From the NCBI GenBank assembly GCA_030247885.1, contig JAPDRO010000001.1, positions 310,001-374,000 on the forward strand: a stretch of DNA of 64,000 bases, given 5' to 3'. This DNA is from Taxawa tesnikishii (nom. ined.) (taxonomy: Eukaryota > Ascomycota > Dothideomycetes > Dothideales). A model generated the notes under the pieces. That model had not been told where the DNA came from. It searched no databases and worked only from the letters and a program-made list of their open reading frames with translations. The position numbers and the translations under genes are program-made. Shown here one piece after another: positions 1 to 64,000 of this stretch; within the stretch, counting starts at the first letter, position 1; the number at the start of each line of letters is the position of its first letter.

Positions 1-752
1 TGCCACAGCACACTACTACCTCCCTTCTAGCCCGCGCAAAACAGTCCCTTTACTCGTTGCCCCGCGACAGAGACCTGGAACAAACACCCGCAGCACGAAC
101 GCCTTCTTTCCCTCTATCACAGTTTCTCTAAAGATCGTGTCATTATCCGGCATCAAAACAGACAGCTCGGGCGGACATGCAACATACCACCAACGATGAT
201 ATAGTCAAACGACTGACAATCGACTTCACCTGGACCACATTCCGGGTAAGTTTCTCTGAACAACGAGGACCACATTTTGTCACCGAGAATAGCCAAGCCC
301 ACAAGACAGTATTACCATTACAGGTAAGAATGGGTTTGAAGTAAGTACGATCATGTCAGTATATAAATGTCGATCGCACAACTGCGGTGGTCCAGTCTAG
401 GCGCTGCACATTGGGACGGGCTCATGTGAGACGACTGATGCGAGCTGAGTACATGTATCGGCGTGCGCACCATCCCGCCATTGATGTCTTTCTGAAGGTT
501 TCCAACACAAGTCACACCAAGTAATTGCTCGTGAGTGGCAAAGGAAAATGATTGGCTGGGACCATTCTCGGAATGTAGCATCTTCGCTAACGACAAGCAA
601 TAAGGATGAAGCTATGGTGTCCAATGCGTTGTAACGGGAAAGAGATTGATATTTGCCTTTGAGCTTGTATAGCGTTATGAAGTGCTGTGGTGGCTGGTGT
701 CCATCAAGGTGGTCTGGTTAGTTTGCTCAACATACTCACAATCTCTTCCACT
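1..752. other. Upstream/intergenic stretch, no clear gene
   Basis: The stretch lies 3' of CCS1, which ends at 753 on the minus strand. The only structure I can build is a 29-residue spliced ORF on the plus strand: ATG at 177, exon 177-245, a gtaagt...ttacag intron 246-323 and a short second exon 324-344 ending in TAA. It matches nothing I recognise and could be a UTR intron or the edge of a gene lying to the left. Other ORFs here are short and overlap on both strands without coding character. Confidence 0.3.
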
Positions 753-1606
753 TCAAAGCATACCCTTGCCAACCTGCTCCTTCCTTTCTTCCCAAACCGT
801 CTTGCCAGAGCACGAGCACACTGTCTTGTCATTGTCCCACACGCCTGCGCTTCTCGCGATCACACCAACCAGCGTATCAGGGTCCTCCTTACTGAACTTC
901 CCGTCTTGCTGCCTCGACACAACAATACTCCTACCAATCATCTCCCAAATCTGGATGGGCTTGTCCAGGAATACAGAGCCTATGCCGCTCTTACTCACTT
1001 CAACGGTGCCAAAGACGCCCTTGGCAGCTGCGGGCGATCCTTCCTTCTTCGCGCGTGCCATGTCCCAGATCCCGCCGGTCAACTCTGCGCCCGAGGAAAT
1101 ATCACCGGATTCTCGAACGGTTGCATAGTAAGAGCCGGGCGAGAGACCGCGGATGGTAAGATCGATAATGGTCATAGTCGGCGCAACCTGAACCATGCGG
1201 ACGAGGCCACGGACGGGATCGCGTACGGATGAAGAATGCGTCTCGAGGATGCAGACGGCGGCGCCTGGTCCGCTTGTGAGCCGAGTTGTCGTGAGTACTA
1301 CAATACCGAGTGCGTTTACGGACTTTCTGCTCTCCCACTACCCCGCAGGATGGCATCGCGGCCGGTTTCTTGTATGGCGGAGACGATGGCGGAGGGTGCT
1401 GCGGTTCCCTCGACGGAGATCAACTGCTGCTGCAGATTGGCTTGGACATTGTGAATGCCTTGCGATACATGAGCTTCCTTCACCCGGTGCTGTCACGCGC
1501 GCTGTATGAGCGTACCCTCGAGCTTGTATAGCGAAGTGGAGACGTCCTTGATGCACGACTCGCAGCTGAGCGGGACGGCAAAGGTGGTCTCGAATGGAGG
1601 TATCAT
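753..1606 (-). CDS. CCS1: Copper chaperone for superoxide dismutase (CCS1/Lys7)
   Basis: Loads copper into Cu/Zn superoxide dismutase SOD1 in the cytosol and mitochondrial intermembrane space. Exons on the minus strand are 1516-1606, 1320-1458 and 753-1272, with introns 1459-1515 and 1273-1319; they join in frame to 249 residues, normal for the family. An N-terminal HMA-like domain (about residues 4-70) carries the metal motif as LSCESC, with Leu where Met is common. A SOD-like middle domain (about 85-215) has GLVRMVQV and GDISSGAELTGGIW. The C-terminal tail holds CSCSGK, the CXC element needed for copper transfer. The start at 1606 matches the usual short N-terminus; in-frame ATGs lie further upstream. 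It is divergent from the uL13m gene, with about 350 bp between starts. Confidence 0.93.
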
Positions 1607-1958
1607 GGTTGGAGATAGTCTGCTGGCGACCTCAATGATCGTAGTTGTATTTGGCGTGTTGTATGCATTGTTTGGTTGGTTCCTCGCATTAGATGTCATC
1701 CGCCGACGGCATTTCAAAGCAGCCTCGCTCGGCTTGCCCTTGCCCTTTCGGCGCGTTCCGAAGTGCCAAGACTTTTGGATACCATAGACTGAATTGAATC
1801 TCTACGTGCAGCTATACTTTGCATCTATTGATTGAACCTCTGTGTTGCCTTCCGCCGTCTCTTCTCCGGATTTCCGAGCCTTCCATACTCTCTGCTGCTT
1901 CAATATTGTATAGCCTCCCTCGAGCGTCCATACATCGAGGCATTGAACATATACGACC

Positions 1959-2509
1959 ATGTCGCAAGCCGTTGGAAAGGTGCGCCAATCCCACTGTACG
2001 CATTAACAGTTGCTGAGAAGTGATGTCAGACACGCCTTGCCTACAGCCGAGCCTGGCACCTCGTCGACGTCGGCTCCGACTCGCGCTCTCTCGGGCGCAT
2101 CGCAACTCAAATCGCCATCACACTCATGGGCAAGCACAAGCCCATCTACGACCCTTCAACAGACTGCGGTGACTATGTTGTCGCGGTAGGCTGCAGTGAC
2201 CTGCGAACCACGGGAAAGAAGCGCTTCCAGAAGAAGTACTACACGCACAACACACGGCCGGGCAGCCTGAAGGAGATCACCATGGACAGGATGTTTGCCA
2301 AGTGGGGCGGTGCGGAGGTATTGAGGAAGGCGGTCAGGGGTATGCTGCCGAAGAACAGGTTACGGGATGACCGGATGGCGAGGTTGAAGTGTTTCGAAGG
2401 CCTGGCGCATCCCTACAAGCAAAACATTCTGAAGGTTCAGGAACACACGCGGATATCAGAGTTGCCGGAGGTCAAGACAACATTTCAGAAGGCGGCAGCG
2501 ATGCAATAA
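1959..2509 (+). CDS. MRPL23: Mitochondrial ribosomal protein uL13m (MRPL23-like)
   Basis: A subunit of the large mitochondrial ribosomal subunit. The ATG at 1959 opens a seven-codon exon (1959-1979), followed by an intron 1980-2029 and exon 2030-2509; the product has 166 residues. The L13 family signature is clear: AWHLVDVGSDSRSLGRIAT near the N-terminus, LMGKHKPIYDP, and the run RMFAKWGGAEVLRKAVRGMLPKN. The tail past about residue 130 resembles the fungal mitochondrial extension. No frame problem is present. It converges on the uricase gene, about 190 bp away. Confidence 0.92.
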
Positions 2510-2700
2510 GTGTGTATCTATCGGCTGGGCGTTCAGGAAGACATCAGCGTGTGCATCTTCAGGTGTCAAGGGGTATCTCTGGTTTTATCTGGACTGTAAC
2601 AAGAAACTATGTACAAATACGCTCAAAGCCAATCTGGGTCTCGTGGACTCATGTTCAAACTCCCCTGCGCCTTCATGTTACATCCTCTAATGGTAGCAGC

Positions 2701-3714
2701 CTAAAGCTTCGCCTTACCGCTCTTCCTGGTGACGGTGCACTGGATGAGACCGTTCGGGTCAGACTGGGGCGCATAGACCTCGGCATCCTTGCCAGTGTTC
2801 TTCAAGCCCTTGAACCAGCTAAGGTCTGCAACAACCGTTAGCACACGCTGTCCTTCACATCCTGGTTTTTCTGGACTGACCGATCTCAAAGTAGTGCTTG
2901 TTCGGCAGCGAGTAGTCCACCGCCTCCACCAATGGCACCTGTGCCAGAATCTGATCGCACATCTTGTACATAGTGTTCTGCACACTAGGACTCTCCTCCT
3001 TGGCGAATGTCTCCAATGTGATTCTCCGCGCGTCCTCCCACGCTTGATCGAACTTGGGAATCACCGACTTAACCTCGTCGAGACCGGAGAACTGCTGCCA
3101 CTGCCACCCGCACTCAACCTCAGTGCTGAGGATGCGGTCCCATGTCTCGGCCAGCCTGGTGTATTCATCCCTGTGGAAACCGTAGAAGGCGCTGCCAGTG
3201 CTCTTGAGGACAAGAAGACCCTTGATAGCGGACTTGATGCTAATGCCCTGACCCTCACGCGCGACGCATTCGACGACACGGGTTTCGGTGCCGTCGCGGA
3301 GGAATGAGTGTGGGTGTGGCTTACCTTCGACCTCCATGCGAGTCCAGCGGTGGACCACGATCTTGACATGTGCGGCGTGGATGTGCTTGTAGGTGCTGAT
3401 GAAGTGGTTTCCAACAATCGAGGCGAAGAGCTCCGGCGGAGTGACTGGGTTCTGCTTTGCGAGCACGTAGATGGTCTGCTTCTGTGTGTCGGTTGCGACG
3501 ACGACGCTGTTGTCGGCTTCGGTGTAGCTGAAAGTGGTGTTAGTATCGAATTGGAGTGATCAGGATCGAACGGGACGTACGAGGTCTCGATGTCTCCCTC
3601 CAAGAGGGTGCAGACTGTCATCTCGACGACGGACTGGACGCCATTGGCCTCCTTGTGGACCTTGTAGAGACGGACATTGTCCTTGCCGTAGCGGGCATAG
3701 CTGAGCTGCGACAT
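2701..3714 (-). CDS. Urate oxidase (uricase), peroxisomal
   Basis: Oxidises urate to 5-hydroxyisourate in the peroxisome, as part of purine nitrogen use. Exons are 3581-3714, 2881-3527 and 2701-2825, with introns 3528-3580 and 2826-2880; the joined product is 301 residues, the usual size. Recognisable blocks are the start MSQLSYARYGKDNVRLYKV, FASIVGNHFISTYKHIHAA, the FYGFHRDEYT region and SLPNKHYFEI near the end. The last three residues are AKL, a type 1 peroxisomal targeting signal. There is no frame break, and a clean promoter-sized gap follows upstream. Confidence 0.96.
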
Positions 3715-3942
3715 TGTTCTGTGTACGATGTTGGTAACTTTTTGAGGCGGTTAGGAGTACAGAGAGATTGTGGGATGGAAGCTGAAAGTTGAAGCTTGGC
3801 CGTTAATTGATTATCTATTCGGGCATGCCTAGAGGCTGTATATATACATGCAGATGCTTATCAGAGCAGTCCAGAAGAAACATGGACTGACTGTTGATTG
3901 CTATTGGGGACACGGCGTGATCGGCGAACTCAGTTGCGGAGG

Positions 3943-3973
3943 ACGCCCTGGTTCGCCCTGGTTCGCCCTGGTT
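3943..3973. repeat. 10-bp tandem repeat (GTTCGCCCTG)
   Basis: About three copies of the 10-base unit, the first partly diverged. A simple direct repeat with no associated coding sequence. Confidence 0.8.
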
Positions 3974-4042
3974 GACGGCCGCATCCGGACATCGGAATTG
4001 GCCGACGAAGCGAATGCAGGTCGATAGACTGCGGGACCGGGG

Positions 4043-4066
4043 TGCAACAGTGCAACAGTGCAACAG
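4043..4066. repeat. 8-bp tandem repeat (TGCAACAG) x3
   Basis: Three perfect head-to-tail copies of an 8-base unit in the uricase/Rictor intergenic region. Confidence 0.85.
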
Positions 4067-4422
4067 GCACAGACTGTTCCAGGACTTGGCTATATCGGAG
4101 AGAAGGCGTCCATGTGTGCTCCACAATCAGGCAGATATGGAACAGGAAGGAGGTGTCGCTGCCGTTGTTGCGGATTGAAACAGCTACCTCTCGTGCTTCG
4201 GCATCTTCCACAACGTCATGCAGGATAGGGAGCAGTTGATGCGAGCTGCGGCCGAGAAGTGGACGGTTGATTTGCTGCAGATAAAGTGTGTAACCAAGTA
4301 CCCTGCCTCATAGCAAATCCATCTGGCTCTGGCAGGCATGCATGCATGTACATTTGTGTTTGTCTCGGTATAGAATGGAAGGTTCGCGGAATGGTGGACG
4401 TGCGACACGGCTCGATTGGACC

Positions 4423-4453
4423 CCTCATCCTCATCCTCATCCTCATCCTCATG
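4423..4453. repeat. Hexanucleotide microsatellite (CTCATC)n
   Basis: About five copies of a pyrimidine-rich hexamer about 330 bp upstream of the Rictor start. It generates open frames encoding Leu-Ile or Met-Arg repeats on the two strands; these are repeat artefacts, not genes. Confidence 0.85.
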
Positions 4454-4777
4454 CCTACGGAGGCCTACAGTGACTTCGAAGTCCACTCGTTCTCTGTCCA
4501 TACCTATTCATGTTACACAACAACGGACCTGCCTTCTGTTCAAGACGTATGTGAATCCTAATGAACCCTCTGAAATACCGAGAGACGACCACAACGAGAC
4601 ACACGAACTGGATGAGCGCGCCCAAAACCGAATGATCCTCACCAGTCTTGGCTGTCCATCTCCCTCCCTGCCTCTGCCTTCCGAATGATCCTGCGACCTC
4701 TCGCTCATCCCCATGCACGAAGACGTCGACGGTAGTGTATATTCGCATGACGGTGTTGAGGCGGCGCAAGGGCTTCC

Positions 4778-7700
4778 ATGACGCCTACGCCTCAAGGACT
4801 TGGGCCCTCTGTGGGTGTCAACGACCACAGGAACTTACTCCAACCTGCCCGGGTTGGGAAAGATGCACGCTCACTTTCAACCACAAGCCTTGCGCCAAAG
4901 GCAGCATCCTATGCCCCTTCGGCTCCCCGCCTGGAAGCTTTGCATCCGACTTCAAATCAACCATCTCCCGGACTGAGCGACCTAGACAGGAATCCACCAA
5001 TGATGGAGGCTACGATGAAGCCGCCGACCTTACAACTTCGGAGCAGAGGCAGGCGGAATATCGGGATCGCATTGAGAAAGAGACGAAGATTAAGATTGGC
5101 TCCGAGAACTTGTTGGAGGCGCTGAATGCAAAGAATGCCAAGCAGACAAGAGATCAAAGGCGGCTGGTGGAGTCGGAGTTGAACACATCAAACAGGAAGA
5201 TTGCACAACTGCGGTTGGATCTGGAGGCCGAGATAAAGAGGTCCAAGGAGCAGTTCACAAATCAAGGAAGCCGGCTCTCGCAGTTGTTCCGCAATGCGCC
5301 CGTTAGGTCTCCCGTGCAGCCGACCGAGTCAACGGATGGTATTTTTCAGGAAATCGAGTCCGACTCCGAGTCTCCGACCTACGTTCTGGCAGAGATTTTA
5401 CAAGCATTGGAAAGCGAGGAGATGCAGGCGGAGTTCTACGTTAATCACGCGAACGAGCTGGTAGCACTCTTCAAGCGGCATCCTACATTGAAGTACGACC
5501 TGGTATGGTCCATCTTCGGTCTTCGCATGCAGACGATGCTGTTGAGTGACAGTCGCGAAGTGGTAGCGGCTGCATACAGAGTGATGCGCTACGCTATCAC
5601 AGACCGCAAGTCACTCCAGACCATTAGAGCCCACCATACGGACGATCTGGTCATTTTATCTCTGGTAAAAGAAAGCAAAGCCAGCGTCGAAAGAGAACAG
5701 GCTCTCAAGTTTATGCGCGCATTTCTGGACGTCAAAGATGGGGTCCACGAGATAGCGCCAGCGGTTGTCCGCATCCTTGTAGCTGTGGCCGAGCATGGTG
5801 ATGATCGGCTGCGCAGCATGTGTATCATGACTCTGGCTGAACTACTCATTCGAAGTCCGGATTTAGTTGTTCAAGCCGGCGGCATCGGTACGCTCACTGA
5901 TGCCATGGGAAACGGACTCTATCACGCCCCTGAAACACTAGCCAACGCCTTCCTACATCTTCTGGACCTGCCTGCACGGCGAGGGCTTCTACGCTCAGGA
6001 TTCGAGTTAAGCGTGCCATTTGCTTCTTTCACGGAGCCTTCGACCTCACATGCACACGATGAGCGGCTTAAAGCTAGTGCCAAAGTTGTTGCGTTCCTGT
6101 TCAAGAGTTGGTCTGGATTGATGACCCTTGCTCTGCATGACTTCCTTCCAGTCAAATCCGTGGTCTCTACATTGTACGTGAACACGGTACCTGTCAGAAC
6201 AGCAATCCTGGAGCTGCTCTTCGACGTGCTTAGGATAAAACCTCCGTCGTGGTCCACTTCTTTCCTCGCCGGTAGGCGGCTTACGACCTATGGACGGGTC
6301 ACAAACCTCAAATCAGGAGATCCCAGACGTTCGAGCGTTAGCACAGCGGGGGACACCACGCAGACCACGGATGACACGACACAGAAGATGAGTTTGGTGG
6401 ATCACTTTGTGGCCGTCGTCCTTACCTTGCTTCTCAAAGAAGGCTTGTTGGCTGCGTTGCTGCACGCCAAGGCCGATTCGCCCAGTCCAGCATTAGAACG
6501 CAAAACGACACTGCTGATAGGAGAAGTTCTCAAGCTAGCGAACAAGCTTCTTCCAAGCAGTTGGAGCTCCGATCTACAAACACTGCCATCCTTGTTCCAA
6601 TCGGCCACAGAGTTTGGCATCGATGAGAGGTTCAAGTCAGTTGCTACAGTCTATCAAGTTGACAGCGTGAATCGGACGTTGTACCGTTCCGGAGCTGGAA
6701 ACTCCAATTTCGCCAAAGCAACCGCTAGCATAGAAGGGTACTCCTCCACAAAGCCGTCTGATCAACCGAAGCTGCAACTTAGCGCAAATATGGACGAAAC
6801 ACAGTTCCGGAGCCTTTTGCTAGAAAGCCAGGTCCTTAATACGGTCAACTACGCAAAGTGGCGATGGGATCTCATTCAGCCGATGATCGAAGGTCCTTTG
6901 ACAAACCCGAAGCGTCTGGATGAGGCAATGAGGGCGACCAAATTCGTACATCGACTGCTCAGCTTTCTACGACCTTTCAAGTTCAGATTCTCTGATGCGA
7001 AGAACACCAAGCCCAATCAAAGATACGTGAGAGCAGGTTGCGCTCTAGTACGGACGCTGTTGCAGACCGCAGAGGGTGCAAAGTATCTGGCGGAGAACAA
7101 GCTCCTTCGACAGATCGCGGAGTGCCTGGCGCAGTTCGATCGCTTGAGCGGTATCACTTCTGCCACCCCTTTGTTCTCTCCTGAACGGCTCGCGGATACT
7201 CTAGTAGGCGGCTACTTCGCCATCCTAGGAGAGCTCTGCAGTGACCAGAAAGGTCTGCAAATGATGGAGAGATGGAAAATCATCAACATGTTTTATCACA
7301 TAGTCGAACTGAAAGGCAGGGATGATTTGATAAGAGCGCTTCTCTCGAATCTGGATTACACATTGGATAGTCATCCGCGGATCATTCTGTCCAAAGCCAT
7401 GATCTCTGGCTCGAAGGGCGTAAGGATGGATTCTACCCGGATACTACGCAAGTATGCCACCGGCCCTCTGGAGCCAGGCTCGAAAGCGGGTCCAGGTGGT
7501 GAGTGTGCTATGTGGGCAATCCGGCTGCTGGTCACGCAGATTTATGACCCGGAGATCGAGGTCTGTGAAATCGCGATCAAGATTCTCGAGGAAGCCTGCA
7601 ACGACATACGATCACTAGAGTACGTCGTCAAATGTCGACCTGCGCTGGATCACCTGGGCGAGATTGGTGCGCCGCTTCTGCTTCGATTCCTTTCCACCTC

Positions 7701-8791
7701 TGTGGGATATCATTATCTGGATGGACTAGACTACATCACAAAGGAGATGGATGATTGGTTCCTCGGTCGCAACGATTCTTACGTCACACTTGTGGAAGCA
7801 TCACTTGCCAGGGCGCTTGCGGATGTCTCAGAGAAGCCGGTCTCTGTCTTTGACGAAACGCCTGAACCGCAAGAGTACGGCTTCGTACCTCCCCATTTTT
7901 ACAGAGAACTCACCAGGACCACCGAAGGCTGTGAACTGCTCAAAGCCAAAGGCCACTTCGAAGAATTTGCCTCCACGATCAAGGATTGCGGGATGGAGGA
8001 CGAAGACCCGGAGATGATTCTCAAAGTCAAGGGCTGCCTCTGGGCTGTCGGCAATGTCGGATCGATGGAACTTGGTGCACCGTTCCTCGAGCAGACCGAC
8101 GTCACTAAACGGATCGTCGAAATAGCAGAGAAGTCTGAAGTTATGACCCTGCGCGGAACGGCCTTCTTCGTCCTGGGTTTGATCTCTCGCAGTCTGTATG
8201 GTCAGGAGATTCTAGCAGAACTTCAGTGGGATAGTACGGTCAACATCATGGGAGAGTCGTTGGGCTATTGCATGCCTTTGCAGTTCAACAAGTTGTTCTC
8301 CGTAAGTCTTTGTGTTGGGTGCCTTCTTTGCCGAGTATTGGACACTGACACGTAACAGATACAATCATGGGCTACTCCATCCTCGCCAGATCCGCTGATG
8401 CTTAAGGGCCGCAGCCCGCCCGAGAAAGACGACGACCCGATGAACAACGACATCCTGAAAGCTGTAGTCAAGCTGGGCAATACGGTGCTGTCGAACAAGG
8501 CCGCAGCAGACCTCAACAGGTTTGTCCATGAACTCTACAGTTCCATCTTAAGACCAAAGTCATGCTGACATATCCCTTAGCTTCAGAAACAAGAAAGCAC
8601 CCGGCCTCCACAAGCCAGCTCTCTTCCACAAGGTTATGGCTACCCTAGCTTCCCACCATTACCGGCTACCGGCCTGTCGCTTTGTCATCGATCTCTTCGA
8701 TAAGAGCGTTATGCGGAAGATTGTGCTCGAGGAAAACGAATCCGATACTGATGATGAGCCGGATGAGGATGAGGATTCGCGGCTGCAATAG
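4778..8791 (+). CDS. TORC2 subunit Rictor homologue (Ste20/AVO3)
   Basis: Scaffold subunit of TOR complex 2, which controls AGC kinases, actin and membrane stress. Exons are 4778-8301, 8359-8519 and 8581-8791; about 1298 residues. Residues about 98-165 form an HR1-like coiled coil (AEYRDRIEKETKIKIGSENL), followed by the Rictor N-terminal repeats, a middle domain near 690-800, CAMWAIRLLVTQIYDPEIEV near 910 and the conserved RICTOR_V block (GCLWAVGNVGSMELGAPFLE) near 1085. The tail ends in an acidic DDEPDEDEDS stretch. The N-terminal 70 codons read naturally from the ATG at 4778 in a different frame from the main ORF. One base seems to be missing near 4992-5002, after which NDGGYDEAADLTTSEQ follows. 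The same-frame start at 4648 gives a Cys-rich, unlikely peptide. Confidence 0.93.
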
Positions 8792-9204
8792 CACAGATGG
8801 ATGCATACGCACCTCCGGGCCTGATTGATTGATTGATTTAAATGCATAGCATCGGCGTTTTGGGCGTTCAAAAGAGCGCAGAGGGGAGGTTGTGAAGCGT
8901 TTTGAGAGGGCTGTGGGTTTTGGGATGGAAAGGGCCAAAGGAGGCATTGTGACAGGGGATGATGGAATGCATGCTTCTCTTCTCTTGAATGCTCATGTTC
9001 ATGTGTTCAAATGGCAGAACTCAAGGGCCGAACAGCGCGAACCTAGATAGGACTCATCATCCAGCACCTCAGCACACGCTGATTTGGATTCGTGGGACCC
9101 GATGGTCTCTTTTCCTCATGAATGCAAAGGCCTAGATCTGTATTAAGCCCGCATTGCCGTGCAACACAAGCTCGGGATGGCGCAAACGTAACACGGAAGA
9201 GCTA
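8792..9204. other. Intergenic between convergent Rictor and SEC11 genes
   Basis: 3' regions of two convergent genes. A (TGAT)4 microsatellite lies at about 8822-8838. Nothing else was recognised. Confidence 0.6.
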
Positions 9205-9850
9205 CTATTCCCTCTGCAACACGACTGTCAAGGCCATAAACACCAGCATGACCGTCTTCAGCCACGGATACTCGCTCAGAAGAATGGTGACATAGCCCAC
9301 AAACGGCACGTAGCCCACCACGCTGCCGATGACGTCGCGCGACCGATCCAGGTAGCTCTGTCCACGCGCGTAGAGCTCTGTGTCGTCGGCGGCGTTGTTG
9401 TCGCCCTTGGTCAGGAGTTGAAGTGGTTTTTCCTTGGAACGAGTCAGCCGATGAGTCCACGCTCTTCTTTTCGGAGCCTCTGAGATGACAACGTGCGCAT
9501 CTATCTCCCCGTGTAACTCAGAAATGTGCATGTTTTTGTAGGATTCCCACTCACCCGCCTCCAAACCGTCTCACAACCCGATGCACGATCGGAATATCCT
9601 TCCCTCGCACATTGTACACCACAATCTCTCCTACTTGAGTATCGTGGCCTCGGTTCCAGAGGAAGAGTAAGTCACCCCGCTGAAAGGCGGGCTCCATGCT
9701 GCCTGATAGGACCACGACGATGGGAGAGGACGAGTTGGTAGCCACTGAGAGACCTTTCCAGAGCATGAAAGCTGTCGAGAGAACGAGCGCGAAGTTCAGA
9801 ATCTGGGTAAGGAGCTGCCGCGGGGAGGCATTGCCTAGAGCGGAAAGCAT
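9205..9850 (-). CDS. SEC11: Signal peptidase complex catalytic subunit SEC11
   Basis: Membrane-bound serine protease of the ER that removes signal peptides from secretory proteins. Exon 1 is 9555-9850 and exon 2 9205-9432, separated by an intron 9433-9554 with a CTGAC branch site next to the acceptor. One N-terminal membrane segment (about residues 15-37) precedes the catalytic box SGSMEPAF, the VHRVVRRF box with the catalytic His, and [12 protein letters not shown] with the conserved Asp residues. The end [20 protein letters not shown] matches the family. The exons join in frame only if the A5 run at the start of exon 2 (T5 at 9427-9431 on the plus strand) should be A6; the product is then 174 residues. 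Confidence 0.93.
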
Positions 9851-11184
9851 GGTGCTGGCTGTAGAGGGTGTTGTGAGGTCGGGCTGGTGTGGATTGGAAG
9901 GGCTACGCCGCCCACAAAGTAGTGTTGGGAGGACTGACGCCTGTTGGAAGTTGGTCAGTTGTTTTCAGTTATTGTAGAGATATGTTGTAGCTTACCTGTG
10001 GTTTGTGCTAGGCGTCTACAACTGTGTTGCATGTAAGAACAGCTGTAGCTTGCTGGGGTCTGTCTGTCCGTCTTGGCGTTTCAGTGCCTTTCGAACCCTT
10101 CCTGCAGCCTCTATTTATCTGACAACTCGGAGTGCCTTGTATCTGCAGTATCATATCATCAATGAGACCTTTTCTTCAAGATTGGAACGTTGACAGATCT
10201 CACGTAGCTTGTTCTGCTTTGGCGACGGTACAGCCTGGGTGCCTTGACTGCTCTCCCTCAACTACATATAGGAGTCTGAGTGAATGGAGTCAAGCGAGGC
10301 CTCGTGACACAATTTTTGAACTGCTCTACCACACTAGGAGTCTTCTTTTCCTTGTGTTTCTTGTTTTCCTTAAGCCTGACTTTCCATATCCTCTCATTCC
10401 TCTGTTTCATGTTTGCCAATCTCTTGTCGCATGTTCCGTCCTTTGGTGCTCTGAGACATCACTCACTTCCAGTTTGACACTCTTCCACTAGCACAACTCT
10501 ACTTCCTCAAACCCTTTGCAACTTCGTCCTCTCGTCATTTCTCCACCTATTGAGACTCTCGCACACTTCTATTATCTCTCACCTCCACACAGACTAGAAA
10601 CCCGTAGTCCTTTCTTTTACCTAGCTCCACAAGCAACCATCCGCACTTTTGACTGCGCGAGCGCATCACAACGCCAGCACAGAGTGTGAGCCGCACAGAG
10701 GTGATTGAAGCGAGCGGGAATTAACGTATCTCTCTCAGTTCACCAACACTCCGGCATCTTCTGCTTGCAATATCGTCAACATCCAACGTCACCTGACGAC
10801 CTTCGAGAGCCTACACACAGCGTATACAGCAGAGATACACCGAAGCCCTAACCTCGGGTTCAGTGTGGAAGACAGACTCAATTAGGGATCTTTGCCTGGG
10901 CAAAACTTCCTAGACAGACCTTATTTACCCCACCACTCACGGCTCATCCGCAGCCACACGCCTTACTCAGAGTTTTCCTTCGCGTTGAAGACCTATCAGG
11001 ATGAGGAAATAGCGGTAGCTGTTTGACAATCTATCGGTACTAAACGACAGTGCTGTCTTGAGGAAGGCTTGAGCGCCCTTGAACACCCAAAGAAAGCAAG
11101 CAGCAGGCACGCAAGCTTGCCATATAGTGCACCCTACTCTCCCTGCCGCGCACACTGCATTAGCTCCAGACCGCATCAATCCTC
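9851..11184. other. Divergent upstream region of SEC11 and the PWWP/BTB gene
   Basis: 1.3 kb with no recognisable gene. The stretch 10320-10650 is markedly C/T-rich on the plus strand, like a fungal promoter or 5' leader. The small ORFs lack coding character. Confidence 0.5.
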
Positions 11185-12764
11185 ATGGAGTCAAGAGCAC
11201 TCGGCAGTACATGGCTGCTGAAGCACAAGGGCTTACTTTGGCCTGCAACTATCGTTGGAGAGGATGACGTCCCCAAGGCTTTCAAGGACGCTTATCTCTC
11301 CCCGGGTTACTTTCGGCCTGTTCTCATTCTAGGTTCCCACGAATTGTAAGTAACGATTTCAAAGCACGTGTCCAAGACAGGCAAGACGTCAAGGCTAGCT
11401 GTGAAGTCTTCCAATGCCTGCTCCCACAGGCAGACTCTGTCGCAATCCGGTTCAGGAGAGGGAAGTTGCTCGTTGACTAATTGGACGTCTAGACTGTGGT
11501 GCAAGCTAGTCGATCTGGTTCCCTTCGACCCTTGTCATGACTACGTGGCCGAAGCCCGTACAGCTGGAGATTCTGAGAATTTCGGGCAAGCGCATTGGGA
11601 AGAGTATGAAGATGCTCTCAGAGAGGCAACGACCTTCCCGACACTGGAGGCTTGCAGAAAGATGATCGCTTCCAAGGAGGCAATTCGTAAGATGGAGGAT
11701 GATGACAGCGATGTAGAGATCACGAAGATCACTACTGCGAAAACAGCGAACAGTGAGAACAAGACTCTAAGGAAGAAGCGCAAGCGGAAGGAGCTGCAGC
11801 CTCCAGGATCAAACACGACGCCTACTAAGTCAAACGAAAAGGATGGTGTTAACTCAGAAGATGAAAATGCAACAAAACAAATGCAGGAGCAGCCTCACGA
11901 GTGCCGCGAATGTGGGGAGCGGTTCACATACTTAGGCAGGCTCGAAATGCACCAGCGTATTGCCCACACGAACGGAAAGCACGAATGCGCCGAATGTGGG
12001 CAGAAGTACAGCCGCAAGGACACTCTGAAGGATCATCAACAGAAGGTTCATAGTCAACCAGGACATAACGTAGACAGCAACCCCGATGAGTATGGTTTCG
12101 CTGCAAGCACTGTGCGCAGAGGCTGACTACGCTTACAGGCATTCTGTAGTCGCTATCCGCTTTGGACAAGTGAAGGAATCTTTTGTGCGAAGGAGTGCAA
12201 TCGAGAAGTATCCACCCTTCACCGAAAACATTCGAGATGACGAGAACGGTGGCTCGTACATCAGCACACAAGAACTGCGGGGGAGCCTGTCGGTGTGGAC
12301 GCTTTCGGAGCAGTAGTACAGTTTCTCAACGAGGGAGACTTCGAACCACGACTCATCGAGCGCGGCCAGAAGGATCTTCTCGAAGGGGCACTGTCAACAA
12401 GGAAGAGGACGTCCCACGTTGGGGAGAGGTTTACTGCGTCGCTGCAAGCTTAGGGATGGAGGACCTTCAAACGCTGGTGTGCAAGAAACTCAACGCAATG
12501 ATCGAGATGGCACCTTTGGACATTCAGATATTCCTCCAGCTGGTCAAGATTATCTTCAGAAATCAGCACCGCGAGACACAGGTCGATCGGGACCTCCGAC
12601 TACACTTGAGTCACTCTGTTGCAAGCAGGTACTACGCGCTGATGGACGGTGCGGCGTCAACGATGTGTCGAGTTATGAACGATCACGAAGATTTGGCGCA
12701 GTATGTGCACTCGCAACTCGCGAAGAACCCGAAGATGGGAAGAGAAGGTTATGAAGATGATTGA
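11185..12764 (+). CDS. PWWP-like, two C2H2 fingers and BTB domain protein
   Basis: A probable chromatin-associated adaptor; no named orthologue is known to me. Exon 1 (11185-11345) plus the start of exon 2 (11493) give a PWWP-like module: WLLKHKGLLWPATIVGED, then PVLILGSHEL joined to LWCKLVDLVPFD. A shorter intron ending at 11429 is the alternative. A Lys/Arg-rich linker (KKRKRKE) follows, then two C2H2 fingers (CRECGERF..., CAECGQKY...) ending near 12050. A 49-nt intron (12090-12138) with GCTGAC and CTTACAG leads into a BTB domain: VAIRFGQVKESFVRRSAIEK, DAFGAVVQFLNEGDFEPRLIE and VYCVAASLGMEDLQTLVCKKL. The BTB part is broken twice by one missing base, in the G runs 12279-12283 and 12385-12388; restored length is about 461 residues. 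It could instead be two adjacent genes with a BTB start at 12086. Confidence 0.65.
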
Positions 12765-13540
12765 GGAGGAGTGGAGGGCCGGAAATCAAAGACCCCACGA
12801 TCTGCGGACAGAGGGACGCAGTTCGGGGCATCTTGACGGTTGACGCTATTGCTGTCTTCCAACGTCCATTAGCTTCCCATATGGAGCTCAATTCCACACA
12901 AATTTATGCACCATAAGTCCAGTGCAAACGCGCATGTCGTAGCGGGAGTGCGTGCAACGGCAGGCCATACCAGATAAAGGGATACGGGATACGGGATACA
13001 GGATACGCGGAGGTAGACAAAGAAGCAAAGACAAAACAATGTAGGTCAAGCTTTCACTGGTTGAGAGTGTTTCCCAGAAGCAGGGAAGACGGCCAATAGA
13101 GAGTGGGTGCAGCGCGTGGAATGTACAAAAATAGACCAAAAAGGGTCTGGTGGTCCCTCCGCTGGCCGCGCAAACCCGAGCGCTTTCGAGCTGGTAGTGG
13201 TTTGCATCATAGTGCGGGCTTTCGGTGGGAGTACGAGGCCTCTTGTACCTGCATATCGCGAAACATTCCCCAACTGCTCGGCTCTTGTTGAGCTTCCTCT
13301 TATAAGTCACTTGTCCACGCATTGTTCTGTTTCTCTCCCATTGGAACGCTGTTGCGCATTTTCCCTTCTGACACAAACGCCGTTTTATACATACAACGCC
13401 ACGGATTCGGTCAGTCTTCTTTATCTGACCGGCTAGCCACTCGCTCGTCTGCTGGATTTTCCTATAAACTTTTCATGCCTGGCACGCGACGTGCCTGGCT
13501 ATCCTTGCAGATCTCTGTGTAGGCCGTCATAGCGATCAAC
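12765..13540. other. Intergenic, with a short GGGATAC repeat
   Basis: Upstream region of the CSC1-like gene. A 7-bp direct repeat, (GGGATAC) about three times plus a variant, lies at about 12978-13008. No gene was recognised; ORFs on both strands overlap and lack family features. Confidence 0.55.
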
Positions 13541-16520
13541 ATGACACCAACCACCACCTCTCCCATTCTGCCGCGGCAGTCCTCGAGCCAGCTGGATACC
13601 TTTGTAGGCTTGTTAGCCAGTCCGTTCGCTAGCAGTGTAGGTCTGCCCGGGGAAACGGAGATATCAGGAAGCCATCATTGACAAAACGCAGTTCACGCAA
13701 TCCTCCTTCCTCGCGTCTCTGGGCACGTCCATCGGCAGCACAGCCCTTATCGCCGCAATATTCTGCCTTCTTCGACCCTACAATGCAGTCGTGTACGCAC
13801 CTCGGGCGAAACACGCCGACGACAAGCATGCGCCGCCACCGGTGGGGAAAGGCGTGTTTGACTGGGTTCAGCCAGTGCTCAGGACGAATGAGCAACAAAT
13901 GGTGGAGAAAGTCGGCTTAGATGCTACACTCTTCCTGCGCTTCACTCGCATGTGCCGGAACATTTTCCTCGTACTCACCATAATCGGCTGTGGTATCTTC
14001 ATCCCAGTCAACATCCTCGGTGGCCGAGCATCGCAGGCTCAAAACTGGAACGCAGCGTCTACTTTCTCGAAGTTGACCCCGACCTTTATGTACGGCAGCA
14101 GCGCTTTCTGGGCATACGTCGTGACGGCATACATTTTCGATGTTGTCATCTGCTATTTCTTGTGGCAAAACTACAGGGTTGTGACGAAATTGCGAAGAGC
14201 CTACTTCGACAGCCCGGAATACCAGGCCAGTCTTCACGCGCGAACACTCGTTCTCACAGACATACCAAAGGGACTGAGGACTGACGAGGGAATCGTGAAA
14301 CTCACGGAAGATGTGAAGAGCGTCGGAGAGACACCACGAGCTGCCATTGCGCGCAATGTGAAGGACCTTCCGGAGCTCATCGAGGAGCATGAGGATACAG
14401 TCAAAGAGTTGGAAACCGTCCTGGCGAAATACCTGAAGAACCCGAACAAGCTCCCTCCAAAGAGGCCAATCTGCACGGTTTCGAAGAGCGACCGCTCGTA
14501 CAAGAAAGGTCAAAAGGTGGATGCGATTGAATACTTGACGGCACGCATCCGTGAACTCGAGCTTGAAATAAAGGAAGTGCGGGAATCTGTCGACAAACGT
14601 AACGCCATGCCCTACGGCTTCGCGAGTTACGAGTCGATACGCGATGCTCACACCGTAGCGTACGCTGCACGCAAGAAGAGCCCACAAGGAGCGATCATGC
14701 GACTCGCCCCGAAGCCACATGATCTGATCTGGAACAATCTACCAATGTCCAAGAAACAACGCAGATGGCAGATATTCGTTAACAACATCTGGGTGACCCT
14801 TCTCACGGTCTTCTGGGTGGTCCCCAACGTGCTGACGGCTATTTTTCTTGCTAACCTGTACCACCTTGGTGAGGTGTGGCCTGCCTTCATGACTGAACTG
14901 CAGAGGCATCCAACTTTCTGGGCCATCGTTCAGGGTGTGTTATCTCCAGCAATTTCGACGCTCTTCTACTATTTCCTCCCTGCAATCTTCCGGCGGTTGT
15001 CGGTGCGCGCCGGTGACATCACCAAGACCAGCAGAGAGCGGCACGTTATGCACAAGCTGTACTCGTTCTTCGTTCTTAACAATCTGATCGTGTTCACATT
15101 CTTTGCGGCGGTCTGGGGCTGGGCCGGCACTCTGGCAAACAATCTTGACCAACATCAGAGCGTATGGGATGCCATCCGCGGTGCTGACGCTTTCAACCGG
15201 ATTGTGCAAACGATGAACACCGTTGCACCCTACTGGCTCTCCTATCTCCTTCAACGCAATCTCGGTGCGGCTGTGGATCTTGCCCAGGTTGTAAACTTGG
15301 CCTGGGGCTCGTTCTCTAGGCGATTCTTGAGCCCGACACCCCGGCAATTGATCGAACTAAGCGCACCGCAACCGTTCGACTATGCTGGCTACTACAACTA
15401 CTTCCTCTTTTATTCGACAATCGCCATGTTTTACGCACCGCTGCAGCCACTTGTGCTGCCGGTCACTCTCTTCTACTTCTCCATCGATTACGTTCTGAAG
15501 AAGTACCTGTTGCTTTACGTTTTCATTACCAAGACCGAATCAGGAGGCCAGTTTTGGCGCGTCTTGTACAACCGATTCATCTTTCTGACTCTGCTGGGCA
15601 ATGTCATGTTCGCTCTCATAGTGACAGCTCAAGGCAACAGTTGGGGCATGCTGGCCTCGCTTGCTCCTCTTCCTTTCCTGCTTCTGGCCTTCAAGTGGTA
15701 CTGCGCCAGGACCTTCGACGACCAATGTCAATATTACATCAAGGGTCGCCACGTGGACGCCGAGAACGGTCTGCCATCCAAGACAAGGCGTGGCGACAGG
15801 GTCGGAGTTCGCTTCGGCCATCCGGTGCTCTACAAGCCTCTCATGACGCCTATGGTGCACGCCAAATCCCAACATCTCCTTCGCACGATCTACTCTGGTC
15901 GCACCTCTCTCGACATAGACAACCAATCCGTCGCCGGCTACTCGGACGTCTACATGGACCCCATGTCCACGACCCAGCCCGGCAAAGCCGCCAACCCGCC
16001 CTCGGCTGCCCCGTTCGAGATCGTCACCGAGAACCAGCTCGACTTCGAGCATTACAAGAACCGACCCGAGTTCCGCGACCAGCTCGGAGGTGACGGCGAG
16101 CTCTACGGACGCCCCGCCGACCTCATCCGCCCAGGCACGCCAGGCTCCTTCATGACCGCAGACGGAACCGTCAGCGGCGGCCAGTCACGCAGTGGCAGCG
16201 AGAGCCGCGACAGCAGCATGACTCGTGTCGGCGACGGTACCACCTACCCTCACGGCTACCACAAGACACCACACATGGGACGGGACCAGAGCCCCGCCGG
16301 CAGCGTGCAGAGCGTGGACGTGGGCGGCGTGCGCGGTCGAACCGAGGAGGGCTACAACAGTCTGCTGCAGGGAGCAGCACGCATGGGCAGGAGTCCGCCT
16401 GCGCCGACACCGGGCGGTTACGGCCCCATCAGGTTGGGCGGAGGCGCGTATACGCCGGGCGAGACGCCCGGTGAAGAGGATACGAGTTATGATTATTTCA
16501 GACGCGGCAGGCAGATGTAG
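13541..16520 (+). CDS. CSC1/OSCA-type calcium-permeable stress-gated channel (DUF221)
   Basis: A plasma-membrane cation channel of the TMEM63/OSCA/CSC1 family, opened by hyperosmotic or mechanical stress. Exon 1 (13541-13636) and exon 2 (13692-16520) are joined over a 55-nt intron with a TTGAC branch site; 974 residues. The order is typical: an N-terminal membrane region (FLASLGTSIGSTALIAAIFCLLRP, then two further segments by about residue 165), a cytosolic PHM7-type domain (about 175-340) with ARTLVLTDIP and FASYESIRDAH, and the pore region with seven or more membrane segments (about 365-660). FYYFLPAIFRRLS and APLQPLVLPVTLFYF are characteristic. The long Ser/Gly/Pro-rich tail (about 700-974) is cytosolic. 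The frame is intact throughout. Confidence 0.93.
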
Positions 16521-17466
16521 AGGGTCCCGGGGCCGGTCAATGTGACCGGGGCGGGCGGGGCTGTTTCTGATTTTTGCTGGAGGGAGTTTTACGGAGCATC
16601 TGGGATGGCGTTGGGGCCGACGGATCTGCTGCATAGCCATCTTCCATTTTGTAAAAAGGCGTCCGTGCATAGCGATCAAATGGACAAGATACGATAAGAC
16701 TATGAATCTCCTTTTTTTAATACTGCTAGCAGCGTAATCACCGCTACTCGGTCGTTCTCGCTTCTCAAAATTCGACGGTCAACATTCGTTAGTGGCAAGG
16801 CTCATTCTGCCGCATCGGGTTCCACTACAACCACGTATGCTGTTTCGACCAGCCATCCTACCCTCATGTCGGGCGAACGTGATTGTCGTCTCCGAAGGGG
16901 TTCTCAGAACATCATACGACAGAAGAAGCGAGCACCCAATGCAAGCATGAGAGCGAGCAGGCGGCTTTCCCCCGACCTTGGAGTCCCTCCCACTGACCGC
17001 GGCTGACTGACCTGGCGAGGCGCCGGACGCCGTTGGGCTCGAATCGGATGGCGATAGCTCTGCGGAGTTGGGGGCCATCGGACGTCACGTTTCGAACACG
17101 GTACGCGATATCGAGGTCCCCGTCCTTGTTCATGGTAACGCCGGAATGGATGACTGCATCGGCATCACCTACACGAAAGTCGGTAACACCCACCCTGATA
17201 TGATGCTTCTCGACGACACGTCTCCGATGGCTGAAGACTGGCTTGATAAGCGACATTGCAAACGAAGGTGATCACAACTATAGAACGAGGTAGTGAAGCT
17301 GAGACGAAGACTAGGATTCCTTACAAACAACTCCCAAGAAGCGGGATATACAAAAAAAGAATACACATATTTGCTCGAAACGAATCTCCGTAAAACGCCA
17401 CTGACCCACTTTGTCACATATATCAAGCGCGTACATGCCACTCCCAGCTTACCCTCACACCAGCCT
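16521..17466. other. Intergenic between convergent CSC1-like and FAS1 genes
   Basis: 946 bp of 3' flanking sequence. One minus-strand ORF (16912-17256, 114 codons) begins MSLIKPVFSHRRRVVEKHH and contains HSGVTMNKDGDLDIAYRVRN; I cannot assign it to a family. It may be a small orphan gene or chance. Overlapping plus-strand ORFs are no better. Confidence 0.4.
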
Positions 17467-20400
17467 TTACGCCGCAGGCGCAGGCTTGGATGCGGCGGCA
17501 CCCTCATCCTCCACATACTTGTCCCAGTTGGCAAGGATGTTGCCAATCTTGGGGCTGTTGGTCAACCTGTACACATCCTCAAAGTACTCCTTGGTCAGCT
17601 CAAACGGCCTGGCGGTGACGTTGGGAATGTATTTTCCGACCAGCTTGCTAGGGTCGATGCTAGTCTTCTGAATCTTCTTGAGCAGGAAGCTGCGGAAGGG
17701 TTTGACACCGGAGCGGAGGAAGGTACTGTGGAAGGGTACGTCGATACCCTTGAGTGGAATGGTGGCGAAACCACGCTGCAGATCGAGCGGCTTGGGCTTG
17801 GCTTCGGTCTGCTTGGCGCACTCCTTGATTATCTCGACGAGATGCTCCTTGACGTCCTCCAGAGACATGGTCTGCATGAGCTGTTGAATATCAATCTTCT
17901 GTGCCTTGAGGTAGTTTGTGACGTTGGTAAGGCAGTCAAGGGCTCGGAGGTCACCAGCAGCAACGTATTGCATGTTGGCGATATTGTAATTGACAATCTC
18001 GAGCAACCAGCCAGTAGTCTCCGCAATGTTCTCGACAACGTATTGAAGGGCCTGCTCGTTGAAGGTCTTGGAGATACGGGAGGGGTTAACCGCGCACATG
18101 GAGTAGTTCGACCGGCCGGTCTCGTCACGCTCGACAGCAACCTGCATAGTCAAACCACGATAGAACACAACGGAGACCAATGACTCGATAGGCATAACCT
18201 CAGCAAGGGCAGCAAGAGCAGAATATTCGCCGAGAGAGTGACCGGCGAAGCTGCTATCGCGTTGAACAAGACCCTTGGTACGCATGTCCTCGAACGATGC
18301 CTTCTCCATCAGAGTAAGGGCAGGTTGCGTGAATTGCGTGGCGGAGAGCAGACCAGTTGGCGAGCGGTAAGTGTACGACGTGGTGTTCTCGTTGATCTCC
18401 TTGAAGATCTTCTCTGACTTGATGCTGCCATCGGAAGCAACAGTCTCGAAAGTCATGGCCATATAGTTCTGCCGGATAGCCTTGCCGCGAGGACCGCCGA
18501 AGTGGATAGTGAGTTCCCTGGGGTTGTTCTTGACGATGTTGGTAATTGCGAAGCCTGCATCAGATGTTAATATCCTGTATAGTGGGCCGAATGAATCGAT
18601 AGACTTACCATAGTTGTCAAGGAAGTGCTTGTCGGCACGATCCCAGACCTCCTTTGCAACCGGGCTGCTGGCATACAATTCCATACCCATGCCCTGCTCT
18701 TGCGAACCTTGTCCAGTGAAGACGTAAGCAGAAACAGGTTGTTCTACCTCGGCCTCGCCAATCAGAACCTTCTCCTCCGTCTCCTTGTTGCTGGCCTCAA
18801 CCTTCACGATCTTGCGACCAGAGACCATGCCCACGTGCTGCAACCTAACCTCGATGATGTCGTCAGGAAGAACCATACCGACAAGGGACACATGGAAGCC
18901 TCGAACACGGCCGATATTGTTCTCAGCAGCCCAGGTCTCGACCAGGCTTCTCACGGCAGCGCTGGAATACATGCCGTGAGTGATAGTGCCTGGGAGGTTG
19001 GCGTACTTCGAGAACACACGTGAAACGTGGATAGGGTTGTAGTCGCCAGAGACCCTGGCATATGTCTCGTTGGAAGCAGGTGCTTTTAGTTCGAGAGGAG
19101 TCTTGCCGTTTAATGGGATAGGGTTCTCAAAGTTCACGGGCTGATCGATGGCCGAGCCGAACCGCTCAAGGTAGTCCAGGACAGGGTTGCCGTGCGAAGT
19201 TCCAGCGTCGTACTCGACGGAGGCGATTTGGATGACCTCCTTGCTAGGCAGCTCGAGCTCGACTTGACCCTGGGTCTGCACAGAGCTAAAGAGGGTCTTG
19301 TTCTTGTAGCGGATCAGGCTCTGCAGGCGGAAGGTGAGCGTCTGACCGAGCAGGTCAGTGTCGGGCTCGTCGAGACGGAACCACTCCTTGGACTGCAGCA
19401 CAGCGACATCCTTGGAGGTAGCAAGGTGGATCTGCATTGGCTTCTCGGTCTTCCTCTGGAAAGTATTTTCAAAGTCGGTGTAAGCGCCACGGTACAAGAA
19501 TTGGCTGGTAACTTCCATGACGGGCTTGCCATCACGAGTGATAGTACCGCAGACCTCGACCATCTTTCCAGAATCCTGGTTGATAACCGCGTTGACCTCG
19601 GCGGTGGTGTCGAGAACGTCACCCTTCTTGAGTGGCGCAGCACCTGGGATCATGCGGAAACCGTTTGACAAGTGAACAAGCTTGAGGAGATCACCGTCAA
19701 TGGTTCGGGGAAGATGGGCTTAGTGATAGCCTTCCAGCCGACGACAATAGCAAAGTCCATTGGCGCAAAGACCTCCTTGCCGGGACGGTCAACGAATGCC
19801 TCACCGGTATTGCCAACAGCGTGAACGAAGTCATTGATGGCTTCACTCGTGATGGTAGCGCGGCCACCGTCGAACCGAGAAGTGACCGGGGTGTCGAAAG
19901 GCACAGAGTCCTCGCCGAACCAGATCTTGTAATAGAACTCCTTGATGCGGTCGTTCCTGGCGTCCATGACTTCTCTGATGGGAGCATAGCCGGTTTCAGG
20001 GTGGTAGGTGAAGCGCAATGGGAGTGCAACGGACTTGTGGGTAGCAGTGCGGTCCTCCATGAGCTTCACGACAATCTCGCCGTTGGCGACCGGGCCAACT
20101 TCGACTGTTTGAACAAGCTTGCCATGAGATGGCTCCTTGACAGTGATGATAGTCCGCTTAGGGTCATCGGGGTATGCAAGCTCGACGATCATGCCAGGTG
20201 TAGGGGCAAAGATCCTGTGCATTGGGTTGGTCTGGAATCTCTGGCCTTGAACGAACACATCGGCAGTGAAAAGGCGTGCCTCCAGGAATAGCTCTTCCCA
20301 GCCAGGATAGACATCCAGGAGTCGGTCGGGGGCAGAACTGCATTCGGCGAAGCAGACAGACGGTAGATAATCTTGTTCTGGAGTTCGGACACGTTCAGGC

Positions 20401-23400
20401 TCTCAACCTCCACCTCATCGCTGGCCTCAAGAAGCTTGCCGCCGAAGTACTCGACGGTTGGGATCTTGGACTCGTCACCACCGTAAACGTCCTTGATCAG
20501 ATACTTGATGTGGCCCTCGTGCACGCCGTCAAGGATATCCTTGATAGGCTCGTTGACGATCTTGCAGTATTTGGCCGCCATGGGTCCCTGCAAGATACAG
20601 ACTCTGCCGACATCCTGGTCGACAACTGCATCCAGGTCCTCGGATTGCCACAGAGAGTCCTTCTTGAAGAAGAACTCGAAGCTCTCATCAAGGGCTGGCA
20701 CGAACGGGACAGGCTTCTGGCCCCGGCGCTGGCAGAGGAGGATGAAGTGCTGAACATCCTGAGCGTTAACGAGTTGTTTGTTGGCCTCAGGGAATGTCTT
20801 CAGAACCTTCTCGACGAGTGGGAAGGGGTCGTCAAGCTCGGCGTAGTTCTGGACAAGCGAACCCTTGCCTTCATAGGTTGTGAAACGCTCCTCAACACGA
20901 CGAATGAAGTCGCCCGTAAGGCGAGCAAGAGTCGGCTCAATCCAGCGCTTCTGGTGCTTAACGTACATGAGGTCCACCATACGGCGGATGATCTCGCCGT
21001 AGGTCATGTCCTCGAGGTCAACGGACTCACCAGCAGAGTTGCGGCCGAACCACACCTTCTGGAAGTCGTCGTTGAGTTTCTTGATGATGTACTCGCGGTT
21101 CTTCTTAAGCTCGGGGATACGCTTTGCCTTGTCCAAGCTGAAGATCTTCTGGTCCATCTCAGCCCAGAATTTGACACCGCGGGTGGCAACCTTGTGAATT
21201 GGCTCTCCCATCTCGGAGCGGACGGTGATGATGCCGCCAGCAGGACCCTTGTAAGTCTTCTCCCACTCACTATCGTCCAGACCCGGAGCGTCCACAATAG
21301 CCTGCTTCGCAGCGAGGGAGGTGTGGGCTTCCTTGGCGGTCATGACACGGCTTCCAAAGAGGAAACCATCGAATGGCATCGGTGGATAGCCAAACTTGCA
21401 CGCCCACTGACCAGTCAGGTAAGGGTAGGTGTCCTCGGCTCCACCGAAACCGCTACCAGCGATGAGAACGAGGTTCTCACACTTACGGATCCTGCCGTAC
21501 ATTTGCAGGATGGGCTGGTGCATGTCTTCGAAAGAGTGATGGCCGCCACCACGGCCTCCGGTCCACTGCATCATAACTGGGAAGCCAGGGTTCGCCCTGG
21601 CGATGTTGATCGTAGCTTGAATTGCCTCGACCGAGCCTGGCTTGAAGGCAATGTGCTTGATACCAAGAGTCTGAATGTACTCGTTGGCAACTTCAATTGA
21701 GGGCACGCCAGCACCGATGGTCAATCCCTCAATTGGCACGCCGTCGGCGCGGAGTCTTGCAAGCATTGGAATCTGCCATGCCATGGCCCTTGGGGCGACG
21801 TAGATGAGGTTGACGGTAATACCACGTCCAGCAGGGATTTCCTTCTCGATATTGGCAATTGCCTCGCTCATGCTCTTGTCGTTGTAGTATCCACCGCCTG
21901 CAAGCTCGATTTCGTAACCAGCGTTCATTGTTGCTGCCACGAAGTCCCATGGAACTGTGCAGGGCGTCATACCAGCAACCATAACAGGGGCAAGCCCAGC
22001 ATGCGACTCATCTTCGTGTCCACGAAAGTCTTGCCAACGGATGTGCGCGCAAGCTTGGGACCAAACTCTTTGACCCAGTTGGTAGCGTACTTGACTGCGT
22101 GCTCGGCGTCGCGATCAAAGATCTCGGGCTTGTATCCGACCTCGCTGTTGGATGCATCCATGGTGCCTGCAAGGATCACACGGACGCCGGTACCTTCCTT
22201 GTTGCGGCTGGTGAGGACACCGAGACCGGAGATACCACCAGGGCCAAAGTCGAGAATGTGGGTGGCCTTGGGGAAGACAGTTGCCTTCTCCCAGTTCACG
22301 GGGTCACGGGTGATCATACGCACAAGAGCGGGCACGATGTTGGACACTCCCCTTTGCGCACATCCTCTCCGCTGTTGGTGTCGTAAACCGGAATGTCAAG
22401 GCTCTCGCTGGAGATGACGATGTCCTTGAGGTCTTCCTGCAGGTGATCGTAGGCTTCGCTCAAGTATTTGCTGTGGAAGGGTGCTGTGATAGGGAGGAAA
22501 CGGTTGACGAAGCGGATCTTGCGCTCGGAGAAAGGAATGCGTGTCTGGTCCAGACCGGTTGGTGCCTTGACCTTGCGCAATCGGAGGTTAAGACCGTACA
22601 GAGACATGGGCGGACCGGTTACGACGAAATTGCGAGCGCTGTTCACCAAGGAGATGCCGATGTGGCGGTCCTCTGGCAGGTACTGGTTGGTTGCGTCGAT
22701 GTGGCCCTGCACCACCTCCCGGGACAAGTCACGGACTGACAACATAGGCGTTGGCCCACCCTCACCACCCTCAATCGAATCTTGAAGAACGGAAGGTGCA
22801 AGTGCCGTCCTCGGGTAGGCCTGCTGACTCCTAGCGCCCATCCAGAAGAGGATGGTCAACACATTTCTGGATGCGGTGTCGAAGGTCTCCCAGTTGCGGG
22901 ACGCAGCGATGGCAGCTGCAGTCACCACACCTTGGGAGTGGCCGGTAGTACCGCTTAGGCGGTCCCGGACATGGCCAGGGTGAGTTCCGAGAACTCTGCA
23001 GGTCACCACATAGTGTGCCAACTGGGTGAGTCCAATAAGCGGGAAACTGACAGGCGCTGAAACCAGGTAATCCGTGTCTGGTTGCGAGTCCTTGTTGTGC
23101 AGCCATCTCATCACATCCAAGCCCTTGGAGTACAACTTCTCGACTTTTGAGTTCCGGGAAAGCTGCTGGAGGTGCCGTGCAGCCGCCGTCACGAAATCCT
23201 CGACGAACGAGGGGTATGTGATGTACAGTTCCCGCAGCTCTTCAAAGTATTCTTCGATGTTTCCCTGTCCACCGAAAATGGCGTAGATGTATGCATTCTC
23301 GTCGGATGCCTCGCGCAAGAGTGCCGACTCGTGCGCTTTGATGGGCCTGTTCACCGCAGCTCGTGCAGCATAGTATGAGCGGACTGTGATGAGCTTCTTC

Positions 23401-23780
23401 TCGGTGATGCCCGGAAGAGAGGCCGCAAGCGCGTGGACCTCGTTTCCACGAAGGTATGCACGCTCGAACTCGTGCAGAATGAGCTTGAGCACCTCCTCGC
23501 TAGAGCCCGGGTCATCGCCCTCGTCTACCTCCTTAGCCACGAAGCCGATGAAGCGAGCAACCAGCTCAGGAACCGATGACGGCTCATCGTCTTGAGCGAG
23601 CTCATCTGTGGGTGTTGGAAGGGTGGCGTTGAAGGCGTCCTTGAGTTGCGAGGCGCTGAAATGGAGAGCGGTGGGTATCAAAAAGGTAGACTCGAGAGAA
23701 CCGTGGGAGAGGATCAGAGGGCGGGAGACGGCTTGCGAACGGGGAGTAGATACACCCGTCTGGGCGCCGGAGCCGTACAT
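17467..23780 (-). CDS. FAS1: Fatty acid synthase subunit beta (FAS1)
   Basis: Beta chain of the cytosolic type I fatty acid synthase. Domain order is acetyltransferase (GHSQG, Ser at about residue 282), enoyl reductase (about 560-900, with [17 protein letters not shown]), dehydratase with a MaoC-like hot-dog region (about 1300-1650) and malonyl/palmitoyl transferase ([11 protein letters not shown], Ser about 1832). One in-frame intron, 18555-18608, leaves 2087 residues, normal for the family. The reading frame shifts four times, each by one missing base in a run: C4 at 22349-22352, G4 at 21987-21990, A4 at 20269-20272 and G4 at 19707-19710 (plus-strand bases). Conserved sequence resumes immediately at each point, so these look like assembly errors. 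The start MYGSGAQTG is at 23780, head to head with FAS2. Confidence 0.97.
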
Positions 23781-25433
23781 GGTGGAGGAAGTGTGTACAG
23801 TGGAAAAGCTGTTGCGATGGGTGTCAGTCTCGTTGTCTCGTGGTGGGTTCTCGTAGCTGCACTCTGGCCTCTTGTGCAGGCTGCCGCCAAAACCAACACC
23901 GCGCTCGTCAAGCAGGGTGGATCAGTGGCGCCAACGCAGGATCAATGGCCTGGTGGCACACTCGTGGGTACTTACCGGAGTGATTAGTGGACAATGTCGG
24001 GCCAGGCAGTCATGTAAGGAGCGACAATGCTAGTCTGGCAGAAAATGAATTATCGTGGTGCCCCAAGCTCAGGCCGAGCTTCAAATCCCAGACAAGATAT
24101 TCGCGGGGAAGGCACGGGAGCAGGCGATAAAGAGCGTGTCAGATGGGTATACTGAGAGGACTGAGAGGGCTGAGAGGCTGCCTCGAGGGGTAGAGTCGAG
24201 ATGAGGTAGCAGCAGAGAGAGGCGTGGGTAGAAGGGTGAAATGCCGGATAGAAGCGTTTCTAGAATATTATTGGGCTTTGGAGCTGGGTCTGGCAGACCT
24301 TTGAGCTTCGCTGCCGGTTCACGCGCGCCCGCACGCCGTTGAATGATGGTTGACAGGGATTGCCGCTTAGCGTTGGGAGCCTGCAGCTCACTCTCTCTGC
24401 CAGAACTTTGCGTGACAGCTGTCCACAAACACAGGCAGAACGAGATGCCTGTCAGCAAGCACAGGCTGCGCAATGCACACGATATCAGTGTTGGGCGTGG
24501 CACAGTCGGTCTACGGCGGCATCGTCTGCACTCTACAGCACGTGTTCGAACTGTGCATGCCACTTCTCCACAGAAGCCAAGTTCCCTGTCTCAGGGTCCC
24601 GCGAGGTCATCTGCTTCGGCTACAGCCAGGCTCTGTGTCATAAATGACATGTTTTCCCAGGCAAAAGCATTATGTAGGCAAAAGCATTTACGTAGACCTA
24701 ATGGTGATGTAGTTCTGAAAGACGGGCTGACACGGATGCCCACAGAGAGAGACACTCGAAATTCTGGAGATGGATCTCTCGTGAACAGCGCTGTGGATTT
24801 TTTCTTTCTTTTTTCTCACGGCTTCGGATTCTGCTTCTGGTTCTAGGTAGATACAGCGGTAGCGGTTGCTCAAGGGCGGAGCCTCTCTTCCAAACCGCGG
24901 TCCTATAGCGGTCCCTTGGGGCGCAGAACAGCATGCATGGTGCAAAGAATTGTGGCCCCACGCTCACTAAACATGGTCAAGCTCCTTCGGCTAGTGTTGG
25001 GCCGGCTGGCGCTACTGCTGGGATTCAGCCATCTGGCCTGCATCCGTCTTTGCGGAGAGCATATGTACAATTTTGCCCAGCAGCAGCTCCTCACACGAAA
25101 GTGCAGCTCACGATAATCCCTCGTCTCCCCAACACTCCTACCTCTCCACGCCACACCTTCTCGTGTTGCGTCTCACCAATTGATACAGGCAGCAACCTAC
25201 ACCCTGCCTCCCTTTATCCCGCACTTCCTGCTCGCCGAAGTGTCTGCAGCTACGACAGCCTTCCAGAGCTCGGAAACCTGCTCGACCATACCCTCCTTCA
25301 TTCCTCTAGATACCCTCATTATACCTCTTTTTGTCACTCGCACTCACATCACGGCGCATAGGGTTTGCCATTGAACTAATTGCTTCATTCTCTTGTACAG
25401 TACTCTTATTTTCACCACCTCGAGGCAGACACC
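23781..25433. promoter_or_regulatory. Shared divergent upstream region of FAS1 and FAS2
   Basis: 1653 bp between the two FAS start codons, which face away from each other. No gene was recognised within it. The arrangement suits coordinated expression of the two subunits, which assemble in equal numbers. I did not identify a specific transcription-factor site with confidence. Confidence 0.65.
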
Positions 25434-28400
25434 ATGCGCCCAGAGGTCGAGCAAGAGCTCGCCCACACACTGCTCGTGGAGCTTCTGGCATACCAATTCG
25501 CATCCCCCGTCAGATGGATCGAAACACAAGATGTCATCCTGGGCGAAAAGACAACGGAGCGGATAGTTGAAATCGGACCCGCGGATACCCTGGGTGTCAT
25601 GGCCAAGCGCACACTTGCCTCCAAATACGAAGCGTACGATGCCGCACGATCAGTGCAACGACAAATTCTGTGCTACAACAAGGACGCCAAAGACATCTAC
25701 TATGCCGTGGACCCAGTTGAGGAAGAGGCTACACCGGCTCCGGCAGCTCCAGCATCCAGCGCAGCTCCAGCCGCTGCGGCTCCAGCTGCGGCTCCGGTAG
25801 CTGCGGCGCCTCCACCACCACCAAGTGCTGGGCCAGCAGCCCAAGTGCCCGATGCGCCAGTCGGAGCTGTCGACATTCTTCGGGCGCTGGTCGCTCAGAA
25901 GCTCAAGAAGCCTCTTATGGACATCCCCCTCAGCAAAGCCATCAAGGACCTGGTTGGAGGTAAGTAGCACATATTTCCAGCCGTAGTACTTACGGGTACT
26001 GACCAGGGCACCTATAGGCAAGTCTACACTACAAAATGAGATTCTCGGAGATCTGGGCAAGGAATTTGGTTCGACACCGGAAAAGCCGGAAGATACACCT
26101 TTGGACGAGCTGGGAGCATCAATGCAGGCAACATTCAATGGACAACTCGGCAAGCAGTCTTCTTCACTCGTTGCCCGCTTGGTGTCTTCCAAGATGCCTG
26201 GTGGCTTCAACATCACTGCCGTCAGGAAGCACCTCGAGACTCGGTGGGGTCTTGGCCCCGGACGTCAAGACGGCGTTTTGCTTTTGGCGCTCACCGAAGA
26301 GCCGGCAGCACGTCTGGGCTCTGAAAACGACGCCAAGGCCTGGTTGGATACCGTCTCGAACAAATACGCCGGCATTGTCGGCATTAACCTGTCTGCACCT
26401 GCAGCTGGCGGTGACGGTGGTGCGGCTGCTGGTGGTATGATGATGGACCAAGCCGCAATCGACGCTCTTACCAAGGACCAGAGAGCTCTGTTCAAGCAAC
26501 AACTCGAGCTCTTCGCGCGATACCTCAAGATGGACCTCAGATCCGGCGACAAGGCCGCAGTTGCTTCTGCGCAGAACTCTGCTGCCCTCCAAGCTCAGCT
26601 GGATTTGTGGAACGCCGAACACGGCGAGTTCTACGCTGCTGGTATCGAGCCCTCGTTCACTCCTCTCAAGGCTAGAGTTTACGACTCCTCCTGGAACTGG
26701 GCGCGTCAGGATGCACTTAGCATGTACTACGACATCATTTTCGGTCGTCTGAAGGCAGTTGACAGAGAAATCGTCAGCCGCTGCATTCACATCATGAACC
26801 GCTCCAACCCTCGACTCTTGGATTTCATGCAATACCACATCGACCACTGCCCTACTGAACGCGGCGAGACTTACGAGCTCGCAAAATGCTCGGCGAGCAG
26901 CTGATCGACAACTGCAGAGATGTTCTTGACGTTGCACCCGTATACAAGGATGTGGCGATCCCAACGGCCCCTCACCTTGAGGTCGACGCTCGCGGCAACA
27001 TGAACTACGAGGAAGCCCCACGGGCCAGCGTTCGCAAGCTCGAGCACTACGTCCGTGAGATGGCAGAAGGTGGAAAGATCTCGGAGTACGGCAACAGGAC
27101 AAAGGTGCAGAACGACTTGCAGCGCGTCTACAAGCTTATTCGCCAGCAACACAAGCTCTCCAAGTCCTCGCAAATGCAGATCAAGCAGCTGTACAGCAAT
27201 ATTGTCCGCTCGCTCGCTATGAACGAGGGCCAGATCATGCCCTCCGAGAACGGCAAGCTCAACGGTCATGCCAAGAAAGGTCGTGGCAACAAAGCCAACG
27301 GCACGCTCAGCAAGGGCAAGATCGAGACAGTACCTTTCCTTCACCTCAAGCGCAAGGAAGAGCACGGTTGGGAGTACAGCAAGAAGCTCACCGGCGTCTA
27401 CCTTGACGGTCTTGAGCAGGCTGCCAGGGCAGGTGTCACCTTCCAGGGCAAGAATGTCCTGATGACCGGTGCTGGTGCTGGTTCTATCGGAGCTGAGGTT
27501 CTGCAAGGTCTGATTAGCGGTGGTGCCAAGGTGATTGTAACAACAAGCCGATTCTCCCGGGAAGTCACCGAATACTACCAAGCCATGTATGCTCGTTATG
27601 GCGCGCGTGGTTCTCAGCTCGTGGTGGTGCCATTCAACCAAGGCAGCAAGCAGGATGTGGAAGCTCTTGTCAACTACATTTATGACGACAAGAAGGGCCT
27701 TGGCTGGGACTTGGACTACATTGTTCCTTTCGCTGCCATTCCAGAAAATGGCCGTGAGATTGACAACATCGACTCGAAGTCCGAGCTTGCACACAGAATC
27801 ATGTTGACCAACCTCCTGAGAATGCTTGGTGCTGTTAAGTCCCAGAAGGCAGAGCGCGGCTTCGAGACTCGCCCAGCTCAGGTCATCCTTCCACTCTCGC
27901 CTAACCACGGTACCTTCGGTAATGACGGTCTTTACTCCGAGTCCAAGCTCGCTCTGGAGACCCTGTTCAACAGATGGCACTCTGAGAGCTGGGGCAACTA
28001 CCTTACCATCTGCGGTGCAGTCATTGGCTGGACTCGTGGTACAGGTCTCATGGGCGGCAACAACATCGTCGCTGAGGGTGTTGAGAAGTTCGGCGTGCGC
28101 ACATTCTCGCAGCAGGAAATGGCTTTCAACCTTCTCGGATTGATGGGTCCCTCGATTGTCAACCTCTGCCAGCAGGAACCAGTATTCGCCGACCTGAACG
28201 GCGGACTGCAGTTCTTGCCTGACCTGAAGGGCCTGATGACCAAGCTCCGTAAGGAGATCACCGAGACTAGCGAGATCCGCAGAGCCGTAACCCGTGAGAC
28301 TGCCCTCGAGAACAAGGTCGTTCATGGTGCAGACCACGAGGCCCTTTACAAGAAGGTCAACATTCAGCCCCGCGCCAACCTGAAGTTTGACTTCCCCAAA

Positions 28401-31124
28401 GTTCCCGACTGGGAGACTGAAGTCAAGCCACTGAACACTGACCTGAAGGGCATGGTCAACCTGGACAAAGTTGTTGTTGTTACCGGTTTCGCTGAAGTTG
28501 GTCCTTGGGGTAACTCCCGTACCCGTTGGGAAATGGAGGCTTACGGCAAATTTTCGCTTGAGGGCTGTGTTGAGATGGCCTGGATCATGGGCCTCATTAA
28601 GCACCACAACGGCCCACTGAAGGGCAAAGCCTACTCAGGTTGGGTCGACGCGAAGACTGGTGAGCCAGTTGATGATAAGGATGTCAAGGCCAAGTACGAG
28701 AAGTACATTCTGGAGCATTCTGGCATTCGACTCATCGAGCCCGAACTCTTCAAGGGCTACGACCCCAAGAAGAAGCAGCTCCTTCAGGAGATCCAGATCG
28801 AGGAGGACCTGGACCCATTCGAGACCTCCAAGGAGACCGCCGAGGAGTTCAAGCGCGAGCATGGCGAGAAGGTGGAAATCTTCGAGATCGCTGACTCTGG
28901 CGAATACCAAGTCAGGCTAAAGAAGGGCGCAACCCTTCTCATTCCAAAGGCCCTTCGCTTCGACCGTCTCGTTGCCGGTCAAGTCCCCACTGGCTGGGAT
29001 GCGAAGAAGTACGGTGTACCGGACGACATCATCTCCCAGGTCGACCCCGTCACACTCTACGTCCTTGTTTCCACAGCCGAAGCCCTCCTGTCTTCCGGTA
29101 TCACCGATCCATACGAGTTCTACAAGTACGTCCACATCTCTGAAGTCGGTAACTGCATCGGTTCTGGTATCGGTGGTACGACCGCCCTGCGCGGTATGTA
29201 CAAGGACAGATTCCTCGACAAGCCTCTTCAGAAGGATATTCTGCAGGAGTCTTTCATCAACACAATGAGCGCCTGGGTTAACATGCTTCTGCTGTCCTCA
29301 ACCGGCCCTATCAAGACTCCAGTAGGTGCTTGCGCCACTGCCGTCGAATCCATCGATATCGGCTACGATACCATCGTTGAGGGCAAGGCCCGAGTTTGCT
29401 TTGTTGGCGGTTTTGATGACTTCCAGGAGGAAGGTTCATACGAATTTGCCAACATGAAAGCCACCAGCAATGCGGAGGATGAGTTTGCTCATGGCCGTAC
29501 TCCACAAGAGATGTCTCGACCCACAACTACCACACGTGCTGGTTTCATGGAGTCGCAGGGCTGCGGTATGCAAGTTATCATGACAGCCAGACTTGCACTT
29601 GACATGGGCGTTCCAATCTACGGTATCCTCGGCTTTACCGCCACTGCTACTGACAAGATCGGTCGTTCCGTCCCTGCTCCAGGTCAAGGTGTTCTCACCA
29701 CTGCTCGTGAGCAAGCCTCCAAGTTCCCATCTCCTCTCCTCGACATCAAGTACCGCAAGAGGCAACTGGACCTCCGCAGGAAGAACATCAAGAATTGGCA
29801 CGAGTCGGAGCTCATGTACCTGCAAGAAGAGGTCTCTGCCATGAAGGCTCAGGACGGCGAACAGGACTACACTGAGTACTTCGAGGACCGTGTGCAGCAC
29901 ATTGAGCGCGAGGCTATCCGCCAGGAGAAGGAGGCCTTAAACAGCCTGGGCAACAACTTCTGGAAACAAGATTCTCGTATTGCGCCTCTGCGTGGTGCAC
30001 TTGCTACTTGGGGTCTTACGATCGATGATATAGGTGTTGCTTCGTTCCACGGTACTTCTACGGTTGCAAATGACAAGAACGAGTCCGATGTCATCTGCCA
30101 GCAAATGAAACACCTGGGCCGTAAGAAGGGAAATGCCGTTCTTGGTATATTCCAGAAGTACCTTACTGGTCACCCCAAGGGAGCCGCCGGTGCATGGATG
30201 TTCAATGGTTGCCTGCAAGTTCTCGACAGCGGTCTGGTACCTGGCAATCGCAATGCAGACAACGTTGATAAGGTCATGGAGAAGTTCGATTACATTGTTT
30301 ATCCTAGCCGTAGCATCCAAACAGACGGAATCAAAGCGTTCTCTGTCACGTCTTTCGGTTTCGGTCAGAAGGGTGCTCAAGTTATCGGCATTCACCCCAA
30401 GTACCTCTTCGCCACGCTTGACCAAGCCGAATACCAGACCTACAAGCAGAAGGTCGAGGCCAGGCAAAAGAAGGCGTACAGGTACTACCACGACGGTCTT
30501 ATCAACAACACCATGTTCCGTGCCAAGGACAAGTCACCATACGAGGAGGGTCAGATGAGCAAGGTCTTCCTGAACCCACAGGCCCGTGTCTCCATGGACA
30601 AGACTTCCAAGCTCACCTACCCTGCTGTCCCACCCAAGCAAGTCAGAGACAAGGGCACCACTCAGATGGTGGAGGCGTTGATGCAGGCCAACCAGTCGGG
30701 TAACAGCAACCCAGGTGTCGACATCGAGAACGTGGACGCCATCAACATCGACAACGAGACGTTCGTTGAGCGCAACTTCACCCAAAGCGAGATCGACTAC
30801 TGCCGCAAGGCGCCAAACGCCCAGGCCAGCTTCGCCGGAAAGTGGAGTGCCAAGGAGGCCGTGTTCAAGAGCTTGAAGGTACAGGGCCAAGGCGCCGGCG
30901 CCCCGCTCAAGGATATCGAGATCAAAAACGACGAGAACGGCGCGCCTACTGTCGTTGTAAGTTCACACGGTGCTTTTGTCTCCCAATATGCGGATGGCTA
31001 ATCTGTTCTACAGCTTCACGGCGCAGCTAAGGCCGCTGCCGACAAGGCGGGCGTCAAGGGCACAACCGTGAGCATCAGCCACAGCGACGCTCAGGTCATC
31101 GCCGTCGCCATCTCTTCTTTCTAG
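25434..31124 (+). CDS. FAS2: Fatty acid synthase subunit alpha (FAS2)
   Basis: Alpha chain of the type I fatty acid synthase. Exons are 25434-25959, 26018-30956 and 31014-31124; 1858 residues. It begins with the C-terminal part of the transferase ([20 protein letters not shown]), then an Ala/Pro-rich linker (about 100-145) and the acyl carrier domain, with the phosphopantetheine Ser in GGKSTLQNE at about residue 178. The ketoreductase follows ([19 protein letters not shown]), then the ketosynthase with the catalytic Cys in [17 protein letters not shown] (about 1281). Last comes the phosphopantetheine transferase, with [10 protein letters not shown] and [14 protein letters not shown], needed to activate its own carrier domain. 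One base seems missing in the A4 run 26883-26886, where ELA must join [11 protein letters not shown]. Confidence 0.97.
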
Positions 31125-31970
31125 GGCGGCTGAGGGCGGTGAGCGTATGGCTGACGTATAGGAGCGGAGGGGAGTGCGGATACTCGTTTGTACAATTTGT
31201 TCGTAGAATACCAATATTGTATTGATTTGTTTCTATCTCGGTAACTATACACACACACATACGCTGCCACGGACACTTTGTGTCCTACCCCCGAGTCGGA
31301 GACGAGGAGGTCATCTTTGGAATGTAATGGGTTGATGCAGCCATGGCGTTTCCTGCATGTGGTGTGCTCCGAAGAGACGAAGAGACTGTTGGCCCAAACA
31401 CCGTGAGACGCCCCTCCACCCACCGGTCAGTCCTGGCTTGGTGTATCAGTGGGAGCCCGGTAATGAGCCCCAATGGCTGGAAAGAGATTCCGTAGATGGA
31501 TGATTCGGTGGTGATGCTCGCGAGAGAAGAGGAAAAAGTTGAGAAGGGGAAGGGGAAAGGGGAAGGATACGTACAGGCCCGAGGCACATGCTGCACGTGC
31601 TCCACATGCTACTCGCTGTCTGTAGTGCAAAGATGATGTGAGGTGCGTTGCGTAATTCATGAGCGTGATGGGTAAGGATCGTGGAAGATGAGAGGAGGTC
31701 CTTCCTCCCTTTATGTATTTCGAGGCAACCCACGCTGAAGGGGGAGCGGTGGTGAGGGTTAGTGACAACGTCTGCATCCGGGCTATAGTCAAGCACGATT
31801 CCACACGTTTGCCTGCCGGAGGCATCGTAATAGAAATCCACAGTCACGGATGGGCGGCGATTGCACACGTTGCGGCCAAAGCGCGGGTATGCTTGAGTAA
31901 ACCTGCTGGGCCGTGCCTTTTGTTCGTATCCGCGTTATTTTACATTCGCTTCGATTTCGAGTGCGTCGCA
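31125..31970. other. Intergenic, no gene recognised
   Basis: Lies between the 3' ends of FAS2 (+) and the CmcJ-like gene (-). It contains a short CA repeat near 31248-31260 and a G/A-rich tract (GGGGAA units) at about 31538-31568. ORFs on the minus strand are built mostly from that tract. Confidence 0.5.
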
Positions 31971-32971
31971 TCACTCGTAAAACACCAAGCATCTGACCTC
32001 GATGCTCTGTCTCCCCTTCGCGTCCGCAGGGGTCTGAGGGTCCACGAACGCGGTATGCGGCGTAGCGTGCGCGAGACCCTTGCGTCCACCGCTCGTCTCG
32101 CTCCTCGAATCGAAGCACTTGATGAACATGACTTCCTCAGGCATCATGTCCTTCATATAGTAGAACCTATGCCTGTCGCTCGGCGCCACGGCGAAGGTCT
32201 CCCCTTGACCTCGTAGCCCTCCGTGCTCTGCGTCGAGTTGGGATCGGGAAGGACTTCGCGTCCGCGGTCGTCGTCTGCGCCGCGGTTGGCGAGCGGGTAG
32301 AGCAGGTCCACGGGCACGAAGTCGGATGGAGAGGTGGTACGCCAGTCGATCACGGCTAAGGGGAAGTCGCTCGCTGCGTGCCCGATGGGCCGCCATACGT
32401 TGATGATTTGGTACCGGCCTTTGAGCAGCTCGTCCGCGTCGGCGCCCAGGTGTCGTCGCACGCGGACTTCGGCGGCCTTGGGGGTTTGGTCGACGTGGAC
32501 CTGTTGCACGGGCTGTCTCGGAGATGCCTTCTCGCGTCGTCGGATCGTGTGGTCGAAGATCTCGACGCGCTTGACCCCGGGCAATTTCTCCTTCAGCAGT
32601 GCCTCGACTTCGCCGTAGTAGCCCGAACGCACGGCTGCGTCGTCCGTGAACTCCGTCTCCTTGGCGGCAGAGTGGTAGATGGCAAACCCGGAGTTATCGG
32701 TCGTGAAGTTAGATTCCTGGCCCCGAATGTTCTCGACCGGTCGCTCGTGATCAGTGAGGGTGAAGGAAGTGCCGGGCCCGTCAACTTTGCCCCACGGCTT
32801 GGCGTCGGGAGTATAGGAGCTCGGGTCAATATACTTGAAGCGGCCGGTGGTCATGTTTGAGGCTGGCCGAAAGGGAACTCTGGAGACAGGCGATGTACGT
32901 GACAGTCGGGAGAGTCGGGATGGAGCGGCAGGTGTCTGAACAAACTTGAAACTAGCTGCTGCTGATCGCAT
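31971..32971 (-). CDS. CmcJ-like / GA4-desaturase-family oxygenase-type protein
   Basis: Belongs to the fungal family annotated as CmcJ-like methoxylase or GA4 desaturase (AsaB-like), mostly found with secondary-metabolite or detoxification roles; the substrate is unknown. Core motifs are VQQVHVDQTPKAAEVRVRRHL, NVWRPIGHAASDFPLAVIDW and the C-terminal FYYMKDMMPEEVMFIKCFDS with a closing RCLVFYE. The frame shifts once at the G4 run 32201-32204 (C4 on plus), where EVKG must join ETFAVAPSDRHRF. A start at 32854 (MTTGRFKYI) gives about 294 residues. A start at 32971 adds a basic, Ser/Ala-rich 39-residue leader that resembles a mitochondrial presequence. A TATA-like stretch lies about 60 bp upstream of 32971. 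No biosynthetic cluster surrounds it. Confidence 0.82.
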
Positions 32972-33697
32972 ATGGATAAAGAAAATCAATGGAGAATCGG
33001 ACTTGCAGATAGAATGACTGGAGGAGACATTATACATATATACCTTCGCCTTTACTGCGGTTACGAAGAGGAGTGATTGGTGGATTAGAAATCGTGACGG
33101 CAATCGCTCGTGAAAGCACGTCATTCTGCCGGAGATGCCTCGCCCGAGCATGAGCTTACCTTACCATTTCTTGGCGCTTAATATGCTGTTTCTTCGATGT
33201 TCTAAGAGAGCGTTGAGATAGTAGTAATGTCTGGCCAGATTGGTAAGACTGAAATGTCAGAGATGCATACGGATAACGAGGGAAAAGAGACGGAGGCTTT
33301 GGACGGCCAGGAATCTTGACGGCCGACCTCTCGAGTGCTGCATACGCGTTCCCAGGGCATGCTTCTCGGTTGCACAGGGTTGTTATATCGATGCGAAACT
33401 GCAGACAGGCGGAGGCGGTGCATTTGTATAGGCATTCCTGAAGCTTTGGAGGGCGGTAAAGCACGCCCGCCAGCTTACCTCCTCGTCCGCATGCAATTCG
33501 TTCGACAGCAGACAAGCTCCATGACGAAGTTCAGAACACTATTGGAGAAAGGAGGAGCAAGCAAGTCGATCATAAATTCGGCTCTAGATCGTTGCAACCT
33601 AGCAGAAATCCTCGGTCCACCCAGATCTCCAGTCCCATACCATCCCTTCGATTCCCCATGTTCCTCATTCACCGTCATACCTAAGTCGTTGCACCCT
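32972..33697. other. Intergenic, no gene recognised
   Basis: Upstream of the CmcJ-like gene and downstream of the acidic-protein gene, both on the minus strand. A TATATA stretch near 33033-33042 may be the core promoter of the CmcJ-like gene. Nothing else was recognised. Confidence 0.5.
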
Positions 33698-34413
33698 CTA
33701 TTCTTCGTCGTCGACCTCCTCCAGCTCCGCCTCCTTTGGCACCTGTCCGCCCTTCCTACTCTTCGCCGCCGCAGTCGGTCCGCTCTTCTTTGCCGTGTCC
33801 TCGGCATCCTCGTCATCATCCCCGCCTTCTACTTCCTCATCGTCGTCTTCAAGGTCGCCGGCCTCAACCTCATCTTCATCTGCGGCTTCGACCTCATCGT
33901 CGTCGGCTTCTTCGGGCTGAGCGGTCTTGCGGGACTTCTTCTTGGGCGCTAAGGGGTGAGGATGGAATCAGCGAACGTGCGATTTGAATTGATGAGTGGT
34001 TGCTTGGTCAAGGCTTATAGGGAGGGTGTGACAGAGGAAAAGAAAGGGATAACGAACGTGGGGCAGCCTCCTCCTCCTCTTCTTCTTCGTCATCCTCATC
34101 ATCGTCGCCAGCGCCCTCGTCTGATTCCTGGTACCTGTAAAGGAGGTGATGATGTCAGCGATTCCGTCTTGTGTTCTCCTTATCAACTCGCGTCGACAAC
34201 GGCAATGCAGCGTCGTGGCAACGAAGACCGAGTCGCCAATGCCATGCGACACGCGACACGGGCGTCGTCTTCGCATGCGACAAGTCATCGCGGTGCACTC
34301 ATGTGACGTCAACAGCTGACTTACTCCTCTTCCTCCTCGCTCTCATCCTCGGGAAGGGATTGGAGCTCCTCCTCCTCCTCTTCCTCCTGCTTTCTCTTGC
34401 GCGTTCCGACCAT
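33698..34413 (-). CDS. Small acidic, Lys/Glu-rich nuclear-type protein
   Basis: No family assignment. Exons are 34325-34413, 34058-34134 and 33698-33948, with introns of 190 and 109 nt whose ends (gtaagt/ttacag and gttcgt/cttag) join in frame to 138 residues. The start is MVGTRKRKQ, followed by dense acidic stretches, a basic patch PKKKSRKTAQPEE and a second acidic region. The tail alternates Lys and acidic residues and ends VDDEE. Composition and the basic patch suggest a nuclear protein such as a histone chaperone or a ribosome-biogenesis factor, but I see no diagnostic motif. The acidic codons produce long mirror ORFs on the plus strand. Confidence 0.6.
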
Positions 34414-35090
34414 TTCGATATGCGAATTGATGAGTGGAGGTGGTGGTGTGTGTGAGTGTTTGCGGAGGAAAGGGACAGGGAAAGGGAAAGGGAAAGGGGA
34501 GAGCTAGGAGGAGCTGCTAAAAGGGGACGTGGAAGAAGGCTGGGGTTGGTTACACAGTGTCCAAGCTCCAAGCGGAGTGCGGGTAGGCGAACTAGTGTAC
34601 CGGGGTGGAGGAGAGCCAATGCCAGGGACGAGAAGCGATGCGTGGATGCATCGTGCTAATGCTAATTTTGGGTCCGCCATCTACTACCGTGTTCGATGGG
34701 AGACTTTATTTGATATCCGTCGTCTATTTCTCCGTTCTGCATCCTAGTCTTCGTTATTCGTTTTACAGGGATGTCAGCCGGTTGACGTATTGCGGCTACA
34801 TCCATCAAGCGTAGCGCATATTTACTGAGGAAGGACTTTTCTCAGAACACTGCTCGGTTGCTCATTCGTTGTCTGATATTCAGATCCCAATGCCGGAATT
34901 GTACCCATCCATTTGCCATTATCCACCACCTGTCCCCAAAACAGACCCGATGCGGTGCGGACGGCTGGTGTCGGACGGAAGCCCTACCCAAGAGAACCCT
35001 CGAAAGGATCGGTCAGTCTGCTACTTGCCTAGCCCCGCCGCTCAGACAACTAGTAGAAGTCAGCAAGCTGTGCTAGTGTGTGAGATCTCT
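34414..35090. other. Upstream region with a purine-rich repeat
   Basis: A (GGGAAA)n-like purine tract at about 34470-34505 lies just 5' of the acidic-protein gene (it reads as a pyrimidine tract on that gene's strand). Plus-strand ORFs here are repeat-driven or short. No gene was recognised. Confidence 0.5.
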
Positions 35091-35357
35091 TCAGACATCG
35101 CGGGTAGCTGACTGACCTCGTTCGCCGCGAATTGGAATCGCGGACCAGGTCCTATATATGCACCTAACCCCGCAGATTTCCGGGCGAGCATCCATGTACT
35201 CCCTGGCCTGCGGGTGCAGGCGGTCGAGATCCCGCTTTGAAGGACAATCACCATCCGCAGCGATGGAAATCTCCGCCATGGATCGAGCAATCTCTTCGTA
35301 GACTGTCGAACGGAGCTCGAGAGGCAAATCATGGAAGCGGAAAGGTGCGGAGATCAT
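35091..35357 (-). pseudogene. F-box-like N-terminal fragment
   Basis: The 88-codon ORF opens MISAPFRFHDLPLELRSTVYEEIARS, close to the start of many fungal F-box-like proteins (short F-box, then variable sequence). A possible intron donor lies near 35114, but splicing to the nearest acceptor gives an immediate stop, so nothing follows the F-box. It is either a very short gene or a relic of a truncated member. I call it a fragment with low certainty. Confidence 0.4.
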
Positions 35358-35866
35358 AGATCCGTCTTAGTTGCTCGTGTGATCATGTTGCTGCTCGGCC
35401 GTCGAGGTAGTGGACGTGTTCTTCCAAGCGCCAGCGCTCAGAAGACTGTTACAACTTGATGACATGACTGCTGCGTGTGTAGAGGTTGATGAACCCGGTG
35501 AAGCTGATGATTCGGGAAGTCTCTCAGATCAGGTACCTAGGACACGTTCGACAGAATGTATCGTGCATGGTGAATCTGCTGTACCATGATGCATTGTAGT
35601 TTCGAGCTCTTTGTTCTTAGTTGACAAGGTCGTTATCCGTTGTACTGCCAACTGGCCCTTGTAGTGTGCAGCGTACGTAGGATATATACCTCGTGTAACA
35701 AAAGACACAGAAACACATAACACTCTCCAAGTGTCAGTGGACTTCGTCTGGATCGACTCGGATATGGTATGGCTGGGTAGCATTGAAGTACCAGTTGACT
35801 GTCCCAAGCGCGTACACATCAATCGTCAATCATCATCCATGCTGCGCCAAAAAACACCAGTCGTGC
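35358..35866. other. Intergenic, no gene recognised
   Basis: Short ORFs on both strands without recognisable features. Confidence 0.5.
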
Positions 35867-36427
35867 TCAGTCGTACAACCTGCCTCTCCTGAGTTGCTGA
35901 ACTTCTGCCTCGTCTCCAACGGGGCTAGCGTCTCCGAGCCTGATCCGCAAGCTTCCCAGCAGCTTCGACCTCTCCGACGCGTCCAGATGCGAGCCTCCAC
36001 GCGGCACAGAAACGGCGTTGTCTGCGGCAGATAAGGCCGAGATTGTCCAGAGCGGCGTCCATGCAAGAGCGGCTCGTGTCATTCGAAAAAAGGCTAGGTA
36101 TCCAGTTATGATCCCAGATAGGAGGAACAGAAAGGGCGAGGCCCTATGTGGTGCAGAGACCCTGAGCCACACCGGTCTCAATCGAAGTCCCGCGCTTGGC
36201 GGGGTACCGTGCATGATCTGGGGTTGCTCGGGCGGAGTGCATGCAGATGCTCTTTGTGCAGCTGAGAACTGAGAGCAAGCTTCCTCAACTGCATGTAAGA
36301 CAAGCTCGCAGAGCTGGGGCCAATTCTGTTCAGATTGCTTCAAGGAGTCTGCCATTTTCCATTCGAAATACGATCTCAAACGCACCTGTATGTGCCTACT
36401 TCGGTTCGGACAATGGAACACTTGCAC
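35867..36427 (-). CDS. Doubtful ORF, 186 codons, one hydrophobic segment
   Basis: An uninterrupted minus-strand frame 78 bp downstream of the NmrA-like gene's stop. From an internal start, MADSLKQSEQNW, it has one hydrophobic stretch (about residues 95-115, PFLFLLSGIITGYLAFF) and a charged tail. I recognise no family. Other frames are also partly open here, so it may be chance. Reported because its length is above the background of the region. Confidence 0.22.
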   Translation of the reverse strand: MQVFHCPNRSRHIQVRLRSYFEWKMADSLKQSEQNWPQLCELVLHAVEEACSQFSAAQRASACTPPEQPQIMHGTPPSAGLRLRPVWLRVSAPHRASPFLFLLSGIITGYLAFFRMTRAALAWTPLWTISALSAADNAVSVPRGGSHLDASERSKLLGSLRIRLGDASPVGDEAEVQQLRRGRLYD

Positions 36428-36504
36428 CGCTCATTCAAATGTGAAGACAAGGTGGCGGAGTAGTACATTCGGGAGAGGATGATGTGGGTGTAAGCCCTCT
36501 GGAT

Positions 36505-37865
36505 TTACTGCGGTGCAGGTACTTTGTCGATGCCTACAGACGACCAGTCTTCGTGCCTGATATACCACTCGACACTAGTCAAATCCGGGATTTCGATACC
36601 CAGCTGTACGCACTCATCAGTCACTGCAACCCTCGTTGTTCGCAGCTGTACAGCATGCATCACTCACATCTTCCTTCTTGACCTGCTCTGGATCACCGCC
36701 ATCATACCCGAACTCGCCCATGTACTCGAACATCTCCGCGACTTCGCGCCCGAAGCCGCCGGGGATCGCCTTGTCGTAGGACTCGACGCTAACTTGCTCA
36801 TACGAAGTCGGGACTTGCATGATCTCGCCCCAGATACGCATGTATTCTTTCCAGGTGCCAAGGAAGGTCTCACCATACAGGTTGATCCCCGGTTTGACCT
36901 GCAACAGAGCGCGAGTGAATGGGCCCGTATCGTACCTGGCGTCAACCAGCGGTACTGGCGTGTCCGGGTTGGTAGGTAAGGTCATCTTGTGGCTCCCATC
37001 CGGCATCTGTAGCCACAATCAAAATCTGGCCGGCGAAAAGAAGTGTAGAAATCACCTTGTTTGGCGCAGTCAGTGACAGGAACTTCCAGGACGTGTAGAA
37101 GACGCCCATGTTCAGCCAGCTTGTCTTGGCGGCCAGATGCGGTAGCTGCTCCTTGATATAGGTGACCATGTCTGCTTTGGATTCGTAGTGCCATAGCTTG
37201 TTGTACTTTCCGCTGCTCCACTTCTTTGGGGAGTTGAGCATGGAGACGACCATCCGGTCGAGTGTCTTCACCTACATGCATTCAACATGTTAATCACCGT
37301 GCGAAAGAACAGTTAACGCGCTCCCCTTCAGAAAAATATGATTTGCTGCACGTGACGAAACGGAGGCGCCCTACCTTCGCGGCAGCATCGGCGATGTTCC
37401 GTCCCTGCTCATACTCGAGCTCGTAGGCATATTCGCCAATCGACTTGCCGAGTTGCTTCGCCTTCTCCTGATTCTTAGGGTTGTGAAAAGGATGCCAGAA
37501 ATCGGTGACGCTGAAGATGACACTGGCACCCTCAAATGCCCTGTCCAGACTGGAAGGGTCATGGACGTCCGCCTCGACAATCTCCTCAACTCCCGCAGCG
37601 CGTAGGGCTTGGCATGCTGGAGACGATGGGTCGCGCGAGAGACCTCGAAGTCTGTACTTCTTCCGTTGTTCAGGGTCAGACAGAAACGTGCGTGCAACCG
37701 AACCGCCCTGTACGGCCGACGACGGTTAGCATGTTGTGCGACAGCTGACACGACGGACAAGCCAGGGGAATTAGGCTCAGCATTCCCGCTGTCAGAATTA
37801 GGGCTGCTTGCACAGACCTGGTTCCCCGTGATCCCAAGAACCACAAACACTTTGCGGTCGTCCAT
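36505..37865 (-). CDS. NmrA-like NAD(P)-binding protein
   Basis: A member of the NmrA-like branch of the short-chain dehydrogenase fold, often a redox-sensing regulator or an isoflavone-reductase-like enzyme; the specific role is unknown. Five exons join in frame to 344 residues: 37818-37865, 37375-37707, 37056-37271, 36668-37006 and 36505-36603. The Rossmann motif VVLGITGNQGGSVA spans the first intron. DVHDPSSLDRAFEGASVIFSVTDFW marks the second nucleotide-contact region, KTSWLNMGVFYTSW the substrate side, and WEYMRIW-like sequence follows. No frame break is present. A divergent membrane-protein gene starts about 880 bp away. Confidence 0.88.
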
Positions 37866-38741
37866 TCCGGGCAGCCTGTATGAACTCGTTGCTGCTTGAT
37901 ATGATACCTTGACACCTGCGTTGCTCAGTGCCAGATTGTCGTATTGGCAGAGAACGGATTGACGTGGTGGAAAGGACAGAAGATGGCTCTGCGCTGTCGA
38001 TCAACCAATCCGTACCCTACCGTCGGCAAAACTGTGCGGTAACGGCTCGCCTACCAACGTCGTACCCAAGACCCAAGACCCGAACCCAAGATAACGGCTC
38101 ACTTCCGCGAGACAGGATTGCGACATGGCCCGCACGGCTATTTGGACGTGCGTGCTGATCCCCTCCTCTACGCACGTAGACATGATTCCGATTTCCCAAT
38201 CAAGCCACGACCCACGATGCGAGACGAAGGCAAGACATACGGCCCTTTTGCGGACCACCTACTACGCGTGCAAAGAAAAGCAATAAGCACGCCCGGTTGG
38301 CAACAAGAAATCACAGCGAACAAGTTGAGGCGACCGGAGCAGCAGCCGGCATCCACCAGACCAGGAGATGTCGCGTTTTCAATGCAAGCCACACGGCACG
38401 GTATGGCCTATCATCACACACCTTGCTGTCCCTTTTGGTTTCAGCCGATGCGGCGCGGGCGGGAAGGAAAGCTGACCACTGCCGGGCCGTCTGCTTCCTG
38501 AAAGCAGTGGAAAGTGGAGATGAGCAAGTAGTGCCTGCTTGGACTTAGCCTCTGCCGCTGACCGACTCATGGTGCCCTTGGCCATTTCTATTATGGGGAG
38601 GGCCATCGCTGTCTCTCTTGCTACGAGACTTCTTTGCGGTGTCTCTTCGTCTGCTTTATCAAACTTTGCAGTATCATGTTTCTTCCTGCGAGCTGATAGA
38701 ACTGGGCTTGCTCTGCAACGGCCATCAGACTTCTGATCACT
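37866..38741. other. Divergent upstream region of the NmrA-like and rhodopsin-domain genes
   Basis: 876 bp with no recognised gene. A short direct duplication of CCAAGAC is seen near 38068. ORFs on both strands are short and overlapping. Confidence 0.5.
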
Positions 38742-40197
38742 ATGGCCCCGGGGGCTCTGGACGTCAGAGCCGCTCATATCAAAGTGTCACAACCCGGTCC
38801 AACGCGACAGCCAGTCATTTATGCAGTCACTAGCATACTTGCAGCATTGACACTCATCGTAGTCGGCTTTCGAATATGGGCGCGACGCATTGCAAAAGCG
38901 CGCTTTTGGTGGGATGACTGGTGAGCAAGATCTGAACGTCTATTGTCATAGCCCCTTGACTAACATTGTCTTCCAGGTGCATCTGGCTTGGTACAGTTAT
39001 AGTCTCCGAGGTCAATATAGCCACACTATACGGTCAGTCCTACACAGCCCGACAGGCCGATCCATTACTCATACAACGTAGGCGCGTCCATTGGACTCGG
39101 TCGTCATGGCTACGATATTCCTCCCGAAAACACCGTCACCTATCTTAAGATCCTACTCTCAATTATGTTGACCTACATGTGGGCCATGTCAGCAATCAAA
39201 GCTTCCATCCTGCTGTTTTACTATCGCCTCTTCAACATCAACCGCGCCCTTCGCTGGACCGTTTACTTCACTCTTTGCTTCGTGCTCGGCTGGCACGTCT
39301 CCTACTTCTTCGCATTGATATTCCAATGCACACCGGTTGCGTACTTTTGGGACCGTAGCATCCCTGGCGGACACTGCGTCGATCATGGAGCACTGAACAA
39401 CAACACTCTCTCTGTCTCCAACAGCGCGTTCAATGTTTTCACTGATCTCATGTGCTTGATCGCACCTTTACCTGTCCTTATCAAACTGCGCCTCTCAAAG
39501 TTCAAAAAGCCGGTCTGCTTCTCATCTTCTTCCTCGGCGGGTGGTACGTCTTGATCAGTTACCATTGCCCCCACTCCGTTTCCTCTCCCTTTATACCTTA
39601 CTTCCTGGCGTCCTCAACGTCGACTGATCCTTCTGCAGTGACACCGTAATCAGCGTAATACGCCTGGCCCAACTGATCAGCGGCCAAACCCCCGACGTGA
39701 CCTGGTCCAACTCCCTGCCGGCTCTCTGGACCGTCCTCGAACTCAACATCGCCTGCATCTGCGCCTGTCTGCCCGGACTTATGCCCGTCATCACATGTCT
39801 CTTCCCCTCACGCCACTTCCTCAGGGACTACTCTGACCGCGCGCCCAATGGCACGATCAACAACCCTTACGCTGCTGGCACCCGAGCAACAGCTTCGAAG
39901 GGGAGAAGACTGAGCGGGTTCCGTCGCATGGAAAGCGAGTGGCGAACAGGTGGAGGCAGTGGGGGCAATTCCAGGGCGCAGAGGACAGTGGACATTCACG
40001 GGGACGCGGAAGAGTGCGAGTTGGAGATGAAAGATAGGGGTGGGTGTGATAGGAGTGTTGAGAGTGATGAGCAGCGCATTCTCGAAAAAGGAGGCGCTTT
40101 GTCGAATGGACGGGGCATTCTGGTCACGGAAGAGTTTGAGCAGAGGGTTGACAGGACTGAGTCGCTGGACCAAACAGAGCAGAGCCAGTGGCGGTGA
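38742..40197 (+). CDS. Rhodopsin-domain (Pth11-like) integral membrane protein
   Basis: A seven-helix plasma-membrane protein of the large Pezizomycotina family related to Pth11 receptors, without the CFEM domain. Exons are 38742-38920, 38977-39032, 39082-39543 and 39639-40197; 418 residues. Helix 1 is VIYAVTSILAALTLIVVGF, followed by the family signature FWWDDWCIW split by intron 1. MWAMSAIKASILLFYYRLF, FALIFQCTPVAYFWD and SNSAFNVFTDLMCLIAPLPVL are all conserved. The tail (about 300-418) is hydrophilic and cytosolic. One base is missing in the A5 run 39504-39508, where KLRLSKFKK should join AGLLLIFFLGG. The last intron donor is taken as gtacgt at 39544. Confidence 0.88.
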
Positions 40198-40466
40198 TGT
40201 AGTGAGTTCTTTGTTTGGGCGTTCGGTATGGGTTGTATGGCTTGCATTGTACAGTTATGATTCCCAGGTCGGAGCGCTGGAGCTAGGGTTTGGAGTTCGA
40301 GGTAGGCTTTCTTGGGCAAAACAGAAAACGGCGGTAAGGGAGGTTGTACCAGATAGCCGCTGTTGTGAGCCAGTGGGCTACAGCGCAGCATAGATGCGGC
40401 ATGAGGTGGTAAACTGGACACCCAAAGCACGTACATATTTGTACCCGAAAGCAGTAATACTTTCAT

Positions 40467-41419
<953 letters not shown>

Positions 41420-41923
41420 GGTTCTTCTGGTGTGCTTGCGATGGTGCGGCAACAATTTCGCACTGCTATGCCGTGTCTCTCCCCACGAGCCTGCAATGAC
41501 GTCCTCGTCGGTCGTAGATGGGCCGAGATGTACCGAGATGTGCCGAGCCCTAAACGCTACTTCTCCACACCAACCGCGCTTTCACCTCGTCATCTGCGAC
41601 TTCACTCTATCTTCTGGCACCAAGGTTGATTGTCGGGAGGCGCACCTCCACACGCGCCTCCACATGCCGCTTGGCCCACGACACGACCGTAGCCCATGGC
41701 AATAAGTCTGAAACTCAAAGAGGCGCACGGTAGATGCGCAATGAGGAGTGCGTGAGGGTACCTGCATGAGAAAACATGGCAGATGAGGAGGTCCTGCAGA
41801 TTGCTTGCGGAGAACCTTGCTATTCCGTAGGTATAAAGGCTATCGCCATCTCGCTACGACTGGCTCCGGTTTGTGGATTGTGTTTCCATCTCCCTCGTCT
41901 GCCTTTTCTGTCCAGCTCCAAAC
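41420..41923. promoter_or_regulatory. Divergent promoter region with a TATA box for the GH78-like gene
   Basis: TATAAAG at 41832-41838 lies 86 bp upstream of the GH78-like ATG, in a good position for a core promoter. The region also serves the PLP-homeostasis gene on the other strand. No gene was recognised inside it. Confidence 0.5.
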
Positions 41924-44020
41924 ATGCTGTTTCCTTCCTCAGTCTGGGCCGCCTTGTTGGCGTGCTCCAGTCTTGCTTCGGCGCAGAAATACGAGCAGTA
42001 TATCCTAGCGCCTGAATCTCGCACACTCCATCCGGTAGCCGTCTACCAGGACAAAGTCAATGGTACTGTGACCGGTGCCCAAAGCATAGCGGGAAACTCT
42101 CTTGGAAGTGCTGTCTTCCAAGGAGCCTCTGCGGTTACCTATGACTTCGGCAAGAACATTGGTGGCGTGGTGTCTTTGACAATCGGCGATGTCGATCCCG
42201 ACCAATATATCGGGCTCACCTATACCGAGAGCTCACTCTGGATCTCTGGGGAGGGCTGCGATGGCACTGCAGATGCCGGCATCGACGAGGCGCTCTGGTT
42301 TCAGCCCAGCGGACCAGGTGTCTACACCGTGGACCGAGACCACGAGAGAGGTGGATTCCGCTACCTGAGTCTCATCCACAACACCACCGGCAATATCGAG
42401 GTTACTCAAATCACGACTCATTTCACGCCAATGCCGCATTACGCTGAGGACCAGCTGAGGAACTACACCGGCTACTTTCACTGCGATGATGAGCTTATCA
42501 ACCGCATCTGGTACGCAGGTGCCTACACCAACCAAATGTGCACTATCGACCCAACTCACGGCAACGCCCTTGTTCATCTCCAAGTCGTCAATTCCACTCA
42601 GCTCGGAAACTCTACCCCTCCTCAGACTTGGTACTACAACTACACCATCACGAACGGAACAAGTGCTTTGGTGGATGGTGCTAAACGTGATCGCTTGGTG
42701 TGGCCAGGCGACATGTCCATTGCCGTGCCGGGTCTTGCGGTCTCTACCTACGACATCATCACCGTGGCGAACTCCTTGGACTCGCTGTACCTCCAGCAGA
42801 ACACGACGACCGGACAATTGAATTGGGCTGGTATTCCTTTCCCGCCCATCTACAGTGCCACTTACCATCTGTACACTCTGATTGGCGTCAGCGACCACTA
42901 CCTTTATACTGGCGACCTCTCGTACCTGACCGGAAAGTGGGCTCAGTGGAAGCTCGGCATGAACTTTTCCCTCAGCTTCATCGACGACAGTGGAATGATG
43001 AACGTGACCAGTGCTGCCGACTGGCTGCGCTCTGGTATGGGAGGACACAATATCGAGGCGAGTCTGAGCGGATCGGACAGCTTGGTCTGTTATTAACATA
43101 GCGCAGGCGAACGCAATCCTCTACTACACTCTCAACCAGGGCATCGTCCTTGCTGGGGTGATGAACGACACATCTGTCTCTCAGTCCTGGCAATCCTACG
43201 CCACCGGAATCAAGGCTGCCGCCAACCGCCTGCTCTGGAACGATACCGCCGGCATGTATCATGACAACGAAACCACAACGCTCATGCCGCAAGACGGCAA
43301 CGCCTGGGCCGTGGTATCAAACATCACCGACTCAGCCGCCAAACAGCAGAGCATCAGTGCCGGCCTCGCCGCCCGCTGGACTCCGTACGGTGCCCCTGCC
43401 GTGGAGGCCTTCGACGCCGTTTCCCCTTCATCTCCGGCTTCGAGCTCCAAGCCCACCTCTTCTCCGGCAACACCTCCGCCGCCCTTGACCTCATGCGTCT
43501 CGAGTGGGGCTTCATGCTCGACGACCCACGCATGACGAACTCGACGTTCATTGAAGGGTACTCGTCTGACGGCCGTCTGCACTACGCACCCTACACCAAC
43601 GACCCTCGCATCTCGCACGCCCACGGTTGGGCCACGGGCCCCACGTCTACTCTCACGCAGTACGTTGCCGGCATCCAGTTGCTGTCCGCGGCCGGGAAGA
43701 CGTGGACAATCGCCCCCAGGCTCGGAGACTTGACCTCTGTGGATGCGGGCTTCAGCACCACCTTGGGCGCTTTCGCGGCGCAGACGAACGTGACGAGTGA
43801 CGGTGGGTTCAGCATCGACTTCAGCGCACCGGCGGGCACGAGCGGCAGCGTGAGCGTGCCGTACCCCAAGTGTGCGGGTACTCTGACCTTGAAGGAGGTC
43901 AATGGGGCGTGTGGGGACATCACCGTCGATGTTGTGGAGAATGAGGCCGAGACTGGAGATCTGGGCATTGCCGGACTGCAGGGTGGTGATTGGGAGCTGA
44001 GGTTCAGCTGCGGGTCTTGA
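41924..44020 (+). CDS. Secreted alpha-L-rhamnosidase-like glycoside hydrolase (GH78-type)
   Basis: A predicted extracellular enzyme releasing terminal rhamnose from plant polysaccharides or glycosides. A signal peptide (MLFPSSVWAALLACSSLASA) precedes QKYEQYI. Family landmarks are ELINRIWYAGAYTNQMCTI, the DGAKRDRLVWPGDM catalytic-region block, TGDLSYLTGKWAQW, EGYSSDGRLHY and HGWATGPTSTLTQYVAGI. Many N-x-S/T sites suit secretion. Exon 1 is 41924-43057 and exon 2 43107-44020; 682 residues. The only in-frame joining of conserved sequence (GHNIEA to NAILYYTLNQG) uses a GC-AG intron at 43058-43106. One base is missing in the C4 run 43423-43426. Confidence 0.9.
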
Positions 44021-44289
44021 GTGGCTTGAAGATGGTGTATGATGAGAACGGTATGATTGAACGACCCGATGTATGGTTCGCTGCCCTCCACCGCCCTCGT
44101 TGGCCTAGGTCTGAGGGGCAGATCTTCAGCCATCTTCCTACCTCGTAGTTCTCCGCAAACTCAGCCGGAATGTCTTCTCAGTAGCAACAGTCGAGCAACG
44201 AGATGTGTCATGGTACCCGTCCAGCAGATGTGCCGTTGCCAGTACAACATCCAAAGCTAGGTGCTCATCGGAGGGGATGTCTTGCGGTG

Positions 44290-45433
44290 TCAGATCGGTG
44301 GTCTTGTGGAACTCTCCTGCAGGCCTTCCTCTTTAAGCTTTATGGAAAGGGGGATTTTCTTCGAGAAGGTGCGGTGCTGTGACGATGTCGTTGCAGTGGA
44401 ACGGCTCTCACACAAGCGTGAAGTCTCGCTCTCCCAGGTCAGGCATGTCCATCGCCTCGTCTTCCATAATTCCGCAGACGCAGGTCTTGGGTGCTCACAG
44501 TATGTGTCAAGTGACCGGAATACGTCAAGGTCGCCCCGATGAATGCAGTGCATAGTAAGGAACGTGAAGACTTGATTGGCGGAGAGGTTGTAATCGATCG
44601 TGTTTTCATCAAGCGCTTCAAGCAGCCCAACAAGCCCGTCGACGTGATCCCCGGAGCTGCTGCACAAGGCTGTCCGACCCCTTTCAACAACCATGCTGGG
44701 GTCAAGGATCTCTGGAGGCGATACTCTGCAGCTTGAGCAGGCATCAAGGAGATCACGGACTGGTGCCGGGTTTGCATACGCTATTTGGTCTGCATCGACT
44801 TCGTCGCTAGACCATCCTCTGGACATACAGTTTTCTTCGAAATATGGCTCATGGAGTTTTGTCACAGTCATGTCCAGGCAATGATGGCTGAAACGAGGAG
44901 CGCTCGGACGGATAGTTTTTTCTGTCGCACAGAAACACCTCTTTGTCGCACCCACAAGCGACGGAACCAGGGCCGTCCTCCATGATACACATCAGGTTCT
45001 CAGAAAGAAGGCTGATTGCACCGTTCTCATGCAATACCTTGTCGGAACCCGGACCAAAGGAACGCAATGAACCTGCCAGGTTGTTCGGCCTCGATTGCGG
45101 GTGGGCTTCACCAAGCCATATCAGAACGTGTGCACGTCGGTATACGTCGCGGATAAGCTGGACCTCATGGTTCTTCCCCTCATTGTTGCTCCGTGCGATG
45201 CAGATGGCGTCCGTCCATAGCCATCATTCCTCGCTATCCAGACGGAGGCAACGCAACGCTTGGTACAGATTTTTGGCGATCTGTATGTCCAGTCCACTGC
45301 ATATGATCTTACGACATGGAGCAGGATCTCCCCAGGCATACGACAAAGCCTCCCGATGTGCTTCGCCATTCAAGTGGTACACAACGACTGATGACACAAG
45401 TACTGGACATGATAGACGCTCAAGATTCATCAT
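44290..45433 (-). pseudogene. HET-domain (heterokaryon incompatibility) pseudogene
   Basis: The start MMNLERLSCPVLVSS leads to EALSYAWGDP, the first HET box, then ALRCLRLDSEE. An in-frame TGA (about 45222) interrupts immediately before WLWTDAICIARSN, the second HET box, and the frame continues past it with VQLIRDVYRRAHVLIWLGEA, the third. A further frame change near 44900-44950 leads to a poorly conserved C-terminal part ending near 44290. The third region normally followed by a WFSRxW motif is not found. The TGA fits a C-to-T change in an Arg CGA codon. HET proteins trigger cell death on fusion of unlike strains; this copy looks inactive. Confidence 0.65.
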
Positions 45434-45658
45434 GAGAATCGCTCTGCATTCTGTTGATACATAATCTTCAACGCTCGCTAAGTCGGATCCATGCCCTTTT
45501 CTCTACCGTCACTGTAACCATCCTCGCCGTCCGCATCGTGGTGACCATGACAATCATGACGCTCCCAATTTTGGTTGTCCCCTTGACCCGAACGCCTCGA
45601 ACGCCTTTCAAAAACAAAACCCATCAGCTTCGCATCGTCACGCATGAGCGCTTCAGCG

Positions 45659-46718
45659 CTAGACCCCGTTCGGAGCTGACCCGTCGCAAGCAATAGCCGC
45701 GCCAAAGTCGCCCAACTGGGGTGCATGATCAGTGAAGGAGAGGGTGTCGTTTGAGAAGACGTTGTGGTTCTCGAGGTCGAGGAAGTCCGCAAAAAGGTTG
45801 TCATTAAGCGGTTCATTCGCGTAGGCGAAACTGTCCAGAGGGCCAAAAGAGTCGTCTGGTAGGCCGTCATGATGCTCTGGTGCATCAAGTATTGGAAGAG
45901 AAGACTCCACCACCAGGCTTGTGCTTTCTGGAAGAGTGAAGGCAGGCTGCGGGAGCTCGACTGACACGGCAGGTCCCACAACATTACAGCAGAATGTTGT
46001 GTCTGGTCGAGCTGGCAGGCGTTCACTTCTTCATCGTTTGTCGCCGGTGGGGGCATGGGGAGGATGGTTGTGACTCGGTCTTGATAAAAGGAGCGTCGGC
46101 TGGAGTGAGCGAGGCGCGAGGATCGATCGTGTACGTTGACGTCGATGCTGGTGTTTGAACAGAGCTGTGAAGGCGTCAATGTGAGGATACAGGATGCGTT
46201 CTTCACGTCACGAACCTTGAGTCCTCGGAAGGATCGAAAGTGAAGTTGGTAAAGTCGGCAGCGGTGAGCTGGGGTAGACCGCCCGGTATTAGAGTCTCGC
46301 ACTTTGCAAGCTGGGCTTTGTAGAGCGCGAGCTGTTGCTGAAGTGCCTGCATTTGTTTTTGCAGGCCTTCGTTGGCGATCTGGAGTTGTTCTGCCTCCAG
46401 CCGCTTCCGTTCCCGAGAGTTGTGAGCAGCGGCGCGGTTGCGCTTGATACGCTCAATGCGACGCTGCTCCTTCTCGTCGTCGGTCTTGGCTCGTTTGCGA
46501 GGAGGCAAGTTGGTCTTGGGTTCGGGCAGTTCCTGGCCCCATGATTTCCGCTTCTTGACTGGCTTAGTGGCCGAGAGTTGGAGTTGAGGTCCTGGTGTGG
46601 GAGTGGGGAGGCTGAAGTCCTCCATCTTCAGTAGTGGCTGTGGTGACATGTTGATTGTGCTTGGAGATGTCAGAGAAGCAGGCGAGATAGCGGACGTCTC
46701 CATTGTTTTTGACTGCAA
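45659..46718 (-). CDS. hacA: bZIP transcription factor HAC1/HacA, unfolded protein response
   Basis: Master regulator of the ER unfolded protein response, activated when Ire1 cuts its mRNA. Exon 46216-46718 encodes the signature KPVKKRKSWGQELPEPKTNL and the basic region RRIERIKRNRAAAHNSRERKR, followed by a leucine zipper. A spliceosomal intron lies at 46165-46215. One base is missing in the G4 run 46057-46060. The next part leads to LDQTQHSAV, the conserved site of the non-conventional intron (45970-45989). Removing those 20 nt shifts translation into the frame 45659-45969 (SVELPQPAFTLPESTSL... to SAPNGV), the likely activation region; spliced length 329 residues. Unspliced mRNA would instead read on to 45478. 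Confidence 0.92.
45970..45989 (-). promoter_or_regulatory. Predicted 20-nt Ire1-type non-conventional intron in HAC1
   Basis: On the gene strand the intron is bounded by CTG|CTGT and CTG|CCGT, both matching the CNG|CNGN cleavage consensus, and is exactly 20 nt, the length described for Aspergillus and Trichoderma homologues. The 5' site sits in a 7-nt loop on a perfect 9-bp stem (arms 45977-45985 and 45993-46001). The 3' site has a weaker 3-bp GAC/GTC stem. Removal changes the reading frame to the conserved C-terminal one. Tool-free reading only; RNA data would settle it. Confidence 0.88.
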
Positions 46719-49285
46719 GCGACTAGGCGCTGCATCTGGGTGGAGGATTGAATGACTGATGCCTGATGCGTGGAGAGGCCAGCTGTCTTGCGGGAGAGGC
46801 GGTCACTTTATGAGAATGCCAGCTGTTCATTCAGGGAAGCCGCGGGGGAAGGGGGAATTGCGCCTTCTTTATGCTTGGGGGCTGAGCCACCGCGCCGGAA
46901 CCGCAGTCCACGTAATCGCTAAGCGAGCCACTGAGACCACCGAGACCACTGAGGCGCCCGCTCCAGTCAGCCCCTGGAATGCGCATCCCTTACCGCTGCA
47001 TAACTCCACTCACACACCACACCGCAACAATACGACCGCTGCACAAACACGGGACAAATACACAATAGACCTGGACATGCCTCCTGATTTTCAGCTGATC
47101 AATCACCAATCACACATCCACCTTGCCTTCGAGATGCTTCTCTACCGCCGCAGACACGGATAAGCCATTCTCAGCGTCGTCTGACCCACGTGCACCGCCA
47201 CGAGGTAGTCCGGAACCTTTACAGATTCCATACATAGGACTTCTGGGTAAAGTCTCCTCGGTGCAAGGGACACCGCAGGCTCCACGATAATACCTCCCCT
47301 CTTTTGGTTTTTTGCGTCGATTCACTCGTGTGAGACGAGCTCCGGTCACGGAGGCACATTCTTATAATCGTGACAAAGCTCTATTGATACGGCCTTCCAC
47401 CTGTACATGCGACTGCATTGTCAGCACAGCCCCGTGTTAGCCTTTTTGAACATCTGGTTTCAAACCCTTGCATCTTACTGCGAAGACCCTGCAGGCAAAG
47501 ACTCGTCTCACCTCATGGTCTGGAAAGCGTCCCGACATTGCCGTTGAGCAAAAGTAAGAAATACAGCTCTCAACCAAAGCAGCACCGTTGTTAGGGGCGA
47601 GGTACTACTCTGCATTAGCCCTGCACTTTGACACCATGCCCGTGCCCCCGCTGTTTTACGCCTTCGCGGAGTAGTTACTCACCCTGACGCCAATCCGCGG
47701 CCTACTCCTTACAGCCATCATAGTGGCGTAGGCTGCAAGCTTAGGGCTTACTTGCAATGGTTAGCTCAATCCTGTTCAGGTCCAGCGCCTTTATGTTGTC
47801 CTTATCCTCCAAATGGTCCGTAGAGTAAAGACAACCGCCACCACGCACAAGACCTGAACAGGTTACTACCAAGGTGCCTTCTCGGAAATATAACCTTTAT
47901 CAGGATTGCCATTCTCTTCGAGTTCAAAGGGTCTTCCTACCATGTCATCGCATCATTCGGACCAAGCACTCAACACCCACAACTTTGTCTATCCCTCGAC
48001 GAAGATGTTCTAGATTTGCTGCCAGCATTGCGATAATGCCCGCTTCCTGAAGTTCCGAGTGCACTGCAGAAACATCGTCTCAATGCCATTCCGCCTTTGC
48101 GCCACTGATCGAGCACAGTCCGCTGGTAAAGAAACAGGTCGCCGTGACTTGTCGAAAATGCTTCGGTCTTGCTCTGGCGGGCATATGTCTCCTCAATCCT
48201 TTCAGCAGCGGGTAGTACTCTCAGCTGTAGATTTCGCACTGAAAAAAAAGCTCAATATACCCCGTGCGTCCCTCACAGAAACTTGGTCAACAATCGAGGC
48301 ATGTGAAAGAGGCTGAAATCAATGTTTCATCCTGTGGGACTTTGGCCGTCTTACCCGTGTCTAATTTGCTCATCATATTTACCAAACGAAGAGAGTAGTG
48401 GTGAGGACGGTTCTTTGTGTTTCGGCAGCGGACCTTGCGGGCGAGGACGAGACTGGAGTCGCTAAACCCTAGGGAGCCCTCGATGAAAGTATCACAGACG
48501 CCGAGGTTGTATGATCACCTCCGGGAGAAACATCCAACCGGTTGTTGAACCGCTTCTCGGGAGGATCCAAGGACCTGGTGTAGACCATCTGGCGAGCCCG
48601 GACAACAGGCGAGGAATCGCGACAGTACAAGCACGGTGTTACGGTATCGTCGAGATGGTACTGTGGACTTGTCTTCGAGTGTTAACTCGTTTCGGGAGAG
48701 TTTGCTAAGGGGCTGCTGGTGGGCCTGGTGCGAATTATCGAAGGCATGCGTGGATTGGAGAAACGAACGAGGGTGCTCGAGGACTGCCTTGACAAAGGCC
48801 GCGGACGGGATAAGAGTAACAGCGGCTAGGAACCCCTTCCTTCAGAGATCGATCTGTGACTGATCAACTGATGGAGGCCGAAACTCGCCGCACAAAAACC
48901 TAATGATGGTGAAGTCCAAGTTTTACGACTGGAAGAGCAGCAGGGTATCAATAGCTTTGTCTGCGTATATGTTCGCTAGGACTACGCTGAAAATAGCGGT
49001 GAGTGAGAGCTTGACGATAGCTCTTTGCTGGTATACCAGGTACTTACGTCTCGACTCCATGGAGTGAGATGCTCCATTCATCGCACTCATTGTCGTCTCG
49101 GTACAAGGCTTTTGCGTACAGCACACCAAGATACGAGGTAGGTTTGATTGACATCTGACTACAATATATACAGAGAAACTTTTGATCATTCCATCAGAAC
49201 GTGCATGCTCACAGAGCACCACATTGTCCGATCAATGTTACCATCAATCACCCGCGTCAGATCGTTCTAGCGATCGGCCAGCAAT
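46719..49285. other. Gene-poor 2.6 kb region
   Basis: It lies upstream of HAC1, whose mRNAs often carry long 5' leaders, and reaches to the 3' end of the expansin-like gene. I found no protein family, tRNA or transposon signature. ORFs are short, on both strands. A GAGACCAC-type direct repeat occurs near 46930-46955 and an inverted repeat at 47771-47862 (separate entry). Confidence 0.5.
47771..47862. repeat. 12-bp inverted repeat enclosing 68 bp
   Basis: CCTGTTCAGGTC at 47771-47782 is answered by its exact complement GACCTGAACAGG at 47851-47862. It could form a stem-loop or be the ends of a tiny MITE-like element. No clear target-site duplication is visible. Confidence 0.6.
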
Positions 49286-49878
49286 CTAGTGCTTAACGGT
49301 ACCAGACCATTGAGAGCAGCTGACCTGGGTAGCAGTGCCAACACCGAGGCCAACACCGGAGTTTCCGAACAAGGCCTTGCTGGCACCAGAGTCGATGCAG
49401 GTGTCGAAGTTGAGGTTAGCACCGTACTGGTTGGTGCCGGTGAGCCCGTTCTGGGCGCAGAGAGGGTTGCCGGAAGCAGGGCAGAGGTTGGTAACCTGGA
49501 CGACGATGGAGTTTCCGGCGTTGGAAACCTTTTTGCCGCTAGAGTCGGTCTGGATGGTGAGCTTCCAGCAGGTGCCGCAGGCTGGACCAGCGCCAGCACC
49601 TGGGCCGACGCCGAACTCGTTCTGCGAGACGGCGGCGGAGTAGCCGGGGAGGTGTAGAAACCGCAGGCGGTAGTAGCGACGTTGCAGTTGCCGGAGCCTG
49701 GTAAACCGGTAAGTTTCTGTTTCGACGTGGGATCTGGTTTGTGACTGAGAGTAAGGAAGGAGACGGACTAACCCCAAGTGTCGGTGCTACCGTATTGGGT
49801 GAAAGATGCCTTGTAGGTGGTGGCAGCCTGGGCGGCGCCGAAGGCAGCGGTAATGAGGACAAGGGCCTTGGAGAACAT
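49286..49878 (-). CDS. Secreted expansin/EG45-like double-psi beta-barrel protein
   Basis: A small extracellular protein of the expansin/GH45-like superfamily, acting on or near cell-wall polysaccharide; several fungal relatives are effectors or cell-wall looseners. A signal peptide (MFSKALVLITAAFGAAQA) precedes TTYKASFTQYGSTDTWG. Exon 1 is 49773-49878 and exon 2 49286-49697, split by a 75-nt intron. CGFYTSPGYSAAVSQNEFG, PACGTCWKLTI, VVQVTNLCP and LNFDTCIDSGA mark the barrel, with paired cysteines. Length is 172 residues once a missing base in the G4 run 49646-49649 (C4 in the gene) is restored. I do not see the full GH45 catalytic Asp pair, so enzymatic activity is uncertain. Confidence 0.85.
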
Positions 49879-50880
49879 CTTGGTTTGTGTAACGTGGTAA
49901 AAGCACCAGCCTTAGATCAAGAAGGTTAGGAAGAAGGAATGGATTGTCGTTGGATGGTGATTGAGGGAGCGTGTGGAACAGCAGACTGAACGGACAGATG
50001 GGTTGTACGGCTTGTTATAGGTCGTATCACTCGTCCCTACATCTGTGAAAGACCCTTTCCCATCACACGCTCAGGCACATTAAGATGTGACAGCCTAACC
50101 TTGTCTTTGGATATTTCATCTCCGCAATAGAGTGGATCCGAATCAGTTCTCGAACTCGGGTTCCTTGTTGACGGCGAGGCGTCAGTAATTGAGCCGTTTT
50201 TCTGGGGCCTTTAACCAAGCTTCTTAGACAAAAGCCACGCCGCTGCAAGAGGTCCTTGCAAGAGACCCAGGCTAAGATCTGGTGGACAGTGCTGTCTGTT
50301 AGAGAGTGGAAATGATCTTCCCCGTTCATGTTCGCACGTCATGGAAACGTTGTTTATAGCAGGCTAAAGTGGCATCCGATTTTCCATGAGATCTCGTCGA
50401 TGGCCGGCAAGAGGATGGATGACAGTGACGTATCTGTGGTTACCGATGATCGTTATGAGAGCGCAGGGATAGTAGGCGCAGGTGACATGATTAATCTGAG
50501 ACGGCGGTTTCTGACAGCTCCCCGCAGCGGATCGTCGGAAACCGGACCCTTGCGCCCTCAGAATTCAACCGCTGAGAGGGTCCTGCATGCCGACCATGTG
50601 CGTTCTTCGATTGGGGGCAAGTGATCGCTCCGGTCTCCATGCAGCTAGTCGCAATGTTGCTTTACGCAGAGTGCCGCGGTATGTAATTCCTGCAAGTCAG
50701 GCGCTTTTTGCGATCAATGTTTTCCCAATCTCTTTCTGGACGCGCATGCAGAATGCACTACTAGATCGTGGGTGCATGGGTTCTAGAGTTGTGTCGCACC
50801 TTACACGGGTGACAGCACGTTCTGAAGCATGCCATGGTCTGGAGCATGACCATACGCTCCACTATCGTCCGTTCTCGATG
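49879..50880. other. Intergenic, no gene recognised
   Basis: 1 kb between the expansin-like gene and the 3' end of the TDT transporter. ORFs on the plus strand (50587 onward) are antisense to the transporter's last exon. Nothing else was recognised. Confidence 0.5.
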
Positions 50881-52746
50881 TCATGTCTGCGATTCCGGTT
50901 CAACGTCGACCTGACGTGGATCGCCTTGCCTGACACTGTGCTGTGCATCTCTGCGTTGCCCTTCTTGGGCCACCTGGATATCTGTCTTCCAGCCACCTTC
51001 GTCACGGTCTTCTTGCTTCTGCGGCCAGAGTATCTCTTTCTGAATGACTGCGCGGACCATGCTGCCGAAGACAAATATCCACATGCAAATGAGCAAGCAT
51101 GTCATGACACAACCCAGTATTCGAATCGCTCTGTTGTTGAGGGCTCGTGCTACCGCGAACGTTGCAGTGGTGAGAGCGGTGTTCGGAAAGACGAAGCTGT
51201 ACCAGGTCTACAAATATTACCGGACCGTTTGTTGTGTTGTCTCTCAACGACTTACCATCGCAAAGTTCATCTTGTGGGTGCCAACGCAGGACCAGTGAGC
51301 GCCAACCGAGACGATGAAGAAGAAAAATGCCAATCTAGCCACGGAGTATCAGTATGCCATAGGATGAGCAACAGCGAGCGGGACTCACCCCCAAAGCCAG
51401 AGCCCAACCCAGTTGGCAACAACCATCGATATCGTTCCCGCAAGGTCTCCTGCACCCATGAAGTTTGGTGGTATCACCCGAGGGAGATTGCGTGCCATGT
51501 TGATGATCCCCGAGATCGTGAAGCCGGATGGACCGACACTGACAAACATTCCTGGTCGAAGGCTTTCCTTTGGCAGTTTTTGTGTCATCAACCGGTAGAG
51601 GAAGGCTGAGTAGATCATGAACGAAACACAGAAGCCGATTCCTTGGAAGACGAAGCCACCAACAATGATATCAAGGCCTTTGTCACCTTGGAAATCAGAT
51701 GAGAGTACACCCGCGTGCGGACCTACAACCAGGAGAGGGTAGGCAGGAAAGATCCAAATAGGAGTCATTTGCGATATGGTGAAAGTCTGAGTTGACCACC
51801 TGCAGGTTGTCAGACCTAGCACATGCCTCAAACGGCGCAAAGGCGTAGGTGTAAGACTTACATGATCAGGTAGATCCCACAAGTGAACATCATCGCAAGG
51901 CCACAGTAGACCCAGAACATGACAAACATCACATCTTTGAGCCAAGGACCAGTCTTTCCTGTCGAAGTACCATATTGGCTGATATTGATGAGGATGGTAC
52001 CCAGACTAATCACGGAAGCCGGGACAAACAGACTCTCTGTCGGATGTTTCAATGATGCCACAAAGGTAGACGGATACAGTCGAAACCGGAGGCTTATCAT
52101 AGTTGTGTTGAAGATGAACAAAACGATGTTAAACAGGAAGAAGATGCATCCGATAGCGTATCGGCCGTGAAAATCGAATGGAACTGCAGGGAATGTTAGC
52201 TTCCACCTAGCTCGCCCTGGCGTGGCACATGGATGGCAGAACACACCACTCCAGAGAACGTTTGCAATGCCGCCCTGTTCAGTATCGGTTAGCCCCAACC
52301 TCTGTACAAGGCAATTGAGCACGTGCCGTGGCCATTGTCATCGTAAACCTGCAGGTACAACATCAGCTATGAAACCAGCTACAAACAACAACACCGCAGG
52401 CCTCGTTGCATCTTCTGTCCTCTTCTTCGCCCGGTCCGCCCCTTTCACCCTCACATCGCTCTTTGCAGAATCTCGCCCATCAAGCTTAGCTCTCCGGCGC
52501 GAAGCAAACTCACCAGGTCCATGTAAAATGCCTGACCCGCTCTCTCCAAGCCAAGTGAAAGTCGACATCTCTGAATTTGCCCTGGCCGCTTTTCGTTTCT
52601 TTCCCGGTCTCTGTATCCAGACTCGTGGGGCTTCGCAGTGGTATACCGGATCGATGGCGTTGCGGTGACGTGCCAAGTCTCATATCCTCCGGCGACAGAT
52701 TCCTTCCGGCATCACGTTCCACGTCTTGCTGCTTTCTTCTAGCCAT
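50881..52746 (-). CDS. TDT-family transporter (C4-dicarboxylate/malate or sulfite exporter type)
   Basis: A ten-helix plasma-membrane carrier of the tellurite-resistance/dicarboxylate family, which includes yeast Ssu1 and fission yeast Mae1. Seven exons join in frame to 473 residues: 52514-52746, 52327-52348, 52247-52274, 51862-52183, 51389-51799, 51256-51334, 50881-51207. The hydrophilic N-terminus leads into HFTWTWFTMTMATGGIANVLW, the family's first helix, spread over three small exons. Other helices include IGCIFFLFNIVLFIFNTTM, MFVMFWVYCGLAMMFTCGIY and LIVGGFVFQGIGFCVSFM-like sequence, then WYSFVFPNTALTTAT near the end. The intron 52275-52326 must be GC-AG to keep the frame. Motif spacing fits the malate-type branch better than Ssu1, but the substrate is inference. 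Confidence 0.85.
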
Positions 52747-53488
52747 AACATCTGTCTGCTGCCGCCGGGTGCGTCAATGTACAGCAACTGCGTCTCTGAA
52801 AATCGACGCGCTTGTAGGATGCCTGTGTCAAAGGTTTCTATAGAAGAAGAGCAGCAGCCTTTAGGACATAGCACCAACCCGAATTTTCTCTCCACGCTGA
52901 AAGATGCGTAGAAAGGTGGACGCAAGTTGAGAAGATGATGCGCTAGGGCTCCATAATAGAGCCCAGTAGGTCATACTGATAAGAGCTTGAGGTGTGTGCC
53001 AGCGGTCCCATGCCCGTTAGCCCGCTTTGCTGTGCCGAGTGCCGATTGAAGCCTTGCGCGTATGTGGAATCAAACATCTCGATTGAGATGTGTATGCTTC
53101 TGCACTGTTGCCGTTTCAGATTGACATTTGTGAGGATACAAAAGGATACAACGACCGAACAGTGCCGAGCAAGAGAAGCCTACAGATGCACCCAAGAATT
53201 ATCAACACATGAAGCAGAGTTTCCCAGCAGCGGGAAAGTCGCAGATCATCAACAACGCCAATGCTACGCACTCTGCGGATCCCCGGAAACTAGCTGCCGA
53301 ACATCTAATTCTGCCACAACAGCGCCGAGAGCAGCACGAACCGCTGCTAATTCGGTAACAACCACTAAAACACCTTATGCGCCCATCCCATCCGCAACCC
53401 AAGCATCCAGCCGCCCGTAGGCGTCTACAGGGCCTACACCATCCCCGAATCTAGCCTCCCATCGATCAGATAACTATCGGCTCTCTAT
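52747..53488. other. Intergenic, no gene recognised
   Basis: 742 bp between the TDT transporter start and the 3' end of TOR. Short ORFs without recognisable features. Confidence 0.5.
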
Positions 53489-56400
53489 TCACCAGAAACT
53501 GCACCAGCCCATGTAGTGCTGACATAGGTTCTCGAGATTAGTCGCCTCGCTCAGAAGTCTCTCGACCTGCTCTTCTATGCCAAGTTCGACGTCCTTTTTG
53601 AAGTCGCGCCCCGTCAGCTTCTCCTTGACGCGAGCCAACACTTGCAGTGCGCGCGCGTTTTGCTCCTCTTTGGCTTCGTTGTCGGGGCCATTCGGCTGCT
53701 GTGCGACGCTCAGACGGCCGCGATTAGGGCGACTTGAGGTGCCTGGTTGGGGAGGTCTCCCATGATAGAACTGCGGCGCGCGGAGGGGAAAGAGGGTTCG
53801 ACTGGGGAACCTTTCTGGCCGAGTCGCCATGTGAGAAGGGGATCGTGGATGAACTGAATTCGCAGTCAGCTTCTATTCAACATGTGCTCCCATGAGTCAC
53901 TTACGGCTTCCAACACAGCAACTAAAGAGTCCTTGTTGTGGCGGATGAGCCTCATGACATGCTCACACGATGTCCGGTATGTGCCTTCGATATTGCTGAC
54001 CTCCATGGCAAAGGTGAGCATTCTTGTCAGACGGAACGGCACGCGCTCCGGGTATTTCTCTCTGTGCATTGCCACCTCGAAACAGTCACCAAAGTCGATG
54101 TGGATGATCTTTCCAGTGTGTTTGTCAAGCATCAGGTTTGACGGATGGCGATCTCCCAAGCCCAGAATGTAGCCCACCATGGACATGACACCAAGCGAAC
54201 GGGTGTAGTTTGTACGACGCTCCAGCCAAGCTTCGGAGCTCTTGCTCTTCAGCCAGAGCACGCGGTACAGATCCTGCCCGGTGGTGTTGTCGAGGGCATA
54301 CCCAAAGACTTCCACCTTCTGCATGAGTGTCAAGTTCTCATAGTCGGGTGCCATCTGCAACATAATCCGGTGTTCGATATTAAGCAAAATCTTTCTGTTC
54401 TCACGGTACTCGCGGATCAAGACGTGCAGGGTGTCACTGTTGGGGACCCACGCAAGCATTCCGGATTGAGTCGACAACGGAATTGCAGCATAACGCTGGA
54501 TATTGAGATGACGCTTCAGACATTCGGGATCGTTCGCTAGCAGTGTATTCACGAGGCCGAATAGCTGCATCACACGCTCATCCTGACGGATATCTTCGTG
54601 TCCCTTCAGAACGAAGGCGTAGATGCGACCATCGCTTCCTTGTAGTTCGATCTTTCTCGGACGCTGCTTGGACTGAATGACATTGGCCACTGGCTTGAAG
54701 GACACAATGGAGACGACTTTCTTGCCGCTGTGGTAGGTGCCCGGAATGGCGAGCTCGAGATCGTGGACGTTTTTGAGCTTGGGAGACACGTACTGCAGGT
54801 CTAAATTTGAAAGTTGCGGCAACTGTCTCTGGATGCGTTTGAAGACGTTGTAGTAGAGATCCCAAGCCTGGTTCAGATCGGCACGGTCTCCCGATTGCTT
54901 GTAGGCGTTGCACCAATCCCTAGCTTCTTGCAGATCTCTTCCAAAACTCTGTATGAACGATATCTCACGGAGTGTCTCCGCTCCTTCGTCCAGCATTCTA
55001 TGCAAAGGCTCAAGAGTGTTGAGCATACCATGGATATCATTGTCACCGAAGAATAGTCTCGAGGCTTCTTCCAACCCTTCGTGCCACTGTTCATGCCAGA
55101 GCACCGCGATACGGATGAGTTCGTGGCTGACAGTGACCGCTTGCCGGCAAAGATCCGGACTGTGCTCTTCCATAGCGGCAAAGACTTCTCGCGCTGCTCT
55201 TGATCGAGCGGGATCATCTGATTTGATGGAAACACTCAGTGGGTAGACCAAAGCCTGAGGGTGTGCTTTACCGACATCGCAGAGCAGGTTGTGGATGCCA
55301 TCTCTGACTAGTTTGTTGGGTTGGTTGATACGTGCGATGAGCTGCGGCATGACTTCCAACCAAGTGTCGACGCTAACGGTGGCAATGCCTTGCTGAATAG
55401 CCGCAGTGACATCCGGGTTATGTCCGTGGGCAAACCACAAAGTCAGCAGCCGAAGAGTGTCTTGCAGCGAACTTGCAGAGTAAAGCTCGATCGACTTGAA
55501 GAACCCCTTGATGGCAGGGATGACATGCTCGTAAACAACATTCGCGGTCACCTGTTCCACGTCGGCGTGCGTAGTTTGGTTAGTCGCCACATTGAAGTTC
55601 GCCAACGCCCAAGAATGCCACGCTTTGTACCAATCCTTATTGTATCGTGTAGCCTGGTGATGCGACTGTAAAATTTCATGAACATGGTCGTCACCGCGGT
55701 ATTGGATCGCGAGCCAATCACCCTGCTTCACGTAACAGCGTGCCAGCAGCCTCTGCCACTCCGCAAGCTGTGCTGCTTCCTTCTGCGGCGATTGCGTGCC
55801 AGGAAGCAAGCCCACAAAATGTGAGCCGTTGACGCCATTAATTCCGTTCGCATTGGGGTTCTGCAAGGCATGTATCCGTTGCTCGTAATCGTCGCGAAGT
55901 CTGCTGGTAAGATCACGTAGACCGGCTAGCGCCATGTGGGAGTAGCCGTTCGCCCACATGTACTTGAAGACCGCATATTGTACCGGATAAGGAGCCTTGA
56001 GGGCCTTCTCTTGCGCTTCCGGCGTCATCAGGCTGCCATGAGACCCCAGAAGGGAGTTGAGTGATTTCTCCGCAAGCCCGTTACGTTGAGCTTTCCGGCA
56101 TATGCTGGCGAACTTGATGTACATCTCCATGTTTTCCGTTGGGGTGATGACAAGCGCGCGGACCTTGAGCATGCGCTGCCACACCTCAACGTTGCGCTGA
56201 CAACCCTTCAACCGCTTGCTCCAAGTATGGCGCATACGCTCCTGCTTCAGAGGGTCTTGTGCGTTCTGCTTGTAAGTGATTATCTCTTCAAGCTCAGCGA
56301 GCATCTGCACTCTGACCACAACGCCGTAGGCTCTTGTGTAGGACTCTCCGAGAAGCGCACTCAGCTCAGTGTCCAGACCGTCTCGCGCCATCTTGATATG

Positions 56401-59400
56401 AGCGTGTGCATCTTCAAACTGGTTCCGATGAATGGAGAGGATAGCACCAAAGAAAGAACGATCCGGCGAGTGTAGCTTCATCACCGACAAGTAGGTATCC
56501 ATAAGCTCCCATTGACCCATGCCCCAAGCAGCGGCTGCGGCCAGAGCAGCAATATTTTTGCGGTTCTCCGAGGACGCTTGCATCCATTTCTCTTGAGCGA
56601 GAGAAGAGAGAACATCCCACTCACCCAAGGCGTGAAGACAACGCATCTTGCCCATAATGACTTCAAATGAGCTTGGCTCCTCTCTTTCACGCCTTTGATA
56701 GGCAGTAAGAGCTTCTTCCCATCGTTGCAGCTTCTCGAACCAGGTTTCCTTGATCTCAACGTCGGCATAGCCCTGCGCTTTCCGTAGGATACCGAACGCT
56801 GCGTCCGTCTGTTGAAGCTGGTTGTTGATACTGATGAGAGCCTCGACAGCGCTGGCGTTCTGCTCAGCGTTGAACTCGAGCTCTTTGTAGTGTAGGGCTT
56901 TGGCGAAAGCGTGGCACTTTGCCGCATACATTCCGAGCGTGCGAACATCGATCGGCAGGGCCTTATCATCATGCTCCATGAACTCTGCTAGATTCAAGAG
57001 TATCTGGAGGATTTCGGGCGGTATGTGAGGAGAAGTAATTGCGGTCTCGATCGCGCGGACGAGCTCTTCCTGGTATTGATCATATAGTTCTGTCCAACAA
57101 GAGATGAAAGCAGAGTTGAACAATGTCCGGGCGATTGGGCTGTAAATGTTGGCCAATGGTGTGCACGCCCTCAGCGCCTGCTGAGGCGACTCTCTAAGAA
57201 GCTCGACGCTGAAGCGGCGTATCCACTCCTGCCAATCCTCCTTCGTGGACTTGGCGGAAGCTTCCCAGGCATTTTTAAGATGCTGCTGGTTGACAGCAAG
57301 CTTCTTCGTCGCAATCTCAGTATAGATCTGGTCATCATCGTCATCGGCATATCGCTCGCTAGGGCTCAGGTCCTGCGGCAGAGGTTCGCCCTTTTGTAGT
57401 TTGCTGACAATCAATGCATAATTCGCGTGAGGTACCTTGTGCATAACCAGAATCTTGTTGATGGTAGGGACGAAGTGAATGTAGTCCGGCCCAAGCTGGA
57501 AAATAAGCGCACACAACGTTTCGAGAGCGGCTTGTTTCAGGTTGTTGTCGTGTCCAGCCAGCACTCGAGAGAGAGGGTGGATGATCTTTGCAGCGAACTC
57601 AGAGATGTTGACCTGCCGCGACAGCTTGCCAACAGTCTCAATGGCCACTTTTCGTATGCTTAAAGGCTGGCCAGGCTTCTCGAATATGCGCACAATGACC
57701 GGAATGATGAGGTGCATGTATTCCTCAGCACTTGAACCAAACACGAGGAAAGCATGCAGCACTCTTTCCGAAGGCAGTCGACGCGGGGTAACGTCTTGAT
57801 CAAGAACCCCCAGCATGAGAGGGAGGATACTTGCAAGGTAGATCTTGAATTCGCCCTCTAGCGAGCGTGCTATGGCCTCAATGAGAGACAGCATCGTTGG
57901 CTGATAAGGTGAGTTCTCAGTCCAGAAGTCCTGAACAGTGAGCAGGATCTCTGGAAGGAATGGCCGGATGTGCTGCCGGACGATCCGAACAAGTTGACTG
58001 AGCTGATTGAAGTAGCCTTCCACCCGTCCAGCTGGTGCATCACGGATCACTAGCAAAATCCCGGAGACGACTTGCCGTAGGAAGCTGACGCATTTCAAGC
58101 CCATAGTAGCGTAGATGTTCATCACTGCGTCTACAGCAGCTGAGTGGTACTGTGCAAGTGTTGGCTCTTTCAGCATATCCATCAGAGTGTTTATGACCAT
58201 TGTCGGATAGTAGTCTTCGTGTGACGGGGTCATGCCCTCTATCATTAGGCCAACATCTGTGATGGTTTCGGATTCCGCAGCAAGCTGACTCTCTGGAGAC
58301 TGCTCCATAACCTGGTGCTTGTATGGATCAAAAGCACCAAGTATACCCATGAGCCTAATGGTTTCTCGTCGTAAATCTCCAGGCGGCTCCTCTCTGACGA
58401 TCTCTACCAGAATGGTCAGAAGCTCGGGGTGCTCCGTGTACGGCTCAATAACATATCCAGAATTGCTTGCAAGTTGACCAAGAGTTCTGAGGGCCGCCAT
58501 TCGCTTAGCGACAGATCCAAGATCCTTGAGACTGTCTATGATAATCTTCATCAGCTCCGGGATGTATCGTACCATATCCTCGCCGCCAACAGTCGCGAGG
58601 TCACCTATAGCTTTGAGGCTGGTCGCAGCGACCTCTGGGTTTGGATCCTGGGTCTTCGGTAACAAAACTGTAACCATTGGGTCGACATAAGGCTTGATGA
58701 GCTTTGAGGATGCGCCCACCAGATGACTGATCAAGCGGGCGCTCTCTTCCTTGTTGCGCGCACTGTTCGAATATTCAATTTCCGTCAGTAATTGAATAAG
58801 GACTTTGCGTAGTGAGGGGAAAACGTAGGCCGGGTTGACGGAGGTCAAGCGCCCAATGATTGTCATGGCGGCCTCTCGAATAGGCAGAATCTCATCGTTC
58901 AGCGCAAGGAACAGTGTCCTGACGTTCTCAGCCTTTGCAAGGTGGCGGTCGAAGCGAGTGTCCAGCGACATGAGGACGGTACAACGGATGTCCGATTCGG
59001 GATCTGCAACACCAACTGTGAGGAGTTTCTCGATAACATCGCTGACAACCTGCAGGGAGTGGTGACTTGTTTGATAGACTATCGGATCCCGGACGAACAG
59101 CTGACAGCAGGTGAGGGCAGCAGCTTTCCGGATCTTCGGATCGTCATCCTCTACGTATCGAATCGCAACGTCTCTCACGAACTCGTTGAGGACGTGACCA
59201 GAGAAGTCGAAGCTGCCTAAAGTGTGCAATGCAAGCGCGACTTCAGCATCCTTGTGGTCAAGATGCTGTGGATCCCGCTGATCTCGAACTTCTCTTGTGT
59301 ATATAGGTGGCAGAGGAGCGCCATGTGTGGGGTGGCCAGGAAGTTGAAAGGGTCTCCCACAAAGAACCCTACTAATCAGATCGAGTAGCTTTTCCTGGAT

Positions 59401-60768
59401 TGTGGGTTTCACCGGAGGGATGTAATGGGCCATATCAACCAATGCCTGAGTGAGAGCGTCGCTGAGGCCGCACGCAAAGATGGGATCGAGTAAAGCCTCC
59501 ATGTACTTGCTCAAGGTCTGCCCGACTGCGATAGAGATCATACTGATGCATTGAAAGATGGGTGCCTCGTCGGTGTGTTTGCCGCGCTGTTTGAGACTGA
59601 GCGCCTCTCTGATATGGAGTAGAATATTGTCCAGGTAAGGGGCAATCTGGCTTCCAACAGCATGTGCAATGTTGCCAATAGCAATGAACGCCAGGTTTCG
59701 CTCCTTGGGCAGCTTCAAAAGTCCTTGAAGGTGGGACATTGATCGATGAATGTAACCATTGCAGAACTCCTTCGGGGCATATCCAGCCAAAATAGGAATG
59801 ATGACCACGACCTCCCGCTTTATGAGGGGATCTCTGTGCTCTCGATACGACAATATCCTCTCGCAGGCATCCTTGTACCGCTGGCCATGCATGAACATGC
59901 CACCTTTGAGCAGTAACTCTTTTAGCGTCAAAAGGGATCCGTGGACCGTCTCTACCGTATTGCTCTGGAAGCCCTTATTGAGCTCGTCGTATGTCCTGGT
60001 GAGCCAAGTCTGTCGAACTTGAGGGTCTCTGGCAGTGAGAATCTCAAAACACTGGCTCACAGTCTGGGCTGCGGATTCCCGAATCATGACCTTCAGATCC
60101 CGCAGGGCGACCCAGATGACCTCCAGTATTTGAGGGACCCAAGCGTACAGAAGTGTTGACGAACTACGAGCCAGCTCTTGCAAGATGAGGACGGCGGCGA
60201 AGCGACGATTCTCGTTCCTCTCTATCTGTAGCCATTCTAGAGCAAGCTTAACTTCCGCATCCACAAGCTCGGCGGTGAGAGTTCCACCCGGGGCGACCAG
60301 ACGTCCTAGTGTCTTTGCAGCGACCACCATAGCGGCGGTGTCGTTCCCCTTCATGACATTGCGGAGTATATTGTGAAAGCGCGTGATCTTCTGCGCTGCA
60401 TCGTCGCCTTTGAAGTCAATGAGCTGACCCAGGGCGTACAGTCCACCGGTCCGCTCGTGGGTATCGTTTCCATTTTGGATGAGGTTCGTAACTCGACTGT
60501 GTACTTCGGAAAGGTAGGGGGTGAATTGGTGGGGCGGTAGTTCTGTGGGCTCCGTTAGTGGTCGTGAGCCTTGCAAAGATTGTTCGGGTGCGACCTCTGT
60601 AAGCAGATTCGACACTCTGCAAGAGACTGTGTGCGGCGCGCTGGCGGACCTCGTCGTTGCTGTGATTGTGTGTAAGTGTCCCTGATTGCTTGCTGCCTTC
60701 GACTTCGCCTACCGAGACCTCAACTCCGCGGTGGTCCTCTCGAGCGCATCGCGGTACGCCTGCATCAT
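53489..60768 (-). CDS. TOR1: TOR serine/threonine kinase (PIKK)
   Basis: Nutrient-sensing kinase at the core of TORC1 and TORC2. Four exons: 60713-60768, 60595-60659, 53905-60542 and 53489-53853; about 2374 residues. The two small 5' exons supply MMQAYRDALERTTAELRSR, NDEVRQRAAHSLLQSVESAYR and then ELPPHQF, matching the TOR N-terminus; an ORF-only reading would start at 60615 in intron sequence. HEAT repeats fill about 40-1200 and FAT about 1250-1750. The rapamycin-binding FRB holds EEASRLFFGDND near 1860. The kinase domain carries GLGDRHPSNLML near 2170 and IHIDFGDCFE near 2190. The FATC end is LENLCQHYMGWCSFW. The last exon lacks one base in the G4 run 53749-53752. Confidence 0.97.
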
Positions 60769-61242
60769 GTCGACAAAGGATGGCACGTCTCCAGGTCGTA
60801 TTGCAGCCTCCTCACACCTCAAGACACGCTCACCCTGCCAGCAAAGACAGCGCGGCCTGCTTCACTGACCTCAGGATTGACTCGGGGAGGCATTTACAGA
60901 TCAATAATCCGTGACGGCAGCAGCTCGAGCCTGGCCTTGGCTTGCAGGCATCGCGGGGAACACGACGGACACACCCGCCGCTACTGGCCCTTACATTCAC
61001 ATTGACGCACTCTCTCCCCTTGTCGCCGCCTGCTACATCTTGAAGTGCATCACTATTAGACTCTGCACGTCTCCGAGCTGTCGCCTTTGTTCACGATGCG
61101 ATCGGGTGCAGACTCCCTTGCATTACATGTTCGGGATATCATCACGGCTATACATGCGCCCGTCTCGTATGCTATCCCGTCGCGGTCCATACCGTTCTGC
61201 CATTTACCGAATACATCAAGCTTTGTGGAGGTTTCCCAAAAG
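60769..61242. other. Divergent upstream region of TOR
   Basis: Between the TOR start (-) and the RNase III-like locus (+). Minus-strand sequence just 5' of the TOR ATG stays open for about 20 codons (CEEAAIRPGDVPSFVD), so an upstream start is possible. No other gene was recognised. Confidence 0.45.
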
Positions 61243-61680
61243 ATGTCGTCGGTATCTGAGGACATTGCCGATCTGGAGTTGCGCGCCTGAATTCAACGCG
61301 TCCAAGGGATCATCCAGTATCGCTTCGTTGACGTGAACCTTGTTCTAGAGGCTTTACGAGGGAGGAGACCATCTCGCCTCGTTTCCATCAAGGATCCTTA
61401 TGATGACGGTAACTTTAGACTCTCCGTCGTCGACGACATCGCCATCGAAACCGCTTTGAACGATGAGTGGTACAGGCACGACAGGGACAAAGATATAGTC
61501 AGACAAATTGTTCGAAATCTTCTCGACTTCCAGACGGGCTTATTGATTGAAACGATCGAATCTCATGTGAAGCGATCGCGACAGGCAGCTTTTGTGATAA
61601 GTGAAGGGGTGTGTTTCCACTCTACTTGTTCTTGTGCACAGGCCTTAGTCCTCGGTAGACGGGGCGACAAAGTCCGCTAG
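61243..61680 (+). pseudogene. RNase III-like domain relic with an in-frame stop
   Basis: The ATG at 61243 begins MSSVSEDIADLELRA, then an in-frame TGA (61288-61290) interrupts. The same frame continues IQRVQGIIQYRFVDVNLVLEAL, which resembles the first helix of fungal RNase III-like domains, then DGNFRLSVVDDIAIETALNDEWY where the family usually has RLxxLGDAVL. The signature is thus altered to VVDD, and the C-terminal part diverges. The stop fits a C-to-T change of CGA. It is either a decayed member or a gene with an intron I cannot see. Functional RNase III activity looks unlikely. Family assignment is tentative. Confidence 0.42.
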
Positions 61681-61708
61681 TACCCACACAGCCTCAGATC
61701 ACAGCCAC

Positions 61709-64000
61709 TTAGTCCTCCTTACTAGCATACTCTGGCAACCTCTTGGCCACATCCGCCCAGGTCTCCTTACCCTTGATCATCCTGCTTACAGCCTTGACGA
61801 TCTCGGCCTCGCTCGCGCGGACCTGCTTCGTGCTGTCCCTGTCGCGGAGCGTGAAGGTGTTATCTTCGATAGAGTCATAGTCGACGGTTATGCCGAAGGG
61901 GATGCCGAGCTCGTCGTTGCGGGCGTACCGCTTGCCGATTGAAACGCCGGACTGGTCGACTTTGTAGCTGATGGACTTGGAGTCAAGGAGAGACTCGAGG
62001 CGCTCGACGAGGGCTTGAAGCGCGCGTCGCGCTGCAGGGGGACTAGGAGGACCTTGATGGGAGCGACCGCGGGGGTGAATGAGAGGACCTGCAATCACGA
62101 TGTTAGGTCATCCTTTCTCTTCTCTTGTATGTGGGGAAGAGGAGATAGGGTGAGGGGAACGGTACAGGTCAGAAAGAGGTGATGCGGGCACTTACAGATC
62201 TCGCCTCGTCCTTCTCACGCGTCCAGTAGCTGTGCTCCATCAAACTGTACAGGATACGTCCGATACCGAATGACGGCTCGATAACGTTGGGGATGTACTC
62301 GCGGGTGGTGACGGTGCGCTTCTGTTTCTCGAACGTTACGATGCTTTTATCGAGCTCGATTTTGCCGCCCTCGACGCCCTCAACCGACAGCTCGATCTTG
62401 CCTTCCTTTTCAATGTCCAAGGACAGCTTCTCCTTCAGCTCTTGAGACAGTTGCTCAAGTGCATCAGAAACGGGCTTCAGGCTCTTCTTTAGCTTCGGGC
62501 CAGACGTCTTCTTGTCCAGCACCGCCTGCCATTCCTCGATCTGGTAGGGCTCCTTGAGCGTCTCGCGCGCGGACAGGCTGACGCCCGTCGCCTTTTGATG
62601 CACGCTGAGATCGTAAGCGCTGCGGTCCGCGCAGCCGACACACTCGGTCCAGCCGTACGAGTTCAGCAGCTCACAGTCCCAGCAGTCGGACGCGTAGTGG
62701 GCCATCTCGTTAGCCATGTGCTGGCGGAAGCGGAGCTTGTTCATGTCGACGCCGATTTTCTGCATGAACAGCATAATGCGGACCAAGAAGTAGCCGAGCG
62801 TCTCGTTGTCAACGAGCTTGCTGGCAACCGCATCACCGATAGAGACCATCTTCGGCTCCGTGTTTCCGGCTGACTGTGTCTTGCGGTCCAGTAGCGGCAA
62901 CTTGATGTCCTTGACCATGTGGAATTTGGGGTGCGCTTTGCCACCCTCGGGATCGACGAAGTGCTCGATCTCTGCCATCAGGAACTCGCGTACGCGCAGC
63001 AGACCGGATCTTGGGGAGAGCTCGTTACGGAAACTATAACCGATGGATGCGGACGCGAACGGGAGCTGGCCGTCACTGTACTCGAAGAGCTTCTGGAACG
63101 AAAGGAACTGTCCTTGAGCGGTCTCCGGGCGAAGGAAACCTGGCTCGTCACCGGACGCACCAATTTGCGTCTTGAACATGAGGTTGACGGAGACTGGATC
63201 CTCGACCTCGTTCCCAGTGCTAGGATTGCGGATGTCGTGCTTCTTGATAATCTCACCCATCTGCTCGCCGGTGTAGTTGTCGAGAGTGGCCAGTATGAAG
63301 CTGTAGTCGTCCCGAACCTTGTCATCGAGTTTTACGGCGCCCTTTGCAGCCTTGGCCTTCTTCTTCTTGATTTTCGGGTCCTCTTCGGTGTCCTCCACCT
63401 TCTCACCGCGGGCTTCTTTGTCCGACCTGAGTCTAGCTTCCAGCACATCTTTTATCAGATGGTCTGTTCGCAGGATCTCACCGTTCTTGGGATCCTTGCC
63501 TGTTTTTGGATGAGTTGCTCTTATCTCATTGTAACAAATCAATATTGCACTCACACATGAAGTCGGCAAATCTGGCAACGTGGCCACTGGTATCGAGAAC
63601 CTTGTAAGGGGTGACCATGGAGCACTTGAGCGCCATCATCTTCTCGGTCCGGATGAAATGATCTCTCCAGATTTGGATGACTTGATCTTCCAAACTCTCC
63701 AGTGGCGGACCATAGTCGAAGAGACCCTGTAGTCTGTCAGAACCGCGTGCACATGACAATTGTTATATAGAATGGCATGCCTTCCAACCTCCATATGGCT
63801 CGAAACTCTGCCACAGGAAGACCTTGCGGCGCAACAAGGACTCAAATGCGGCCCTGTCAAAGGGCTGACCCTTTGGGTCACGTAGTCGGAAGTCATTGCA
63901 CGAGGTTGGCGTGTGCGGGCAGGGGTTTGGTATCGCTGGCCGCTAGCACTAGAGCGAAAGGCTCTTTTCGAAGCGAATTGAAACGCTGTACGTTTTGGTG
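61709..64000 (-). CDS. GRS1: Glycyl-tRNA synthetase (class II), 5' end at the window edge
   Basis: Charges tRNA-Gly. Exons are 63781-63896 (open to 64000), 63555-63726, 62196-63499 and 61709-62088. From the ATG at 63896 the product has 657 residues. AFESLLRRKVFLWQSFEPYGG begins the catalytic core, followed by GLFDYGPPLES (motif 1 region), GFLRPETAQGQFLSF and YSFRNELSPRSGLLRVREF (motif 2), and VIEPSFGIGRILYSL (motif 3). The anticodon-binding domain holds FTPAVAPIKVLLVPL and VSIGKRYARNDELGIPFGIT. Intron 63727-63780 must be GC-AG for the conserved YGG-xx-GLFDYGP spacing. Single bases are missing in G runs 62011-62013 and 63875-63877. Upstream of 63896 the frame stays open to the window end with a basic, Ser/Ala/Gln-rich leader, probably a mitochondrial presequence. 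Confidence 0.95.

Follow-up and report, generated by a model that had tools for sequence, protein, structure and literature searches.

Does the stretch from 11185 to 12764 encode a single protein in which a PWWP domain, C2H2 zinc fingers and a BTB domain follow one another, as the initial annotation proposed? The window in which it lies, 64,000 nucleotides of contig C1, is part of a genome assembly of 29.4 Mb in 34 contigs. The three regions do follow one another in the proposed order on the plus strand, and a single gene, in one form or another, is the probable arrangement, a grading that reflects our judgement and was not computed. It is based on Pfam matches to PWWP and C2H2, an intron place shared with another PWWP gene of the genome, a candidate second intron, positive codon usage across exons 1 to 3 and the score of the 3′ part against a BTB profile. 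The BTB identity and the joint that leads to it are both weaker than had been claimed.

Exons 1 and 2 and the PWWP domain

Exon 1 (11185–11345, plus strand) carries the start codon and the first half of the PWWP domain. It is open in frame 1, where its codon score is 0.21, the other frames being negative; scores are in bits per codon, with modest margins, and the codon-usage model behind them had as its training set seven in-frame stretches comprising 7269 codons without a stop. Exon 2 (11493–12089, plus strand; 0.18 in frame 1) supplies the rest of the PWWP domain, a basic linker and two C2H2 fingers. The two exons are in frame once intron 1 is removed and give a protein of 264 amino acids. 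On both flanks of the gene codon usage is negative in all three frames. The upstream neighbour is a RICTOR-type gene, for a TORC2 subunit, at 4636–8352 on the plus strand, and the downstream neighbour is a CSC1-like channel gene at about 13541–16520. The same 64 kb that holds the RICTOR-type gene also holds a TOR-type kinase on the minus strand (53869–60708), with its FAT, FRB and PI3/PI4 kinase domains within 53869–57600.

Intron 1 (11346–11492, plus strand, 147 nt, phase 2) has a GTAAGT donor and a TAG acceptor. The acceptor is one of four in-frame choices and was picked because the PWWP domain then has no insertion; the donor is identical in all four, so that the place of the intron is fixed by the donor. 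The check proposed for the N-terminus, a comparison with PWWP profiles, gave a borderline result. With the whole 264-residue protein Pfam scored PWWP (PF00855) at 24.0 bits (E 5.6e-5), and with the first 112 residues alone at 25.5 bits (E 1.9e-5), just under the curated cut-off of 25.6. In a phmmer search of PDB sequences weak PWWP matches were obtained to five chains, of HRP2 and NSD3/WHSC1L1, with E-values from 0.031 to 0.79.

The strongest evidence for the PWWP identity is the gene structure shared with L028 (C33:852500–856500), the one further PWWP gene found in the genome. This gene gave the one genome match in the PWWP family search (C33:854115, 52.9 bits), and its first part scored 44.9 bits for PWWP in Pfam. 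Its intron (48 nt, phase 2, the best of three stop-free options) interrupts the same codon as intron 1, also in phase 2, the sequence before the intron reading GTNE in L028 and GSHE here. A direct BLASTP comparison of the two PWWP regions was weak (E 0.059), the L028 piece used in it stopping at the intron of that gene. The 11185 locus is absent from the match list of the family search, presumably as a result of the interruption of its domain by the intron, and other split PWWP domains could likewise escape such a search of the genome. The downstream pieces of L028 are charged and match Med26 weakly (E 0.13, under the cut-off); this match may represent a TFIIS/LEDGF-like helical domain.

The PWWP domain had been described as a reader of methylated histone tails, a role that appears doubtful for this copy. 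An aromatic residue of the FFFG strand of NSD3 belongs to the methyl-lysine cage. In the alignment of the PDB sequence with the predicted protein, PVFFFGSH of NSD3 lies against PVLILGSH, so that FFF reads LIL, while the tryptophan of LLWP is kept. Judged from this replacement, methyl-lysine reading would be difficult to assign to the protein.

The C2H2 fingers and the joint to the 3′ part

The C2H2 fingers were recognised by Pfam (PF00096) in two stretches with 36.3 bits and an E-value of 5.8e-9, passing the cut-off of 25.2, and both read C-x2-C-x12-H-x4-H in the translation. The linker between the PWWP domain and the fingers contains KKRKRK, a run of the kind seen in import signals.

The joint between this exon and the BTB-like part is ambiguous and can be read as splicing, as an extra indel in a continuous exon or as a separate gene starting at 12086; the first two would each yield one fusion protein. 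For splicing, the candidate intron 2 (12090–12138, plus strand, 49 nt, phase 2) has the signals GTATGG, CTGAC and TACAG, and its removal converts frame 1 to frame 2. The intron pattern with a GTATG donor has this candidate as its sole plus-strand match in the window, with one further match on the minus strand, against an expectation of 0.75 per simulated strand from 20 first-order simulations; for the looser GTANG donor, 7 and 11 matches were seen where 3.45 were expected. Introns of similar length occur in this genome, at 48 nt in L028 and possibly in the fatty acid synthase beta gene FAS1, where a 54-nt in-frame stretch, absent from the top PDB homologue, is a candidate. The second intron thus has the good splice and branch signals ascribed to it, but it is insecure, since its codons resemble coding sequence when read in frame 2. 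The score of 12090–12138 in that frame is 0.38, and for the 16 codons of 12092–12139 it is 0.28; scores this high were obtained from 54 of 2720 noncoding starts as compared with 53% of 3273 coding starts.

This coding-like score speaks for the likeliest of the alternatives, in which there is no second intron, exon 2 simply continues, and an additional assembly indel at about 12060–12090 shifts the frame. Such a gene would still encode a PWWP–C2H2–BTB-like protein, and further frame changes nearby and in FAS1 are in keeping with it. It would, however, leave the splice, branch and acceptor signals, at the only plus-strand match in the window to the strict GTATG type, to chance, and we consider it rather unlikely. 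Because this reading is also one gene, the likelihoods given to the alternatives overlap with that given to a single gene.

Somewhat less likely again are two genes, the first a PWWP–C2H2 gene ending at the frame 1 stop at 12124–12126 and the second a BTB-like gene starting in frame 2 at the ATG at 12086. Frame 2 is open from 12074 and the coding-like codons of 12092–12139 would then belong to the second gene, but the arrangement requires the two genes to overlap by 41 nt on the same strand and a promoter to lie inside the C2H2 exon, and it leaves a consensus-like intron at the joint unaccounted for. We favour one gene in which the C2H2 exon is joined to the 3′ part, possibly by splicing, with the proviso on codon usage given above.

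The BTB-like part and its frame changes

Beyond the joint no single frame stays open through exon 3, a feature not mentioned in the initial annotation. By codon usage it passes from frame 2 to frame 1 to frame 3 and then probably back to frame 1, with clear changes near 12280 and 12400 and a probable one near 12735. On the plus strand the BTB-like sequence accordingly comprises segment a (12139–12280, frame 2, codon score 0.12) and segment b (12285–12398, frame 1, 0.22), each with a break near its 3′ end, and segment c with a helical extension (12404–12725, frame 3, 0.19). After the probable change a possible C-terminal tail (12745–12843, plus strand) scores 0.09 in frame 1, the other frames being negative. 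Position 12764, where the gene had been taken to end, is the stop of the frame 3 stretch, and the frame that codon usage selects next runs to a stop at 12841–12843, which makes an end at 12764 doubtful.

Identification of the 3′ part with a BTB domain rests largely on a profile made for this genome. Pfam gave no match to BTB (PF00651) at E-values up to 10, whether the pieces were searched separately or joined by X, the domain being split over three frames; the sole Pfam match to the pieces was Fumarate_red_D (E 0.11 to 0.12), which falls below its own cut-off and was set aside. Searches of PDB sequences with this part returned no BTB chain, the matches being at chance level (one at E 0.46 and three at E 0.25 to 1.2). 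A profile compiled from the genome's own BTB segments, 13 in number, scored the X-joined query at 10.8 bits in hmmsearch, where one of 2000 shuffled sequences was higher (11.3) and the best chunk of the window reached 5.4 bits. With hhalign a 141-residue version of the query scored 27.55 against the profile (probability 36.9%), above all 400 shuffles (best 19.68) and all 204 window chunks (best 21.49), although, with two of the nine source stretches of these chunks not in frame, the control is weaker than one of 204 proteins. Both alignments take in the second half of the BTB domain, that is, segment b and the start of segment c. The first half, in segment a, lies outside both and resembles BTB by eye; since the alignments are limited in this way, the part is termed BTB-like.

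Two related fungal BTB proteins of the same genome, L014 (C1:1411703) and L015 (C1:2079644), lie, like the window, on contig C1 and are 57% identical over 123 amino acids. They have a pattern like LEYLYKGDY-PRL followed by VVYCTAERFGLEEL, to which VVQFLNEGDFEPRL and VYCVAASLGMEDL of the present locus were likened by eye. A search with the L015 segment gave nine matches, the 11185 locus not being among them. The frame 3 piece matched itself alone in a search of the genome, and its structure was modelled as helices with low confidence (pLDDT 41.6).

Introns that preserve the BTB-like pattern cannot be accommodated at the frame changes of exon 3. A 65-nt intron at 12256–12320 was considered by eye as the source of the first change and rejected, as it is without a clear branch site and would delete part of the pattern. 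A comparable case is FAS1 (17470–23921, minus strand), which contains four frame changes, again with no room for introns. Its homologous stretches change frame in succession at 19707/19710 and 20273, and by eye a middle stretch from about 22350 to 21990 lies in a third frame. A 750-residue piece of FAS1 found itself as its sole match in the genome. Growth should depend on FAS1 where it is the sole copy, and its breaks are therefore likeliest to be assembly indels. By extension from FAS1, assembly indels are also the most likely source of the changes in exon 3. The assembly thus probably carries indel errors, and gene models in it, that of FAS1 included, can be broken by indels. Against this stands the uneven spread of the breaks, the FAS2, RICTOR, TOR and CSC1-like training stretches being open.

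Decay of the 3′ part into a pseudogene, with at most the PWWP–C2H2 protein still made, is the least likely of the alternatives: two clear frame changes and a probable one within about 0.7 kb, next to open exons 1 and 2 and with breaks spread unevenly, would suit it, but codon preference persists in every piece and FAS1, with its one genome match, is broken likewise in the same window.

Our preferred interpretation remains one gene, in which the 3′ breaks are most likely assembly indels, as judged from FAS1, where breaks occur in a gene expected to be needed. It would encode an N-terminal PWWP domain related to that of L028, the basic linker, the tandem C2H2 pair and, at the C-terminus, the BTB-like domain together with its helical extension. 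The product would be expected to be nuclear, the PWWP domain and the two fingers together holding it on nucleosomes or DNA, and the BTB-like part may dimerise or recruit a partner, for instance Cul3 or a corepressor. The whole might then act as a chromatin-bound adaptor or regulator. We regard this reading, with all its parts, as evenly poised between right and wrong.

Domain order and relatives

All three modules are known singly, and their combination in one protein appears unusual. It had been suggested that no standard fungal family has this order, and it was indeed not met in the literature searched, several long lists of results having been viewed at the top, nor was a second instance found in the genome among the matches listed, where none of 19 BTB matches lay within 10 kb of the L028 PWWP domain or of 12 other matches to exon 2. 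Scans of the viral_contigs and genome_contigs collections gave no relatives; these collections are not meant for fungi and so have no bearing on conservation.

In animal ZBTB regulators the BTB domain is N-terminal and the C2H2 fingers are C-terminal. The present protein would have BTB and C2H2 modules in common with them, in reversed order and with a PWWP domain added. HRP2/HDGFL2 and NSD3 are the best, though weak, PDB sequence matches for the PWWP domain, and differ in that their FFFG strand is LILG here; to our knowledge they have no C2H2 or BTB partner. Fungal proteins with a single PWWP domain include Crf4-3 of Neurospora and Ioc4 of yeast (PMC11774033). These share the PWWP domain with the predicted protein, and no C2H2 or BTB module is reported for them in the available part of that source (PMC11774033).

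It would seem reasonable that L028 is the counterpart of Crf4-3, which would make the 11185 gene a second PWWP gene. Tentatively, a usually single PWWP gene may have gained in this lineage a second copy fused to C2H2 and BTB modules in an undescribed domain order, whose PWWP domain would have lost methyl-lysine reading and would hold nucleosomal DNA. If this is true, such a duplicated and fused gene would reveal the way in which new chromatin adaptors arise in ascomycetes.
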